54,308 nucleotides of DNA from Gammaproteobacteria bacterium (GTDB taxonomy: Bacteria > Pseudomonadota > Gammaproteobacteria > GCA-001735895). Shown piece by piece: positions 1-54,308 of the stretch. The notes beneath the pieces were generated by a model. That model had not been told where the DNA came from and searched no databases. It saw only the letters and a program-made list of their open reading frames with translations. A program made the translations under genes and the position numbers. Position 1 is the stretch's first letter, and the number at the start of each line of letters is the position of its first letter. The stretch is from the NCBI GenBank assembly GCA_029862125.1, contig JAOTXY010000017.1, positions 1 through 54,308 on the forward strand, read 5' to 3'.

Positions 1-478
1 CGTGCTCCCTTTTGGTGAAAATGTTAATCTCGATAAAACCCGGCGCGACGGCATAACGCTAGCATTGTTCAGTCAACTCAGCACTGACTTCACATTAAAA
101 ACTGAAGTTGGCGTGGTTGACGCAAAGTTTGAATCCGGCTTCTTCGAAGGTAATGATATTTCTGGCGTCGCTGATAAAATTGCTAAATTACGCGGTGATT
201 TCCTGATTAACGATTACTATACAACCTATCTAGAGGTGAACTACAGTTCCTCGAAATATGCCCAGGGTGACAATGCCAACAGCTTTGGGAAGTTAGACTC
301 AATTACGGTCATCAACGCAGGAATTGGTTATCAATATAAGGCCTGGGATGTAAACTTCAGGGTTAACAATCTGAACGACAAAGAGTATGTTGAATTTGTT
401 GCCAATAGTGGATTGGCCGGATTCCAGCCCAGTCCCGAGCGTAATATTATGTTAACCGCAGGCTACAGCTTCGAATAA
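1..478 (+). CDS. TonB-dependent outer-membrane receptor, C-terminal part (5' end outside window)
   Basis: The reading frame is open from the left edge and ends at TAA 476-478, giving about 158 residues of a protein that starts outside the window. The fragment shows alternating beta-strand character and a NLNDKEY motif (the N-L-x-D-K-x-Y signature near the end of TonB receptors). It closes with AGYSFE, an aromatic residue near the C-terminus as recognised by the BAM machinery. This is the end of the 22-strand barrel of a TonB-dependent receptor. The next gene, a cobalamin adenosyltransferase, overlaps its stop codon by one base (TAATG), so the two are very likely co-transcribed. That makes a corrinoid (BtuB-like) receptor plausible, but the plug domain and substrate determinants are not in the window. 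Confidence 0.85.
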   Translation, partial: VLPFGENVNLDKTRRDGITLALFSQLSTDFTLKTEVGVVDAKFESGFFEGNDISGVADKIAKLRGDFLINDYYTTYLEVNYSSSKYAQGDNANSFGKLDSITVINAGIGYQYKAWDVNFRVNNLNDKEYVEFVANSGLAGFQPSPERNIMLTAGYSFE

Positions 479-1044
479 TGGGAAACCGACTGACAAAAGT
501 GTATACCCGTACCGGGGACCAGGGCACTACCGGGCTGGCTGACGGCAGCAGGTTGGCGAAAAACGATCCCCGCGTGCACTGCATGGGCGAGGTTGACGAA
601 CTCAACGCTTGTATTGGTTTAGCGCTGAGCCTGCTCGGGGATGGGCCGGCACAACAAGTATTATTTGCCGTACAGCATGATCTGTTTGATGTAGGGGCTG
701 AACTGTGCCAACCCGGCAAAAACCTGATAACAGACGAGTACGTGGAAGGCCTGGAAACCAGCGCTGACGAGTTCAACGCCAACCTGCGTGAACTGAAGGA
801 GTTTATTCTACCCGGAGGTTCGCAAGCGGTCGCCAATTTGCAGCATGCACGAACGGTGTGTCGGCGCGTGGAGCGCTCGCTGGTCACTTTGAGCGAAGTG
901 GAAACTGTAAATACGGCGACCACACGCTACATAAACCGACTCTCGGATCTACTTTTTATTCTTGCGCGGGCGCAGGCATCTGATGAAGGTACCGGCGAAG
1001 TTTACTGGAACTCGAAATACTCGCGATTGAATCGCGGCAAATAG
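478..1044 (+). CDS. ATP:cob(I)alamin adenosyltransferase, PduO type
   Basis: 188 residues, the usual length for the PduO/MMAB family, which transfers the adenosyl group of ATP to cob(I)alamin to make coenzyme B12 in the cytosol. Near the N-terminus are the ATP-binding signature YTRTGDQGTTGL and then GEVDELNACIG. The conserved FILPGG and R-R-x-E-R segments lie around residues 115-140, and YINRLSDLLF follows near the C-terminus. The ATG at 478 shares its first base with the stop of the upstream TonB receptor, so translation is probably coupled. The pairing suggests a corrinoid uptake and activation operon; a specific gene symbol (cobO, pduO, btuR) is not justified by sequence alone. Confidence 0.93.
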   Translation: MGNRLTKVYTRTGDQGTTGLADGSRLAKNDPRVHCMGEVDELNACIGLALSLLGDGPAQQVLFAVQHDLFDVGAELCQPGKNLITDEYVEGLETSADEFNANLRELKEFILPGGSQAVANLQHARTVCRRVERSLVTLSEVETVNTATTRYINRLSDLLFILARAQASDEGTGEVYWNSKYSRLNRGK

Positions 1045-1068
1045 GCTTTGCCGCGTTTGCACCGGTAG

Positions 1069-1929
1069 TTAGCGTCGTAACTCGACCGTGACGCGCCGAT
1101 TGGCGGCCAACGCTTTCTTTTTACTGCTCCTGTATACCGGTCTTTGTTCGCCGGCATAGTCTACCCGCAGAAGCTTCGAATCGATCCCGCGAGCGATCAA
1201 TAAATCGTAAACATACCAGGCGCGGCGCTCGGACAGGCCATCGTTATAACAGGCCAGCCCGGTATTGTCGGTATGCCCGGTAACCACAATTTCGGATATC
1301 GCGTTATCGATCTGCAGGTAGTTGAACATTTTGGTAAACGCCGACCCTTCTTCCCTGAGACTAGCAAATTCATTATCCGGTTCGAAGTGAATACTGCTGA
1401 CGCGCACGTCTTCGAAGTTATCATCGTACAGTTTCGCTACACATTGCTCGAATTCAGATTCCACTTCACCAAACCTGACCGTCGATAGCGACGCCATCAG
1501 CGGGTGCTCATCATAAAACAGGAAACCGGGCTGGTACCCCTCACGCAATTCGTGGTAAATCTGCTCAGCGACCGCAGTCGGTATTTTAAACATTCGTTTG
1601 CGGCCACTGGTCTCGAAGCGGGCCAGAACGGCACGGGTTTTGCTGGCATTCCAGGTGTTAGCCTCGGAGCGCAGTTCGACATTAATGCCTTTGACAAACT
1701 TGTGCTGGGTGTTTAATTCCAACCGCAATCCACGCCCTGCTTCCTGGGTAAATATAGCACTGCCAAAGCGTGGAATCTGATGCTCAATCTGGCAGATGGT
1801 CACGCTATTCTGGGTCAGGGTCCAGTTTGAAGTATCCATCGATGCGAGATAACGGCGCTCGAGCGCCTGTGCATTTGCGCACAGACTCAACACGAGAATG
1901 AATAACAGGCTTTTTATAAACTTCATCAT
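1069..1929 (-). CDS. motY: Flagellar T-ring protein MotY (OmpA-family)
   Basis: 286 residues with a signal peptide of about 22 residues (MMKFIKSLLF followed by a hydrophobic stretch ending NAQA). The mature N-terminal half has the MotY pattern: Y-x-A-S-x-x-x-S-x-W, then C-x-x-x-H-x-I-P-x-F-G-x-A-x-F. The C-terminal half is an OmpA-like peptidoglycan-binding domain with GHTDNTG, LSERRA and a final NRRV. In Vibrio and Pseudomonas MotY forms the periplasmic T-ring that anchors PomA/PomB-type stators around the motor. The stator genes are about 36 kb away in this window (37201-38726), and both loci carry sigma-28-type promoters. The gene starts at ATG 1929 (second Met at 1926). A generic OmpA-family lipoprotein is less likely because the N-terminal domain matches MotY. 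Confidence 0.88.
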   Translation of the reverse strand: MMKFIKSLLFILVLSLCANAQALERRYLASMDTSNWTLTQNSVTICQIEHQIPRFGSAIFTQEAGRGLRLELNTQHKFVKGINVELRSEANTWNASKTRAVLARFETSGRKRMFKIPTAVAEQIYHELREGYQPGFLFYDEHPLMASLSTVRFGEVESEFEQCVAKLYDDNFEDVRVSSIHFEPDNEFASLREEGSAFTKMFNYLQIDNAISEIVVTGHTDNTGLACYNDGLSERRAWYVYDLLIARGIDSKLLRVDYAGEQRPVYRSSKKKALAANRRVTVELRR

Positions 1930-1959
1930 CTACCATGCGGGATCGAGAAACTAACGCAT

Positions 1960-1986
1960 ATATCGGCGCGGTCCGATTATTCTTGA
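1960..1986 (-). promoter_or_regulatory. Probable sigma-28 (FliA) promoter of motY
   Basis: Read on the minus strand the sequence is TCAA, 15 bases, GCCGATAT. It matches the flagellar sigma-28 consensus TAAA-N15-GCCGATAA at 10 of 12 positions with exact spacing. The -10 element ends 31 bases before the motY start. It overlaps the end region of the upstream ybfF-like gene, so motY can be transcribed apart from that housekeeping gene. Confidence 0.65.
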
Positions 1987-1989
1987 ATC

Positions 1990-2763
1990 CTAGTTGAGCT
2001 GCAAAAATTCAAGCGCCACGCGAGCAAATGCTTGCGGATTTTCGGCATGCAGCCAGTGGCCTGCATCCTCGATGGTTTTAATCGTCGAACGGCTGAAATG
2101 CTGGTTAATGACTTCGATCTCGGCATCGCCGATGTAGTCAGACTTGTCACCCCGCATGAACAGGGCTGGTACATCGACGACCCAATCATCCGGTAAATCA
2201 ACAAACCCCGTCAACCATTCCATATCACGCTGGATAACCCCCCAGTTGACACGCCAACGCCAAGCACCGGATTCACGTACCAGGTTTTGTAGTAAAAACG
2301 CTCGCAGTTGGTCTTGCGGAATATTTGGGCGCAGTAACTGATCGGCTTGCGCACGCGATTCGATCTGGTTCAAGCGAAGTGACAGGACCGGATCGATCAG
2401 GTCGTCGTAATGGTGGAAATAGGCAACCGGCGCTATGTCGGCGACGATCATCGCCGCGAAAAGATCCGGATTCTGCTGCGCAAGCGTCATCGCAACCTTG
2501 CCGCCCATGCTATGACCGAGGATGTAACAATTCTCGATGTTTTGTCGATACAATAATTGCTCGACATCTGCCGCCATCACCGAATAGTTCATTTCATCGG
2601 CATGAAAGGAGTCGCCATGATTACGCAGATCGACATTGAAAACCTGGAATTGATTCGAAAACTGGCGGGTATGCGATTGCCAGTTTTTGCCCGAACCAAA
2701 TAGCCCGTGCAGTACGATTAATGGTTTACCACTGCCCGTCGAAGTGAAGTGCAATTCGGACAT
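1990..2763 (-). CDS. ybfF: YbfF-type alpha/beta hydrolase (esterase)
   Basis: 257 residues, the normal size for the YbfF family of acyl-CoA/short-chain esterases. The alpha/beta-hydrolase features are visible: LHGLFGSGKNW (oxyanion loop) near residue 20, DLRNHGDS near 45-52, the nucleophile elbow GHSMGG with Ser85, and a C-terminal DAGHWLHAENP that supplies the catalytic His near residue 236. YbfF of E. coli shares the LHGLFGS and D-x-R-N-H-G-x-S motifs. The cytosolic substrate is not well defined in the family. It is followed after 60 bases by motY on the same strand, but motY has its own promoter. The ATG at 2763 gives the full N-terminal strand, so the start is secure. Confidence 0.85.
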   Translation of the reverse strand: MSELHFTSTGSGKPLIVLHGLFGSGKNWQSHTRQFSNQFQVFNVDLRNHGDSFHADEMNYSVMAADVEQLLYRQNIENCYILGHSMGGKVAMTLAQQNPDLFAAMIVADIAPVAYFHHYDDLIDPVLSLRLNQIESRAQADQLLRPNIPQDQLRAFLLQNLVRESGAWRWRVNWGVIQRDMEWLTGFVDLPDDWVVDVPALFMRGDKSDYIGDAEIEVINQHFSRSTIKTIEDAGHWLHAENPQAFARVALEFLQLN

Positions 2764-2804
2764 CTGGCAGCTGACCCGGGATAGTCTCGGTGTGCGAACC
2801 CGGG

Positions 2805-4562
2805 CTACTTTTTACGCGGGATATAGAGGTCGGTAATCGTACCTTCGGCCATTTCCGCAGCAAAATTGAAGGTCTCCGATAAGGTTGGATGTGGATGGAT
2901 GGTTAAACCAATGTCCTCGGCATCGGCACCCATTTCCAGCGCCAACACCGCCTCGGCGATTAACTCGCCCGCGTTGGGGCCCACGATACCGGCACCGATA
3001 ATACGCTTGCTCTCCTTGTCAAACAGCACTTTTGTCATACCCTCGTCCCGATCGATTCCGAGCGAGCGCCCGCTGGCCGCCCACGGAAAAGCGCCTTTTT
3101 CGTATTCGATGCCCTGCGCCTTGGCCTCGGTTTCGCTCAAACCCATCCAGGCGACTTCAGGGTCGGTGTATGCCACCGATGGAATCGTCAGCGGTTCGAA
3201 ATAAGATTTCAAACCCGCAATTACCTCTGCGGCGACTTTACCTTCATGCGTCGCCTTGTGCGCCAGCATAGGATTACCGACGATGTCGCCAATCGCAAAG
3301 ATATTGGAGACATTGGTTCGCATCTGTTTATCAACCGCAATAAAGCCGGCTTCGTCGACATTCACACCTGCCTTGTCGGCCCCGATCTTGTGCCCATTGG
3401 GACGACGGCCAACCGCGACCAGCACCTTGTCGAACAGTGCCGGTGCAGGCGCCTTGTCACCTTCGAAGGTAACCTTCAACCCGTTCTTCTGCGCCTTGAT
3501 GGCGGAAACCTTGGTTTTGAGGTGAATGGCCTTGTAACGCTTCGATATGATTTTGGTCAAGCCTCGCAACAGGTCCTTGTCACAACCAGGTATTAGGCTA
3601 TCCATGAATTCGACTACCGTAATCTCGGAACCAAGCGCATCGTAGACAGTCGCCATTTCCAGGCCGATTATGCCACCGCCAACAATCAGCAGTTTCTTGG
3701 GAACATTGGCCAGTTCGAGCGCACCGGTAGAGTCCACCAGGCGCGGATCATCATTAGGAAACGAGGGTATCTCGGTCGGTTGCGATCCCGCGGCGATGAT
3801 GCATTGCTCGAATTTAACTCGGGTTATTTCGCCACCCTTATCGACCTGGATATTGTTTTGATCGATAAATTCCGCAACCCCATGCACTACCGTCACCTTG
3901 CGCTGTTTGGCCAGGCCCGAAAGTCCCCCGGTAAGCTTGCCGACTACCTTGCTTTTAAACTCGTTAATCCCTTTCAGGTTAATTTTAGGCTTGCCGAAAT
4001 TAACGCCGTTAGCCTTCATGTGATCGGCCTCGTTAATAATCTGTGCGGTATGCAAGAGTGCCTTCGATGGAATACAGCCGACATTCAGGCAGACACCACC
4101 GAGCACTTCGTAACGCTCGATCAACACGACCTTCTTACCCAGGTCAGCCGCACGAAAGGCGGCGGTATAGCCACCCGGTCCGGCACCCAATACTACAACC
4201 TCGGCATCGATGTTGGCACCACCTTTTGATGTCGCAGCTGCACTTTTCTGCGCCTTCGCGGGGGGCTTGGTCGAAGCACCGGTTTTCTGTGTCTTCGTTG
4301 GCGGCTGAGACCCGGCCGATTTCTCGGAGTTTTCGATGACACCGAGTTTACTGCCCTCGGAAACCTTGTCCCCAACCGCGACACTCACCTGTTTTATGGT
4401 GCCGGCAAAAGGCGACGGAATGTCCATCGTCGCTTTATCTGATTCCAGCGTTAGCAAGGGATCCTCGACCTTGACCGTGTCGCCTGCAACAACATGCATC
4501 TCGATGATTTCGACACTGTCGAAGTCGCCTATATCCGGAAGTAACAGTTCTTTTTCGCTCAT
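2805..4562 (-). CDS. lpdA: Dihydrolipoyl dehydrogenase (E3) with N-terminal lipoyl domain
   Basis: 585 residues, about 110 longer than a plain E3 because it carries its own lipoyl domain. Residues 1-80 form the lipoyl domain with the attachment Lys43 in ESDKATMDIPSP. A Lys/Ala/Pro/Thr-rich linker follows at about 80-118. The FAD-binding GAGPGG is at 126-131 and the redox disulfide is Cys158/Cys163 in GGVCLNVGCIPSK. A NAD-binding GGGIIGLE, the second FAD motif AIGDIVGNPML, and the C-terminal HPHPTLSE with the catalytic His come after. The enzyme reoxidises dihydrolipoyl groups of E2 with NAD+. It is the third gene of the aceE-aceF-lpdA operon, 2 bases after aceF. Lipoyl-carrying E3 proteins are known from Neisseria and other proteobacteria. 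Confidence 0.97.
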   Translation of the reverse strand: MSEKELLLPDIGDFDSVEIIEMHVVAGDTVKVEDPLLTLESDKATMDIPSPFAGTIKQVSVAVGDKVSEGSKLGVIENSEKSAGSQPPTKTQKTGASTKPPAKAQKSAAATSKGGANIDAEVVVLGAGPGGYTAAFRAADLGKKVVLIERYEVLGGVCLNVGCIPSKALLHTAQIINEADHMKANGVNFGKPKINLKGINEFKSKVVGKLTGGLSGLAKQRKVTVVHGVAEFIDQNNIQVDKGGEITRVKFEQCIIAAGSQPTEIPSFPNDDPRLVDSTGALELANVPKKLLIVGGGIIGLEMATVYDALGSEITVVEFMDSLIPGCDKDLLRGLTKIISKRYKAIHLKTKVSAIKAQKNGLKVTFEGDKAPAPALFDKVLVAVGRRPNGHKIGADKAGVNVDEAGFIAVDKQMRTNVSNIFAIGDIVGNPMLAHKATHEGKVAAEVIAGLKSYFEPLTIPSVAYTDPEVAWMGLSETEAKAQGIEYEKGAFPWAASGRSLGIDRDEGMTKVLFDKESKRIIGAGIVGPNAGELIAEAVLALEMGADAEDIGLTIHPHPTLSETFNFAAEMAEGTITDLYIPRKK

Positions 4563-4564
4563 GA

Positions 4565-5923
4565 TTATAAAAGTACCCTTCTGATGTCAGAGATTACCTG
4601 GCTTAAAAAAGTGGTGAATCGAGCTGCCTGGGCGCCATCGATAACGCGATGGTCGTAGGATAGGCCCAACGGCAGGATCAGGCGCGGCTGAAATTCGCCG
4701 TCAATATAAACGGGTTGCATTTTCGATCGGGAAACGCCGAGTATCGCCACCTCGGGTGCATTGACGATCGGGGTAAAATAGGTTCCGCCAATCCCGCCAA
4801 GACTCGAAATGGTGAAACAACCGCCTTGCATATCGCCTGGAGACAGTTTGCCATCGCGCGCGCGAATCGAAATCTCACCCAGTTCGGCGGCCAGTTCAAA
4901 CAGGCCTTTTTGATCGACATCGCGCACCACTGGAACGACCAGCCCGTTGGGTGTATCGACGGCAATCCCGATATGAAAATATTTTTTCATGACCAGGTTT
5001 TCACCACTTGCATCGAGAGAGGCATTAAAGCCCGGGAACTCCTGTAATGCACTAACGACCGCCTTCATTAAGAATATCAATGGTGTCAGGCGAACTGATT
5101 TCTTTTCAGCTTCTTTTGCGAGTGATTTTCGAAACGCCTCAAGCTCGGTAATGTCAGCGTCGTCGAACTGGGTAACATGGGGCACCGTAACCCAGCTGCG
5201 ATGCAGGTGTGCCCCGGAGATCTTCTGGATCCGACTCAACGCTACTGTCTCGATTTCACCAAACCTGGAATGATCTACTTCGGGTAGGCTGCCAACACTG
5301 ATACCGGTCCCGGCCGAAGCCGCACCACCGGCCATGGCAGACTTGATGAAAGCCTTGACATCGGCTTTAACAATGCGACCCTTGGCGCCGCTGGCGATAA
5401 CCTGTTCCAGGTTGACACCGAGCTCTCGGGCATACCTGCGAATCGAGGGACTGGCATGAATTGTATTACTACCCGAAGTTGCAGCCTGGCTTGCACTGGT
5501 GCCGGGGTGAGGTCGTAATGTCTTGCCTGGGGTGACATCTGCTTTTGTCTGGCTGGTGGTTGCCGCGGGTGAAGGCTCACTAACCTCCACCACTGGATCA
5601 GGTTCGGAGACGGATTCGACGGGAGGAGCTTCAGCCTCGACTGGCGCCGCGGACTGTTGAGGTTCTTCAACCTTGGCAGCAGCACTGGCACTCAGCGTTG
5701 CGATTTGATCGCCTTCGTTCAGACGATCCCCCACCTTAACCACTATTGATTCGATGGTACCTGCATACGGACTCGGGATCTCCATCGTTGCCTTGTCTGA
5801 TTCAAGCACGATTATGGATTGTTCGGGTTCGACCACATCCCCTGCAGCAACCAGTATTTCAATGATCTCGATGTCCTGAAAGTCACCGACGTCAGGAAGC
5901 GATATTGTTTTATTTTCTGCCAC
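4565..5923 (-). CDS. aceF: Pyruvate dehydrogenase E2, dihydrolipoyllysine acetyltransferase
   Basis: 452 residues. A single N-terminal lipoyl domain has its attachment Lys44 in ESDKATMEIPSP. An Ala/Pro/Glu/Val-rich flexible linker runs from about 80 to 150. The small E1/E3-binding domain (ASPSIRRYARELG to ADVKAF) spans about 158-195, and the catalytic core contains the active-site DHRVIDGAQAARF with the His at 425. E2 moves acetyl groups from E1 to CoA and forms the core of the complex. E. coli AceF has three lipoyl domains; here there is one, with a second supplied by LpdA. It lies between aceE (22 bases upstream) and lpdA (2 bases downstream) in one operon. Confidence 0.97.
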   Translation of the reverse strand: MAENKTISLPDVGDFQDIEIIEILVAAGDVVEPEQSIIVLESDKATMEIPSPYAGTIESIVVKVGDRLNEGDQIATLSASAAAKVEEPQQSAAPVEAEAPPVESVSEPDPVVEVSEPSPAATTSQTKADVTPGKTLRPHPGTSASQAATSGSNTIHASPSIRRYARELGVNLEQVIASGAKGRIVKADVKAFIKSAMAGGAASAGTGISVGSLPEVDHSRFGEIETVALSRIQKISGAHLHRSWVTVPHVTQFDDADITELEAFRKSLAKEAEKKSVRLTPLIFLMKAVVSALQEFPGFNASLDASGENLVMKKYFHIGIAVDTPNGLVVPVVRDVDQKGLFELAAELGEISIRARDGKLSPGDMQGGCFTISSLGGIGGTYFTPIVNAPEVAILGVSRSKMQPVYIDGEFQPRLILPLGLSYDHRVIDGAQAARFTTFLSQVISDIRRVLL

Positions 5924-5945
5924 TTAAATGCTCCTGCTGGCCAGC

Positions 5946-8609
5946 CTAAACCGTCACCGGATCAGGCTTTTCGGGATCGATACCATACTTCTTTATTGCC
6001 TGTTGCACTATTTTACTATCGAGCTCGCCGTCATCGCTCAATGCCTTGAGCGCGGCAACCACGACATAATAGCGATTGACTTCAAAGAAAATGCGCAGAT
6101 TTTCGCGGGTATCGCTGCGACCGAAACCATCGGTACCAAGACTGACGAAACGTGACCAGACAAATTCACGCAATTGTTCAGCATAGGCGCGAATATAGTC
6201 GGTCGAGATGATCACCGGCCCCTTACGGCCCCGCATCTTTGTTTCAAGATAACTCTGGCGTGCCTTTTTGGTTGGATGCAATTGATTCCAGCGCGCACAA
6301 CTCTGCGCTTCGCGGGCAAGCTCATTGACACTGGTCACGCTCCATACATCGGCGTTAATCTTGAAATCCTTTTTCAGCAGTTCGGCGGCCGCAATAACCT
6401 CGCGTAAAATCGTGCCTGACCCCATTAACTGCACCTTGGGTCCTTTTTCCTCACCTTCCTGCAGGCAGTAAATACCCTTGATTATGCCCTCTTCCGAGCC
6501 TTTTGGCATCGCCGGGTGCAGGTAGTTTTCATTCATAACCGATATGTAATAGAAAACGTTCTCCTTCAGCTGGTACATGCGCTTCATGCCGCTGTGGATG
6601 ATTACCGCAAGTTCGTAGGCAAAGGTCGGGTCATAGGATACGCAGTTGGGGATGGTCCCGGCGACAACCAGGCTGTGGCCATCCTGGTGCTGCAAACCCT
6701 CACCGGCGAGCGTGGTACGGCCGGCGGTACCGCCCATCAGAAAGCCTCGCACCTGCATGTCACCCGCCGCCCAGGCAAGATCGCCAATACGCTGGAAACC
6801 GAACATCGAGTAGTAGATATAAAAAGGAATCATGCTGACGCCATGCGAAGTGTAGGCCGAACCGGCAGCGATCCACGAAGACATCGCGCCTGCCTCGTTA
6901 ATGCCTTCTTCGAGGATCTGACCCTTGATATCTTCCCGGTAATACATCACCTGGTCAGAATCCATCGGCTCGTAAAGCTGCCCTTTAAACGAGTAAATCC
7001 CGAGTTGACGAAACATGCCTTCCATACCGAAGGTCCTGGCTTCATCCGGTACGATCGGAACAATGTTTTTACCAATATTTTTGTCGCGCGCCAGGGAGGA
7101 GAGCATGCGCACAAAAGCCATCGTGGTCGAGAATTCGCGATCACCACTATCCTTTAGCAATGCATCAAAGACTTCGAGCCCCGGAATAACTAACGGTTCC
7201 GCGGTATCACTGCGAACCGGCATATATCCACCCAGCTGTTCACGGCTCTGGCGCATATATTCCATCTCCACGCTGTCTTCAGGGAATTTGTAAAAAGGGG
7301 TTTCCGCTATATCGTCATCGCTAATCGGAATATTGAATCGATCGCGAAACGCCTTGAGCGAGTCCTCGCCCATTTTCTTTTGTGAATGGGTGATGTTCTG
7401 CCCCTCACCCGCTTCACCCATGCCGTAACCTTTCACCGTTTTAGCCAGGATTACGGTGGGTCTGCCGGTGGCCTCAACCGCCTCGGCATAGGCCGCGTAG
7501 ACCTTGTGCGGATCGTGACCCCCTCGATTGAGTCGCCAGATATCTTCATCCGACATATCGGCCACCATTTCCCGCGTTTCAGGATATTTGCCGAAAAAAT
7601 GTTCGCGCGTATAAGCCCCGCCCTTGGCCTTGCAGGCCTGGTATTCGCCATCAATGGTTTCCTCCATGAGTCGCTGCAAGACGCCGTCTTTATCCTTGGC
7701 AAGCAAGTGATCCCAATAGGAACCCCAGACCACTTTTAATACGTTCCACCCCGCACCGCGGAATACGGCTTCGAGCTCCTGGATAATTTTGCTATTGCCC
7801 CGCACCGGTCCATCGAGGCGCTGCAGATTACAGTTGATAACGAAAATCAGGTTATCCAGATTTTCACGGCTGGCCAGCGAGATCGCGCCCAGCGATTCCG
7901 GCTCATCCATTTCACCATCACCCATGAAAGCCCAGACCTTGCGATCGTATTGCGGTTGGAGGTCACGGTTTTCGAGGTACTTCATGAACCGCGCCTGGTA
8001 GATGGCCATGATAGGACCGAGCCCCATCGACACGGTTGGAAATTGCCAGAAATCAGGCATCAACCAGGGGTGCGGATAAGACGAGAGACCGTTTTCATCC
8101 AGCGCTTCCTGGCGAAACGCTTTCAATTGATCTTCGCTGATGCGCCCTTCGAGAAATGCGCGCGCATAAACACCCGGTGCCGAATGCCCCTGGAAAAACA
8201 CCAGATCGCCCTTGTGCTCTTCGGTGGGCGCACGAAAAAAGTGCATGAATCCAACATCGTAAAGCGTCGCCGCCGAGGCAAAGCTTGCAATATGCCCTCC
8301 GAGTTCGCTGGACTTGCGATTGGCGTGCACCACCATCGCCGCCGCATTCCAGCGGATAACCGAACGAATACTGTGCTCGATCGCCTGGTCACCGGGGATC
8401 GGGCGCTGTTGCGTTAAAGGAATCGTATTGACATAGGCCGTCTTCGCGGAGAACGGCAGGTAGGCCCCCGAGCGCCGGGTTTTATCGATCAGTCGCTCGA
8501 GCAGGAAATGAGCCCGTTCCGGCCCCTCGCGCTCAAGCACCGAATCGAGCGATTCTATCCATTCCTGAGTTTCTTCAGGATCAATGTCGGTTTGATCTAC
8601 CACGTGCAT
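5946..8609 (-). CDS. aceE: Pyruvate dehydrogenase E1, homodimeric type
   Basis: 887 residues, the usual length for the homodimeric E1 of gammaproteobacteria. It decarboxylates pyruvate with thiamine diphosphate and acetylates the lipoyl group of AceF. Visible signatures are GHIASFASAATLYDVGF near residue 108, the ThDP/Mg site FMGDGEMDEPES followed by NLDNLIFVINCNLQRLDG, and GFQRIGDLAWAAGD with GEGLQHQDGHS in the second half. It is the first gene of aceE-aceF-lpdA. The ATG at 8609 is only a few bases from the AAAGG Shine-Dalgarno-like stretch. A GTG two codons later (8603) has better spacing, so the true N-terminus may be two residues shorter. It is transcribed away from pyrC across a 108-base divergent promoter region. 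Confidence 0.97.
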   Translation of the reverse strand: MHVVDQTDIDPEETQEWIESLDSVLEREGPERAHFLLERLIDKTRRSGAYLPFSAKTAYVNTIPLTQQRPIPGDQAIEHSIRSVIRWNAAAMVVHANRKSSELGGHIASFASAATLYDVGFMHFFRAPTEEHKGDLVFFQGHSAPGVYARAFLEGRISEDQLKAFRQEALDENGLSSYPHPWLMPDFWQFPTVSMGLGPIMAIYQARFMKYLENRDLQPQYDRKVWAFMGDGEMDEPESLGAISLASRENLDNLIFVINCNLQRLDGPVRGNSKIIQELEAVFRGAGWNVLKVVWGSYWDHLLAKDKDGVLQRLMEETIDGEYQACKAKGGAYTREHFFGKYPETREMVADMSDEDIWRLNRGGHDPHKVYAAYAEAVEATGRPTVILAKTVKGYGMGEAGEGQNITHSQKKMGEDSLKAFRDRFNIPISDDDIAETPFYKFPEDSVEMEYMRQSREQLGGYMPVRSDTAEPLVIPGLEVFDALLKDSGDREFSTTMAFVRMLSSLARDKNIGKNIVPIVPDEARTFGMEGMFRQLGIYSFKGQLYEPMDSDQVMYYREDIKGQILEEGINEAGAMSSWIAAGSAYTSHGVSMIPFYIYYSMFGFQRIGDLAWAAGDMQVRGFLMGGTAGRTTLAGEGLQHQDGHSLVVAGTIPNCVSYDPTFAYELAVIIHSGMKRMYQLKENVFYYISVMNENYLHPAMPKGSEEGIIKGIYCLQEGEEKGPKVQLMGSGTILREVIAAAELLKKDFKINADVWSVTSVNELAREAQSCARWNQLHPTKKARQSYLETKMRGRKGPVIISTDYIRAYAEQLREFVWSRFVSLGTDGFGRSDTRENLRIFFEVNRYYVVVAALKALSDDGELDSKIVQQAIKKYGIDPEKPDPVTV

Positions 8610-8717
8610 TGCCTTTGTTGTATTTTGGCAGGATTATACAGCATATTAATCCGCGCCCAGATGTTATTATCATAACTAACAGCAAATTCAATATTCTATA
8701 TCTGGCGTCAGAAATGA

Positions 8718-9758
8718 ATGAATAAACTTACCTTCATTACTCCCGATGACTGGCATCTGCACCTGCGTGATACGCCTCAAATGGAAGCAGTTGTCGGCGA
8801 TACCGCGCGCCAGTTCGGACGCGCGATCATCATGCCGAATCTGAACCCGCCAGTACGAACCTGTGCGGATGCAATCGCCTACCGCAAACGTATCCTGGCC
8901 GCACTTCCAGCACAAAGCAGTTTTACGCCACTCATGACCCTGTACCTGACCGACGACACCAGCGTCGCAGATATCAGGGAAGCCAGTGACTCGGAACATA
9001 TCCATGGCGCCAAGCTTTACCCGGCAGGTGCAACCACCAACTCGGAAGCCGGGGTTACTGATCTCATCAAACTTGACCAGGTGTTCGAGGCCATGCAAAA
9101 GCATGGTCTCATACTTCAGGTTCATGGTGAAGCCACGGCACCGGAGGTTGACGTTTTTGATCGCGAAAAAGTTTTTATCGATCAGTATCTGGCGAAAATT
9201 CGCAGTAATTTTCCCGAATTAAAAATCGTGTTTGAACATATCACAACCCGCGATGCGATAGATTTTGTGCGCAGTGTCGATGCAAATATGGCAGCGACAA
9301 TAACCCCTCATCACTTGCTCATTAATCGCAATGCAATTTTTGAAGGCGGCATCAGGCCGCACCATTATTGCCTGCCGGTTGCCAAGCGCGAAGGGCATCG
9401 CCAGGCATTGCTCGCTGCCGCCAGCAGTGGCGAGACCCTGTTCTTTGCCGGCACGGATAGCGCTCCCCATAGCAAAGACGCAAAAGAGTCTGCCTGCGGT
9501 TGTGCCGGAATTTACTCGGCTCATAGTGCCGTCGAACTTTATGCCGAGGCCTTTGCAGAGGCTGATGACTTTACCCATTTCGAATCTTTCATGAGCCGTA
9601 ATGGTGCCGAGTTTTACGGACTGCCACAAAACCAGGGATCAATTACCCTGGAACGCAGGGAGTGGACAATTCCGGATTCACTCCCCTACCCGGAGTCAAG
9701 CCTGATTCCGTTCAAGGCAGGCCAGGCATTACAATGGAAGATTGTCGGTAATGACTGA
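8718..9758 (+). CDS. pyrC: Dihydroorotase, homodimeric class
   Basis: 346 residues, matching the E. coli PyrC class (about 348). It converts carbamoyl aspartate to dihydroorotate in de novo pyrimidine synthesis. Zinc-site motifs are DWHLHLRD near residue 12 (H-x-H), the His-containing LQVHGEA near 138, FEHITT near 175, and GTDSAPH near 248 with the metal-binding Asp. The lysine that is carboxylated in the family lies in [14 protein letters not shown]. The gene overlaps the start of rnt by 8 bases, so the two are probably translationally coupled. It is divergent from aceE. Confidence 0.96.
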
Positions 9759-10362
9759 AAAAACGCTCCTGTCACAGCGTTTTCGAGGTTATCTTCCGGT
9801 CGTTGTGGATGTGGAAACAGGAGGATTCAACGAGTCAACCGATGCCTTATTGCAAATTGCCGCGGTAATTATCGATATTGATCAACAGGGACAACTTTAC
9901 TGTAGCGAAACCGTTTCCTGTCATGTAACTCCTTTCGAAGGCGCCAACCTTGATCCCAAATCGATGGAATTTAATGGCATCGACGTCGATCATCCGTTTC
10001 GCCTGGCCATGGAGGAAAAACAGGCGCTACCCAAGATTTTCAAACCGGTACGTAATGCGATAAAAAGCCACAGTTGCAAAAAAGCCATACTGGTAGGACA
10101 TAATGCCCATTTCGACCTTAAATTTATCAATGCGGCAGCGGTGCGTGCGGGTATAAAGCGCAATCCCTTCCATCCCTTCAGCACCTTTGACACGGTCACT
10201 CTTGCCGGCCTGGTCTATGGTCAGACCGTCCTTGCGCGCTCGGTCAAATCGGCCGGAATGGAATGGGATTCCAGTGAAGCGCATTCGGCAATCTATGATG
10301 CTGAAATGACGGCAATGTTATTTTGCAAGATCGTCAATGAAGTGCCATTTATAAAGCCTTAG
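9751..10362 (+). CDS. rnt: Ribonuclease T (3'-5' exoribonuclease, tRNA end turnover)
   Basis: 203 residues from the ATG at 9751. A longer in-frame TTG start at 9742 would lie deeper inside pyrC and is less likely. DEDD exonuclease motifs are present: VVDVETGGF near residue 18 (Exo I, Asp and Glu), [10 protein letters not shown] near 113 (Exo II), and [10 protein letters not shown] near 180 (Exo III, His and Asp). The E-x-G-G variant and the length distinguish RNase T from Orn and DnaQ, both also in this window. RNase T trims the 3' ends of tRNA, 5S and 23S rRNA. It follows pyrC with an 8-base overlap, an order found in other gammaproteobacteria. Confidence 0.93.
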
Positions 10363-10412
10363 TTCGAGTTTTCCTTTATACTCGCCGGTAATAAAACCTT
10401 TAGTCTTAAGCC

Positions 10413-11312
10413 TTGCGCAAAGAAGACCTCTCCATCATTGTCGTCGATGACCTGCAATTTAGTCGCGAAGTGGTTAAATCCGGTCTCGGTAAATCCGGGT
10501 TCACCGACATCCGTACTGCATCCTCGGCAGACGAAGCACTCTATTTACTCAATCAACGACGCGCCCATGTAGTCCTGGCCGATTTCTGGATGCCGGGTAT
10601 GAACGGGCTGGAAATGACCGACCTGGTGCGTCGCTGGGATGAAAATAATGACCGTTACACCGGCATTGTTTTGCTCACTGCGGAAGATACCGCCTCGAGT
10701 ATCGTGGTTGCCTTTGACCGCGGGGTTGACGATTTTATATCCAAATCCGCGAACCAGTTCGAGCTCGCGGCGAGAGTCTATGGCGCTGGTCGAAATGCCT
10801 ACCAGCAAAACGAACTGCGCGAGCGGATGCGTAATCTCAGCAGCCAGTTCCTGCGCATCAAGCAATACAGCCTGCAGGATCCGGAAACCAATTTGCCCAA
10901 TCGGGCTCAACTCGAATTACATATCGAGTCCTTGATCGAGCATTGCAATACCCGTGGTGGTGGCCTCGGACTGGGCATGATCGAAGTAAGTTCGCCCAAT
11001 AACGAGTTGCGTCTCGGTACCTTGAAGACAATTGCCAATTCGATCCAGCTTTCGCTGCGACCGATGGACATGGTATCGAGGTTTAATATCAATACCTTCG
11101 CGGTTTCGGTGCAGTATCAGGATCCGGAAGACTTTAATCCGGACCTGTTCGATCGCCTGATAAACAGCATCAAGCGACACACATTACAGACTACCGACGA
11201 GGGAAAACACCTGGATATATCTATTGGTGTCTGGCATGGAAACGGTTTCGAGGCGCCATCGGTTTCAGACATCATTAACCTGGCGCACGAAGCCTGCGCA
11301 CCTATCAATTAA
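10413..11312 (+). CDS. Response regulator with degenerate GGDEF-like output domain
   Basis: 299 residues from a TTG start at 10413; no ATG lies early enough to keep the first strand. Residues 1-125 are a receiver domain: acidic pair in IIVVDD, phospho-acceptor Asp in VLADFWMPGMNG, Thr in LLTAED and Lys in DFISKS. A coiled stretch (about 135-155) then leads to a C-terminal domain that follows the GGDEF fold. LQDPETNLPNRAQLE replaces the usual D-x-L-T-x-L-x-N-R. The strand where RLGGDEFAV should be reads RFNINTFAV, and the closing SIGVWHG matches the S-I-G-V of the family. The catalytic signature is absent, so cyclase activity is not expected; the domain may bind GTP or a protein partner. The gene ends just before a shared terminator with grxD. 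Its input kinase is unknown. Confidence 0.8.
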   Translation: MRKEDLSIIVVDDLQFSREVVKSGLGKSGFTDIRTASSADEALYLLNQRRAHVVLADFWMPGMNGLEMTDLVRRWDENNDRYTGIVLLTAEDTASSIVVAFDRGVDDFISKSANQFELAARVYGAGRNAYQQNELRERMRNLSSQFLRIKQYSLQDPETNLPNRAQLELHIESLIEHCNTRGGGLGLGMIEVSSPNNELRLGTLKTIANSIQLSLRPMDMVSRFNINTFAVSVQYQDPEDFNPDLFDRLINSIKRHTLQTTDEGKHLDISIGVWHGNGFEAPSVSDIINLAHEACAPIN

Positions 11313-11319
11313 CCGCCCC

Positions 11320-11348
11320 AAAAAAAACCCCGCCAGGGCGGGGTTTTT
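11320..11348. terminator. Bidirectional rho-independent terminator
   Basis: Perfect 7-bp stem CCCCGCC/GGCGGGG with a 2-base loop at 11328-11343, preceded by eight A and followed by five T. It can stop transcription from the response regulator (+) and from grxD (-), which converge here. Confidence 0.9.
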
Positions 11349-11362
11349 ATCGAAATCATTTT

Positions 11363-11689
11363 TCAGCTTGCCTTGCTCTCCACTGCCGACCTGGCGAGTT
11401 TCTCTAACTCACCCGACTCATGCATTTCAAGCGTGATATCACAGCCCCCGATCAATTCCCCGCTGACATAGACCTGGGGGAAGGTTGGCCAATCGGCAAA
11501 GCGCGGCAGGTTTTGAAAAATTTCAGGATCGGATAACACGTTGACATAGGCAAATTCAATGCCCAGCGATTTGAGGGCCTCGGCGGTCCTGCTTGAGAAG
11601 CCGCACTGCGGTAGCTGTGGTGTACCCTTCATATAGATGATGACCGGGTGGGTTTCGACTTGCTGCTTAATACGTTCCAGGACGTCCAT
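11363..11689 (-). CDS. grxD: Monothiol glutaredoxin, GrxD type
   Basis: 108 residues from the ATG at 11689, which has a GAGG Shine-Dalgarno just upstream; a TTG four codons earlier is less likely. The monothiol active site is PQCGFS, followed by glutathione-binding features W-P-T-F-P-Q-V-Y (cis-Pro) and GGCDI. This class (about 110 residues, CGFS) binds a [2Fe-2S] cluster with glutathione as a homodimer or with BolA and acts in iron-sulfur cluster delivery. It converges on the response regulator and shares its terminator. No bolA is seen nearby. Confidence 0.96.
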   Translation of the reverse strand: MDVLERIKQQVETHPVIIYMKGTPQLPQCGFSSRTAEALKSLGIEFAYVNVLSDPEIFQNLPRFADWPTFPQVYVSGELIGGCDITLEMHESGELEKLARSAVESKAS

Positions 11690-11777
11690 TGAATACCTCA
11701 AAAAATAACCAAGTAATTTACTAAGGTATTATCATAACTGTTTTTTTCAAGCATGGAAATCGAGATTCATCTTTATT

Positions 11778-13556
11778 TTATAAAGCATCGACATGTTGCT
11801 GCAGCCAATACTCCAGCAAAGCGCTGTGCCAGAGTTTACTGCCGTTCAAGCGGGTAAAATGCTGTTCCGGTTCGGCTAACAACCGATCGATGTAATTTCG
11901 GTTAAACAGCCCCCTGTCTCGACTACGCTGGCTATTAAGGGTATCCGCCATGAACTGGAAAAAATCACCGCGCACGTATTTTAAAGCCGGCATCGGAAAG
12001 TAACCTTTCGGCCGGTCGATTACCGCGTCGGGAATACGGCCGCGGGCGATTTCCTTGAGAACGCCCTTACCCTCGTGCTTCAGTTTCAGTTCGGGCGGGC
12101 AGGATGCTGCCAACTCTACCAGCTGATGATCGAGAAAAGGCACGCGCGCCTCGAGTCCCCAGGCCATGGTCATGTTATCAACCCTTTTGACTGGATCGTC
12201 TACCACCAGGGTGGTGACATCGAATCGTAAAACGGCATCGAGGAAACTATCGGCCTGGTCGGTATCCAGATGCTCTTCGATCAGTGTCGCAGTATAGTCC
12301 TCACCTCGATAGGCTGATGCCACGGTATCACGGAACTCGTCATGATCACGGTCGACATAATGGTCTGAAAAACGCTTGAGCGCTGCACCCTCGGCGGCCG
12401 CCATTTTCGCATACCAGAAATAGCCGGCAAACACCTCGTCTGCGCCCTGCCCGCTTTGCACCACTTTAACCGATTTCGAAACCTGTTCGGAAAGCAGGTA
12501 AAACGCGACGGCGTCCTGGCCGAACATAGGTTCCGCCATGGCTTTAACCGCTTCCGGTAAACGGGTTAACACCTCGGCATTCGGAATCAGAAACTTCTGA
12601 TGATCGGTGGCATATCGTTCTGCGACCGGATCAGAAAATTCAAACTCGTTGCCGCTTTCTTCAGGCTGATCCTCAAAACCGATACTGAAGGTTCTTATAT
12701 CATGCTGCCCCGCCTCGGCCAGCAAGGCCACCAGCAGGCTCGAATCCAGTCCACCTGACAACAACACTCCAACCGGAACGTCGGCAATGGTGAGTCGTTT
12801 TTTTACTGCCTGCATCAACGAATCATGAATGGCCTGGTTCCATTCCTCTGCGGACATCGACTCCGCAGGACGTTTTGCCATCAGCGTCCAGTAACGCTCC
12901 TCGGTGAGCTTGCCGCCCGGCGTTACATTCATATAGAAAGCGGGTCGGCATTTTCTGATCGACTTGATCAGCGTACGCGGAGCGGGTATCACGGCATGCA
13001 GGCTGAACTGGTGATGCAGCCCAACGGGGTCAATATCGGTCGCAAACAAACCGGTTGCCAGCAGTGCCTGCGGATTCGATGCAAAATAGAAACCCTGCTT
13101 TGAGACCGCGTAGTAAAGCGGCTTGATACCCATGCGATCACGGGCTAGAAAAAGGTTTTGTTGTTTCGAATCCCAGATCGCGAATGCGAACATGCCGTGC
13201 AACTGTTCTACGCAGGCGTCACCCCAGCAGGCATAAGCATTGATGATGACCTCGGTATCGCTTTGAGATTTGAACTGGTAACCCTTGCCGATCAAGGTCG
13301 TACGCAACTCGGGATAGTTGTATATGGTTCCATTGAAAACAATGCTGTAGCGTTCGCTGCTGTCCTGCATCGGCTGATGTCCCGCTGCAGACAGGTCAAT
13401 TATCGCCAGCCGACGATGTCCAAACATTACCGGGCCATTAAAGTATTCTCCCTTGTCATCCGGTCCGCGCTGCGCAACCCGGGCCGACATGCTGACCGCA
13501 TGTTCGGAATTGATTGCGTTGCCGTCGAAACTCAGGGCACCAAATAAGCCGCACAT
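11778..13556 (-). CDS. N-acetylglutaminylglutamine amidotransferase (asparagine-synthase family)
   Basis: 592 residues. The N-terminal class II glutaminase domain has Cys2 as nucleophile (MCGLFG), then RGPDDKG and FNGTIYNY. The synthase domain has the PP-loop LSGGLDSSLL near residue 270. Several motifs match the amidotransferase that makes N-acetylglutaminylglutamine amide, an osmolyte of Pseudomonas and rhizobia, more closely than AsnB: TFSIGFEDQ, SGQGADEVFAGY, VDDPVKRVDNMTMAWGLEAR, DRPKGYFPMPALK, and GSKLW near the end. That pathway normally encodes the amidotransferase next to an acetyltransferase/ligase (ngg) and an M42 peptidase. Neither is beside this gene: neighbours are grxD and a Urate_ox_N membrane protein. 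An asparagine synthetase role cannot be excluded. Confidence 0.8.
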   Translation of the reverse strand: MCGLFGALSFDGNAINSEHAVSMSARVAQRGPDDKGEYFNGPVMFGHRRLAIIDLSAAGHQPMQDSSERYSIVFNGTIYNYPELRTTLIGKGYQFKSQSDTEVIINAYACWGDACVEQLHGMFAFAIWDSKQQNLFLARDRMGIKPLYYAVSKQGFYFASNPQALLATGLFATDIDPVGLHHQFSLHAVIPAPRTLIKSIRKCRPAFYMNVTPGGKLTEERYWTLMAKRPAESMSAEEWNQAIHDSLMQAVKKRLTIADVPVGVLLSGGLDSSLLVALLAEAGQHDIRTFSIGFEDQPEESGNEFEFSDPVAERYATDHQKFLIPNAEVLTRLPEAVKAMAEPMFGQDAVAFYLLSEQVSKSVKVVQSGQGADEVFAGYFWYAKMAAAEGAALKRFSDHYVDRDHDEFRDTVASAYRGEDYTATLIEEHLDTDQADSFLDAVLRFDVTTLVVDDPVKRVDNMTMAWGLEARVPFLDHQLVELAASCPPELKLKHEGKGVLKEIARGRIPDAVIDRPKGYFPMPALKYVRGDFFQFMADTLNSQRSRDRGLFNRNYIDRLLAEPEQHFTRLNGSKLWHSALLEYWLQQHVDAL

Positions 13557-13712
13557 ATAACCTCACAAAAGTTGTCGTTTCTTCATCCGGCTTGCGTCCA
13601 AGGATACATTGCACCCCATACCGAAAGTCCTTATACTCCGCCGCGTGTGACGGGGGCAGAACATGGTTACCAGGCCCCGTATTCTAAACGTTTATTATCG
13701 GGAGTCATCAAA

Positions 13713-14309
13713 ATGAATCCGTTAAAATCAATTACCGGTACAATCGTCACAGGGGTGGTGATCTCCGCAATTGTGATGGCAATCTTTACCGACGGCGTTA
13801 CCACTACGACCCAGTGGTATGTCTGGCTTCATGTACTTGCTGGCGTGGCCTGGATTGGCCTGCTTTACTACTTCAACTTCGTGCAGGTGCCAGGTGTGGC
13901 CAAGGCGCTCTCGGAGGCCGATAGTGGCGGTCCCGGGCCGGCCGCTATTAACAAATATGTCGCACCAACCGCATTGCTCTGGTTCCGTTGGGCGGCTGTA
14001 GTGACCTGGCTTTCGGGTGCCGCGCTACTTGCCAAATACGGGATTCTGGGAAAGGCCTTTACCTTCCAGCAGGGTGCCGAGGTTATCGGCGTAGGCGCAT
14101 GGTTGGGAACAATCATGGCGATTAACGTATGGGTATTCATCTGGCCAAACCAGAAAAAAATTCTTGGCCTGGATGGGCAAACCCACGAAGCGGATGTCAT
14201 TGCCAAAGCGAAATCTGTCGCCTTGATGGCATCACGCACTAACACGGCTTTATCCATCCCGATGTTGTTGTCAATGACGGCTTACGCACACGGAGGCTAC
14301 CCTTTCTAG
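13713..14309 (+). CDS. Stand-alone Urate_ox_N-type membrane protein
   Basis: 198 residues from the ATG at 13713, preceded by GGGAG at 13700-13704 with good spacing; an in-frame upstream extension to 13572 lacks these signals. Hydrophobic segments lie at about 8-25, 30-50, 87-110, 125-150 and 175-190. The motif WLHVLAGVAWIGLLYYFNFVQ region (split here as WLHVLAGVAWIG and YYFNFVQ) is typical of the membrane half of PuuD-type urate oxidases (Pfam Urate_ox_N), which in full-length PuuD is fused to a cytochrome c. No C-x-x-C-H follows, so only the membrane part is present. The conserved His residues could bind heme. Its function in this short form is not known. It ends at a strong terminator. Confidence 0.7.
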   Translation: MNPLKSITGTIVTGVVISAIVMAIFTDGVTTTTQWYVWLHVLAGVAWIGLLYYFNFVQVPGVAKALSEADSGGPGPAAINKYVAPTALLWFRWAAVVTWLSGAALLAKYGILGKAFTFQQGAEVIGVGAWLGTIMAINVWVFIWPNQKKILGLDGQTHEADVIAKAKSVALMASRTNTALSIPMLLSMTAYAHGGYPF

Positions 14310-14330
14310 GAGGCCGATCAGCCAGATCTA

Positions 14331-14358
14331 AAGCCTCGTTTAAACGGGGCTTTTTTTT
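14331..14358 (+). terminator. Rho-independent terminator
   Basis: Ten-base-pair stem AAGCCTCGTT/AACGGGGCTT (one G-T pair) with a 2-base loop and a run of eight T at 14351-14358, just after the Urate_ox_N gene. Confidence 0.9.
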
Positions 14359-14424
14359 GCCCGAAAAGCTTGTAATCGTTGAAAATCACTGTATGTTTGA
14401 GCGTTTTTTTCACGCAGCCGGACA

Positions 14425-15597
14425 ATGACAGGCCATCTCGTCAACGCATATCAATCCCTGCCCGTCACTTTTACCCATGGTGACGGTTGTTACCTATGGG
14501 ATAGTGATGGTCAGCAATATCTGGATGCACTCTGCGGCATATCGGTCACCAGCCTCGGCCACAATTACCCGCCTTTAACCGCGGCGATTCAGGAACAGGC
14601 GGCGACCCTGCTGCATACATCGAATCTCTATTCGATCCACTGGCAACATAAACTCGCGGACCTGCTGTGTGCGACCGCAAACATGGATCGGGTCTTTTTT
14701 GCCAACTCGGGAGCTGAAGCCAACGAGGCTGCGATCAAACTGGCGCGTCTGTATGGCCATCAGCAAGGTATCAAAAATCCACAGATCGTGGTCATGCAAC
14801 ATGCGTTTCACGGGCGCACCATGGCAACCCTAAGCGCCACCGGAAGCCACAAGGTACAGGCGGGTTTCGAGCCACTGGTCTCCGGTTTTGTGCGTGCTCC
14901 ATACAACGATATCGCCGCGATCGAGGCAATCGCGGAAAATAATCGCAATGTTGTCGCGATCCTGGTTGAACCAGTGCAGGGTGAAGCTGGTATCGTTATT
15001 CCGGATTCGGGTTATCTTGACGCGCTGCGTCGCATCTGCGATCAAAACAACTGGCTGCTGATGCTGGACGAAATTCAAACCGGGATGGCACGCAGCGGCA
15101 AGATGTTTGCGTGCCAGCATGAGGCAGTCGTGCCGGATGTAATGACGCTGGCAAAGGCGCTTGGCAACGGCGTCCCGATCGGCGCCTGTGTTTCCCGGGG
15201 AAAAGCAGCGGAAGTGTTCAAACCGGGAAATCATGGTTCGACCTTTGGAGGAAATCCATTAGCCTGTCGGGCTGCCTATACCGTGCTCGCTGACATGCTC
15301 GAAAACCACGTAGCCGATAACGCGGCACAGCGCGGAGAACAACTGTCCCTTCTCCTGCAGCAGGGACTTGCCGACAACAAGCAGGTTGTCGAAGTGCGTC
15401 ATCTTGGCTTACTAATAGCCATAGAAATGAAAATCCCCTGCCAGCCCCTGGTAGCGCTTGCGCTGGAACGGGGATTGCTGATCAATGTCACCGCGGAACG
15501 GACTATCCGCCTGCTTCCGCCCTTAATCCTCAGCGAAGCACAAACCGCCGAGGTCGCCAGCAAACTGATCTCTTGCATTTACCAATTCACCGAGTAG
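14425..15597 (+). CDS. argD: Acetylornithine aminotransferase
   Basis: 390 residues, a PLP class III aminotransferase of normal ArgD length. Motifs include [12 protein letters not shown] near the start, [15 protein letters not shown] (phosphate-binding), [34 protein letters not shown] (PLP ring Asp), and the Schiff-base lysine in [14 protein letters not shown], then [14 protein letters not shown]. It converts N-acetylglutamate semialdehyde to N-acetylornithine in arginine synthesis. It starts at ATG 14425 and is followed after 4 bases by argF, so the pair is an operon. No convincing ARG box palindrome was found in the 65 bases upstream. Confidence 0.93.
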
Positions 15598-15601
15598 CGA
15601 A

Positions 15602-16513
15602 ATGTCGACCCGCCATTTTTTAAGCCTGCTGGACTTTAGCAGTGACGAGCACCGGGCATTGATTGCGCACGCGATCGATGTCAAACAGAAATTGAAACAG
15701 GGCATCGAGCATACGCCCCTGAAAGGGAAATTGCTGGCCATGATTTTCGAAAAATCTTCAACTCGAACCCGGGTTTCGTTTGAGGCCGGAATGTACCAGC
15801 TGGGAGGTCACGCAATCTTCATGTCGCCGCGAGACAGTCACCTGGGACGTGGCGAGCCCATTGAAGACAGCGCGCGCGTTATATCGAGCATGGTGGACGG
15901 TATTCTGATTCGCACTTTTGGTCACAATCGCATCGAAAAACTGGCACAAAACTCGCGCGTACCGGTTATCAATGGTCTCAGTGATTTGCTGCATCCCTGC
16001 CAGTTGCTGGCCGATATGCAGACCTGGTTTGAACAGCGTGGTGATATTGCCGGGGCCAGTGTTGCCTGGATCGGAGATGGTAATAATATGTGTCATTCCT
16101 ATATAAACGCAGCCCTGAAATTTGGTTTCGACCTCAGGATCGCATGTCCCCCGGGCCATGAACCTGCGGCGGAATTAGTACAGAGCGGGGGTGAATCGGT
16201 GACACTTCATGATTCTGCCGAAGCTGCAGCCAAAGACGCAGATTTAATAGTTACCGATGTCTGGGCCAGCATGGGCCAGGAGCAAGAGCAACAGCAACGT
16301 GCAGCAACCTTTGCGGCATACCAGGTCAACCAGTCAGTCATGTCTCAGGCTGATAGTGAAGCCTTATTTATGCACTGCCTGCCAGCCCATCGCGGCGAGG
16401 AAGTCACCGCCGATGTTCTCGACAGCTCGCAATCCGTGATCTGGCAAGAAGCAGAAAACCGCCTGCATGCACAAAAAGCCCTGCTCGAATTTCTCCTCAG
16501 ACCAGGGTTTTAA
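15602..16513 (+). CDS. argF: Ornithine carbamoyltransferase
   Basis: 303 residues, the anabolic OTCase length. Signatures are the carbamoyl-phosphate site [13 protein letters not shown] near residue 47, [11 protein letters not shown] near 132 and the ornithine-binding [11 protein letters not shown] near 258. It makes citrulline from ornithine and carbamoyl phosphate in the cytosol. It lies 4 bases downstream of argD. Its stop codon overlaps by 4 bases the stop of the convergent GGDEF gene on the other strand, so there is no room for a dedicated terminator between them. Confidence 0.96.
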
Positions 16514-17706
16514 CCTTCAAGGGTCTCGAGCCGGTCACGTCCGCGTTCCCTGGCTAACTTGAGCGCAGTATCTGCCCTGACCAGCAACTCGCGCGAAGAA
16601 GAATCCGGGGACACCGTCTGGCTGCCAAGGCCGATACTCATGGTCAGAAACGGCCGTGTAGCTGACTTCAGATGCTCTATTTTTTGTTGCGCCAGGGCCT
16701 GCATGATATCGAGCGCAATCTGGCGCGCGTTTTCACAGCTCATTCCGGGGAGCAATACCGCGAATTCAGCGCCTTGCAGGCGTGCCACCATTTGATCCTG
16801 GTGAGAAATCTGGTTACCTAGCATTCCAGCAACCTGGCGCAGGTGTAAATCCCCGGCTTCCTGACCATAGTGCTCGTTAAATTCATGGTAATGATCGATA
16901 TTAAGCTTGATCAACGATACCTGGCCATTGTTACCCTGATACTGGCGCCAGACATCTTCCAGGTGAACCCGAAAGGCACGATAATTCGAAACACCGGTAA
17001 GCTCGTCGCTGGTCGATACTTTTTCCAACGCCTTGTTGGTCCTGGAAACGGATTCGAGCAGGCGCTGCAAATCCTCGATCAGGGTTTCGTTATCATAGCG
17101 GTAATAAAGCGCATCGTTAACCAGTTCATTCATCCGTTTCACGCTTACATATCCGGCGATCATAAAAAATAAATACAGGAAACTGAGAACAAAGGCGCCG
17201 GAGTTCATCTGCAGAAACAGCCAAATCGTGACTGGCAGCATGATCGTAACCATATAGGCGATGTAAACACGCAATGAAGTTGACAGGTAGGCAATGGCTC
17301 CCGCACACATGGTCAGTAACATTGCATGCAAAATGATTTGCACGTTGCTGCTGATATAGTCCATCAATAAGGCAGCACCACAACCCAGCATTAGACCCGA
17401 GGCAATAACGCCGATCAAAAAACGATCATGCCACTGTCGATAGGGGAAGTAGACCTTGTTGCGAAGACCCAGGAATTTTTGCAGCAACCACCACCTCGCC
17501 AGCATTACCAGGTACAACAGTAACAACCAGCCGATGACCCAGTACCCTCGACCCTGGATTTCGAGTTCGACATAGGCCAGGGCCGATGCCAGCGTAGATA
17601 CGAAAAGGGTTATGTAAATACCGAGGCGAAAACGATTATAGAGAAAAGCAACAAGTTCCTGTTGCTGCAGTTGATGTGTGCTGACGGGTTTACTTTCGAT
17701 GTTAAT
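16510..17706 (-). CDS. Membrane protein with degenerate GGDEF domain, probable ATT start
   Basis: The frame is open from TAA 17731-17733. The first ATG/GTG/TTG in frame is a TTG at 17526, which would cut into a membrane segment. The better start is ATT at 17706: it has AAAAGGA seven bases upstream and restores an N-terminal segment (INIESKPVS, then [12 protein letters not shown]) seen in related membrane cyclases. This gives 398 residues with about six membrane segments in the first 230, a short coiled region, then a GGDEF-fold domain. The start of that domain is [14 protein letters not shown], and the metal Asp is kept in NIDHYHEFN. The signature loop reads [12 protein letters not shown] instead of RLGGDEF, so the catalytic acidic residue is Ala. 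SIGLGSQ follows. Diguanylate cyclase activity is doubtful. It converges on argF and is divergent from argA. Confidence 0.75.
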
Positions 17707-17727
17707 CGGGAAATCCTTTTGCGTTCT

Positions 17728-17755
17728 TTGTTAGCTTCCGCGAATGTACTATAGT
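17728..17755 (+). promoter_or_regulatory. Possible sigma-70 promoter of argA
   Basis: TTGTTA and TATAGT separated by 16 bases, about 30 bases before the argA start. It matches the consensus at 4/6 and 5/6 positions; spacing is slightly short. Confidence 0.3.
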
Positions 17756-17785
17756 GCAGTTCGAGTGTAGCGGATATCGGCAGAA

Positions 17786-19087
17786 ATGAGCAATACGCAA
17801 GACTATGTGCAATGGTTTCGGGGTGCGGCTCCTTACATCAAGGCACATCGCAGGAAGACTTTCGTCATCATGATTACGGATGAAGTTATTTATTCGGATC
17901 GATTTATCGGCCTGGTGCACGATATCGCCCTGCTGAACCATCTCGGCATCAAGCTGGTCATTCTCCACGGAAGCCGCAGCAGCATTGATTCCCACCTGGC
18001 TGACAACAAACTTGATTCCCGGTTTCATCGAAATATCAGGATTACCGACACTGCGGCCTTGCCACTGGTGATACATGCGATCAATGAAGTTAAGACCTAT
18101 TTTGAATCGCAATTGTCGACCGGCCTGCCGAATACTCCCATGTCCGGTTCAGAACTTTCACTGGTCAGCGGTAATTTCGTGACAGGCATGCCGCTTGGGG
18201 TCATCGATGGCGTGGATATGCAGCATTCGGGCAAAGTACGCGCGATCAAGCACGAAGCGATCAACGACCTGCTGGCACTCAATCATGTAGTGCTGCTATC
18301 GAATCTCGGCTATTCACGAACCGGCGAGGTTTTCAATCTACCCGCGGAAGAACTGGCCGGGGAAGTCGCACGGGCGCTCAAGGCCGACAAGCTCATTTTT
18401 GTTCAACCCGGTATTGCCGACGGTGATGCACAGGCAAGCACACTTTCTACCCGCCAGTGCGAGTCGATGCTGGAGGATTCCGCGACCCCTGGCGAATTGA
18501 CAAGCCTGTTGCAACAGGCAATCCAGGCGATTCAGGCACAAGTCAAACGCGTGCATTTTATCGATCCACGGGTCGATGGCGGTTTATTGCTGGAATTATT
18601 CACCCGTGATGGTTATGGAATCATGGTAACCAATTTATTTTACGAAGGCAGCAGAGCGGCCAGTATTGACGACGTCGGCGGCATTCTGAGCCTGATTGAA
18701 CCGCTGCAGGACAGCGGCATACTCGTTGCCAGGTCACGCGAACAGGTAGAGCTGGAAATCTCGCATTTCCAGGTTATCGAAAAAGACGGCATGATCATCG
18801 CCTGTATCGCCTGCATTCAAGACAGCAAGGACGATACCGCAGAAATTGCCTGCCTCGCGGTGCACGAAAGTTACCAGGGTTCAGGGCTAGGCAATCAATT
18901 ACTGCAATTCGCCGAAGATCGAGCTATAAAATCAGGAATCTCAAGACTTTATACGCTGACCACGCGCACCTCGCACTGGTTTATCGAGCATGGTTTTACA
19001 GAGTCCGGTGATTTCGACTTACCCGAGGTCAAACGTGCAACATTTAATCCCGAGCGTGGATCCAAGATACTACTGAAATCAATCTGA
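17786..19087 (+). CDS. argA: N-acetylglutamate synthase (kinase-like plus GNAT domains)
   Basis: 433 residues, close to the 443 of E. coli ArgA. The first about 280 residues are an amino-acid-kinase fold: YIKAHRRKTFVIMITDE at the start, VILHGSR (the H-G loop), LSNLGYSRTGEVFNL, and RVHFIDPRVDGGLLLELFTRDGYG. The rest is a GNAT acetyltransferase with the acetyl-CoA motif YQGSGLGNQLL. It makes N-acetylglutamate, the first step of arginine synthesis, and the classical enzyme is feedback-inhibited by arginine. argJ, at 30812-32023, can also acetylate glutamate. The stop codon overlaps the start of the 5'-nucleotidase gene by one base (TGATG). Confidence 0.95.
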   Translation: MSNTQDYVQWFRGAAPYIKAHRRKTFVIMITDEVIYSDRFIGLVHDIALLNHLGIKLVILHGSRSSIDSHLADNKLDSRFHRNIRITDTAALPLVIHAINEVKTYFESQLSTGLPNTPMSGSELSLVSGNFVTGMPLGVIDGVDMQHSGKVRAIKHEAINDLLALNHVVLLSNLGYSRTGEVFNLPAEELAGEVARALKADKLIFVQPGIADGDAQASTLSTRQCESMLEDSATPGELTSLLQQAIQAIQAQVKRVHFIDPRVDGGLLLELFTRDGYGIMVTNLFYEGSRAASIDDVGGILSLIEPLQDSGILVARSREQVELEISHFQVIEKDGMIIACIACIQDSKDDTAEIACLAVHESYQGSGLGNQLLQFAEDRAIKSGISRLYTLTTRTSHWFIEHGFTESGDFDLPEVKRATFNPERGSKILLKSI

Positions 19088-20013
19088 TGCCCTACGATCT
19101 CAGCAACTACCTCGTCATTGGCGTATCATCACGCGCCCTGTTTGACCTCAACCGGGAAAACGAAATATATGAAAACGAAGGCCTGGAGGCCTACTGTCGC
19201 TACCAACTGGAACATGAAAACGACGTACTGAAACCGGGCACTGGTTTCGCCTTGATCGAGGCCATCCTGAGCATTAACAAAATTGAAGCCGGGGTGCGGC
19301 GCACCGAGGTTGTAATCATTTCACGTAACTCGGCTGACACCAGCTTGCGCATCTCTAATTCAATCGACAGTTATGAGCTCGACATTACACGAGCTGCATT
19401 CACAGGGGGTGAACCCGTGGCCAAGTATCTCAATGCGTTCGAAGTCGATCTATTTTTATCGGCCACCGAAGAGGACGTCCAGGCAGCAGTCGAGTCTAAT
19501 GTGGCGGCGGGCTTGATCTATGACGGTCCAAGTCGAAATCGGACAGATCCACTCGAGCAAATCAGAATTGCATTCGACGGCGACGCCGTATTGTTTTCCA
19601 AGGAATCAGAAATGATTTACCAGCAGCAGGGACTCGAAGCTTTCATCGAGCATGAAAAACTGAATGTCGAAAAACCACTGCCAGAGGGTCCATTCGCCAA
19701 GTTGTTAAAAACATTGTCGTTTTTACAATTTGAACTGATTAATAGCACGACGCAAAAAACCCCGCCGATTCGAACCGCACTGGTCACGGCTCGTAACAGT
19801 CCGGCGCATGAAAGAGTGATTCGTACACTGCGCACCTGGAATGTTCGCATCGATGAAACCTTTTTTCTCGGCGGTGTTCCCAAGCACAAGATCCTGGAAT
19901 CCTTTTCCCCGCATATTTTCTTCGACGACCAGCACCAGCACTGCGAGGGGGCTGCCAGGGTTGTGCCAACTGCGCGCGTGCCGCACAAGGGAGATGAAAC
20001 GAAAACGGCCTGA
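19087..20013 (+). CDS. Cytosolic 5'-nucleotidase family protein
   Basis: 308 residues that match the bacterial 5'-nucleotidase family related to eukaryotic cytosolic NT5C1 (PF06189). The HAD-like features are FDLNRENEIYENEG near residue 16, VVIISRNSADTSLR near 75 (the motif II Ser/Thr region), TRAAFTGGEP, IAFDGDAVLFSKESE near 160, LVTARNSPAHERVI, FFLGGVPKHKIL with a Lys, and HIFFDDQ. Members hydrolyse nucleoside monophosphates. It overlaps argA by one base, so it is probably co-transcribed with it. The final codons form part of the terminator stem that follows, and dksA converges from the other side. Confidence 0.87.
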   Translation: MPYDLSNYLVIGVSSRALFDLNRENEIYENEGLEAYCRYQLEHENDVLKPGTGFALIEAILSINKIEAGVRRTEVVIISRNSADTSLRISNSIDSYELDITRAAFTGGEPVAKYLNAFEVDLFLSATEEDVQAAVESNVAAGLIYDGPSRNRTDPLEQIRIAFDGDAVLFSKESEMIYQQQGLEAFIEHEKLNVEKPLPEGPFAKLLKTLSFLQFELINSTTQKTPPIRTALVTARNSPAHERVIRTLRTWNVRIDETFFLGGVPKHKILESFSPHIFFDDQHQHCEGAARVVPTARVPHKGDETKTA

Positions 20014-20030
20014 ATAACAGGCCGTTTTCG
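20000..20030. terminator. Bidirectional terminator between 5'-nucleotidase and dksA
   Basis: Thirteen-base perfect inverted repeat (arms 20000-20012 and 20018-20030, core AACGGCCTG/CAGGCCGTT) with a 5-base loop and short A and T runs within the arms. It includes the stop codon of the 5'-nucleotidase gene. Confidence 0.75.
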
Positions 20031-20056
20031 TTTAACGCTAATAAATTGGTAACTGG

Positions 20057-20473
20057 CTAGTCGTCGCGTCGCTGCCTCTCGAGCCGTTCGTGTTTTTCCT
20101 GTGCCTCGACCGTTAACGTGGCTATGGGCCGTGCTTCAAGTCGGAACAAACCAATCTCTTCTCCGGTGTCGTCACAGTATCCGTAAGTGCCATCCGAAAC
20201 CCGGGCCAGGGCCTGGTCTATCTTGTTCACCAGTTTGCGATAACGATCGCGGGTGCGCAGTTCCAGTGCGGCATCGGTTTCCAGCGAGGCTCGATCATTG
20301 ATATCCGGCTCCTGCCAATTTTCTTCCTTTAAATGCGAAATCGTGTTCTCAGACTCTTGCAACAACTCCGTGCGCCATGTCAGCAATTTCTGGCGAAAGT
20401 ACTCCAGATGTTGCGCAGACATATAGTCTTCCTTGGGGGATGGCTTGTAGCCTTCGGGTAGTTCTATTGTCAT
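20057..20473 (-). CDS. dksA: RNA polymerase-binding transcription factor DksA, zinc-site-less variant
   Basis: 138 residues, similar to the 151 of E. coli DksA. After the start come YMSAQHLEYFRQKLLTW and a long coiled coil with the tip residues DxxDxA-like segment DINDRASLETDAALE. The C-terminal globular part has YGYCDDTGEEIG and LEARPIATLTVEAQE. E. coli DksA holds zinc with four Cys; here the positions read Cys100, Thr103, Thr121, Ala124. That is the same C/T/T/A pattern described for zinc-independent DksA2 of Pseudomonas aeruginosa. It tunes rRNA and amino-acid promoters together with ppGpp. The ATG at 20473 has GGAG nine bases upstream. The 286 bases between it and the next gene hold both divergent promoters; no RNA gene was recognised there. 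Confidence 0.92.
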   Translation of the reverse strand: MTIELPEGYKPSPKEDYMSAQHLEYFRQKLLTWRTELLQESENTISHLKEENWQEPDINDRASLETDAALELRTRDRYRKLVNKIDQALARVSDGTYGYCDDTGEEIGLFRLEARPIATLTVEAQEKHERLERQRRDD

Positions 20474-20759
20474 GTAAATTGGCTCCAGTGATGACCGGTA
20501 ACAATAAAAGGCGGGCAGTATAGGGGCGTTTTTTCAGTTCGGCAAGTCACCTTTTAACTTTTTTTCGCATTAAGGGAATCAGGCACCGAAAGCGGCTCGA
20601 GCGGTCGCCCCGGGGCTATTCCTGACCCCCCCCGGAAGCCGCAATTGCTACTACTAACCGGCCTGACATGAAGCCGCCGGACCGAGGTTTGTTCTTTTGG
20701 CGCATTAATCATAGACTTAGCTATCATTACTTCAGTACAAACATCACTATTCTTGCTCT

Positions 20760-20987
20760 ATGTTCCTGATGCGCCTGGTTATTCTATTAGTCATTGTTGC
20801 GATTTTACTCTGGTTGCTTAAAAGGGTGTTCAGCTCTGAGCCCGAACCGGAGCAACTGGAATCGACGAAGCCGGAAAATATGCGCCAATGCAAGTATTGC
20901 GGGGTCCATGTGCCCGAATCATCAATCCTGTTGGTAAAAGACGAGCCTTATTGCTGTCAACAACATGCAGACCTTGACCAGCAATAA
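20760..20987 (+). CDS. Small PP0621-family membrane protein with zinc-ribbon-like tail
   Basis: 75 residues. One N-terminal membrane helix (LVILLVIVAILLWLL) is followed by an acidic linker (SSEPEPEQLE). A cytoplasmic tail has C-K-Y-C-G-V-H-V-P and a second Cys/His cluster (Y-C-C-Q-Q-H), which looks like a zinc ribbon. Small proteins of this type (PP0621 family) often sit directly upstream of pilS in Pseudomonas relatives, as here. ATG 20760 and ATG 20769 are both possible starts. The end overlaps pilS by 23 bases, so the two are probably co-expressed. No function is established. Confidence 0.75.
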   Translation: MFLMRLVILLVIVAILLWLLKRVFSSEPEPEQLESTKPENMRQCKYCGVHVPESSILLVKDEPYCCQQHADLDQQ

Positions 20988-22587
20988 TCTCCTGGACAGC
21001 GGGTACAAGACACGCTCGACGAACTGGACTTCGGTTCGCTTACTCAACGTTTACCGTCTGGGCCTGTCGGCAATTTTTTTCGCGCAGAGCTTCATCAGCC
21101 CGTCACCGCTGCTTAACATCGTCAATCTGACGCTCTACTCGTGGACCAGTTTTGCCTTCCTGGTGCTTGCCCTGGTGTGGATAGTGGCCGCCCTAATCGA
21201 ACGGCGTGGCTTCAAACGTCAGGTGTCACTGCAAATCTATAGTGATACGGTAATCATTATCCTGCTGATGCACGCTTGCGGCGGAATTTCCAGCGGCCTC
21301 GGCATGTTGTTGATAATCTCGGTCGCGGTAACCGGTTTACTCACCGAACAGGTTATGGCCGTTCTGTTCGCTTCGCTGGCCTCGCTCGGACTGCTGACCG
21401 AGCATGTTTACTCGGTAATCAACATCCCCGGCTATACCGGTACTTCGACCCAGGTCGGAATCCTCGGTGCCAGCCTGATTGCGACAGCGATCGTCACGCA
21501 TAACCTGATTATGCGGGTGCGCAGTAGCGAACAATTGATCCAGCAACGCGAACGCGACGTCGCGTTATTGTCGGCTTTAAACCAGGAAATAATTGAGAAC
21601 CTGCAGGCCGGAGTGATCGTGCTGAGTCGTAATGACCAGATTCGACATATCAATCGGGCGGCGCTGGACATGTTACATATCGCCAACAAAACCTCCATTT
21701 CGATGCACAAGGACTGCCCCAAGCTGTTGGCCGCACTTGAAAACTGGCGTAAAACTTCGGACGAGGATTCGACTTCGCCGTCTTTCGAAACCGGAATCGA
21801 CAATATTCAGGTCAGTTTTCGCCAGCTCGAAAGCGAAGGCCAACCCAATACCATGATTTTCCTCAACGATATATCGTCGATTCGAGATAGCATGCAGCAA
21901 GCCAAACTCGCTTCGCTCGGTCATTTAACCGCCAGTATCGCGCACGAAATCAGGAACCCGCTCGGGGCGATTTCATATGCCGCCGAATTGCTCAATGAAA
22001 GCGACGAATTCGGCGACGGGGATCAGCGCATGATCGAAATAATCAACCAGCACACCTTGCGCATCAATAACATCATTGAAGATATCCTGAAAATCTCCCG
22101 CAGTGGCCCAACCGTGAAGGAGCCTATCGACCTGCGCACATGGCTACCAAACTTTATCGATCGTTTCTGTCAATCCGGCCTGGCGCAACCCGATTCCTTC
22201 GAGCTCAAAATTGAAATCCCGAATCCCGGGCTGCAGTTTGACTCGGGTCACCTGGCGCAAATACTGACCAATCTTTGCACCAATGCCTGTGTTCATGGTG
22301 ACCAGGATAAACCGGTCATTATTCGGGTTTTCTCTACCCTGGCCTACCCGTTATGCATCGAGATCGCCGACCAGGGACCCGGCATCGAGGGTGAAATCCT
22401 GGACAAGATATTCGAACCCTTTTATACCACCAGTCACCAGGGCTCGGGGCTGGGCTTATATATCGTCGGACAACTGTGCGAACTCAACAACGCTTTTATC
22501 TCGGCCCAGATAAATCAGTATAATGGCACCAGTTTCATCCTGCAGATGACTTCCCTCGCGACCGAACTAGACGATCAGGTAAATTAA
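20965..22587 (+). CDS. pilS: Type IV pilus sensor histidine kinase PilS
   Basis: 540 residues. About six membrane segments occupy residues 25-180. A PAS-like region follows (ENLQAGVIVLSRNDQIRHIN near 210-230). The dimerisation/phosphoacceptor box is IAHEIRNPLGAISYAAELL near residue 325, and the ATPase domain has N-L-C-T-N-A-C (N box), DQGPGIEG (G1) and GSGLGLYIV (G2). In Pseudomonas PilS sits at the pole, senses PilA in the membrane and controls PilR phosphorylation. Its stop overlaps the pilR start by one base (ATTAATG). The order pilS-pilR-pilA(-)-pilBCD is the Pseudomonas arrangement. Confidence 0.95.
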   Translation: MQTLTSNNLLDSGYKTRSTNWTSVRLLNVYRLGLSAIFFAQSFISPSPLLNIVNLTLYSWTSFAFLVLALVWIVAALIERRGFKRQVSLQIYSDTVIIILLMHACGGISSGLGMLLIISVAVTGLLTEQVMAVLFASLASLGLLTEHVYSVINIPGYTGTSTQVGILGASLIATAIVTHNLIMRVRSSEQLIQQRERDVALLSALNQEIIENLQAGVIVLSRNDQIRHINRAALDMLHIANKTSISMHKDCPKLLAALENWRKTSDEDSTSPSFETGIDNIQVSFRQLESEGQPNTMIFLNDISSIRDSMQQAKLASLGHLTASIAHEIRNPLGAISYAAELLNESDEFGDGDQRMIEIINQHTLRINNIIEDILKISRSGPTVKEPIDLRTWLPNFIDRFCQSGLAQPDSFELKIEIPNPGLQFDSGHLAQILTNLCTNACVHGDQDKPVIIRVFSTLAYPLCIEIADQGPGIEGEILDKIFEPFYTTSHQGSGLGLYIVGQLCELNNAFISAQINQYNGTSFILQMTSLATELDDQVN

Positions 22588-23915
22588 TGTCCAAGCAGCG
22601 CATTTTGATCGTCGACGACGAGCCCGACATCCGGGAATTGCTCGAAATTACCCTGTCGCGCATGGGGCTGAAAACACGCAGCGCCGAAGACTACAGCAAC
22701 GCCACGCGCATGCTGCATGACGAGTCCTTCGATCTATGTTTGACCGATATGAAACTTCCCGATGGAGATGGTATCGCGCTAGTCGAGCACATCCAGCAGC
22801 ATTACCCGAACACGCCAACCGCGGTCATCACCGCACACGGCAGCATCGATCTCGCGATCAAGGCAATGAAATGTGGCGCCTTTGACTTCGTCTCCAAGCC
22901 GGTGTCGCTGGAAACACTGCGCAACCTGGTGGATAAGGCCCTCACCCTGCCGAGCTCGCCGCTGCTCTCCAGCAGCACTTCGGACACGAAATATCAAATC
23001 ATCGGCGATTCCGAATCGATGCTCGAACTCAAACGCTCGATTGCAAAGTTTGCGCGCAGCCAGGCGCCGGTATTCATCCGTGGCGATTCCGGCACCGGAA
23101 AAGAGTTGGTTGCGCGCCAGATTCACCTGCAGGGCTCACGCGCCGAGGCCGCCTTCGTCGCGGTCAACTGCGGTGCAATTCCATCGGAGTTAATGGAAAG
23201 CGAGTTTTTCGGGCATCTGAAGGGCAGCTTTACCGGCGCCACCAGCGATAACGAGGGATTGTTCAAGGCGGCCCACGGGGGCACCCTGTTTCTCGACGAA
23301 ATAGCGGATCTACCGCTTGCGATGCAGGTTAAACTGTTACGCGTTATCCAGGAGAAATCGATCCGTGCGGTCGGCGCCTCACAGGAAGAACCCGTTGATG
23401 TTCGAATTATCAGCGCGTCGCACAAAGATCTTGAAACCATGGTGGCGGAAGGGACTTTTCGCCAGGACCTCTACTACCGTATCAACGTTATCGGGATTAC
23501 GGTTCCGAACCTGTCCGAGCGTGCCAAGGACATCCCGCAGCTGGCTGACTACCTGATCGAAAAACACAACTACGAAAACGCAGCCCAGGTTTCGATTGGC
23601 GAGAAGGCATTAACAGCACTGCAAAACTACGCCTTTCCAGGTAACGTGCGCGAGCTGGAGAACATTCTTGAGCGCGCGCTGGCATTGTGCGAAAGCGAAA
23701 CAATCGAGGCCGATGATCTACAACTGCCGGAGCTGAACGGTGATAACGACGAAAAACCGGCCAGCCTCGGTGAAATGACGCAAAACCTGGAAAAGGAGCA
23801 GATTGTCAGCGCGCTTGAGGACAATCGCTGGAACCAGTCAGCCACGGCACGTGCGCTCGGAATAACCTTGCGTCAACTGCGTTACCGCATCGACAAAATG
23901 AAACTGGGCAAATGA
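22587..23915 (+). CDS. pilR: Sigma-54-dependent response regulator PilR
   Basis: 442 residues: receiver domain (acidic pair in ILIVDDEPD, phospho-Asp in LTDMKLPDGDG, Lys in FVSKP), an AAA+ sigma-54 interaction domain and a Fis-type helix-turn-helix at the end (NQSATARALGITLRQLRYRI). The AAA+ domain has Walker A GDSGTGKE, the sigma-54 contact loop as GSFTGA, and GTLFLDEIADLP. The GSFTGA spelling also occurs in Pseudomonas PilR. It activates pilA with RpoN. A matching sigma-54 promoter and two TGTC palindromes lie upstream of pilA at 24598-24745. Confidence 0.96.
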   Translation: MSKQRILIVDDEPDIRELLEITLSRMGLKTRSAEDYSNATRMLHDESFDLCLTDMKLPDGDGIALVEHIQQHYPNTPTAVITAHGSIDLAIKAMKCGAFDFVSKPVSLETLRNLVDKALTLPSSPLLSSSTSDTKYQIIGDSESMLELKRSIAKFARSQAPVFIRGDSGTGKELVARQIHLQGSRAEAAFVAVNCGAIPSELMESEFFGHLKGSFTGATSDNEGLFKAAHGGTLFLDEIADLPLAMQVKLLRVIQEKSIRAVGASQEEPVDVRIISASHKDLETMVAEGTFRQDLYYRINVIGITVPNLSERAKDIPQLADYLIEKHNYENAAQVSIGEKALTALQNYAFPGNVRELENILERALALCESETIEADDLQLPELNGDNDEKPASLGEMTQNLEKEQIVSALEDNRWNQSATARALGITLRQLRYRIDKMKLGK

Positions 23916-23992
23916 GGGTCTAGAGCGTATTCGTCGCTGGATTCCGTGGCTCAAACACCAGGCTTGACCATAACTCGTCACGGATTCAAGGC

Positions 23993-24028
23993 AAAAAAAA
24001 GGGGGCGAGACTTTCGGGTCTCGCCCCC
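23993..24028 (-). terminator. Rho-independent terminator of pilA
   Basis: Perfect 11-bp stem GGGGGCGAGAC/GTCTCGCCCCC (24001-24011 and 24018-24028) with a 6-base loop, followed on the minus strand by a run of eight U (A run at 23993-24000). It lies 40 bases after the pilA stop. Confidence 0.92.
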
Positions 24029-24067
24029 TCCTGGTTCATTTAGCGAACTAAATGAGGTTCGACGTAA

Positions 24068-24517
24068 TTATCTACATTCACCCGGCAGATATTGCGGCAG
24101 CACGGTGGTACCTGTGTTGCAGTCCCATGTGATACTGCCCTGCGCGGTGGCAGTCAGTGCGACGCCGCCAATGAGCGGGTTGAATGTAACCGTATTCTCG
24201 GCAGCGAGCAGCTGCGTGATACCACCCAGCACAATCGAAATTACACCTGTAGCAGGGGCACACGAAGCATTGGTAATTTTATCGGTCGTGTTATTCGGTA
24301 AACCGGTACAAAAATCGTTGATACCATTCAGAGCGTCGTCAGCGAATGACTCGGCTACGCCAATTTTGATCGCGCTAGCGGCCAGAACACCTTCTGAAAC
24401 CTTGGCGCGGATGGTGTAATCCTGGTAGGCCGGCAGTGCAACGGCGGCCAGGATACCGATGATCGCGACTACGATCATTAATTCAATCAATGTAAAACCA
24501 GATTGTACTTTTTTCAT
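24068..24517 (-). CDS. pilA: Type IV major pilin PilA
   Basis: 149 residues. A short basic leader MKKVQSG is followed by the mature N-terminus [20 protein letters not shown]; PilD would cut after Gly7 and methylate the Phe, and Glu5 of the mature protein is present. The hydrophobic helix leads to [13 protein letters not shown], as in Pseudomonas-type IVa pilins. A Cys pair near the C-terminus (W-D-C and G-E-C-R) would form the D-region disulfide loop, and a second pair (DFC, ASC) lies in the middle. It is on the opposite strand to pilR and pilB, with its own sigma-54 promoter and a strong terminator. This suggests high, separately controlled expression. Confidence 0.96.
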
Positions 24518-24597
24518 TTTAAAATCCTCTAAAATTTAAAAAACATATTTGGCCGAAGCCAGACTGAAACGGAACAGCCGAATCATGGTTTAAACTA

Positions 24598-24613
24598 TGC
24601 AGTTGCTGTGCCA
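24598..24613 (-). promoter_or_regulatory. Sigma-54 promoter of pilA
   Basis: On the minus strand the sequence is TGGCACAGCAACTGCA. It matches the RpoN consensus TGGCAC-N5-TTGC with the GG and GC correctly spaced and one mismatch in the -12 box (CTGC). The predicted start leaves a leader of about 70 bases before the pilA ATG. The sigma-54 regulator gene pilR is adjacent. Confidence 0.85.
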
Positions 24614-24708
24614 ATTCCCTAACAATCCAGATAAATCTATATAATTCAATACGTTATTGTTCTATATCGAATTCATGGATGATTTTTTTGCGCTTGATTG
24701 GGGAAAAT

Positions 24709-24745
24709 ATTTGACATTTTTGTCAAATACTGACAGTTGTGTCAG
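24709..24745. promoter_or_regulatory. Tandem palindromes, probable PilR enhancer site
   Basis: Two perfect palindromes share one design. The first, 24709-24728, has arms ATTTGACA/TGTCAAAT with TTTT between. The second, 24730-24745, has arms CTGACA/TGTCAG with GTTG between. Their centres are 19 bp apart, about two helix turns. They lie about 95 bp upstream of the -24 element of the pilA promoter, a normal enhancer position for a sigma-54 activator. TGTC half-sites are the reported PilR recognition element in Pseudomonas. Confidence 0.75.
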
Positions 24746-25109
24746 GAAATTTTGCCAGATACGGGCAAAACTATGTTCCAGATTCAACATTCCAGATGAA
24801 TCAACTTCAATTGTTTAGCAATCTATTAAATGCTTATCGATACAGATTAACGCAGAATCCCGGCCCCCGCGCAGGGGTCACAAAAGTCTCGCACGAGGCC
24901 TACTAAAGCGCAAACAAAATTATTAATAAATTAATTTAACCTTGCCCAATAAACACCTGATTTCATAAGAAATCGTTGAACAGTAAAATTTATCGACTTT
25001 GGTCATTATTGTGCTTTAATTAGGTGACAGATATCTCAATAATACCGTGAAACTATAATATACTTTGAGTTTGGTCAGACAATCCGAATCTCGATAATAA
25101 AGACTGCTT
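24746..25109. other. Intergenic region upstream of pilB, little recognised
   Basis: AT-rich sequence between the pilA regulatory sites and pilB. A TATAAT hexamer at 25054-25059 could be a -10 box for pilB, but no good -35 hexamer lies at the right distance. No tRNA, small ORF or stem-loop with a T run was recognised. Confidence 0.4.
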
Positions 25110-26816
25110 ATGGCTGCAACCAACATGAATTTGACCGGGATCGCGCGCAAGCTGGTTCTCGATAAACACCTAGATGAGGCCAGCGCGCTCGAGGCAGTCG
25201 AAAAAGCGAACAAGGAAAGTATTCAGCTAAGCACCTACCTGGTTACGCATAAACTAGTCCCGGCGACCGTGGTCGCGATGATTTCCGCGCACGAATTCGG
25301 CTTACCGGTGTTCGACCTTTCGGTCATGGATACCGAATTAGCCGCCTTCAACCTGGTCGAGGAAAAGCTGATTCTCAAGCTCAACGCGGTGCCGCTGTTC
25401 AAACGCGGTAACCGATTGTTCATCGCGATCTCGAGCCCGACCAATACCCAGGCGCTGGACGAATTCAAGTTCGCCACTGGGCTCTCCACCGAAGCCGTGC
25501 TGGTACAGGAAGACCAACTCGCCGTATTCATCGACAAAGCAGCCAGCGCGATGGATACCGGGATGGACGATATGCTCGACGACGATCTCGGAGATCTCGA
25601 TATCGGCGCCGAGGAAGAGGAGCAGCAAGCAGCCAGCGCCGCCGACGCCGAAGATGCACCGGTTGTCAAGTACGTCAACAAGATTCTGGTCGATGCGATC
25701 AATAAGGGGGCCTCGGATATACACTTCGAGCCCTATGAAAAACGCTACCGCGTACGCTACCGTATTGATGGCATACTAGCCGAGGTTGCCTCGCCGCCAA
25801 TTAATATTGCCGCCAAGTTAACTGCCCGCGTCAAGGTCATGTCGCGAATGGATATTTCCGAACGCCGGGTTCCACAGGACGGCCGCATCAAGCTCAAGCT
25901 ATCGAAGAAGCGCGCCATCGACTTTCGTGTCAACACCTGCCCCACCCTGTTCGGCGAAAAAGTTGTGTTGCGTATCCTCGACCCGTCGAGCGCCCAGCTC
26001 GGCATCGACGCACTCGGTTACGAACCGGAACAGAAAAAGCTCTACATGGACGCGCTGGCCAATCCCTACGGCATGATCCTGGTAACGGGCCCCACGGGTA
26101 GCGGTAAAACGGTGTCACTCTACACGGGCCTTAATATCCTGAACGTTCCTGAAACCAACATATCGACTGCCGAAGATCCAGCGGAGATCAATCTCGAAGG
26201 AATCAACCAGGTCAATGTCAACGACAAGGTAGGTCTGACCTTCGCCGAAGCTTTGAAAGCCTTCCTGCGCCAGGATCCCGATATCATCATGGTGGGTGAG
26301 ATTCGCGACCTTGAAACCGCCGGTATCGCGATCAAGGCGGCGCAAACCGGTCACCTGGTATTGTCGACATTGCATACCAACGATGCACCACAAACCCTGA
26401 CCCGACTGATGAACATGGGCGTGCCGGCATTTAACATCGCTACTTCGGTCAACCTGATCATTGCCCAGCGTCTTGGCAGGCGTCTGTGTGAAGATTGCAA
26501 AACACTGGATGACCTGCCGAAAGAAGTCCTGGTGAGTGAAGGCTTTACCAAGGCTGATTTGACGGAAGGAGTGAAAATATACAAGGCCGTGGGTTGTGAC
26601 AAGTGCACCAGCGGCTACAAGGGTCGAGTCGGCATTTACCAGGTCATGTCCGTTTCCGAGGAAATGGGCCGTTTGATCATGAGCGGCGCCAATTCAATCG
26701 ATCTGGCCGACCAGGCTCGAAAAGAAGGCATTGACGACCTGCGTCGCTCTGCACTGAAGAAAGTTATGCAAGGCGTGCTCAGCCTCGAAGAAGCAAACCG
26801 GGTAACAAAGGACTAA
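25110..26816 (+). CDS. pilB: Type IV pilus extension ATPase PilB
   Basis: 568 residues, matching PilB of Pseudomonas (566). The N-terminal half is the MshEN/GspE-N regulatory region, followed by an acidic linker (DDMLDDDLGDLDIG, EEEEQQ) near 155-175. The ATPase core has GPTGSGKT (Walker A) near residue 328, the Asp box STAEDPAE, Walker B IIMVGEIRDLETA, and the His box TGHLVLSTLHTNDA. A C-x-x-C pair (LCEDCK, CDKCTSGY) forms the zinc site typical of extension ATPases. It powers pilus assembly at the inner membrane. It begins pilBCD; pilC starts 3 bases after its stop. Confidence 0.97.
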   Translation: MAATNMNLTGIARKLVLDKHLDEASALEAVEKANKESIQLSTYLVTHKLVPATVVAMISAHEFGLPVFDLSVMDTELAAFNLVEEKLILKLNAVPLFKRGNRLFIAISSPTNTQALDEFKFATGLSTEAVLVQEDQLAVFIDKAASAMDTGMDDMLDDDLGDLDIGAEEEEQQAASAADAEDAPVVKYVNKILVDAINKGASDIHFEPYEKRYRVRYRIDGILAEVASPPINIAAKLTARVKVMSRMDISERRVPQDGRIKLKLSKKRAIDFRVNTCPTLFGEKVVLRILDPSSAQLGIDALGYEPEQKKLYMDALANPYGMILVTGPTGSGKTVSLYTGLNILNVPETNISTAEDPAEINLEGINQVNVNDKVGLTFAEALKAFLRQDPDIIMVGEIRDLETAGIAIKAAQTGHLVLSTLHTNDAPQTLTRLMNMGVPAFNIATSVNLIIAQRLGRRLCEDCKTLDDLPKEVLVSEGFTKADLTEGVKIYKAVGCDKCTSGYKGRVGIYQVMSVSEEMGRLIMSGANSIDLADQARKEGIDDLRRSALKKVMQGVLSLEEANRVTKD

Positions 26817-26819
26817 ACA

Positions 26820-28040
26820 ATGGCAGCAAAAGCAAAAACCGCAGAAAAAATCGAATTCACTTACGAGGGCACCAACCGTGCCGGCGCCAAGGTCAAGGGT
26901 GAAATTTTCGCCCTCAGCGATACCCTCGCCAAGAATGAACTGCGTAAACAGGGCGTCAATCCGATCAAGGTCAAGAAAAAGCCAAAGCCTTTATTTGGCG
27001 CGGCAAAGCCCGAGCCCGCCGATATTGCAATTTTTGCGCGCCAAATGGCGACCATGATGCAGGCCGGTGTGCCGCTGGTACAGTCTTTCGAAATCATTGG
27101 CCAGGGCCACGAAAAGCTGTCGATGCAGCAACTGATTCTGGCGATTAAGTCCGAAGTCGAAGGTGGTGTCTCGTTGGCCGAAGCGCTGTCAAAACACCCG
27201 CTTTATTTTGACCCGCTTTTTATCAACCTGGTCAATGCCGGCGAGCAATCCGGTGCGCTGGAATCAATGCTCGACAAGTTGGCAACCTACAAGGAGAAGA
27301 CCGAGGCGCTCAAAGCCAAGGTTAAAAAAGCGCTGTTCTATCCGATAGCGGTATTGGTGGTTGCCTTTGTTGTCACCGTAATCCTGTTGATATTCGTGGT
27401 GCCTCAGTTCGAGGAGCTGTTTGACTCATTTGGCGCTGATTTACCGGCACTGACTCGATTCGTGATCGACCTGTCTGAGTTTATGCAGGAATGGTGGTGG
27501 ATAATTGCTGGCGGAATTGCCGGCGGCGTGGCCCTGCTACTGAGAATTAAAAAGACTTCTCCCAAGATGCAGAGGTGGTTCGATCGAATGTCACTAAAGG
27601 CCCCGGTAGTTGGAGAAATCGCAACCAAATCGGCCATTGCCAGGTTTTCCCGTACCCTCGAAACCATGTCCGCCGCGGGTGTGCCGCTGGTAGAGGCGAT
27701 GGATTCGGTAGCGGGCGCCTGTGGTAATATCATTTACTACGAAGCCAGTATTAAAATTAAGGACGAAGTATCGCAAGGCACCCAGTTACAAACCTCGATG
27801 CGTAACACCGGGCTATTTCCCAACATGGCAATCCAGATGGTCTCGATCGGTGAGGAAGCCGGTTCGCTCGATGCGATGCTGGCCAGGGTAGCCGATTTTT
27901 TCGAGAACGAGGTCGATAACGCGGTCGACGCGCTTACATCGCTGCTCGAACCCCTTATTATGTCGGTACTCGGTGTCCTCGTCGGTGGTCTGATTGTGGC
28001 GATGTACCTGCCTATCTTCAAACTGGGCGCCGTGGTCTAG
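26820..28040 (+). CDS. pilC: Type IV pilus inner-membrane platform protein PilC
   Basis: 406 residues with the two repeated GspF domains. The first is marked by FARQMATMMQAGVPLVQSFEI near residue 70 and a membrane segment near 170-195. The second is marked by RFSRTLETMSAAGVPLVEAMD near 275 and a final membrane helix at 370-395. PilC is the membrane platform that links PilB to the growing pilus. It lies 3 bases after pilB and 10 bases before pilD. Confidence 0.97.
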   Translation: MAAKAKTAEKIEFTYEGTNRAGAKVKGEIFALSDTLAKNELRKQGVNPIKVKKKPKPLFGAAKPEPADIAIFARQMATMMQAGVPLVQSFEIIGQGHEKLSMQQLILAIKSEVEGGVSLAEALSKHPLYFDPLFINLVNAGEQSGALESMLDKLATYKEKTEALKAKVKKALFYPIAVLVVAFVVTVILLIFVVPQFEELFDSFGADLPALTRFVIDLSEFMQEWWWIIAGGIAGGVALLLRIKKTSPKMQRWFDRMSLKAPVVGEIATKSAIARFSRTLETMSAAGVPLVEAMDSVAGACGNIIYYEASIKIKDEVSQGTQLQTSMRNTGLFPNMAIQMVSIGEEAGSLDAMLARVADFFENEVDNAVDALTSLLEPLIMSVLGVLVGGLIVAMYLPIFKLGAVV

Positions 28041-28050
28041 GGATAGCTGC

Positions 28051-28926
28051 TTGCTCGACCTGTTCATTTCCTTATTCGAACAGCAGCAGGTTTTATACCT
28101 CGGCACTCTGTTTGTCGTCGGAGCAGTTGTCGGTAGTTTCCTGAATGTCGTTATTTATCGTCTGCCGATAATGATGCAGCGTGAGTGGCGACATGACTGT
28201 CTCGAATTCCTCGAACAGCCCGCCGACCCCGCGCCAGAAAAATTCAACCTGAGTACCCCTCGCTCACGCTGTGGCAACTGTGGGCATCAAATCACTGCCC
28301 TCGAAAACGTGCCGATGATCAGTTATCTGTTGCTGGGTGGCAAGTGTTCTGAATGCAAGACCAGGATTTCATTACAATATCCACTGGTCGAGCTGTTTAC
28401 CGCAATTATTTCGGTCGTCGTCGGTTGGCATTTCGGCGTCAGTCTGCAAGCACTGGCGGCCCTGTTTCTGTCCTGGTGCCTGATCGCCGCCAGTGGAATC
28501 GATATCGGTCACAAGTTACTCCCCGACAGCATTACGTTGCCACTGTTGTGGCTCGGAATCCTGCTCTCACTATTCGATGTATTCATCAGTCTCGAGGCCA
28601 GCGTCATTGGAGCAATGGCCGGCTACATGAGCCTGTGGACTGTATTTATGCTGTTCAAATTGGTAACCGGTAAAGAAGGCATGGGGTATGGAGATTTCAA
28701 GTTACTCGCTATGCTTGGCGCCTGGTTAGGATGGAAACCGTTGTTCGTTGTAATCCTGACCTCTTCGCTGGTCGGCGCAACAGTTGGTATTACCATGATC
28801 GTACTCGGCAAAACCGAACGCAGTACCCAGATCCCGTTCGGCCCCTATCTCGCCGCGGCCGGCTGGATTACGTTGATATGGGGCAATGAGTTGATGCGCT
28901 TTTATAATTCCCTGTTCGGACTCTAG
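28051..28926 (+). CDS. pilD: Prepilin peptidase/N-methyltransferase PilD
   Basis: 291 residues from a TTG start at 28051, preceded by AGGGA with seven bases spacing. A longer frame reaching into pilC (27994) has no matching signal, and 291 residues equals the family length. The N-terminal methyltransferase part has GSFLNVVIYRLP and two C-x-x-C pairs (CGNC and CSEC) about 20 residues apart that bind zinc. The aspartyl peptidase residues lie in GIDIGHKLLPD and GYGDFKLLA. It cleaves and methylates PilA and the minor pilins and can also process type II secretion pseudopilins. coaE follows after 12 bases, as in Pseudomonas. Confidence 0.95.
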   Translation: MLDLFISLFEQQQVLYLGTLFVVGAVVGSFLNVVIYRLPIMMQREWRHDCLEFLEQPADPAPEKFNLSTPRSRCGNCGHQITALENVPMISYLLLGGKCSECKTRISLQYPLVELFTAIISVVVGWHFGVSLQALAALFLSWCLIAASGIDIGHKLLPDSITLPLLWLGILLSLFDVFISLEASVIGAMAGYMSLWTVFMLFKLVTGKEGMGYGDFKLLAMLGAWLGWKPLFVVILTSSLVGATVGITMIVLGKTERSTQIPFGPYLAAAGWITLIWGNELMRFYNSLFGL

Positions 28927-28938
28927 TCACGATAGCCC

Positions 28939-29538
28939 ATGTATGCAGTCGGCCTCACCGGTGGTATCGCATCAGGCAAGACCATGATAAGCAACCTTTT
29001 TGCCGAGCTCGGGGTTCCGATAATTGATACCGACGTCATCAGTCGCAATCTGCTTGAGCCCGGTGAACTTGCCTACGACCAGGTTTGCGCTCATTTCGGT
29101 AAAGATATATTAGACACGAACAATAATATTGACAGGGCCAGGCTACGTGAAATTGTTTTTTCAGACCCTGCTGAAAAATCGTGGCTCGAAACCATGTTGC
29201 ATCCGCTAATTTATCAACGCAGTCACGAGGCGGTACTTGAACATTCGCGCGCGAGCTATGTGATGGTGGTAATTCCACTGTTATTCGAAACAAATTTTCA
29301 ATCACTGGCCGATCGCATTCTGGTGGTGGATTGCCCGGCGGGGCTACAGATAGAACGTCTCATGAAACGAGACAGTATCGACGAATCGCTGGCACGCAAG
29401 ATGATGTCCCAGCAGTTAAGCAACTCGGAAAGACTGGCCAGGGCCCACGACATTATCAATAACGGTAGCGACGACAGCGATCTCCGCTCCCAGGTAGCTG
29501 CCCTGCACCATAGCTACCTGCAACAATCTGCAAGCTAG
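28939..29538 (+). CDS. coaE: Dephospho-CoA kinase
   Basis: 199 residues, the usual length. The P-loop GGIASGKT is at residues 8-15, followed by IIDTDVISRNL with the catalytic Asp, HPLIYQ near 92 and VVIPLLFETNFQ near 110. It phosphorylates dephospho-CoA in the last step of CoA synthesis. It lies 12 bases after pilD, and pilD-coaE-zapD is a conserved order in gammaproteobacteria, so it is likely transcribed with the pilus genes. Confidence 0.95.
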   Translation: MYAVGLTGGIASGKTMISNLFAELGVPIIDTDVISRNLLEPGELAYDQVCAHFGKDILDTNNNIDRARLREIVFSDPAEKSWLETMLHPLIYQRSHEAVLEHSRASYVMVVIPLLFETNFQSLADRILVVDCPAGLQIERLMKRDSIDESLARKMMSQQLSNSERLARAHDIINNGSDDSDLRSQVAALHHSYLQQSAS

Positions 29539-29627
29539 AAAGAAGCTTGCATTTCGGTTAATACGGCCTCGACATCTGGTACCTGTTTTCAGCTATACTT
29601 CAAATGTTTTGCAGATCTTCATGAGCG

Positions 29628-30401
29628 ATGCCGCCTAGATACCAAATCTTCGAACAGCCATTAAACGAACGCATTCGCATGTGCCTGCGTGTCGAAACCC
29701 TGATGAAACGGTTTCATTACTTTGCGGCATTAAAGGGTGACTGGAGTGCCTATAGCGCTTTGCTGACAATACTGGAGCTGACCGCGCTGCTGGAACGTGG
29801 CGATTTGAAACAGGAACTGATGAAAGAACTGGAGCGTCAGCACGGTGCACTCAAGGCGCTGTCAAAACACCAGGGGATCGACCACTCCAAGCTGGACCTG
29901 ATCCTGGGCAAACAAAAGCACTCTCTCGATCGGCTACATCAACTTGACGGCAAATTGGGCGAACATCTTAAACGCGTTGATTTTCTGCTCGGCATAAAAC
30001 AACGTACGTCGATTCCGGGAGGCTCATGCGACTTCGATCTGCCGCAGTTGCGCTTCTGGCTCAATCAAACCCACGAGGAGCGTCTCTCGGACCTGCATGA
30101 ATGGGTTGCACCCTATGCCAACCTGGACGAAGTAATCGAATTGATCATGTCGACAATTCGCGACAGTGCCTCGGCTAAAGCAGTTGTCGCTGAAAAGGGT
30201 TTTTACCAACAGTCACTGGACACGAAACAATCAACACAATTGATTCGCATCAGCCTCGATTCTAACGAATTGATTTATCCAGAAATTAGCGCTGGCAAGC
30301 ATCGCTACTCGGTGAGATTTATGCAAGTCAACCCCGGGGATACAATGGCCACCCAGGTCAAGCAAGACGTTAAGTTCCTGCTCTCCCGCTGTTCCTTATA
30401 G
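29628..30401 (+). CDS. zapD: Cell division protein ZapD
   Basis: 257 residues, close to E. coli ZapD (247). It begins YQIFEQPLNERIRMCLRVETL, shown here only in part (YQIFEQPLNERIR), which is the strongest family signature, and has a helical first half and a beta-rich second half (YSVRFM near the end). ZapD crosslinks FtsZ filaments at the Z ring. The start ATG at 29628 is 89 bases after coaE. The end overlaps the 3' end of the convergent Nudix gene by 32 bases. The small zinc protein gene yacG, often next in this string, is absent here. Confidence 0.93.
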   Translation: MPPRYQIFEQPLNERIRMCLRVETLMKRFHYFAALKGDWSAYSALLTILELTALLERGDLKQELMKELERQHGALKALSKHQGIDHSKLDLILGKQKHSLDRLHQLDGKLGEHLKRVDFLLGIKQRTSIPGGSCDFDLPQLRFWLNQTHEERLSDLHEWVAPYANLDEVIELIMSTIRDSASAKAVVAEKGFYQQSLDTKQSTQLIRISLDSNELIYPEISAGKHRYSVRFMQVNPGDTMATQVKQDVKFLLSRCSL

Positions 30402-30843
30402 CCTCAATAATCGGAATGTCCGCCGGCGGGAAACGATATTCATCGGCCCGGGTTATATCAATCCACATGATAGCCTGTTGTTCCCTGGGTTCGATTTCAC
30501 CCTCGTATTCGTCGACTAACCAGGTATCGAGTAAAATATTACGATCCGGATAACGGTAATATACCTGCATGAATGGCGATGCCTGGTTCGGCTGAATGTT
30601 GACTTCCTCGCGCAACTCTCGCTGCAGGCCCTGCCATGGAGATTCCTTCTTTTCCAGCTTGCCTCCCGGAAACTCCCAGTAATCTTCCAGGTGCTTGCCC
30701 TTTTGACGTTGTGTAATCAGAAACTGCTGCCGATACGGCTGTCTCCAGATTATCGCTGCAACCACATGAATGTGATCCTCGGCAATCGTGGCTGGGTTAA
30801 TGACGGCCTTACTAGCTTCTGTATTCGGCATTAATCTTGACAT
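30370..30843 (-). CDS. mutT: Nudix hydrolase, MutT-like
   Basis: 157 residues. The Nudix box runs from GGKLEKKE to RELREEVNI near residues 60-82. The usual Gly in R-E-U-x-E-E-x-G-U is Asn here; catalytic Glu residues are kept. Before it are HVVAAIIW and LITQRQKGKHLEDYWEFPGG, typical of MutT (8-oxo-dGTP pyrophosphatase). The start is ATG 30843, with ATG 30831 also possible. Either start overlaps the end of argJ, which is upstream on the same strand, by 20-32 bases, so the genes are probably coupled. The 3' end overlaps zapD. MutT function is likely given the argJ/secA context shared with other gammaproteobacteria. Confidence 0.85.
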   Translation of the reverse strand: MSRLMPNTEASKAVINPATIAEDHIHVVAAIIWRQPYRQQFLITQRQKGKHLEDYWEFPGGKLEKKESPWQGLQRELREEVNIQPNQASPFMQVYYRYPDRNILLDTWLVDEYEGEIEPREQQAIMWIDITRADEYRFPPADIPIIEAIRNSGRAGT

Positions 30844-32023
30844 AATCGTAAGACAAGTCAGATGTCCAAACCCTGGCGGCTTCTCCTCCCTGGTTCAGAT
30901 TGACCCGAATACTGATCTCCTCACCAACCATCGCAGCCTGGCCTTTTGCCTCGGTATACCCGGGATCCGGCAATCCCTGCCTCAGCAAACAGGTATCGCC
31001 AAGATATAGATCCACGAGATCAATATCGAGATTATCAACTGGAGCCCGGCCGATTGCTGCCAGAATTCGTCCCCAGTTGGGATCCGATGCATACAGGGCA
31101 GTCTTGACCAGCGGCGAATGCGCGATACAGTAGGCGACTTGTTTCGCATCGGCGAAGCTTGGTGCCTGTTGGACCTCTATCTCGACAAACTTGGTTGCAC
31201 CCTCGGCATCGCGAATAATCGCTTGTGCCAGTTGCTCAAAAACCTGCGTCAGCGCGGCAATAAAATCGATACTGCTGGCGGATACCCTCACATTGCTGGA
31301 GCCCGTAGCAACCAGCACGCAGGAATCGTTAGTCGAGGTATCGCCGTCAACCGTAATCGAATTAAAAGAGCAGGCCACCACTTGTGCAAGTAAAAGGCGT
31401 AATTCCCCGGGTTCAATCAGCGCATCAGTCGCGACGTAGCTAAGCATGGTTGCCATATCCGGTTTTATCATGCCGGAACCTTTCGAAATGCCGGTTATCG
31501 ATACCGGATGACCATCGATAACGACTTGTTTACTGAAGGCCTTAGGCAAGGTATCAGTGGTCATTATCGCCTCGGCTGCCAGCAACCAGTTATCGGCCAG
31601 CAGGGATGCATGCAAAGATGGAATTGCAGCGATTATCTTGTCAACAGGTAACAGAGCTGCGATCACCCCGGTAGAAAATGGCAGTACGGCTTCAGGGTTT
31701 ACGCCGGCATTTTCGGCGACAGCTTCGCAGCTCCTGAGGGCAGCATCCATTCCATCAACGCCGGTACCGGCATTAGCGTTGCCGGAATTTATCAACAGGT
31801 AGCGGGATCCCGGAAATTGTTCCAGATGGCGGCGCGCAACCGTTACCGGCGCAGCACAGAATCGATTGCGGGTAAATACAGCCGCGACACTCGATCCCTC
31901 TTCAATTTCGATCAGGGCGAGGTCTTTAAGCCGGTTGTCCTGCTTGATGCCGCTATGTGCAGCAGCCAGGCGAATACCCTGGATCGGATGCAGATTTCCC
32001 GGCGTTTCTAATCCAACGGCCAT
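30812..32023 (-). CDS. argJ: Glutamate N-acetyltransferase / ornithine acetyltransferase
   Basis: 403 residues, an N-terminal nucleophile family enzyme that cleaves itself before the Thr in the MATML motif (GSGMIKPDMATML near residue 180). Other signatures are INSGNANAG near 80 and ITVDGDTSTND near 220. ArgJ transfers acetyl from N-acetylornithine to glutamate, recycling the acetyl group; bifunctional forms also use acetyl-CoA. Because argA is present too (17786-19087), the recycling route is the likely main role here, as in Pseudomonas. It is 11 bases downstream of secA and overlaps the Nudix gene. Confidence 0.96.
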   Translation of the reverse strand: MAVGLETPGNLHPIQGIRLAAAHSGIKQDNRLKDLALIEIEEGSSVAAVFTRNRFCAAPVTVARRHLEQFPGSRYLLINSGNANAGTGVDGMDAALRSCEAVAENAGVNPEAVLPFSTGVIAALLPVDKIIAAIPSLHASLLADNWLLAAEAIMTTDTLPKAFSKQVVIDGHPVSITGISKGSGMIKPDMATMLSYVATDALIEPGELRLLLAQVVACSFNSITVDGDTSTNDSCVLVATGSSNVRVSASSIDFIAALTQVFEQLAQAIIRDAEGATKFVEIEVQQAPSFADAKQVAYCIAHSPLVKTALYASDPNWGRILAAIGRAPVDNLDIDLVDLYLGDTCLLRQGLPDPGYTEAKGQAAMVGEEISIRVNLNQGGEAARVWTSDLSYDYVKINAEYRS

Positions 32024-32034
32024 AATCGGTGATT

Positions 32035-34728
32035 TTACAGCTTACCGTGACATTGCTTGAATTTCTTACCGGAACCACACCAGCAGGGCTCATTGCGTCC
32101 TAGCTTACGTTCCTTGCGCACGTATGGCTGATGCGGATCTTCATCCGCTGGCCTGGCATTTAACGGGTTCTGGGCACTGGCATGCACCATTTTCATATCC
32201 TGATCAGGCTGATGGCTTTGCTCCAGCGCTTCAACCTGTTCCTCGTCTCGAATCTGCACCCGGGTCAAAGCCTGGATCACTTCGTAGTTAATACCATCGA
32301 GCATACCGGTAAACATTTCGAATGATTCACGCTTGTATTCCTGAACCGGATTTTTTTGCGCGTAACCCCGCAGGCCGATGCCCTGGCGCAGGTAATCCAT
32401 CGCCGCCAGGTGATCTTTCCAGTGTCGGTCAAGAATCATCAAGGTGATCTCTTTTTCAAGGCGTACCAGTAGTTCCTCACCGAGCATATCTGCCTTGGCC
32501 TGGTAGGCCTGTTCAAACTGCTCAAGAAGTCGGTCGTAAATGCCTTCATCGGTAATTTGATCGTCGCTGTCGAGCCAGTTTTGAATCGGCAATTCAACAC
32601 CAAACTCGCTCGTCAGAATTTGTTCTAAACCGGAAATATCCCACTGCTCATCAATGGAATTCGGCGGGATATGGGCACTAAATACTCCCTGCAGCACATC
32701 CTTGCGCATGTTGGCGATCGCTTCCGTGATGCTCTCGCTATGCAGCAGATCGTCACGCTGCTGGTAGATGACCTTGCGCTGGTCGTTGGCAACATCGTCA
32801 TACTGTAACAGCTGTTTACGAATATCGAAGTTGTGGGCCTCGACCTTGCGCTGGGCATTTTCTATCGCCCGGCTAACCCAGGGGTGCTCGATCGCCTCGC
32901 CCTCTTCCATACCCAGCTTTTGCATAAGTCCCGCAACTTTCTCGGATGCGAATATGCGCATCAGGCTGTCTTCCATCGACAGGTAAAAACGAGATGAACC
33001 GGGATCACCCTGGCGTCCCGAGCGACCGCGTAATTGATTGTCGATGCGACGAGATTCGTGTCGCTCGGTGCCGATGATATGCAAGCCACCGGCCTCAATA
33101 ACCTGGTCGTGCAGTTGTTGCCATTCGGTGTCCAGTTTGTTGCGTTGTTGTTGCTGATCTTCCGGGATATCTTTCAACTGAACTTCCAGGTTTCCACCCA
33201 AAACGATATCGGTACCGCGCCCTGCCATATTGGTAGCTATGGTGACCTTACCCGGCATGCCAGCATCGGCGATAACCATGGCTTCGCGCTCGTGCTGTTT
33301 CGCATTCAGGATCTGGTGCTTGATCTTAACTTTTTCGAGTAACCCGGACAGGTACTCGGAAGTCTCGACCGAGGTGGTGCCAACCAACACCGGTTGACCA
33401 CGGCCGACGCAGTCGCGAATATCTTCGATAATCGAATCAAATTTTTCTCGCGCAGTGAGATAGATCAGATCACCAAAATCTTCACGGACCATGGGTTGAT
33501 TGGTAGGCACCACGACGACTTCAAGGCCGTAAATTTGTTGAAACTCGAAGGCTTCAGTATCGGCAGTACCCGTCATCCCGGCAAGCTTGTTGTAAAGCCT
33601 GAAGTAGTTTTGAAAAGTGATTGACGCAATAGTCTGGTTTTCCTGCTGAATACTGACGTTTTCCTTCGCCTCGATCGCCTGGTGTAAACCTTCCGACCAA
33701 CGCCTGCCTGGCATCGTCCTCCCGGTAAATTCATCGACAATGACGATCGAGCCATCCTGAACAATGTAATCGACATCTTTAGTGTAAATCGAATGTGCCC
33801 GCAGGCCGGCATTGAGATGATGCACGAGCGCAATATTGGCCGCATCGTAAAGACTTTCATCGTCTTTCAGCAGCCCTGTCTCGGTCATTAATTGTTCGGC
33901 AGTGTCATGACCGGATTCGGTCAGGAATGCCTGCTTGGATTTTTCATCGACACTGTAATCACCGGGGCCATCTTCGACCTCGACCCGGGCCAGGCGCGGT
34001 ATTATCTTGTTGATCCGGGTATACAGATCGGAGCTGTCGCTGGCCTGCCCGGATATAATTAACGGCGTACGGGCCTCATCGATCAGGATCGAGTCAACCT
34101 CGTCGACTATCGCGTAATTTAATTCCCGCTGAACCCGTTCTTCGAGCGAGAAACTTAAATTGTCGTGCATATAGTCGAAACCAAACTGGTTGTTGGTACC
34201 GTAAGTAATGTCGGCCCTATAGGAGTCGCGCTTGGTGTCATAATCCATGGTGCTCAAAACGACGCCCACACTTAAGCCCAGAAAGTTATACAGGCTCCCC
34301 ATCCATTCGGCATCACGCTCCGCCAGGTAATCGTTTACCGTGACGATATGGACACCCTTGTCGCTAAGCGCGTTGAGATAGGCCGGCAATGTAGCGACCA
34401 GGGTTTTACCCTCGCCGGTACGCATTTCGGTGATCTGGTTATTGTGCAGAATCATTCCACCGATCAGTTGTACGTCGTAAGGTCGCATACCAAGCGCCCG
34501 CACCGACGCTTCACGACACACCGCGAAGGCTTCATCGAGCAGTTGTTCGAGGGTTTCCCCGTCCGCAAATCGCTGTTTTAGTTGACCGGTTTTTTGTTGT
34601 AACTGCGCATCGTCGAGCGCCTGCATTTCCGGCTCGAACTGATTAATCCGAGTGACGCGCTGCTGGAGTTTTTTGATTAATCGGTCGTTACGACTACCAA
34701 ATAACGTTCTTGTGATTTTAGACAACAT
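32035..34728 (-). CDS. secA: Preprotein translocase ATPase SecA
   Basis: 897 residues, the usual length. The first nucleotide-binding domain has [16 protein letters not shown] (Walker A) near residue 105 and [16 protein letters not shown] near 208. The second domain has [13 protein letters not shown] near 500 and [11 protein letters not shown] near 570. The C-terminal zinc tail is [14 protein letters not shown], which binds SecB. It drives Sec-dependent export. Upstream on the same strand are the M23 peptidase and lpxC, the order seen in Pseudomonas; argJ and the Nudix gene follow. Confidence 0.98.
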
Positions 34729-34815
34729 CGTACGACTGCTTCGACAGGACTGCCTTAAGAGGTGGAGGTTACTTGAAAAGTTTCAAGCGAGAAGACGGAA
34801 AAAAAGCACTCCCGG

Positions 34816-35730
34816 TTAATTCGCCGCACGAATAAATCGTACCGGATTGGTCTCACGTCCATTCTTGAGAACTTCGAAGTGCACGTGCGGGCCAGTGGAG
34901 CGGCCGGAAGAGCCGATCTCGGCGATTTGGAAGCCTTTTTCAACGGTGTCGCCGACCGATACCAGCAGGCGAGAATTATGTGCGTAGCGCGTCGTATAAC
35001 CATTGCCATGTGCAATATCAATTACCTGGCCATAGCCGTAGCGTTTGCCCGCATAGGTAACAACACCCTTGGCGACCGCGATAACCGGTCCTCCAAGCTT
35101 ACCCGCAAAGTCGATTCCTTTATGCATTTCGCGACGCCCCGAGAGCGGATGGGTGCGCATGCCGTAATAGGAAGAAATCCAGCCTTTAACGATGGGACGG
35201 CCACTGGGCTGTACCTCTTTCTGCAAGTTTTCGTTCAGCACCAGATTTTCCAGCACAACCAGTTGATCTTCGCGGTTTTCAAGCTGAAAGCCCAGCTGAT
35301 CAATTGCCTGCGTTAATTCGTCAGGTTCGAGTCCCATGTTGGTCACGGCTTCCGGTCCACCCAACGCCGGGGTATTCTCGAAATCAAATTCGCTCTTATC
35401 GATTCTAGCCATTTTTACCAGCTTGCGCCCCAGGGCATCCAGGCGCATCACGTGCGCCTGCAGCAGACCTATACGTGAAGACAGCGCGTCGACATCTGCG
35501 TCGGCTTCTTCACGGATATGATTTAGTTGTACCTGGTGACGATGCACATCCGATTTCCATTCGTCTATCAACGCCAGGTTATCCTGGCTCGGGTTGAGCG
35601 TATAGCCGACATAGACTGATCCCGCAACAACCAGCCCGATCATTCCAATCATCAGTAGCAGGTGCAAGGGTTTTGTGAGGTTTAACCCACAAATTTGACC
35701 CCTGCTCGATGAAAGAAAAAGTATATTCAC
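34816..35730 (-). CDS. M23 (LytM) family metallopeptidase, membrane-anchored
   Basis: 304 residues from GTG 35730 (AGG seven bases upstream). An N-terminal membrane helix at about 22-46 is followed by a periplasmic coiled-coil region (about 55-170) and a LytM domain. The zinc residues are present in HKGIDFAG (H and D) and in the H-x-H of GPHVHFEV, so the peptidase is expected to be active, unlike EnvC or NlpD. It would cut peptidoglycan cross-links. It lies between lpxC and secA, a conserved position in Pseudomonas-like gammaproteobacteria where SecM sits in E. coli. Confidence 0.9.
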   Translation of the reverse strand: MNILFLSSSRGQICGLNLTKPLHLLLMIGMIGLVVAGSVYVGYTLNPSQDNLALIDEWKSDVHRHQVQLNHIREEADADVDALSSRIGLLQAHVMRLDALGRKLVKMARIDKSEFDFENTPALGGPEAVTNMGLEPDELTQAIDQLGFQLENREDQLVVLENLVLNENLQKEVQPSGRPIVKGWISSYYGMRTHPLSGRREMHKGIDFAGKLGGPVIAVAKGVVTYAGKRYGYGQVIDIAHGNGYTTRYAHNSRLLVSVGDTVEKGFQIAEIGSSGRSTGPHVHFEVLKNGRETNPVRFIRAAN

Positions 35731-35738
35731 ACCTGTAC

Positions 35739-36653
35739 CTATACCGTCGCTTCTACAGGCTGGGCGTAAGATATAGGCGCAGTCGCTGCGTCTTCAAAGG
35801 TTACCTCTTCCCAGGCATCTGTATCTTCCAGTAATGTCAGCAACAGACGATTGTTCAACGCGTGTCCTGATTTGTAGCCTGAAAACGCACCGATCAGGCT
35901 GTGACCCAGCAGATAGAGATCCCCGATTGAATCAAGAATCTTATGCTTGACGAATTCGTTGTCATAACGCAACCCGTCTTCATTCAAGACTCGGTAATCA
36001 TCGAGTACGATTGCATTGTCCTGGCTGCCACCCAGGGCAAGATTATTGGCGCGAAGAAACTCTATATCCTTTTGAAATCCGAAAGTTCTGGCCCGGCTTA
36101 CTTCCTTGACAAAAGAGGTGGTGGAGAAATTGATATGACAGTTTTGTTTCTGTTTGGTAAAAAGCGGGTGGTCGAAATCGATTTCGAAGCTGACTTTAAA
36201 ACCGTTGAATGGTCTGAACTCGACCCACTTGTCACCCTCTTCAATTCGAATCGGCTTTTTGATCTTGATAAATTTCTTGGCCTGGTTCTGCTCGACGATT
36301 CCCGCCGACTGAATCAGAAACACAAATGGACCCGAGCTACCATCCATGATCGGCACTTCTTCGGCGCTCAGGTCGATGAAGGCGTTGTCGATACCAAGGC
36401 CAGCAATCGCAGATAGCAGGTGCTCCACCGTCGAGATACGGACGCCATTCTCTACCAAGGTAGTCGAAAGGTTGGTGTCACCTACTTTTTCCGGGCGAGC
36501 CAGTATTTCGACCGGGGTAGCCAGGTCAATTCGACGAAAACGGATACCAGAATCAATCGGTGCAGGTCGCAATGTCAGATAGACCTTCTTCCCTGTATGC
36601 AAACCAACGCCCATGGCGCGGATAACATTCTTCAACGTGCGCTGTTTAATCAA
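35739..36653 (-). CDS. lpxC: UDP-3-O-acyl-N-acetylglucosamine deacetylase
   Basis: 304 residues, the family length. It begins [20 protein letters not shown] and has the zinc residues in VEHLLSAI (His near 79) and in [10 protein letters not shown] (His and Asp near 238-242), with the catalytic H in [15 protein letters not shown]. It commits UDP-acyl-GlcNAc to lipid A. The first codon is TTG at 36653 with GGAAG five bases upstream; no ATG is available at that position although Pseudomonas LpxC starts at the same residue. Usually ftsZ lies directly upstream; here a PilZ gene and motAB do. Confidence 0.96.
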
Positions 36654-36848
36654 GACCGCTTCCCAAAAAATAAAATAAAATCAGATACTTGGCTTTGTTG
36701 GTTTTTTATATCGCCAACGGACCGCATATCATGGCCGATTTCAGACTTAAAATCAATCCAATTCAATAGATAGTTCCAATAAATGACTGAAATTTCAGAG
36801 AGTTTCCATCTCAAGTACTTCGAATTACATTACCGCAGACTAACCGCA

Positions 36849-37277
36849 TTAATGCCGACCATTTTGCCTGATTTTTCGCTTTTGTAACCCAAGTATATAG
36901 GAGTGTAGTAGATTTTCAGCATCTTCGTGAATTTCTCGAAAACTGCACCGACACAAGTCGGCCTGCTTGTTAACAACCTCTAAAACGACTGGAAAAATAA
37001 GATCCTCGCTGGGCAGTCGAATGGTCGCCGGTGCTCGCGTTCCAACCGGGAAATTATGCGATCGAAACGCAACACCCGTGCCACTGATATTGAGTGCATG
37101 GAAGGCATTACCCTTAATCGAAATGATTACCGGCCTGGAGCGTTCGGGAGCAATCCGATAAGCCGCCCGATTATCGTCATGGCGCGAATCCAGCTCTACG
37201 TCAAATATCTTTTTCTTTTTCCAGAACAAACTCAACTCTCCGGTTTCTGGTCCGGTTTGCAGGACTATTATTCTCAA
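36849..37277 (-). CDS. PilZ-domain protein downstream of motB
   Basis: Up to 142 residues. The PilZ signature is intact: R-A-A-Y-R (R-x-x-x-R) near residue 38-42 and N-I-S-G-T-G ([D/N]-x-S-x-x-G) near residue 65-70, so c-di-GMP binding is expected. No ATG is available. The longest frame starts at TTG 37277, 77 bases inside motB. TTG 37235 or TTG 37229, the latter with GGAGAG six bases upstream, would shorten the overlap to about 30-35 bases and are more likely. Its place after motA-motB suggests that it acts on the flagellar stator or motor, by analogy with YcgR/FlgZ, although the YcgR N-terminal domain is missing. Confidence 0.75.
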   Translation of the reverse strand: MRIIVLQTGPETGELSLFWKKKKIFDVELDSRHDDNRAAYRIAPERSRPVIISIKGNAFHALNISGTGVAFRSHNFPVGTRAPATIRLPSEDLIFPVVLEVVNKQADLCRCSFREIHEDAENLLHSYILGLQKRKIRQNGRH

Positions 37278-37953
37278 CCAACGGTAAATAATCTGCGTAA
37301 CCGGTTGCGGTCATACGTTCGGGATCGATTCCCTGTTGGATAAAAAATCTCAATACCGTGGTTGCACGTACCGCTGAAAGCTCCCAGTTCGAGGGAAACT
37401 GGGTCGTCTGGATATTAAGATCGTCGGTATGACCCCTGATTGCGATGCTGTAATCGGCGTAGTCTCTGAACATTTGCGCGAGATTGGCAAAAATAAACCG
37501 GGCACGGTCTTTAAGTTCGACCTGCCCCGATTCAAATAGATAACGTCCATCTATCTGCAAATTTATTTGATCGCCATCAAAAGCCAGCTCCACGCCATCT
37601 GCCAGGTCGGTACTGCTTATCATACTTTCCAAATCGGCTACCAGTGCGGGTTTCAAATTCTCTACCGGAACATTACCGGAACTCAAACCAAGCATGTCTT
37701 CAATCGCTTTGAGTGGTTCCGGATTTCTGCCTTCGCTTTTTGCGAAATCGATGACGCTGATTTGATTACCATTCCCGTCAATCACCTGCACTGATTCGAT
37801 CAGCTCTTTATAGGCCTCATCTTCGAAATCCGCCAGCGTGTACAACAAAATAAAAAATACCAGGATCAGGGTCATCATGTCGGCAAAGGTAACTATCCAG
37901 GCGCTATTACCCTCCTCGTCTTCGAATGCCCCACTGAACGAACGCGCGGACAT
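37201..37953 (-). CDS. motB: Flagellar stator protein MotB/PomB type
   Basis: 250 residues. One membrane helix near residues 18-40 (WIVTFADMMTLILVFFILLY) contains the ion-carrying Asp. A periplasmic plug region comes next, then an OmpA-like peptidoglycan-binding domain with GHTDDLNI, NWELSAVRA and NRRVEF. It pairs with MotA as stator. The motA stop and motB start share a base (TGATG). MotY elsewhere in the window and the sequence type suggest a sodium-driven PomB. The gene could also be called pomB. Confidence 0.92.
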   Translation of the reverse strand: MSARSFSGAFEDEEGNSAWIVTFADMMTLILVFFILLYTLADFEDEAYKELIESVQVIDGNGNQISVIDFAKSEGRNPEPLKAIEDMLGLSSGNVPVENLKPALVADLESMISSTDLADGVELAFDGDQINLQIDGRYLFESGQVELKDRARFIFANLAQMFRDYADYSIAIRGHTDDLNIQTTQFPSNWELSAVRATTVLRFFIQQGIDPERMTATGYADYLPLVENNSPANRTRNRRVEFVLEKEKDI

Positions 37954-38726
37954 CAGCTTCGCTGCCTCAGTTTCTGCATCGGCTTACGCTTTTTTGCCGG
38001 TACAAACGAAGACAGTTTTTCGTATACCGAAAGCGGATTGTTGTCCTGCAGTATGCTGACCGCACCTTGAAAAATAATCTCGAAGTTCATTACTTCAACT
38101 AGCGTCCTGGAACGTAATTTTCCGGCGATAGGCAGGAATATGGCGGTCGATAACAGCATACCGTAAAAGGTCGTCAACAGGGCAATGGCCATCGCCGGGC
38201 CCAGGCTATCCGGGCTTGCCAGTAACGAAAGCATCTGGATTAGACCAACCAGGGTGCCCAGCATGCCAAAAGAAGGGGCATACATTGCCATTTTGCGAAA
38301 CACGTCCTGCACAATGTAATGTCGCATTTGCATGGATTCAATTTCGGTGCGCATTGCCGAACGCAGGGTCTCCTCATCCGCCGCGTCGGCAATCAGGGTG
38401 CAGACTCTTTTTAGGAATGGTGTTTTAGTTTTAACATCCATCAGGCTCAGCAAACCTTTACGCCTGCTGATAGTGCCAAGCTTGATCATGGTATTGATCA
38501 GTTCCTGAGAATCCTGTTTGGGCGAGGAAAATACAAAATAGGCGCTGCGGAACGCGGTCCACACATCCCTGAACTGAAATGTCAGCAAAGTTGCCGCCAT
38601 GGTTCCCCCCATGACGATCATAACGCCGGGCACACTGAAAAAATTGTGCATGTCCCCGCCCAGTATGATCGCGGCGACAATCAGTCCGATACCCGAAATA
38701 ATGCCGATTAGGGAAGCGAGATCCAT
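37953..38726 (-). CDS. motA: Flagellar stator protein MotA/PomA type
   Basis: 257 residues, equal to PomA length. Four membrane segments lie at about 5-22, 30-47, 148-170 and 182-200. GVMIVMGGTMAATLL and PSFGMLGTLVGLIQML are the conserved family motifs, and the cytosolic loop between helices 2 and 3 contacts FliG. With MotB it makes the ion channel that drives rotation. The gene is preceded by an exact sigma-28 promoter. PomA (sodium) rather than proton MotA is likely given length and the presence of motY. Confidence 0.93.
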   Translation of the reverse strand: MDLASLIGIISGIGLIVAAIILGGDMHNFFSVPGVMIVMGGTMAATLLTFQFRDVWTAFRSAYFVFSSPKQDSQELINTMIKLGTISRRKGLLSLMDVKTKTPFLKRVCTLIADAADEETLRSAMRTEIESMQMRHYIVQDVFRKMAMYAPSFGMLGTLVGLIQMLSLLASPDSLGPAMAIALLTTFYGMLLSTAIFLPIAGKLRSRTLVEVMNFEIIFQGAVSILQDNNPLSVYEKLSSFVPAKKRKPMQKLRQRS

Positions 38727-38768
38727 AGTAAAACCTGGTTAATGATTAATACTTAGTGTCGGGACTGT

Positions 38769-38795
38769 TTATCGGCCATAAATTAAGATTCTTTA
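38769..38795 (-). promoter_or_regulatory. Sigma-28 (FliA) promoter of motAB
   Basis: On the minus strand the sequence reads TAAA, 15 bases, GCCGATAA, an exact match to the sigma-28 consensus with correct spacing. The -10 box ends 43 bases upstream of the motA ATG. The remaining sequence up to orn (38796-38974) shows nothing else recognisable. Confidence 0.9.
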
Positions 38796-38974
38796 AGCCT
38801 GTGGGTAAATTTCGACATTCGCCGCCTGGCCTTGTGAGCCCATCAATTTAAAGGCCTGTCGAAGCGTATTTTTTAAGATTAGCTGGAGCACCGGATAATG
38901 GCGGCTCGGGCACGGAATCGGGACGGGTAAAGCGATTTTATCCTGCAGGCGATGAATAACCCGGAACTCAGGCC

Positions 38975-39514
38975 TCAGGCACAGATCAGGTGCTCACGGT
39001 AATATTTGAGCTCCTCGATCGACTCGAGAATATCGTCGAGCGCGAGATGAGCGCCTTTTTTTACGAATCCCCCGGTCAGCTCGGGTTTCCACAAACGCGC
39101 TAATTCCTTCAACGTGCTCACATCCAGGTTACGGTAGTGAAAAAATGCCTCCAGTTCTGGCATCAGGCGCGCCATGAAGCGTCGATCCTGGCAAATGCTG
39201 TTACCACACATGGGCGATTTCCCCGGGGCAACATATTGACGTAAAAACTCCAGCGTTTCTCGCTCGGCGTCCTCGGTACTAGATGTGCTTTGGCTAACAC
39301 GACTGGTCAACCCGGAATCACCGTGGTGACTCGTATTCCAGGCATCCATCGCGTTCATGATCTCGTCCGCTTGATGAATTGCGATCACCGGACCTTGCGC
39401 AACAATGGCCAGAGTTGAATCTGTCACCACCGTTGCTATTTCGATAATCTGATCCTGCTGTGTATCGAGGCCGGTCATTTCAAGATCGATCCAAATCAGG
39501 TTATTGTCGTCCAT
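38975..39514 (-). CDS. orn: Oligoribonuclease
   Basis: 179 residues from ATG 39514, with GGGGAG ten bases upstream; a TTG three codons earlier is less likely. DEDDh motifs are [10 protein letters not shown] (Exo I), [11 protein letters not shown] (Exo II) and [11 protein letters not shown] (Exo III with His and Asp). Orn degrades 2-5 nt RNAs and is the main enzyme that clears pGpG made by c-di-GMP breakdown. It is divergent from the M48 protease and rsgA, as orn and rsgA are in E. coli. Confidence 0.96.
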
Positions 39515-39591
39515 CTGTATCAAACTCCCCGGGCTTCACGTATTGCTAATATGCGCTAAACTATAGCAAGTTTTTTGCCACCGGTTGATGC

Positions 39592-40851
39592 ATGCAATTA
39601 TTCACCGCAGTATTTTTAAGCTTTGTTGCCGCATCGGTACTGGTTCGCCTATGGCTGAGTCAACGACAGATCAGTCATATCCAGGCCCACTACGCCAGGG
39701 TTCCCGAAGCGTTCGCTGACAGAATCGACCTCAAGGATCACCACCGTGCGGCAGACTATAGTTGCACCAAGTTGCGCGTGGGTAGAATAATGCTGGCATG
39801 GGAGACTTTCTGGTTACTTGCCTGGACCATTGGCGGCGGATTGAACCTGGTTGACCAATGGTGGTCAGCATTTGAATATTCTGCGCTAGTCACCGGAATT
39901 GCATTCATTTTTTCTGTGAGCGTAATATCCGCAATCCTGAATTTACCGTTTTCGCTTTACCAGACTTTTATCACCGAGGAGCGTTTCGGGTTTAACCACA
40001 CCACGATAAAAACCTGGGTGCTGGACCTCGTAAAAACTGTTTTGTTGATCGTCATGATCGGTGTGCCCCTGGTGGCCGCTATCTTATGGCTGATGAACCA
40101 GGCGGGTGAAAACTGGTGGATTTACGCCTGGTTGTTATGGGTGAGCTTCAGTTTAGTCATGATCTGGGCCTACCCCGCATTTATCGCTCCAATCTTTAAT
40201 AAATTCAGCCAGCTGGAAGACGCGTCAATGCGCACCCGCATCGAGGAATTACTTAGTCGTTGTGGCTTTCAAAGCCAGGGCGTGTTCGTAGTTGATGGCT
40301 CACGCCGTTCATCGCATGGCAATGCCTACTTCACCGGCTTCGGCAAGAACAAGCGCATTGTGTTCTACGATACCCTGCTCGAATCCTTGTCGGAGGAAGA
40401 GGTTGAGGCCGTGCTGGCGCACGAACTGGGACACTTCAAACGTAATCACATCAAGAAATCGCTACTGCTGTCGAGTGCAATTTCTTTCGCCGGATTCGCA
40501 CTGCTGGCCTGGTTGATGCGCTCCGACTGGTTTTACGGTTCTCTCGGAGTAGAAACAGCTTCGACCCACACGGCACTGATTCTGTTCATGATGATTATGC
40601 CGGTGTTCACCTATTTCGTAAGCCCGCTATTTTCAGCCCTTTCACGTAAGCACGAATTTGAGGCCGATGAATTCGCGCATTCGAACAGCAACTACAAAGC
40701 ATTAATTTCAGCATTGGTAAGTCTCTATCGCGACAACGCCAGCACGCTGACACCCGACCCGCTGCATTCTATGTTTTATGATTCGCATCCACCGGCCACG
40801 ATTCGCATCAATCACCTGGAAGCCATAGCATCCGGAGGATCGTCAGATTAA
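39592..40851 (+). CDS. M48 family membrane metalloprotease (Ste24-like)
   Basis: 419 residues. Membrane segments lie at about 3-20, 65-85, 98-120, 145-170, 180-205, 300-320 and 325-350. The zinc motif HELGH is near residue 282, followed by the third ligand in HEFEADEFA near 360. SHGNAYFTGFGKNKRIVFYDTLL is the substrate-cleft strand of CAAX protease 1 enzymes (shown in part: NAYFTGFGKNKRIVFYDT). Eukaryotic Ste24 trims prenylated proteins and the bacterial members act in membrane protein quality control. It lies 46 bases before rsgA; orn-M48-rsgA is a known gammaproteobacterial arrangement. Confidence 0.9.
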   Translation: MQLFTAVFLSFVAASVLVRLWLSQRQISHIQAHYARVPEAFADRIDLKDHHRAADYSCTKLRVGRIMLAWETFWLLAWTIGGGLNLVDQWWSAFEYSALVTGIAFIFSVSVISAILNLPFSLYQTFITEERFGFNHTTIKTWVLDLVKTVLLIVMIGVPLVAAILWLMNQAGENWWIYAWLLWVSFSLVMIWAYPAFIAPIFNKFSQLEDASMRTRIEELLSRCGFQSQGVFVVDGSRRSSHGNAYFTGFGKNKRIVFYDTLLESLSEEEVEAVLAHELGHFKRNHIKKSLLLSSAISFAGFALLAWLMRSDWFYGSLGVETASTHTALILFMMIMPVFTYFVSPLFSALSRKHEFEADEFAHSNSNYKALISALVSLYRDNASTLTPDPLHSMFYDSHPPATIRINHLEAIASGGSSD

Positions 40852-40897
40852 TCGGAGAAGCCGCAGCACCTGTGAGCGGATATGAGAATGCAATTGC

Positions 40898-41854
40898 ATG
40901 GCGAAACGCAGACTTAGTGAGCAGCAAAAGAATCGCATCCAGGCGGCTCAACTAGAAGTTTCGGCAAGCGCTGAGCATCAGCACGGCACAGTCGTATCAC
41001 ACCAGGGAGGCCGCATCCTGGTAGAATTCGAAACGGGTATTTGCGTCGACTGCAAGATCAAGTCTAATCTCGGCACTATCGTCTGCGGCGACCGCGTAGC
41101 TATTGAAACTACCGCCAACCAGGAACATCGCGTCCTCGCAATCTTGTCACGTGACAACTTGCTTCAGCGTATCGATGGATTTGGACAGGTTCGAGCCGTC
41201 GCCGCTAACATCAACCAGTTATTTGTTTGTCTCGCGGTTTCACCCGAACCTAACCTTTTCCTGCTCGACCAGTACCTGCTATCGGCTGAACAACAACATA
41301 TCGAAGCCTGCATTCTGCTGAATAAAATTGATCTGCTGACTGGCGTGGATGATCCGTTTAATCTGGAGAGTATCTACGAGCCCCTGGGTTACAAACTGGT
41401 AACCACAAGTGTAAAAACCGGGCGGGGAATGGAGGATTTTACGGCTTTATTACCCGGCCAGGTTTCGTTACTAAGCGGGGTATCCGGCGTTGGCAAGTCA
41501 TCGCTAACCAAGTGGCTGCTACCCGACGTAGAAATCAAAATAGCCAGCATTTCCGAGACCAATGAAGAAGGGCGCCATACCACACGCGTCAGTCGACTTT
41601 ATCATTTACCCTCAGGGGGGGATTTGATCGATACGCCAGGGGTACGCGGCTTCAATCCATTCGTCGATAAAGACAGGCCGCTGGCAAATGGTTTCCGTGA
41701 AATTTCAGAAACTGCCGTTAACTGCCGTTTTCACAATTGCCTGCATCTCAACGAGCCCAAATGCGCCGTAACCGAAGCGGTCGAGAGCGGGCAGATAGCA
41801 AAATCACGATACCTGAATTACGTGAAAATGCAGGGCCAGTTCAACGCTGGTTAA
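40898..41854 (+). CDS. rsgA: Ribosome small subunit-dependent GTPase A
   Basis: 318 residues. The circularly permuted GTPase order is visible: G4 NKIDLL first (near 145), then G1 GVSGVGKSSL near 200 and G3 DTPGVRGF near 245. An OB domain comes before it and a zinc-binding region after (CRFHNCLHLNEPKC). RsgA checks late 30S maturation and leaves the subunit on GTP hydrolysis. Its stop codon overlaps by 4 bases that of the HIT gene on the other strand. Confidence 0.97.
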   Translation: MAKRRLSEQQKNRIQAAQLEVSASAEHQHGTVVSHQGGRILVEFETGICVDCKIKSNLGTIVCGDRVAIETTANQEHRVLAILSRDNLLQRIDGFGQVRAVAANINQLFVCLAVSPEPNLFLLDQYLLSAEQQHIEACILLNKIDLLTGVDDPFNLESIYEPLGYKLVTTSVKTGRGMEDFTALLPGQVSLLSGVSGVGKSSLTKWLLPDVEIKIASISETNEEGRHTTRVSRLYHLPSGGDLIDTPGVRGFNPFVDKDRPLANGFREISETAVNCRFHNCLHLNEPKCAVTEAVESGQIAKSRYLNYVKMQGQFNAG

Positions 41855-42198
41855 CCCGCCGAAATTCCGCGCAGCTGTCTGCCGCCGACCAGGTGCAGGT
41901 GCAGATGAAACACCTCCTGACAGCCGTGGCGATTACAGTTAATCACAAGCCGATATCCATCTTCGGCGATACCTTCGCCAGCAGCAATCTGTTGTGCTGT
42001 TAACACCATTTTACCGATCAGTTCCGCCTGTTCTGGTTTGATATCGTTAACCGTTGCAATGGCAACTTTTGGAACGATCAGGACGTGAACCGGCGCCTGC
42101 GGATTAATATCACGGAAAGCGATGATTGCATCGTCTTCGTAGACTATATCAGCCGGTAGTTCGTGGTTAATAATTTTGGAAAATATGGTTTCGGACAT
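41851..42198 (-). CDS. hinT: HIT-family purine nucleoside phosphoramidase
   Basis: 115 residues, the HinT size. The N-terminal SETIFSKIINHELPADIVYED and VHVLIVPK match the family (shown in part), and the histidine triad is HLHLHLVGG near residue 100-108. HinT hydrolyses adenosine phosphoramidates. It is downstream of recR on the same strand with a 27-base gap and converges on rsgA with a 4-base overlap. Confidence 0.92.
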   Translation of the reverse strand: MSETIFSKIINHELPADIVYEDDAIIAFRDINPQAPVHVLIVPKVAIATVNDIKPEQAELIGKMVLTAQQIAAGEGIAEDGYRLVINCNRHGCQEVFHLHLHLVGGRQLRGISAG

Positions 42199-42225
42199 TA
42201 TGCCTCCCCTGCGTTATGCTCACTT

Positions 42226-42822
42226 CTAATCAATTTTCTGTCGGCCTGACAGTGCTTTCGACAATGTGCCACTATCGACAAACTCAAGTTCGCCACCGAT
42301 CGGAATACCGCGAGCAAGTCGACTGCTTCTGATCCCATGCCTGGCAGCGAAATCAGCGATATATTGTGCAGTGATATCACCTTCTACCGTGGCACTCGTA
42401 GCGAGGATCACTTCCTGGATGTCTGCCGAACTCAGCTGATTCTCAAGTTCGTCAAGACCCAATTGTCCGGGTCCATAACCATCCAGGGGTGAAAGTCGAC
42501 CCAGTAATACGAAATATCGCCCCCGATAGGCCGCCGATGACTCCACCGCCAGTACGTCAGCAGGCGTCTCGACAACACACACCGTTCTCTGGTCACGCCC
42601 GGTGTCGTTGCAGATTTCGCAAACCTCGTCGTCAGAAAAATTCCGGCAGCGTTGGCAGTGTTTAACGGTGTCAATAGCGTTTGAAATCGCAGCTGATATC
42701 CGCCTTGCCCCCTCCTGTTCGCGCTCGAGCAAATGCAAGGCCATACGCTGGGCAGACTTCTGGCCTACTCCAGGCAAACATTTCAACGACGAAATTAGTT
42801 CGTCCAGGCTGGGGGAAGACAT
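42226..42822 (-). CDS. recR: Recombination protein RecR
   Basis: 198 residues, the family length. A helix-hairpin-helix (LKCLPGVGQKSAQRMALHLL, 20 residues) near the start is followed by a four-Cys zinc finger (CQRCRNF and CEICNDTGRD) and a Toprim domain with VVETPADVLAVE and GRLSPLDGYGP. RecR acts with RecO and RecF to load RecA at gaps. It lies 4 bases after ybaB in the conserved dnaX-ybaB-recR string. Confidence 0.97.
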   Translation of the reverse strand: MSSPSLDELISSLKCLPGVGQKSAQRMALHLLEREQEGARRISAAISNAIDTVKHCQRCRNFSDDEVCEICNDTGRDQRTVCVVETPADVLAVESSAAYRGRYFVLLGRLSPLDGYGPGQLGLDELENQLSSADIQEVILATSATVEGDITAQYIADFAARHGIRSSRLARGIPIGGELEFVDSGTLSKALSGRQKID

Positions 42823-42826
42823 TTGT

Positions 42827-43150
42827 TTAGAAGGGTAATTTGAAGCCGGGGGGCAAGTTCAATCCCGCCGTCATTTCCTGCATCGCGTCCTGATTTGATT
42901 TCTCAACTTTATGAACTGCATCGTTGACGGCAGCCGCTATCAGGTCCTCAAGCATTTCCACATCTTCGTCAACCAGGCTGGGGTCGATGGTGACACGATT
43001 TACCTCGTGGGTGCCCCGCATAACAACTGAGACCATGCCCCCACCCGCTTCGCCGATTACTTCTTTTTTCGCCAGTTCAGCCTGAGCCTTTTGCATGTTC
43101 TCCTGCATTTCCTGCGCCTTCTTCATCATATCTCCGAGCGCACCTTTCAT
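42827..43150 (-). CDS. ybaB: Nucleoid-associated protein YbaB/EbfC
   Basis: 107 residues. The helical start ([20 protein letters not shown]) and the central beta segment ([20 protein letters not shown], both at the limit of what is quoted) are typical. The family forms dimers that bind DNA without strong sequence preference. It sits between dnaX (16-base gap) and recR (4-base gap), the standard order. Confidence 0.96.
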
Positions 43151-43166
43151 TACATCACCTCATTAC

Positions 43167-44819
43167 TTAATGATTGTTTTCGATCTTAACCACACTAGCT
43201 TCATCAAGCTCTGCGGAAAAGGCATGCTGCAACTTTTTAACCAGCTTTTCATCCCTGATCGCATCAATCGCCACAAGACGTTCCTGCTGCTGGCGTTGTA
43301 TTTTCGCCTGTAAAGGGGTTTGCCCACCGCTCACTCCCGTTGCGGACAGATCCAGCTGCAATGATACCCCAAGTTTTTGCTCCAGGGCCTGTGTAATTTC
43401 GACCTTAATCAGGTCGTTCAGAAGCTCATGTATTTCGGGCTGCAGCTGCAGATTCAACCTGCCATCCCGGTAGGATTCGAGCAGGCTATTGGCAACGATC
43501 TCCTGTGCCAATCCGGTTAATCCCAGTTCGTAAACCAGTCCCGACCAGTCGAGCGACCCGGTAGTGGTCGAAGTGGATTGTATATGATCATCCGGGCCAG
43601 AAACCGGCGCTAGGGTACTCTGACTGCTTTCTTTCTGCTCAGATTCAGGTGATGTTCGTGGCTGCTTGTCGCCGCCTGGCAAGACTCTTGATTCAGGCTT
43701 TTTTTTTACCTCGATGGTCTCGCTTTTTGTTTCGGATTGGGGCGCAAATGCCAGTAAACGTAACATCAACATTTCAAAACCTGACGCTTCATCGGGGCAG
43801 ATCAGCAAATCCTGGCGCCCTTGCAGAAGTATCTGGTAGTAGAGCTGAACCTCCTCGGGAGACCAGTGCGCGCTGAACTTCTGTAACAGTGCCTCATCGA
43901 ATTCATCCTCGTCTACCAGTTTCGGATCACTCTGGTACAACGCAATCTGCTGTAGCAGTGTAATCATCTCGGCACAAACCCGCTGATAATCAGGATTATG
44001 CTCAATCACTGCACGTGATTCATTTAACAACCCTGCTGGCTGTCGATCATATAAAGCGCTAAACAGCCGCACCAGGTAATCACGCGAAATTGATCCCAGC
44101 ATCGATTCCACCGCTTCCTGTCGTACCGCCCCGCCACCATAACCTATCGCCTGATCGAGTAAGCTGAGTGCATCACGCATACTGCCGTCGGCGGCGCTGG
44201 CAAGCTGGGTCAGCGCGGTCGCGTCAGATTCCACTTTTTCCTGTTCGGTCAGGAACTGCAATTGTGAAAGTATCTGCGATTTTGACATACGCTTTAAATT
44301 GAATTGCAGGCAGCGGGATAAAACGGTAACCGGAACTTTTTGGGGATCGGTGGTAGCCAGCAAGAATTTAATATGCGGAGGCGGTTCTTCCAGGGTTTTT
44401 AACAGCGCATTGAAACTATGCTTGGACAACATGTGGACTTCATCGATCAGGTAGATCTTGAAGCGTCCACGGGTTGGGGCATACTGTACGTTGTCCAGTA
44501 GTTCCCGCATGTCTTCGACCCCGGTGCGCGATGCTGCATCAATTTCGATCAGATCAACGCTACGCCCCTCGTCAATTTCGATACAGGAAGAGCAACTCCC
44601 ACAAGGCTCGGAGCTAATACCCTGCTCGCAATTCAATGATTTTGCGAAAATTCTGGCAATTGTCGTCTTGCCAACGCCGCGGGTTCCGGTGAACAGGTAA
44701 GCATGATGCAATCGATTGCTGTCGAGCGCATTTACCAATGCCTGCAACACATGTTCCTGGCCGACCATTTGCTTGAAATTAGCCGGACGCCATTTGCGTG
44801 CTAGTACCTGGTAACTCAT
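43167..44819 (-). CDS. dnaX: DNA polymerase III tau subunit, with likely gamma product
   Basis: 550 residues. Domains I-II are the AAA+ clamp loader: GTRGVGKTTIARIFAKSLNC (Walker A) at about 45-64, four zinc Cys in CGSCSSC and nearby, DEVHMLSKHSFNALLKTLEEP, and TTDPQKVPVTVLSRC with the SRC motif. Domain III ends at about residue 365 (FEMLMLRLLAFAP). The rest is the tau-specific tail that binds the helicase and polymerase alpha. Codons 371-374 form a run of nine A followed by G. A -1 shift there reads one Ala codon and then TGA at 43693-43695, giving a 375-residue gamma-like protein. The SRP RNA gene lies directly upstream on the same strand. Confidence 0.97.
   Translation of the reverse strand: MSYQVLARKWRPANFKQMVGQEHVLQALVNALDSNRLHHAYLFTGTRGVGKTTIARIFAKSLNCEQGISSEPCGSCSSCIEIDEGRSVDLIEIDAASRTGVEDMRELLDNVQYAPTRGRFKIYLIDEVHMLSKHSFNALLKTLEEPPPHIKFLLATTDPQKVPVTVLSRCLQFNLKRMSKSQILSQLQFLTEQEKVESDATALTQLASAADGSMRDALSLLDQAIGYGGGAVRQEAVESMLGSISRDYLVRLFSALYDRQPAGLLNESRAVIEHNPDYQRVCAEMITLLQQIALYQSDPKLVDEDEFDEALLQKFSAHWSPEEVQLYYQILLQGRQDLLICPDEASGFEMLMLRLLAFAPQSETKSETIEVKKKPESRVLPGGDKQPRTSPESEQKESSQSTLAPVSGPDDHIQSTSTTTGSLDWSGLVYELGLTGLAQEIVANSLLESYRDGRLNLQLQPEIHELLNDLIKVEITQALEQKLGVSLQLDLSATGVSGGQTPLQAKIQRQQQERLVAIDAIRDEKLVKKLQHAFSAELDEASVVKIENNH
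43695..43707 (-). promoter_or_regulatory. A9G slippery sequence in dnaX (probable programmed frameshift)
   Basis: The coding strand reads GT-AAAAAAAAA-GCC-TGA, with the nine A at 43707-43699. Slippage by one base backward, in translation or as transcriptional slippage, ends the protein after one codon. The position is just after the clamp-loader collar domain. E. coli dnaX uses A6G with a stop directly after, and Thermus thermophilus uses a nine-A run. Confidence 0.75.
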
Positions 44820-44860
44820 CTGGATTTAGTGGTAGCCGGGTTATTCATTGAGAAACTGGA

Positions 44861-44971
<111 letters not shown>

Positions 44972-45020
44972 ATTGCAAGAGCGAGAGTGTATAGTGAAGA
45001 CCGGTAGGTTTTCAAGGCGG

Positions 45021-45289
45021 TAGTGCTCCTTCAATGAGATATCTTAGGATGCAGAGCGCCCCAGATAGGCCAAGGCAAGGCGCAGTCCGCAGGGAATGGC
45101 GTACCCTTTACAAGGACTGCAACGCGGCATTGGCCTATCTGGGGCACTCCCTCCGGGCCAGCCAGGAAGCCGTCATCTGCGTTGTTGTACTCCCTTGAAT
45201 TAACTTAGGCTAATCCTGCGGTCGCACGCCTAGCAGCTAACGGCTTCCTGGCTGGCTGCATTCTAAGATATCTCATTGAAGGAGTACTG
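45021..45289. repeat. Palindromic element A: 34-bp inverted repeats enclosing two hairpins
   Basis: The outer arms 45021-45054 and 45256-45289 match at 31 of 34 positions when inverted. Inside are two further inverted repeats. One has perfect 16-bp arms 45058-45073 and 45130-45145, with an inner 7-bp pair 45082-45088/45114-45120. The other has perfect 17-bp arms 45157-45173 and 45240-45256. The whole 269 bases can fold into a three-way junction. No ORF of note is inside. It resembles a MITE-type non-autonomous element but has no clear target-site duplication. It fills the gap between the SRP RNA gene and smpB, ending about 76 bases before smpB. Confidence 0.85.
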
Positions 45290-45365
45290 TGTGGGATTTG
45301 CTTGTCATGTCCTGGAATTAACCCGAGAATATGGCCGCCAGCCACACCAAGCAGAGATTTCCTAT

Positions 45366-45839
45366 ATGGGCAAGCAAAAAAACAAGTCTCCCGACAACAC
45401 GATCGCACGCAACCGTATCGCGCGTCACGATTATTTCATCGAAGATGAAATCGAGGTTGGTATGGTTCTCGAGGGCTGGGAAGTCAAAAGCTTACGTGCC
45501 GGAAACCTGCAGTTGAGGGAAACCTATGTTATGCTCAAAAACGGTGAACTCTGGCTAATCGGTGCACATATAAGCCCGCTCAACAGCGCTTCCTCGCACG
45601 TCGCTCCCAATCCCACGCGCACGCGTAAATTACTGGCACATCGTAATGAAATTGATCGCCTGGTCGGCATGGTGGAGCGCAAGGGCTATACCCTGGTCGC
45701 GCTTTCAGCTTACTGGATTCGAGGGCGCGCCAAGCTGAAAATCGGCATCGCCAAGGGCAAGAAGGCCCACGACAAGCGCGCCAGCATCAAGGACCGCGAC
45801 TGGAAACGCGACCAGGCCCGAATCCTCAAACCTTCCTAG
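45366..45839 (+). CDS. smpB: SsrA-binding protein SmpB
   Basis: 157 residues from ATG 45366. A longer in-frame start at 45276 would lie within the palindromic element and gives a non-conserved extension. Signatures are [20 protein letters not shown] and EVKSLRAGN near residues 18-47, HISPLN near 68, and the basic tail KGKKAHDKR with [13 protein letters not shown] at the end. SmpB binds tmRNA and rescues stalled ribosomes. The tmRNA gene ssrA, often close by, was not found in this window. No strong Shine-Dalgarno is present. Confidence 0.97.
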
Positions 45840-45846
45840 ACCCCCG

Positions 45847-45996
45847 CTAACCATCTCGGGATAAAACCCAAAAAAGCCGCTCCCAACCGGCGCATGCGCC
45901 GGTTGGTCCATCCATGGAATCGCTTGGAGCCCGATGCGTCGGACCGCGGCATCCTGCCTCGCTACACTTTTTTGGGCTTTATCCCGAAATGGTTAG
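45847..45996. repeat. Palindromic element B: 30-bp inverted repeats enclosing a perfect hairpin
   Basis: Outer arms 45847-45876 and 45967-45996 match at 28 of 30 positions when inverted. Inside, 45883-45906 is a perfect 24-bp palindrome (CCAACCGGCGCA and its complement). It begins 8 bases after the smpB stop, so it may also end the smpB transcript. Short ORFs that cross it are composed of repeat sequence and are not believed to be genes. Confidence 0.85.
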
Positions 45997-46011
45997 AAGC
46001 TACAGGGGTGT

Positions 46012-46112
46012 GGCCATGGAGACTGCTTTGCGGAACGCTGCGCAACAGGGATGTTGCGCGCGAGCCTACATGGACGTATTCACGGCGCTTCCGCAAAGCA
46101 GTCTCCATGGCC
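46012..46112. repeat. Palindromic element C: perfect 24-bp inverted repeats enclosing a hairpin
   Basis: Arms 46012-46035 and 46089-46112 are perfect inverted copies (24 of 24). The inner sequence 46040-46059 is a hairpin with 8-bp arms GCGCAACA/TGTTGCGC and a 4-base loop. It lies 15 bases after element B and 104 bases before the end of dnaQ. Confidence 0.85.
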
Positions 46113-46216
46113 GCGCTCCGGCAAGGTTTGTACCTGGCAATCATAATTTGGGTTCATGGATTCTTTACGAGATCCCGGATAAGCGCAGTGCACTTTGCTG
46201 GATGACGGTTGTGGCG

Positions 46217-46915
46217 TTATTTCCAGGCGGGGTCGTCGTGCTGGGTTGCTAGAAACTCGATGTATTCGCGATTGGCTTGCTGCGCAGCTTCGTCGACCTG
46301 CCACAATGGCAGCGACTTACCGGTTTCAATGCGTTTTATTTCGGTCTGCTCGGCTGCTGTATCGGCGCCCTGCTCGGCTTCCAGTCCAAGACTGGTTTGG
46401 CCACCGGTCATCGCAAGGTAAACATCGGCAAGAATGCGCGCATCGAGCAATGCACCGTGCAGGCTTCGATTGCTATTGTCGATGCCGTAACGCTTACACA
46501 ATGCATCCAGATTATTTTTCTGGCCAGGATGCTTCTGACGCGCCAGCAATAACGTATCGAGAATACCGCAGCTCTGTTGCAACTCCGCTAGCGGTGGTTG
46601 CAATAGCGATAACTCGTGATTCAGAAAGCCGACATCAAACGGGGCATTGTGAATAACGAGTTCGGCGCCCGCGACATAATTGCAGAAATCTTCAGCAAGC
46701 TCGGCAAAGTGCTGCTTGTCCTGCAGAAACTCGGTGCTTATTCCATGCACCTCGAAGGCCCCGTTATCGATTTCGCGGTCAGGGTTGATGTAATAATGCC
46801 AGTGATTTCCGGTGACACGCCGGTTCACCAGCTCGATACATCCAATTTCAATGATGCGGTGCCCCTGGCTAACCTCGAGCCCGGTTGTTTCCGTGTCCAG
46901 TACTACCTGCCTCAT
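46217..46915 (-). CDS. dnaQ: DNA polymerase III epsilon subunit (proofreading exonuclease)
   Basis: 232 residues, close to the 243 of E. coli. DEDDh motifs are LDTETTGLE (Exo I), [15 protein letters not shown] (Exo II) and [15 protein letters not shown] (Exo III). The C-terminal QTSLGLE and the tail that binds polymerase alpha follow. Its start overlaps the rnhA stop by 4 bases on the same strand. E. coli has dnaQ and rnhA divergent, so the tandem order here follows other gammaproteobacteria. Confidence 0.96.
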
Positions 46916-47355
46916 GCCGGTGTCTCTGCATCTATAGCTGCATTTGCAAGTTGGTCCGCAAACTCATTATCTTCAACACCAGAATGGCCTTTGACCCAGT
47001 TCCAGTCGATCTCGTGACGGGCAACTTCATCTTCCAGCTGTTGCCAGAGATCAACATTCTTAACCGGCTTTTTGGCTGCAGTTTTCCAGCCATTGCGTTT
47101 CCAGTTGCTCAACCATTCGTTGACTCCCTGCATAACATACTTCGAATCGGTGTGCAGTTCGATATCGCAGGAACGGCTAAGCGCCCGCAGTCCCTCGATA
47201 ACCGCGGTTAGTTCCATCCGATTGTTGGTTGTCTCGGGGTCGAAGCCATTCAGGGTTTTCAGGTTTCCCTGATAACGTAAAACAACCCCCCACCCTCCGG
47301 GACCGGGATTACCGCGACAGGCTCCATCAGTATAAATAATGACCTTGACACTCAT
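46912..47355 (-). CDS. rnhA: Ribonuclease HI
   Basis: 147 residues, close to the 155 of E. coli. The catalytic residues are in [16 protein letters not shown] (Asp10), [11 protein letters not shown] (Glu48), [11 protein letters not shown] (Asp70) and [11 protein letters not shown] (Asp near 133). KGHSG carries the conserved His. It removes RNA from RNA-DNA hybrids. It lies 6 bases after the methyltransferase gene and overlaps dnaQ by 4 bases. Confidence 0.97.
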
Positions 47356-47361
47356 GGTGAC

Positions 47362-48126
47362 TTAGCGGTCATACCTCATACTTCGGCCGACACTCGGACG
47401 CGGCACCTTGCTGGCGAGTAACTTGCGTGCAACCCAACGATGGCGTACCGGGGTCAAGGGTGAAATACTCTTGCTATAAACCAGCAAATTAAGCGCACCC
47501 AGCACTGGTAACCATTTCCGTGTGCCTTTCTCCAGCCAACTCAAATGGCGCGTTATTGAGGCCTTTTGAATGGGTGGCAAGTATCCAACGCGATGGTGGC
47601 AGAGTTGATCGAAACCGAGCAGACGCATCCAGTCATCGATTCGTTTGGCGGTATAAAAATGGCCACTGAATGGGACATGTTCTAACCAGCCCTGTAAAAA
47701 ATGGCGCAATCCCCATAGCGATGTAGGGTTGAAATCGATTATCACCAGCTTTCCTTCAGGTATCAAAATTCGAAATGCCTCGCGTAACACCGCATGCGGC
47801 TCGCCTGTATTAGATAGATGGTGCATTAAAATTACCAGGTCGACACTATCCGATGCTATTGGCAGCATCGAAGGAGTAGCCCGTATTTCGGCTTCAGAGT
47901 CAAGATCATTCAGCGTGAATTGATGTTTAACACGGCAACTTTCCTGCAGTCGCGGGGCCAATCCGGTGCAACCGACCTGTAATGAATAGTAACCGAATGT
48001 CGTTGCCAGCAGCGGACTAATCCTTTCCGTAAGTTCGTTGAGCAAATTATGCCCGGTTTCACTCAAATACCAGTCATCAATATTGGTAAAACTTTTGCTC
48101 TCAGTAGTTTGTCGCCAAAATCTCAT
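47362..48126 (-). CDS. SAM-dependent methyltransferase, YafS-like
   Basis: 254 residues from ATG 48126; a TTG nine codons upstream (48153) is also possible. The class I methyltransferase core is visible: QVGCTG (motif I variant), LPIASDSVDLVILMHHLSN near residue 95-112 (motif post II), then EAFRILIPEGKLVIIDFNP (motif III). The position between rnhA and mltD is that of yafS in E. coli, where gloB lies between yafS and mltD. gloB is not present here. The substrate is unknown. It is divergent from mltD across 63 bases. Confidence 0.8.
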   Translation of the reverse strand: MRFWRQTTESKSFTNIDDWYLSETGHNLLNELTERISPLLATTFGYYSLQVGCTGLAPRLQESCRVKHQFTLNDLDSEAEIRATPSMLPIASDSVDLVILMHHLSNTGEPHAVLREAFRILIPEGKLVIIDFNPTSLWGLRHFLQGWLEHVPFSGHFYTAKRIDDWMRLLGFDQLCHHRVGYLPPIQKASITRHLSWLEKGTRKWLPVLGALNLLVYSKSISPLTPVRHRWVARKLLASKVPRPSVGRSMRYDR

Positions 48127-48189
48127 TTCAAACTTATCAATCCGAAGGTACAATTGGATTATTCTAGTCTCTTAGCCTATACCTTACTA

Positions 48190-50016
48190 ATGTTTCTCGA
48201 ACAAAAGCCCCTGAATGGGGTCCGGATTATCTTGGTCGCGCTATCGATAACGCTGCTAGTAGCGGCTTGCACCAACCTGGGTCACGATAATTCGCAGACA
48301 GTATCCACGGCGACACCCGTTGTCAGCACTGATATTACCGGTACCCAAAGTCCCCGAATTGCCGCACATGAACCTGATTCATACGCTGCAACTGATGTTG
48401 CCAGACCAGAACTAGATTATTCAGCCCTAGATTTCGAGGCCGAGCTCCAGATGACGCAGGCTGAAAAGGCATTGGCGACGCAGGCAATGGCGACACAAGC
48501 GATGTTGGAGCAGGCCAAAGTCGAGCAGGCGATGGAAAATCAACTGCAGGCAGAGACACAGGCAGTTGCTGCCATCAAGGCATCGCTACTGGAGACTCGC
48601 AGAAATGACAACGCCTGGCATCGATTACAAGAAGGCATGCGCTTAAACGCCGTTGATAACTCACGGGTACGCGTCCAGTTAAAATGGTTTCTCGACCACC
48701 CCGGCTACCTGCAACGCGTCATGGAAAGAGCGCGTCCGATTTTACCATTTGTACTCGATGAGCTCGAAAGGCGAAACCTACCGAGTGAATTGGCATTGCT
48801 ACCCATCGTGGAATCTGCTTACCAGGCCTTTGCATACTCGCACGGCCGTGCTTCCGGAATGTGGCAAATCATCCCGTCGACAGGTCGTTTCCTGGGTCTC
48901 AAGCAAAACTGGTGGTACGACGGTCGACGAGATATTATCGAGTCTACCCATGCGGCGATTACCTATCTTGACAGCCTGGCGCAACAGTTTGATGGAGACT
49001 GGGAGCTTGCGCTTGCGGCTTACAACGCGGGCCCCGGAAAGATTCGTAATGCCGTTCGTTACAACAAGAAACGTAAACGCAAAACCGATTTCTGGCACTT
49101 GACCAAAATCCGCAATGAAACCCGGGCTTACGTGCCCAAGCTATTTGCACTCAGGGAACTGTTTGCCAACCCGGAAAAATATGAGCTCGATTTGATTCCG
49201 GTTAATAACCAGGTTAGCTATGAGATCGTCGAGCTGGACGGTCAGATTGACCTGGCGCTCGCCGCCGATCTTGCCGGCATAACAGTTAACCAGCTCTACC
49301 AGCTCAATCCGGCATTTAATCGCTGGGCGACCGCACCCAACGGTCCACACAGGTTGCTGCTACCTCGAGAAAAGGCCGAGCAATTTAAACTTGCCGTGGC
49401 CAAGGTCCCACCCAGTGAACGCATTAACTGGGTACGCCACAAAATCAGAAACGGAGAGACCCTGAGCCATATCTCGAAAAAGTATCGCACTACCGTTGGC
49501 CTGATCAAGAAAGTCAATAATATCCGCGGCAACCAAATCCGTGCGGGTAAATATTTAATGGTTCCAACTGCTACTAAATCATTAAATACCTACACGCTTA
49601 GCGAAACCTCGCGTAAAGCGGCCATACAAAATACAAACCGCTCGGGTACCAAGCGTATCCATATTGTTCGTCGAGGTCAGAGCCTGTGGAGTATATCGAG
49701 GAATTACAATGTCAGTACCCAGGCGCTTGCCAAATGGAATGGCATCGCGCCGATCGATACGCTCAGTGTCGGCCAAAAATTAGTGGTATGGACACGAGCC
49801 AGTCTCTCGCAAACCGTCAGTATCAATCAAACCCGCCCAAGTAACGCGTTGCACAGGCTTCGCTATACGGTTAGAAAGGGAGACTCGCTCTACCTTATCG
49901 CAAATCGGTTCAACATTCGCGTTGCCGATATTAAACGCTGGAATCGGGTCGGTAAATACCTGCACCCCGGGCAGAAACTTAAGCTTTACGTCGACATCAC
50001 CAGCCAGTCAGGCTAA
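48190..50016 (+). CDS. mltD: Membrane-bound lytic murein transglycosylase D (lipoprotein, three LysM)
   Basis: 608 residues from ATG 48190. The longer frame from 48049 overlaps the divergent gene and lacks a signal peptide at its start. The lipobox LLVAAC puts the lipidated Cys at residue 27. A Gln/Ala/Met-rich low-complexity stretch spans about 95-140. The SLT domain has PIVESAY with the catalytic Glu near 205, SGMWQIIPSTGRFLGL and ALAAYNAGPGKI. Three LysM repeats end the protein, beginning RNGETLSHISKKY, RRGQSLWSISRNY and RKGDSLYLIANRF. E. coli MltD has two LysM. It cuts peptidoglycan glycan strands at the outer membrane. Confidence 0.95.
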   Translation: MFLEQKPLNGVRIILVALSITLLVAACTNLGHDNSQTVSTATPVVSTDITGTQSPRIAAHEPDSYAATDVARPELDYSALDFEAELQMTQAEKALATQAMATQAMLEQAKVEQAMENQLQAETQAVAAIKASLLETRRNDNAWHRLQEGMRLNAVDNSRVRVQLKWFLDHPGYLQRVMERARPILPFVLDELERRNLPSELALLPIVESAYQAFAYSHGRASGMWQIIPSTGRFLGLKQNWWYDGRRDIIESTHAAITYLDSLAQQFDGDWELALAAYNAGPGKIRNAVRYNKKRKRKTDFWHLTKIRNETRAYVPKLFALRELFANPEKYELDLIPVNNQVSYEIVELDGQIDLALAADLAGITVNQLYQLNPAFNRWATAPNGPHRLLLPREKAEQFKLAVAKVPPSERINWVRHKIRNGETLSHISKKYRTTVGLIKKVNNIRGNQIRAGKYLMVPTATKSLNTYTLSETSRKAAIQNTNRSGTKRIHIVRRGQSLWSISRNYNVSTQALAKWNGIAPIDTLSVGQKLVVWTRASLSQTVSINQTRPSNALHRLRYTVRKGDSLYLIANRFNIRVADIKRWNRVGKYLHPGQKLKLYVDITSQSG

Positions 50017-50133
50017 TACAATCGGGTCCGTGACGCGGCTTAGAAATTTTAGGGCCAAGAGTTGCTTTATCCGGTACCACAAGCCAAAATAGCCGCTAAT
50101 TAACTCCACGCGCAATGGAATTCCGAATACATC

Positions 50134-51195
50134 ATGAGCCTTGAAATTGATCCCAAACAAATCAAATCTCTATCACCGATCAATTCTCTGAATCCTGAAA
50201 ATGCTCAAGAGTTAGTCAACAAGATATCGGCGGTCGCGGTAAAGCCTGGTCACTATGTATTCAAGAAAGGGGATGCAGACAAGTTCCATGTCTATCTATT
50301 GAAAGGTGAAATTGAGCTGGTTGACGATAAAAAAGTCGTCAAGGTGGTCAAGGCAGGTTCCCCCGACGGATTGCAACCCCTGGCACACGGATTTCCGCGA
50401 CCACTCGCCGCACGGGCAAAATCAGCGGCAGTCGTTACCAAGATTAACAGCGACATGCTCGATATCATGCTGACCTGGGATCAAACGGGGAGCTATACAG
50501 TCGAAGGGGTTGATGAAGAAGAGGATGATGATGAAACCGACTGGATGACCCGTATTTTGCAAACCCGGGCTTTTCATCGCATTCCCCCGGCCAACATTCA
50601 GGCGATGTTCATGCGCATGGAGTCAGTCAGCTTCAAGCCCGGCGAAAAAGTAATCGAGCAAGATGCCGAAGGCGATTATTTTTACATAATAAAGGAAGGA
50701 CGTTGCCTGGTTACGCGCGCAACACCTGCCAACCCCAACGGAGTAAAACTTGCCACGCTCTCGGTCGGCGATAGTTTCGGCGAAGAGGCATTGATTTCCG
50801 ACAGCAAGCGTAATGCAACCATTACCATGCTTTCCGAAGGTCACTTGATGCGTCTCAACAAGGAAGACTTTAATTCCCTGCTAAACGAGCCGCTGCTTAA
50901 CTGGGTTGATTATGCAGAGGCCAAGACACTGGTTGGGGCTGGTGCTGTCTGGTTTGACGTTCGTTTACCGACAGAGCACAAGGCCAATCACATCAAGAAC
51001 AGCATTAATATCCCGCTGATATTTCTGCGCATGAAAGCCAACTCACTCGATAACAAGAAAAAGTACGTGATTTACTGCGATACCGGTCGGCGCAGTTCGG
51101 CGGCTTCATTTCTACTCAACGAAAAAGATATCGAATCTTATGTGTTAAAAGACGGGATTGACAGCGCCGACGCAGGTGACCTTGTAAGCGCCTAG
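50134..51195 (+). CDS. Double cyclic-nucleotide-binding protein with rhodanese domain
   Basis: 353 residues. The first cNMP-binding fold (about 15-115) lacks a clear phosphate cassette. After an acidic linker (DEEEDDDE near 127-135) a second cNMP fold spans about 140-255 with the phosphate-binding cassette FGEEALISDSKRNATI, including the Glu and Arg that hold the cyclic phosphate. The last 95 residues are a rhodanese domain (WFDVRLPTEH and the active loop YCDTGRRS with its Cys). This architecture is a likely cAMP-responsive sulfur-transfer or redox protein; the partner is unknown. Downstream genes encode PP2C, FHA and CHASE2 proteins, and CHASE2 is often joined to adenylate cyclase, a possible source of the ligand. 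The minus-strand HD-GYP remnant overlaps its stop codon. Confidence 0.85.
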   Translation: MSLEIDPKQIKSLSPINSLNPENAQELVNKISAVAVKPGHYVFKKGDADKFHVYLLKGEIELVDDKKVVKVVKAGSPDGLQPLAHGFPRPLAARAKSAAVVTKINSDMLDIMLTWDQTGSYTVEGVDEEEDDDETDWMTRILQTRAFHRIPPANIQAMFMRMESVSFKPGEKVIEQDAEGDYFYIIKEGRCLVTRATPANPNGVKLATLSVGDSFGEEALISDSKRNATITMLSEGHLMRLNKEDFNSLLNEPLLNWVDYAEAKTLVGAGAVWFDVRLPTEHKANHIKNSINIPLIFLRMKANSLDNKKKYVIYCDTGRRSSAASFLLNEKDIESYVLKDGIDSADAGDLVSA

Positions 51196-51522
51196 TCGGA
51201 GTAGCCCGGGATCCTGGTTTCGTCAATTTGTTCGGCATCGAAAAATTCACCGGCGTAGTCCAGATAAACCCGCTTTCTTATGAATAGATCGAAGAAATCA
51301 GGGTGTCGATATGATACGCGCCTGTTTCGGCATTTCATCACGCCTCAGACCGCACGAGTAGCCAGTTCCATCCATATTTTCATGATCGCCGACCACATAT
51401 CCTGAAAGATTCTCTAAATTTCCGGGAAATGACAGCAGCTCAAGCATTTTCATTGTTGCAACAATGCGATCGAGAAGTAGAAATTTAAGCATTGATGCAA
51501 AGCTGCTGCCAAAGTAATTCAA
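51192..51522 (-). pseudogene. Remnant of an HD-GYP-domain gene (frameshifted, internally deleted)
   Basis: On the minus strand 51522-51298 reads in one frame through DRIVATMKMLELLSFPGNL, GDHENMDGTGY and LRRDEMPKQARIIS. This matches the middle of an HD-GYP domain (consensus H-H-E-x-x-D-G-x-G-Y-P). Then TGA stops the frame at 51300-51298. In the next frame the sequence continues as DFFDLFIRKRVYLDYAG and EFFDAEQIDET and ends at 51192, which matches the C-terminal end of the same family. The stretch normally between them (A-D-I-F-E-A-L-T and onward, about 30-40 residues) is missing, and the first His of the domain and the one before H-E are lost. No complete N-terminal part was found upstream. 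It is a decayed fragment. Confidence 0.75.
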
Positions 51523-51788
51523 GGTTAATCACATGACATTTCAAATTAGTATAATCAATCAATTTTTTGAGCCTTAACACTGGTAAAAGCAGGCCTACGA
51601 CCTTATAGTTATTCGTCTTCGCGATGCCATCGGACGCCGGGGAGGTTAGGAGTTGTTAACCAGTTCAGGGTAATCGCTTAAACCTGGAAGTTTTATCCGA
51701 ATCGGATTCAGGCTTTATAAAGTCGCATGCCCCGTTGCGGGCCGTGAAAACTGCGGGGTGACTTATAATAAAAAATTATGGAGACGGT
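51523..51788. other. Intergenic region between two gene remnants
   Basis: No ORF with recognisable coding character is seen on either strand. TTATAATAAAAAAT at about 51765-51777 could hold a -10 box, and GGAG at 51780-51783 is a Shine-Dalgarno for the ATG at 51789. The first part could be further decayed HD-GYP sequence, but no similarity is readable. Confidence 0.4.
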
Positions 51789-52067
51789 ATGAATTTCCGT
51801 TATTGGGGTAGCGACTGGTTCGCCGGGCTACTCACCATTATCGTAGTCGTATTTATATCGGGCTCTTTGCCCTGTAAAGCCGATTCGATGACAAGTTTAA
51901 CGTTTAAATTTACTATTGAAGAGGCCGCAGATATTAGAACCATTCGTGCCAATATCCAGGAATCCCCTGCTGCCGTCGTCAACAAGACCTTATTGAAGGA
52001 CGTGGAAGTGCGATGTCAGAGCGACACCGATTTCACCGATGCCTTGAAAGGTTTCCATAAGGCTTGA
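51789..52067 (+). pseudogene. Deletion scar of a CHASE2 Ser/Thr protein kinase gene
   Basis: 92 codons. The first about 27 residues (YWGSDWFAGLL and a hydrophobic run) look like the N-terminal membrane segment of CHASE2-type sensor kinases. From residue 31 on the sequence instead matches the end of a bacterial Ser/Thr kinase C-lobe. DSMTSLTFKF and DIRTIRANI fit the family pattern D-S-M-x-x-L-M-F-K-I and D-I-R-x-x-R-P. VVNKTLLKDVEVRCQSDTDF fits I-V-x-K-A-L-x-K-D-P-x-x-R-Y-Q-S, kinase subdomain XI. The CHASE2 domain, later membrane helices, ATP site and catalytic loop are all missing. An in-frame internal deletion of roughly 2 kb would produce this ORF. The start retains a Shine-Dalgarno (GGAG), so a short membrane peptide may be made. 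The PP2C gene follows after 13 bases. Confidence 0.75.
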
Positions 52068-52080
52068 TCCCGACTGTCAA

Positions 52081-52908
52081 ATGAATTTGCAAGATAAAAT
52101 TACAATCATGGGGCTGACGGATACCGGGATTGTGCGCCGTAAAAACGAGGATGCTATCGGTTACGACAGTGCGCTCGGAATCGTGGTGCTCGCTGACGGC
52201 ATGGGAGGGCATCGTGGAGGTGAAATAGCGAGTCACATGACAGTCGATACGGTCATCCACCAACTGCAACAAAATATACCCGATATTACGCCCGGGGAGG
52301 TTGACGCGGGAAGCGGATTCTCGATGGAATCAATTTGTATACAAAACGCTGTTGTTGCTGCCAACGAACTGGTCTATAAAACTGCCGAAGAAAACTCCGA
52401 ACACAAGGGTATGGGTACCACAATCGTTGTGTTGCAGTTTTACAACAATTCATTTTCACTCGCGCATATTGGCGATTCACGCTGTTATCGAATGCGTGCA
52501 GACAAGTTAGAACAAATCACCAAGGATCATTCATTACTGCAGGAACTCATTGACCGGGGCTTTTATACCCCCGAAGAAGCCCGTAATTCGATGAATAAAA
52601 ACCTGGTTACGCGCGCTTTAGGCATCGATCCAGTCGTCATGCCAGACATTCAGGAAGATATAGTTCTGAAAAATGACATATATTTGCTATGTTCAGATGG
52701 ATTAACTGATTTAGTTGAAGATGAAGATATATACTTAACTATTAAGCAATTTAGTGCTAATCTAGAAGAAGCTGCCAAGCAATTGATTACAAAGGCAAAC
52801 CAGAATGGCGGAAAGGACAATATTTCGGTAATGTTGTGCCGAATCGATGATGATTTTTCGTCGAAAATAGGCTGGTTTAAAAAGATTGTTGCTTGGTTCG
52901 ATGAATAA
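52081..52908 (+). CDS. PP2C-type serine/threonine protein phosphatase
   Basis: 275 residues. PP2C motifs are RRKNEDA near residue 19, LADGMGGHRGGEIAS near 37-51 (metal Asp and Gly-Gly), KGMGTT near 108, AHIGDSR near 130, LCSDGLTDLVE near 203 and GGKDNIS near 243. All metal-binding Asp are present, so activity is expected. A short Trp/Phe-rich C-terminal tail (IGWFKKIVAWFDE) could be an amphipathic helix. The bases around 52690-52760 are more AT-rich than the rest of the window. It lies between the kinase remnant and the FHA gene; bacterial PP2C enzymes usually reverse a Ser/Thr kinase encoded alongside, which is lost here. Confidence 0.93.
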   Translation: MNLQDKITIMGLTDTGIVRRKNEDAIGYDSALGIVVLADGMGGHRGGEIASHMTVDTVIHQLQQNIPDITPGEVDAGSGFSMESICIQNAVVAANELVYKTAEENSEHKGMGTTIVVLQFYNNSFSLAHIGDSRCYRMRADKLEQITKDHSLLQELIDRGFYTPEEARNSMNKNLVTRALGIDPVVMPDIQEDIVLKNDIYLLCSDGLTDLVEDEDIYLTIKQFSANLEEAAKQLITKANQNGGKDNISVMLCRIDDDFSSKIGWFKKIVAWFDE

Positions 52909-52953
52909 CGGATTACACCCAGTAGAAACATACTCAAGAGGCTGGATAATAAA

Positions 52954-53676
52954 ATGGTCGCAAAACTGATCACGACATCAAGCACGGGCGAAAAAACCGA
53001 GTTCGAATTGGTCAATGAAACAACTACTATTGGCCGCAAGCCTGGCAATGATATACAGATCGACAACCTGTCGGTCAGTGGCAGGCATGCCCAGGTCATT
53101 ACCATACTCGAAGATTCCTTTCTTGAAGATCTCGGCAGCACTAACGGAACCTACGTTAATGGCAAGCTGGTAAAGAAACACGCGCTTGAAAATGGTGACA
53201 ACATCACTCTGGGCAAGTATCAGATAATCTATCAAAATAGCGCCGGCAGTGGCGAGCAGGATTTTGAGCAAACCATGATTATTCGCCCTGGTGAAGAGGG
53301 TATGCCCGAGGAAGCTGGCGGCAAGGAAATTGATAAATCGGTGCAGAAAATATCCGCTGCGATTGCTTCCGAAGCCGCGGCCACGGCAGCTTCACCGATG
53401 GCAAACAGGGAAGCCTGCCTGCAACTTTTGAGTGGCGCAAATGCCGGTAAGGAGTTAATACTCACCAAGGCCTTAACAACGATCGGCCAACCCGGCGTGC
53501 AGGTTGCCGCAATCACCCGGCGTCCCCAGGGCTTCTTTCTGATTCATGTCGATGGCGGCCCGAATAACAGCGTTCCAAAAGTCGGCGGCTCACCGATTGG
53601 ATCGAATGCTCATGAATTGAAAAGCCACGACATTATTGAGGTCGCTGGTGTAAAAATGGAATTTTATCTGAAGTAG
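52954..53676 (+). CDS. FHA-domain protein (one canonical, one degenerate FHA)
   Basis: 240 residues. The first FHA domain (about 5-90) has all phospho-Thr-binding residues: T-I-G-R near 26, the S-x-R-H in SVSGRHA, and DLGSTNGTYVNG. A linker with EQDFEQTMII follows, where the Thr resembles the phospho-acceptor sites of GarA-like FHA proteins. Residues 150-240 are a second FHA-like fold (LQLLSGANAGKEL, TTIGQPG, RRPQGFF) that lacks the Arg of G-R and the S-x-R-H His. The protein is likely cytosolic and reads Thr phosphorylation. It sits 45 bases after PP2C and 43 bases before the CHASE2 gene. Confidence 0.9.
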   Translation: MVAKLITTSSTGEKTEFELVNETTTIGRKPGNDIQIDNLSVSGRHAQVITILEDSFLEDLGSTNGTYVNGKLVKKHALENGDNITLGKYQIIYQNSAGSGEQDFEQTMIIRPGEEGMPEEAGGKEIDKSVQKISAAIASEAAATAASPMANREACLQLLSGANAGKELILTKALTTIGQPGVQVAAITRRPQGFFLIHVDGGPNNSVPKVGGSPIGSNAHELKSHDIIEVAGVKMEFYLK

Positions 53677-53719
53677 TTCCTGCCGACTGCTCACTCGAGC
53701 TTAAATCCGGGAACAAGCA

Positions 53720-54308
53720 ATGCAACTACAGCGCATTATCCGATTAGTGCTCAGCGCACTGATCCTGTGCGCACTTCTGATTAACACTTCCGGCTTGATT
53801 GAATACCCGTTCATCAAGCAGCTAGAGAATTGGACCTACGATGCAAGACTCAATTTTACCCGTTCCGATACGATTGACGACCGCATCGTAATCGTCGATA
53901 TCGATGAAAATTCACTGGCCGAGGTCGGTCGCTGGCCCTGGAGTCGCGACCGCCTGGCGACATTTGTTGAAAATCTGTTCGGGCTTTACCAGGCCGATGT
54001 GGTTGGCTTTGACATCGTATTTGCGGAAAAGGACGAGAGTTCTGGCCTGGAACAATTTGAACGCCTCGCCAGCACCACATTAAAGGATAACAGCACTTAC
54101 CTGAGGGAACTCGACAGAATTCGTCCAAGCCTGATGCATGATGAAATTTTTGCCGAAAGCCTGATCGGTAAGAATGTTGTCCTGGGATATTATTTTAAAA
54201 CCAACCTGCAACAGGGGGAGCCAGCTGAAACCGGATCACTGCCACCGTCGCTGACCCGGGTGGACGCGCAATGGGGCGAACGTTTGTTTATTAATCACGC
54301 AGTTGGCT
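53720..54308 (+). CDS. CHASE2-domain sensor protein, N-terminal part (3' end outside window)
   Basis: The frame is open from ATG 53720 to the right edge, 196 residues. A membrane helix at about 9-26 (LVLSALILCALLINTSGLI) is followed by a periplasmic CHASE2 domain. Its typical motifs are LENWTYDARLNF, IVIVDIDENSLAEVGRWPWSRD and DVVGFDIVFAEKD (the second given here in parts: IVIVDIDENSL and GRWPWSRD). CHASE2 domains are joined to adenylate cyclase, Ser/Thr kinase, GGDEF or histidine kinase outputs. In clusters with PP2C, FHA and cNMP proteins the output is often a class III adenylate cyclase, but the output domain is outside the window. GGGA about 8 bases upstream supports the start. Confidence 0.88.
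   Translation, partial: MQLQRIIRLVLSALILCALLINTSGLIEYPFIKQLENWTYDARLNFTRSDTIDDRIVIVDIDENSLAEVGRWPWSRDRLATFVENLFGLYQADVVGFDIVFAEKDESSGLEQFERLASTTLKDNSTYLRELDRIRPSLMHDEIFAESLIGKNVVLGYYFKTNLQQGEPAETGSLPPSLTRVDAQWGERLFINHAVG

Follow-up and report, generated by a model that had tools for sequence, protein, structure and literature searches.

The T6SS threonine phosphorylation pathway (PpkA-PppA-Fha) is described as using a kinase, a PP2C phosphatase and an FHA protein (PMC5995506). Of the best 80 named loci that match the PP2C gene studied here (mostly from beta- and gammaproteobacterial MAGs), 67 show a same-strand kinase match immediately ahead of PP2C, the G008 remnant described below being one of these 67. 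In the other 13 of these best 80, no same-strand kinase match was present in the 2.8–6 kb upstream of the PP2C gene (L084-L088, L090, L094, L096, L118, L131, L143, L150 and L152); an FHA gene stands beside the PP2C gene in 11 of these 13 loci, and three of them are labelled Steroidobacteraceae. Deletions associated with direct repeats of 4–20 bp have been described in the archaeon Haloquadratum (PMC3119063). Literature searches on PP2C together with FHA, and on phosphatase genes that outlast the neighbouring kinase, returned no precedent. The locus that we describe lies at the end of a 54,308-nucleotide window (the whole stretch of DNA that was analysed) from a draft genome of 188 contigs (G000). 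We consider it very probable, judging from sequence comparisons, that a 92-codon frame at this locus is the decaying pseudogene of a CHASE2 kinase that was removed by deletion, and that the PP2C, FHA and cyclase genes downstream have been kept, with the phosphatase acting without that kinase.

The frame occupies positions 51789–52067 of the forward strand, and both of its ends match intact orthologues of a CHASE2-Ser/Thr kinase gene that lie at the same place in relatives. The 5′ arm (51789–51862, + strand) holds the start codon and the first transmembrane helix (approximately codons 1–24), whereas the 3′ arm (51863–52067, + strand) holds the end of the kinase C-lobe and the tail, beginning near codon 807 in the intact gene. 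Both arms were placed by their match to the kinase of the nearest intact relative, G006 (L037, 6413–9043), a protein of 876 amino acids with a CHASE2 domain at residues 17–422 and a Pkinase domain at residues 610–861. In particular, residues 1–28 of the remnant are 68% identical to residues 1–28 of the G006 kinase, and the product of 51855–52061 is 64% identical to its residues 807–875; the remnant matches the gene of an intact relative with an E value of 2e-23, with both arms in order and at the same locus. Because the Pkinase domain of G006 spans residues 610–861, the 3′ part of the remnant represents the end of the C-lobe and the tail, which we take to be kinase subdomains X–XI. The kinase motifs VAIK, HRD, DFG and SPE are found in the intact G006 kinase at residues 636, 735, 756 and 781, all within the deleted part. 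The remnant has no Pkinase domain with the VAIK lysine, HRD and DFG of an active kinase and no CHASE2 sensor (approximately the first 8 residues of that domain could remain), and a Pfam scan of it returned no domain above cut-off, neither Pkinase nor CHASE2. A Shine-Dalgarno-like element, GGAGACGGT, was located immediately ahead of the start codon (51780–51788, + strand) from alignments of the upstream region, and the PP2C gene starts at 52081, 13 bases after the remnant stop.

The initial annotation, an unaided reading of this 92-codon frame, had held that the frame starts like the membrane anchor of a CHASE2 kinase, ends like the C-lobe of a Ser/Thr kinase, and lost everything between through an in-frame deletion that left the frame and the Shine-Dalgarno in place 13 bases ahead of the PP2C gene. 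Each part of this reading agrees with the comparison to G006, including the kinase similarity of the 3′ part, and an intact gene of approximately 876 codons does stand at the same place in relatives; a 2.35-kb deletion was thus rightly recovered from the short frame. Judged from gene order, the lost kinase may also have opposed the neighbouring PP2C, as that annotation supposed.

The remnant ORF was matched at E ≤ 0.01 in 42 of 57 genomes (the window's own included). Most of the strong matches were single frames of approximately 880 codons, and these lie between the cNMP-rhodanese gene and the PP2C gene wherever the contig reaches. PP2C was found at E ≤ 1e-40 in 28 of the 31 genomes of the genus that were searched. 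(G022, G025 and G026, with no PP2C match at E 1e-40, were not counted; G025 has the FHA gene, at 97%, and G022 and G026 have only weak FHA matches.) Among the 28, the kinase frame is intact in 17, the longer homologue in relatives that the initial annotation had called for; in three the locus is cut by contig ends (G016, G024 and G028), in six a remnant is left (G000, G030, G008, G019, G020 and G018), and in one, G014, no trace of the kinase was found. (Note that the apparent break in the kinase of G029 is a run of N, 590 counted, for which reason this genome does not figure among the losses.) A tree was built from four flanking genes with 33 rows, of which five lie outside the genus and were scored as intact, and G029 was not counted. 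On this tree at least three changes are required to account for the six remnants, and well-supported branches leave no alternative to any of them; when G014 is included, whose placement on a long branch is unsure, parsimony puts the fewest kinase losses in the genus at four. The seven genomes without the kinase, which are drafts of 80–99% completeness, yielded no intact orthologue at any other place; the longest other match is 42–46% identical in six of the seven and is lacking in G014. Two of the six remnants are in frame (G000 and G018) and four are frame-broken (G030, G008, G019 and G020). The G018 remnant (L067, 5455–5964), from a separate lineage, has 169 codons in which the kinase start is fused to the half of the domain from the catalytic loop onward; the HRD of the intact relative is replaced by YRD in this remnant.

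When compared to the G006 gene, the window lacks 2352 bases (784 codons), a multiple of three. The junction lies in an imperfect direct repeat (51855–51878, + strand) that reads SGSLPF in both G006 arms. At the exact offset of 2352, the two G006 arms share 17 bases of the 24-base stretch that spans the join, a level that is reached by approximately 1.5e-5 of random 24-base pairs of the G006 gene, the 24-base stretch having been chosen after the join was seen. Breakpoints after nucleotides 66–74 or 78 of the remnant fit equally well. The same offset test gave 15/24 in the intact kinase of G015, 14/24 in that of G021 and 13/24 in that of G001, and an earlier, less direct search for repeats between the arms was negative, its best score of 6 being also the median for 200 windows drawn at random from the G006 gene. 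We propose that a CHASE2-Ser/Thr kinase gene once headed a row of kinase, PP2C, FHA and CHASE2 cyclase genes, and that 784 codons were lost by a deletion between two short direct repeats, both imperfect, of which the first lies in the first membrane helix and the second in the C-lobe. Slippage or microhomology recombination may have been the route, the length and the repeat being those that the comparison shows. The leftover frame is still open because the two repeats share a reading frame.

In the aligned 3′ part, G000, G030 and G008 share three changes that are absent from intact kinases, one of which is also present in G019 and G020. Because the shared changes are few, a single deletion in the ancestry of G000, G030 and G008 rests mainly on their like junction and on the tree. 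A further 16 bases are missing at the join in G008, which may reflect a separate deletion.

The 5′ arms end after approximately nucleotide 50 in G018, 66 in G019, 66–78 in G000 and 100 in G020, and the 3′ arms resume at approximately codons 731, 677, 807 and 705, respectively. Neither of the G019 and G020 junctions is nested in the other, and they may therefore be separate events, or later extensions of a smaller deletion. The 5′ breaks of three to four events cluster in the first ~33 of the ~876 codons, which suggests either a hot spot for deletion or selection for the trimming of dead message with the start region spared. According to the latter explanation, the long untranslated message of a dead kinase gene would cut expression of PP2C, FHA and the cyclase through polarity, such that deletions removing most of the dead frame but sparing promoter and start were favoured; such selection would account for the pattern of the deletions and would not compete with decay as an explanation. 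The clustering of the 5′ arm ends and the unchanged constraint on PP2C are what it would lead one to see, but the events number only three to four, with independence not certain for all of them, a hot spot for deletions would produce the same picture, and G020 and G019 still retain approximately 170–200 codons of dead 3′ sequence. We regard polarity-driven trimming as unlikely.

With respect to the decay of the remnant, 12 of 277 bases (4.3%) differ between G000 and G030, compared with 33 of 590 (5.6%) in intergenic DNA and 0.7% in PP2C, and 56 of 262 bases (21%) differ between G000 and G008, compared with 90 of 482 (19%) in intergenic DNA and 5.1% in PP2C; the intergenic DNA used here runs from the rhodanese gene to the remnant and includes a further relic as well as a conserved stretch. 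The changes between the G000 and G008 remnants fall 13/20/23 by codon position, a distribution for which uniformity is not rejected (P 0.24) and from which that of PP2C (9/2/31) differs (P 0.0006). For the whole ORF, dN/dS is 0.67 (G000-G030), 0.52 (G000-G008) and 0.70 (G030-G008). For the 3′ part it is 0.82 for G000-G030 (interval 0.22–4.28), 0.58 for G000-G008 (0.29–1.24), 0.78 for G030-G008 (0.40–1.64) and 0.65 for G019-G020 (0.40–1.08). Thus, all of the remnant pairs have point values below 1 (0.52–0.82) and wide intervals that include 1, as in neutral-like evolution. The 3′ parts of intact kinases gave dN/dS values of 0.021–0.050 in six chosen pairs; when only the last 63 codons were used, 43 calculable intact pairs had a median of 0.092 and reached 0.28 at most, values that lie closer to those of the remnants than the six chosen pairs do. 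(Values of 0.07–0.37, where calculable, between remnants and intact kinases are low because the comparison includes time under selection.) The 5′ stub (codons 1–22) is no better kept than the rest, with 12 changes in 65 positions between G000 and G008 and 11 in 66 between G019 and G020.

The frame is also broken in related copies. A one-base gap ends the frame of the G030 remnant and one base is missing near the start of the G008 remnant, so that both sister genomes carry breaks, as do G019 and G020 in another lineage, while the G018 remnant is in frame. These findings bear out the outcome of decay that the initial annotation had offered first, and the leftover frame now evolves without detectable protein-level constraint, very probably as a pseudogene. 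Besides the wide dN/dS intervals and the point values below 1, further observations run counter to this reading: the frame is intact in the window and in one separate remnant (G018); a 5′ stub of approximately 17–33 codons is kept in the remnants, which plain decay alone does not predict; and the single-base gap of G030 could be a sequencing error.

Another outcome raised at the outset was that the short membrane peptide is a functional product that has been retained, either for translational coupling to PP2C or as a regulator. The open frame, Shine-Dalgarno and start that the window retains, the in-frame G018 remnant of another lineage (169 codons), the stop 13 bases ahead of PP2C and the point values of dN/dS below 1 would all suit such a peptide. 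However, the frame is broken in four of six remnants (G030, G008, G019 and G020), the intervals of dN/dS include 1 and the codon positions change evenly, and PP2C persists beside the broken frames. A kept peptide is accordingly disfavoured, and we think it very improbable.

There is next to no likelihood that the assembly collapsed across the repeat in a genome with a full kinase: the draft does consist of 188 contigs and the join does lie within a short repeat, but like remnants are found in G030 and G008 at 4.3% and 21% divergence, the repeat is 24 imperfect bases, and the sequence of the lost kinase was not found elsewhere in G000. Chance resemblance of an unrelated small gene, for which the lack of any Pfam domain above cut-off might be cited, is refuted by synteny, the match to an intact relative's gene (E 2e-23) being at the same place with both arms in order, and its probability is negligible.

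The decaying pseudogene is preceded by a second decayed gene. The flanking marker, a gene for a cNMP-binding/rhodanese protein (50134–51195, + strand; assigned by Pfam and synteny), is followed by the relic of a divergent GAF-HD(-GYP) gene (51195–51471, − strand), which is reduced by deletion and frame-broken and matches residues 403–457 and 489–534 of a 534-amino-acid gene product. In 17 of 25 genomes of the genus that were examined that gene is in one piece, and these include G019 and G020, where it encodes the 534 amino acids; it is a frame-broken relic in the window, G030 and G008, is reduced in G015 and in two pieces in G007, and had no match in G006 or G018 among these 25 (in G021 it would lie beyond the contig end). 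Because G006 has lost the GAF-HD gene with its kinase intact, and G019 and G020 show the reverse, either gene can be lost without the other.

Between the two decayed genes lies a non-coding upstream region (51559–51728, + strand), promoter-like and with CTGGTAA/TTAACCAG blocks, that is conserved between G000 and G006 and, at E ≤ 0.01, occurs only once in the genome. From −230 to −60, this region is 10.1% divergent between G000 and G006, as against 27–34% at silent sites of the flanking genes, and 22.6% and 26.6% divergent for G019-G020 and G020-G006, respectively; constraint is therefore clear only in the window's own group. An Rfam scan of 51100–52120 gave three matches, all far below gathering scores, and the consensus fold of the region (17 sequences) has two short helices and −5.5 kcal/mol. 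(A riboswitch was considered for this region and dropped, there being no Rfam match at gathering score and only a weak consensus fold.)

Downstream of the remnant, on the + strand, are the genes for the PP2C phosphatase (52081–52908; Pfam PP2C, 1.2e-14), which is under strong purifying selection, for the FHA-domain protein (52954–53676; Pfam FHA, 1.2e-21) and for a CHASE2 protein that is cut by the contig end (53720–54308; CHASE2, 7.7e-23). The orthologue of the last is a CHASE2-adenylate/guanylate cyclase; in L038 it has CHASE2 and Guanylate_cyc over 743 amino acids. (The other part of this cyclase in G000 may be on contig G000:C38, where a CHASE2 match begins at profile position 102.) The dN/dS of PP2C is 0.046–0.077 between genomes that have both lost the kinase (three pairs) and 0.030–0.075 between genomes that have both kept it (six pairs). 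FHA shows zero amino-acid differences between G000 and G030 over 240 codons, and zero changes in both measured loss-loss pairs (240 and 70 codons). The CHASE2-cyclase part has a dN/dS of 0.147 for G000-G030, where changes are few, as against 0.043–0.094 in four keep-keep pairs. Moreover, residues D39-G40, D132, D206-G207 and D246-N247 of PP2C, presumably the metal-binding aspartates and their glycines, do not vary among the 10 orthologues that were aligned, five of which are from kinase-loss genomes (G000, G020, G008, G018 and G014). Because PP2C and FHA are constrained and the metal-binding residues of PP2C are invariant, the downstream module appears to be still in use, and the phosphatase and its partner genes evidently matter without the lost kinase. 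The continued need for PP2C, FHA and the cyclase that this constraint points to would explain why the upstream region, the start signals and the 3′ end survive.

With the lost kinase gone and PP2C, FHA and the cyclase constrained, the phosphatase would have to act on phosphates placed by something else. Elsewhere in G000 there are 10 PF00069 matches in nine open frames, the nearest to the lost kinase being a CHASE2 kinase on contig C128 (43% identical), which lies between opposite-strand genes; no PP2C was found on its 10-kb contig. The C128 kinase is matched at E ≤ 1e-100 in 30 of 31 genomes of the genus, some of these matches being orthologues of the lost kinase itself. Close copies are present in G030 (96%), G008 (96%), G019 (82%) and G020 (81%); the best that G018 offers is a match of 42%, and in G014 there is none. 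It is possible that the phosphatase is now served by another kinase, for which the paralogous C128 CHASE2 kinase is a candidate. In G014 (99% complete, 3% contamination; L070, G014:C3), the PP2C, FHA and cyclase genes stand side by side and no PF00069 match was found in the genome at E ≤ 0.001, the other 30 genomes of the genus having 5–16 such matches each. We put forward only tentatively, as a doubtful but arguable view, that PP2C, FHA and the CHASE2 cyclase form a self-standing signalling module in which the kinase is optional and has been repeatedly excised while selection on PP2C and FHA stayed as before, with the pair using phosphates from another class of enzyme or acting on the cyclase without phosphate turnover.

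The remnant itself is an ordinary pseudogene, and it is the orphaned phosphatase-FHA-cyclase module that forms the interesting residue. Kinase loss here is a natural knock-out that has occurred, by parsimony, four times in one genus; the phosphatase is kept in the losses, and FHA and the cyclase are kept wherever the contig reaches. This lets one ask what role PP2C and FHA have once the neighbouring kinase, or in one genome every kinase detectable by PF00069, is gone. As a bacterial pseudogene produced by deletion between short direct repeats, the remnant is alike in its in-frame loss of 784 codons and in the 24-base imperfect repeat at its join; it differs from the Haloquadratum deletions (PMC3119063) in being from a different organism and in having a mechanism that is proposed from sequence only. 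When compared to the CHASE2 Ser/Thr (Hanks-type) kinase of a kinase-PP2C-FHA row, the remnant has the same locus, the same ends and the same neighbours, but is without the sensor and catalytic parts. The locus shares the same three parts, kinase, PP2C and FHA, with the PpkA-PppA-Fha pathway (PMC5995506), from which it differs in its CHASE2 sensor and CHASE2 cyclase.
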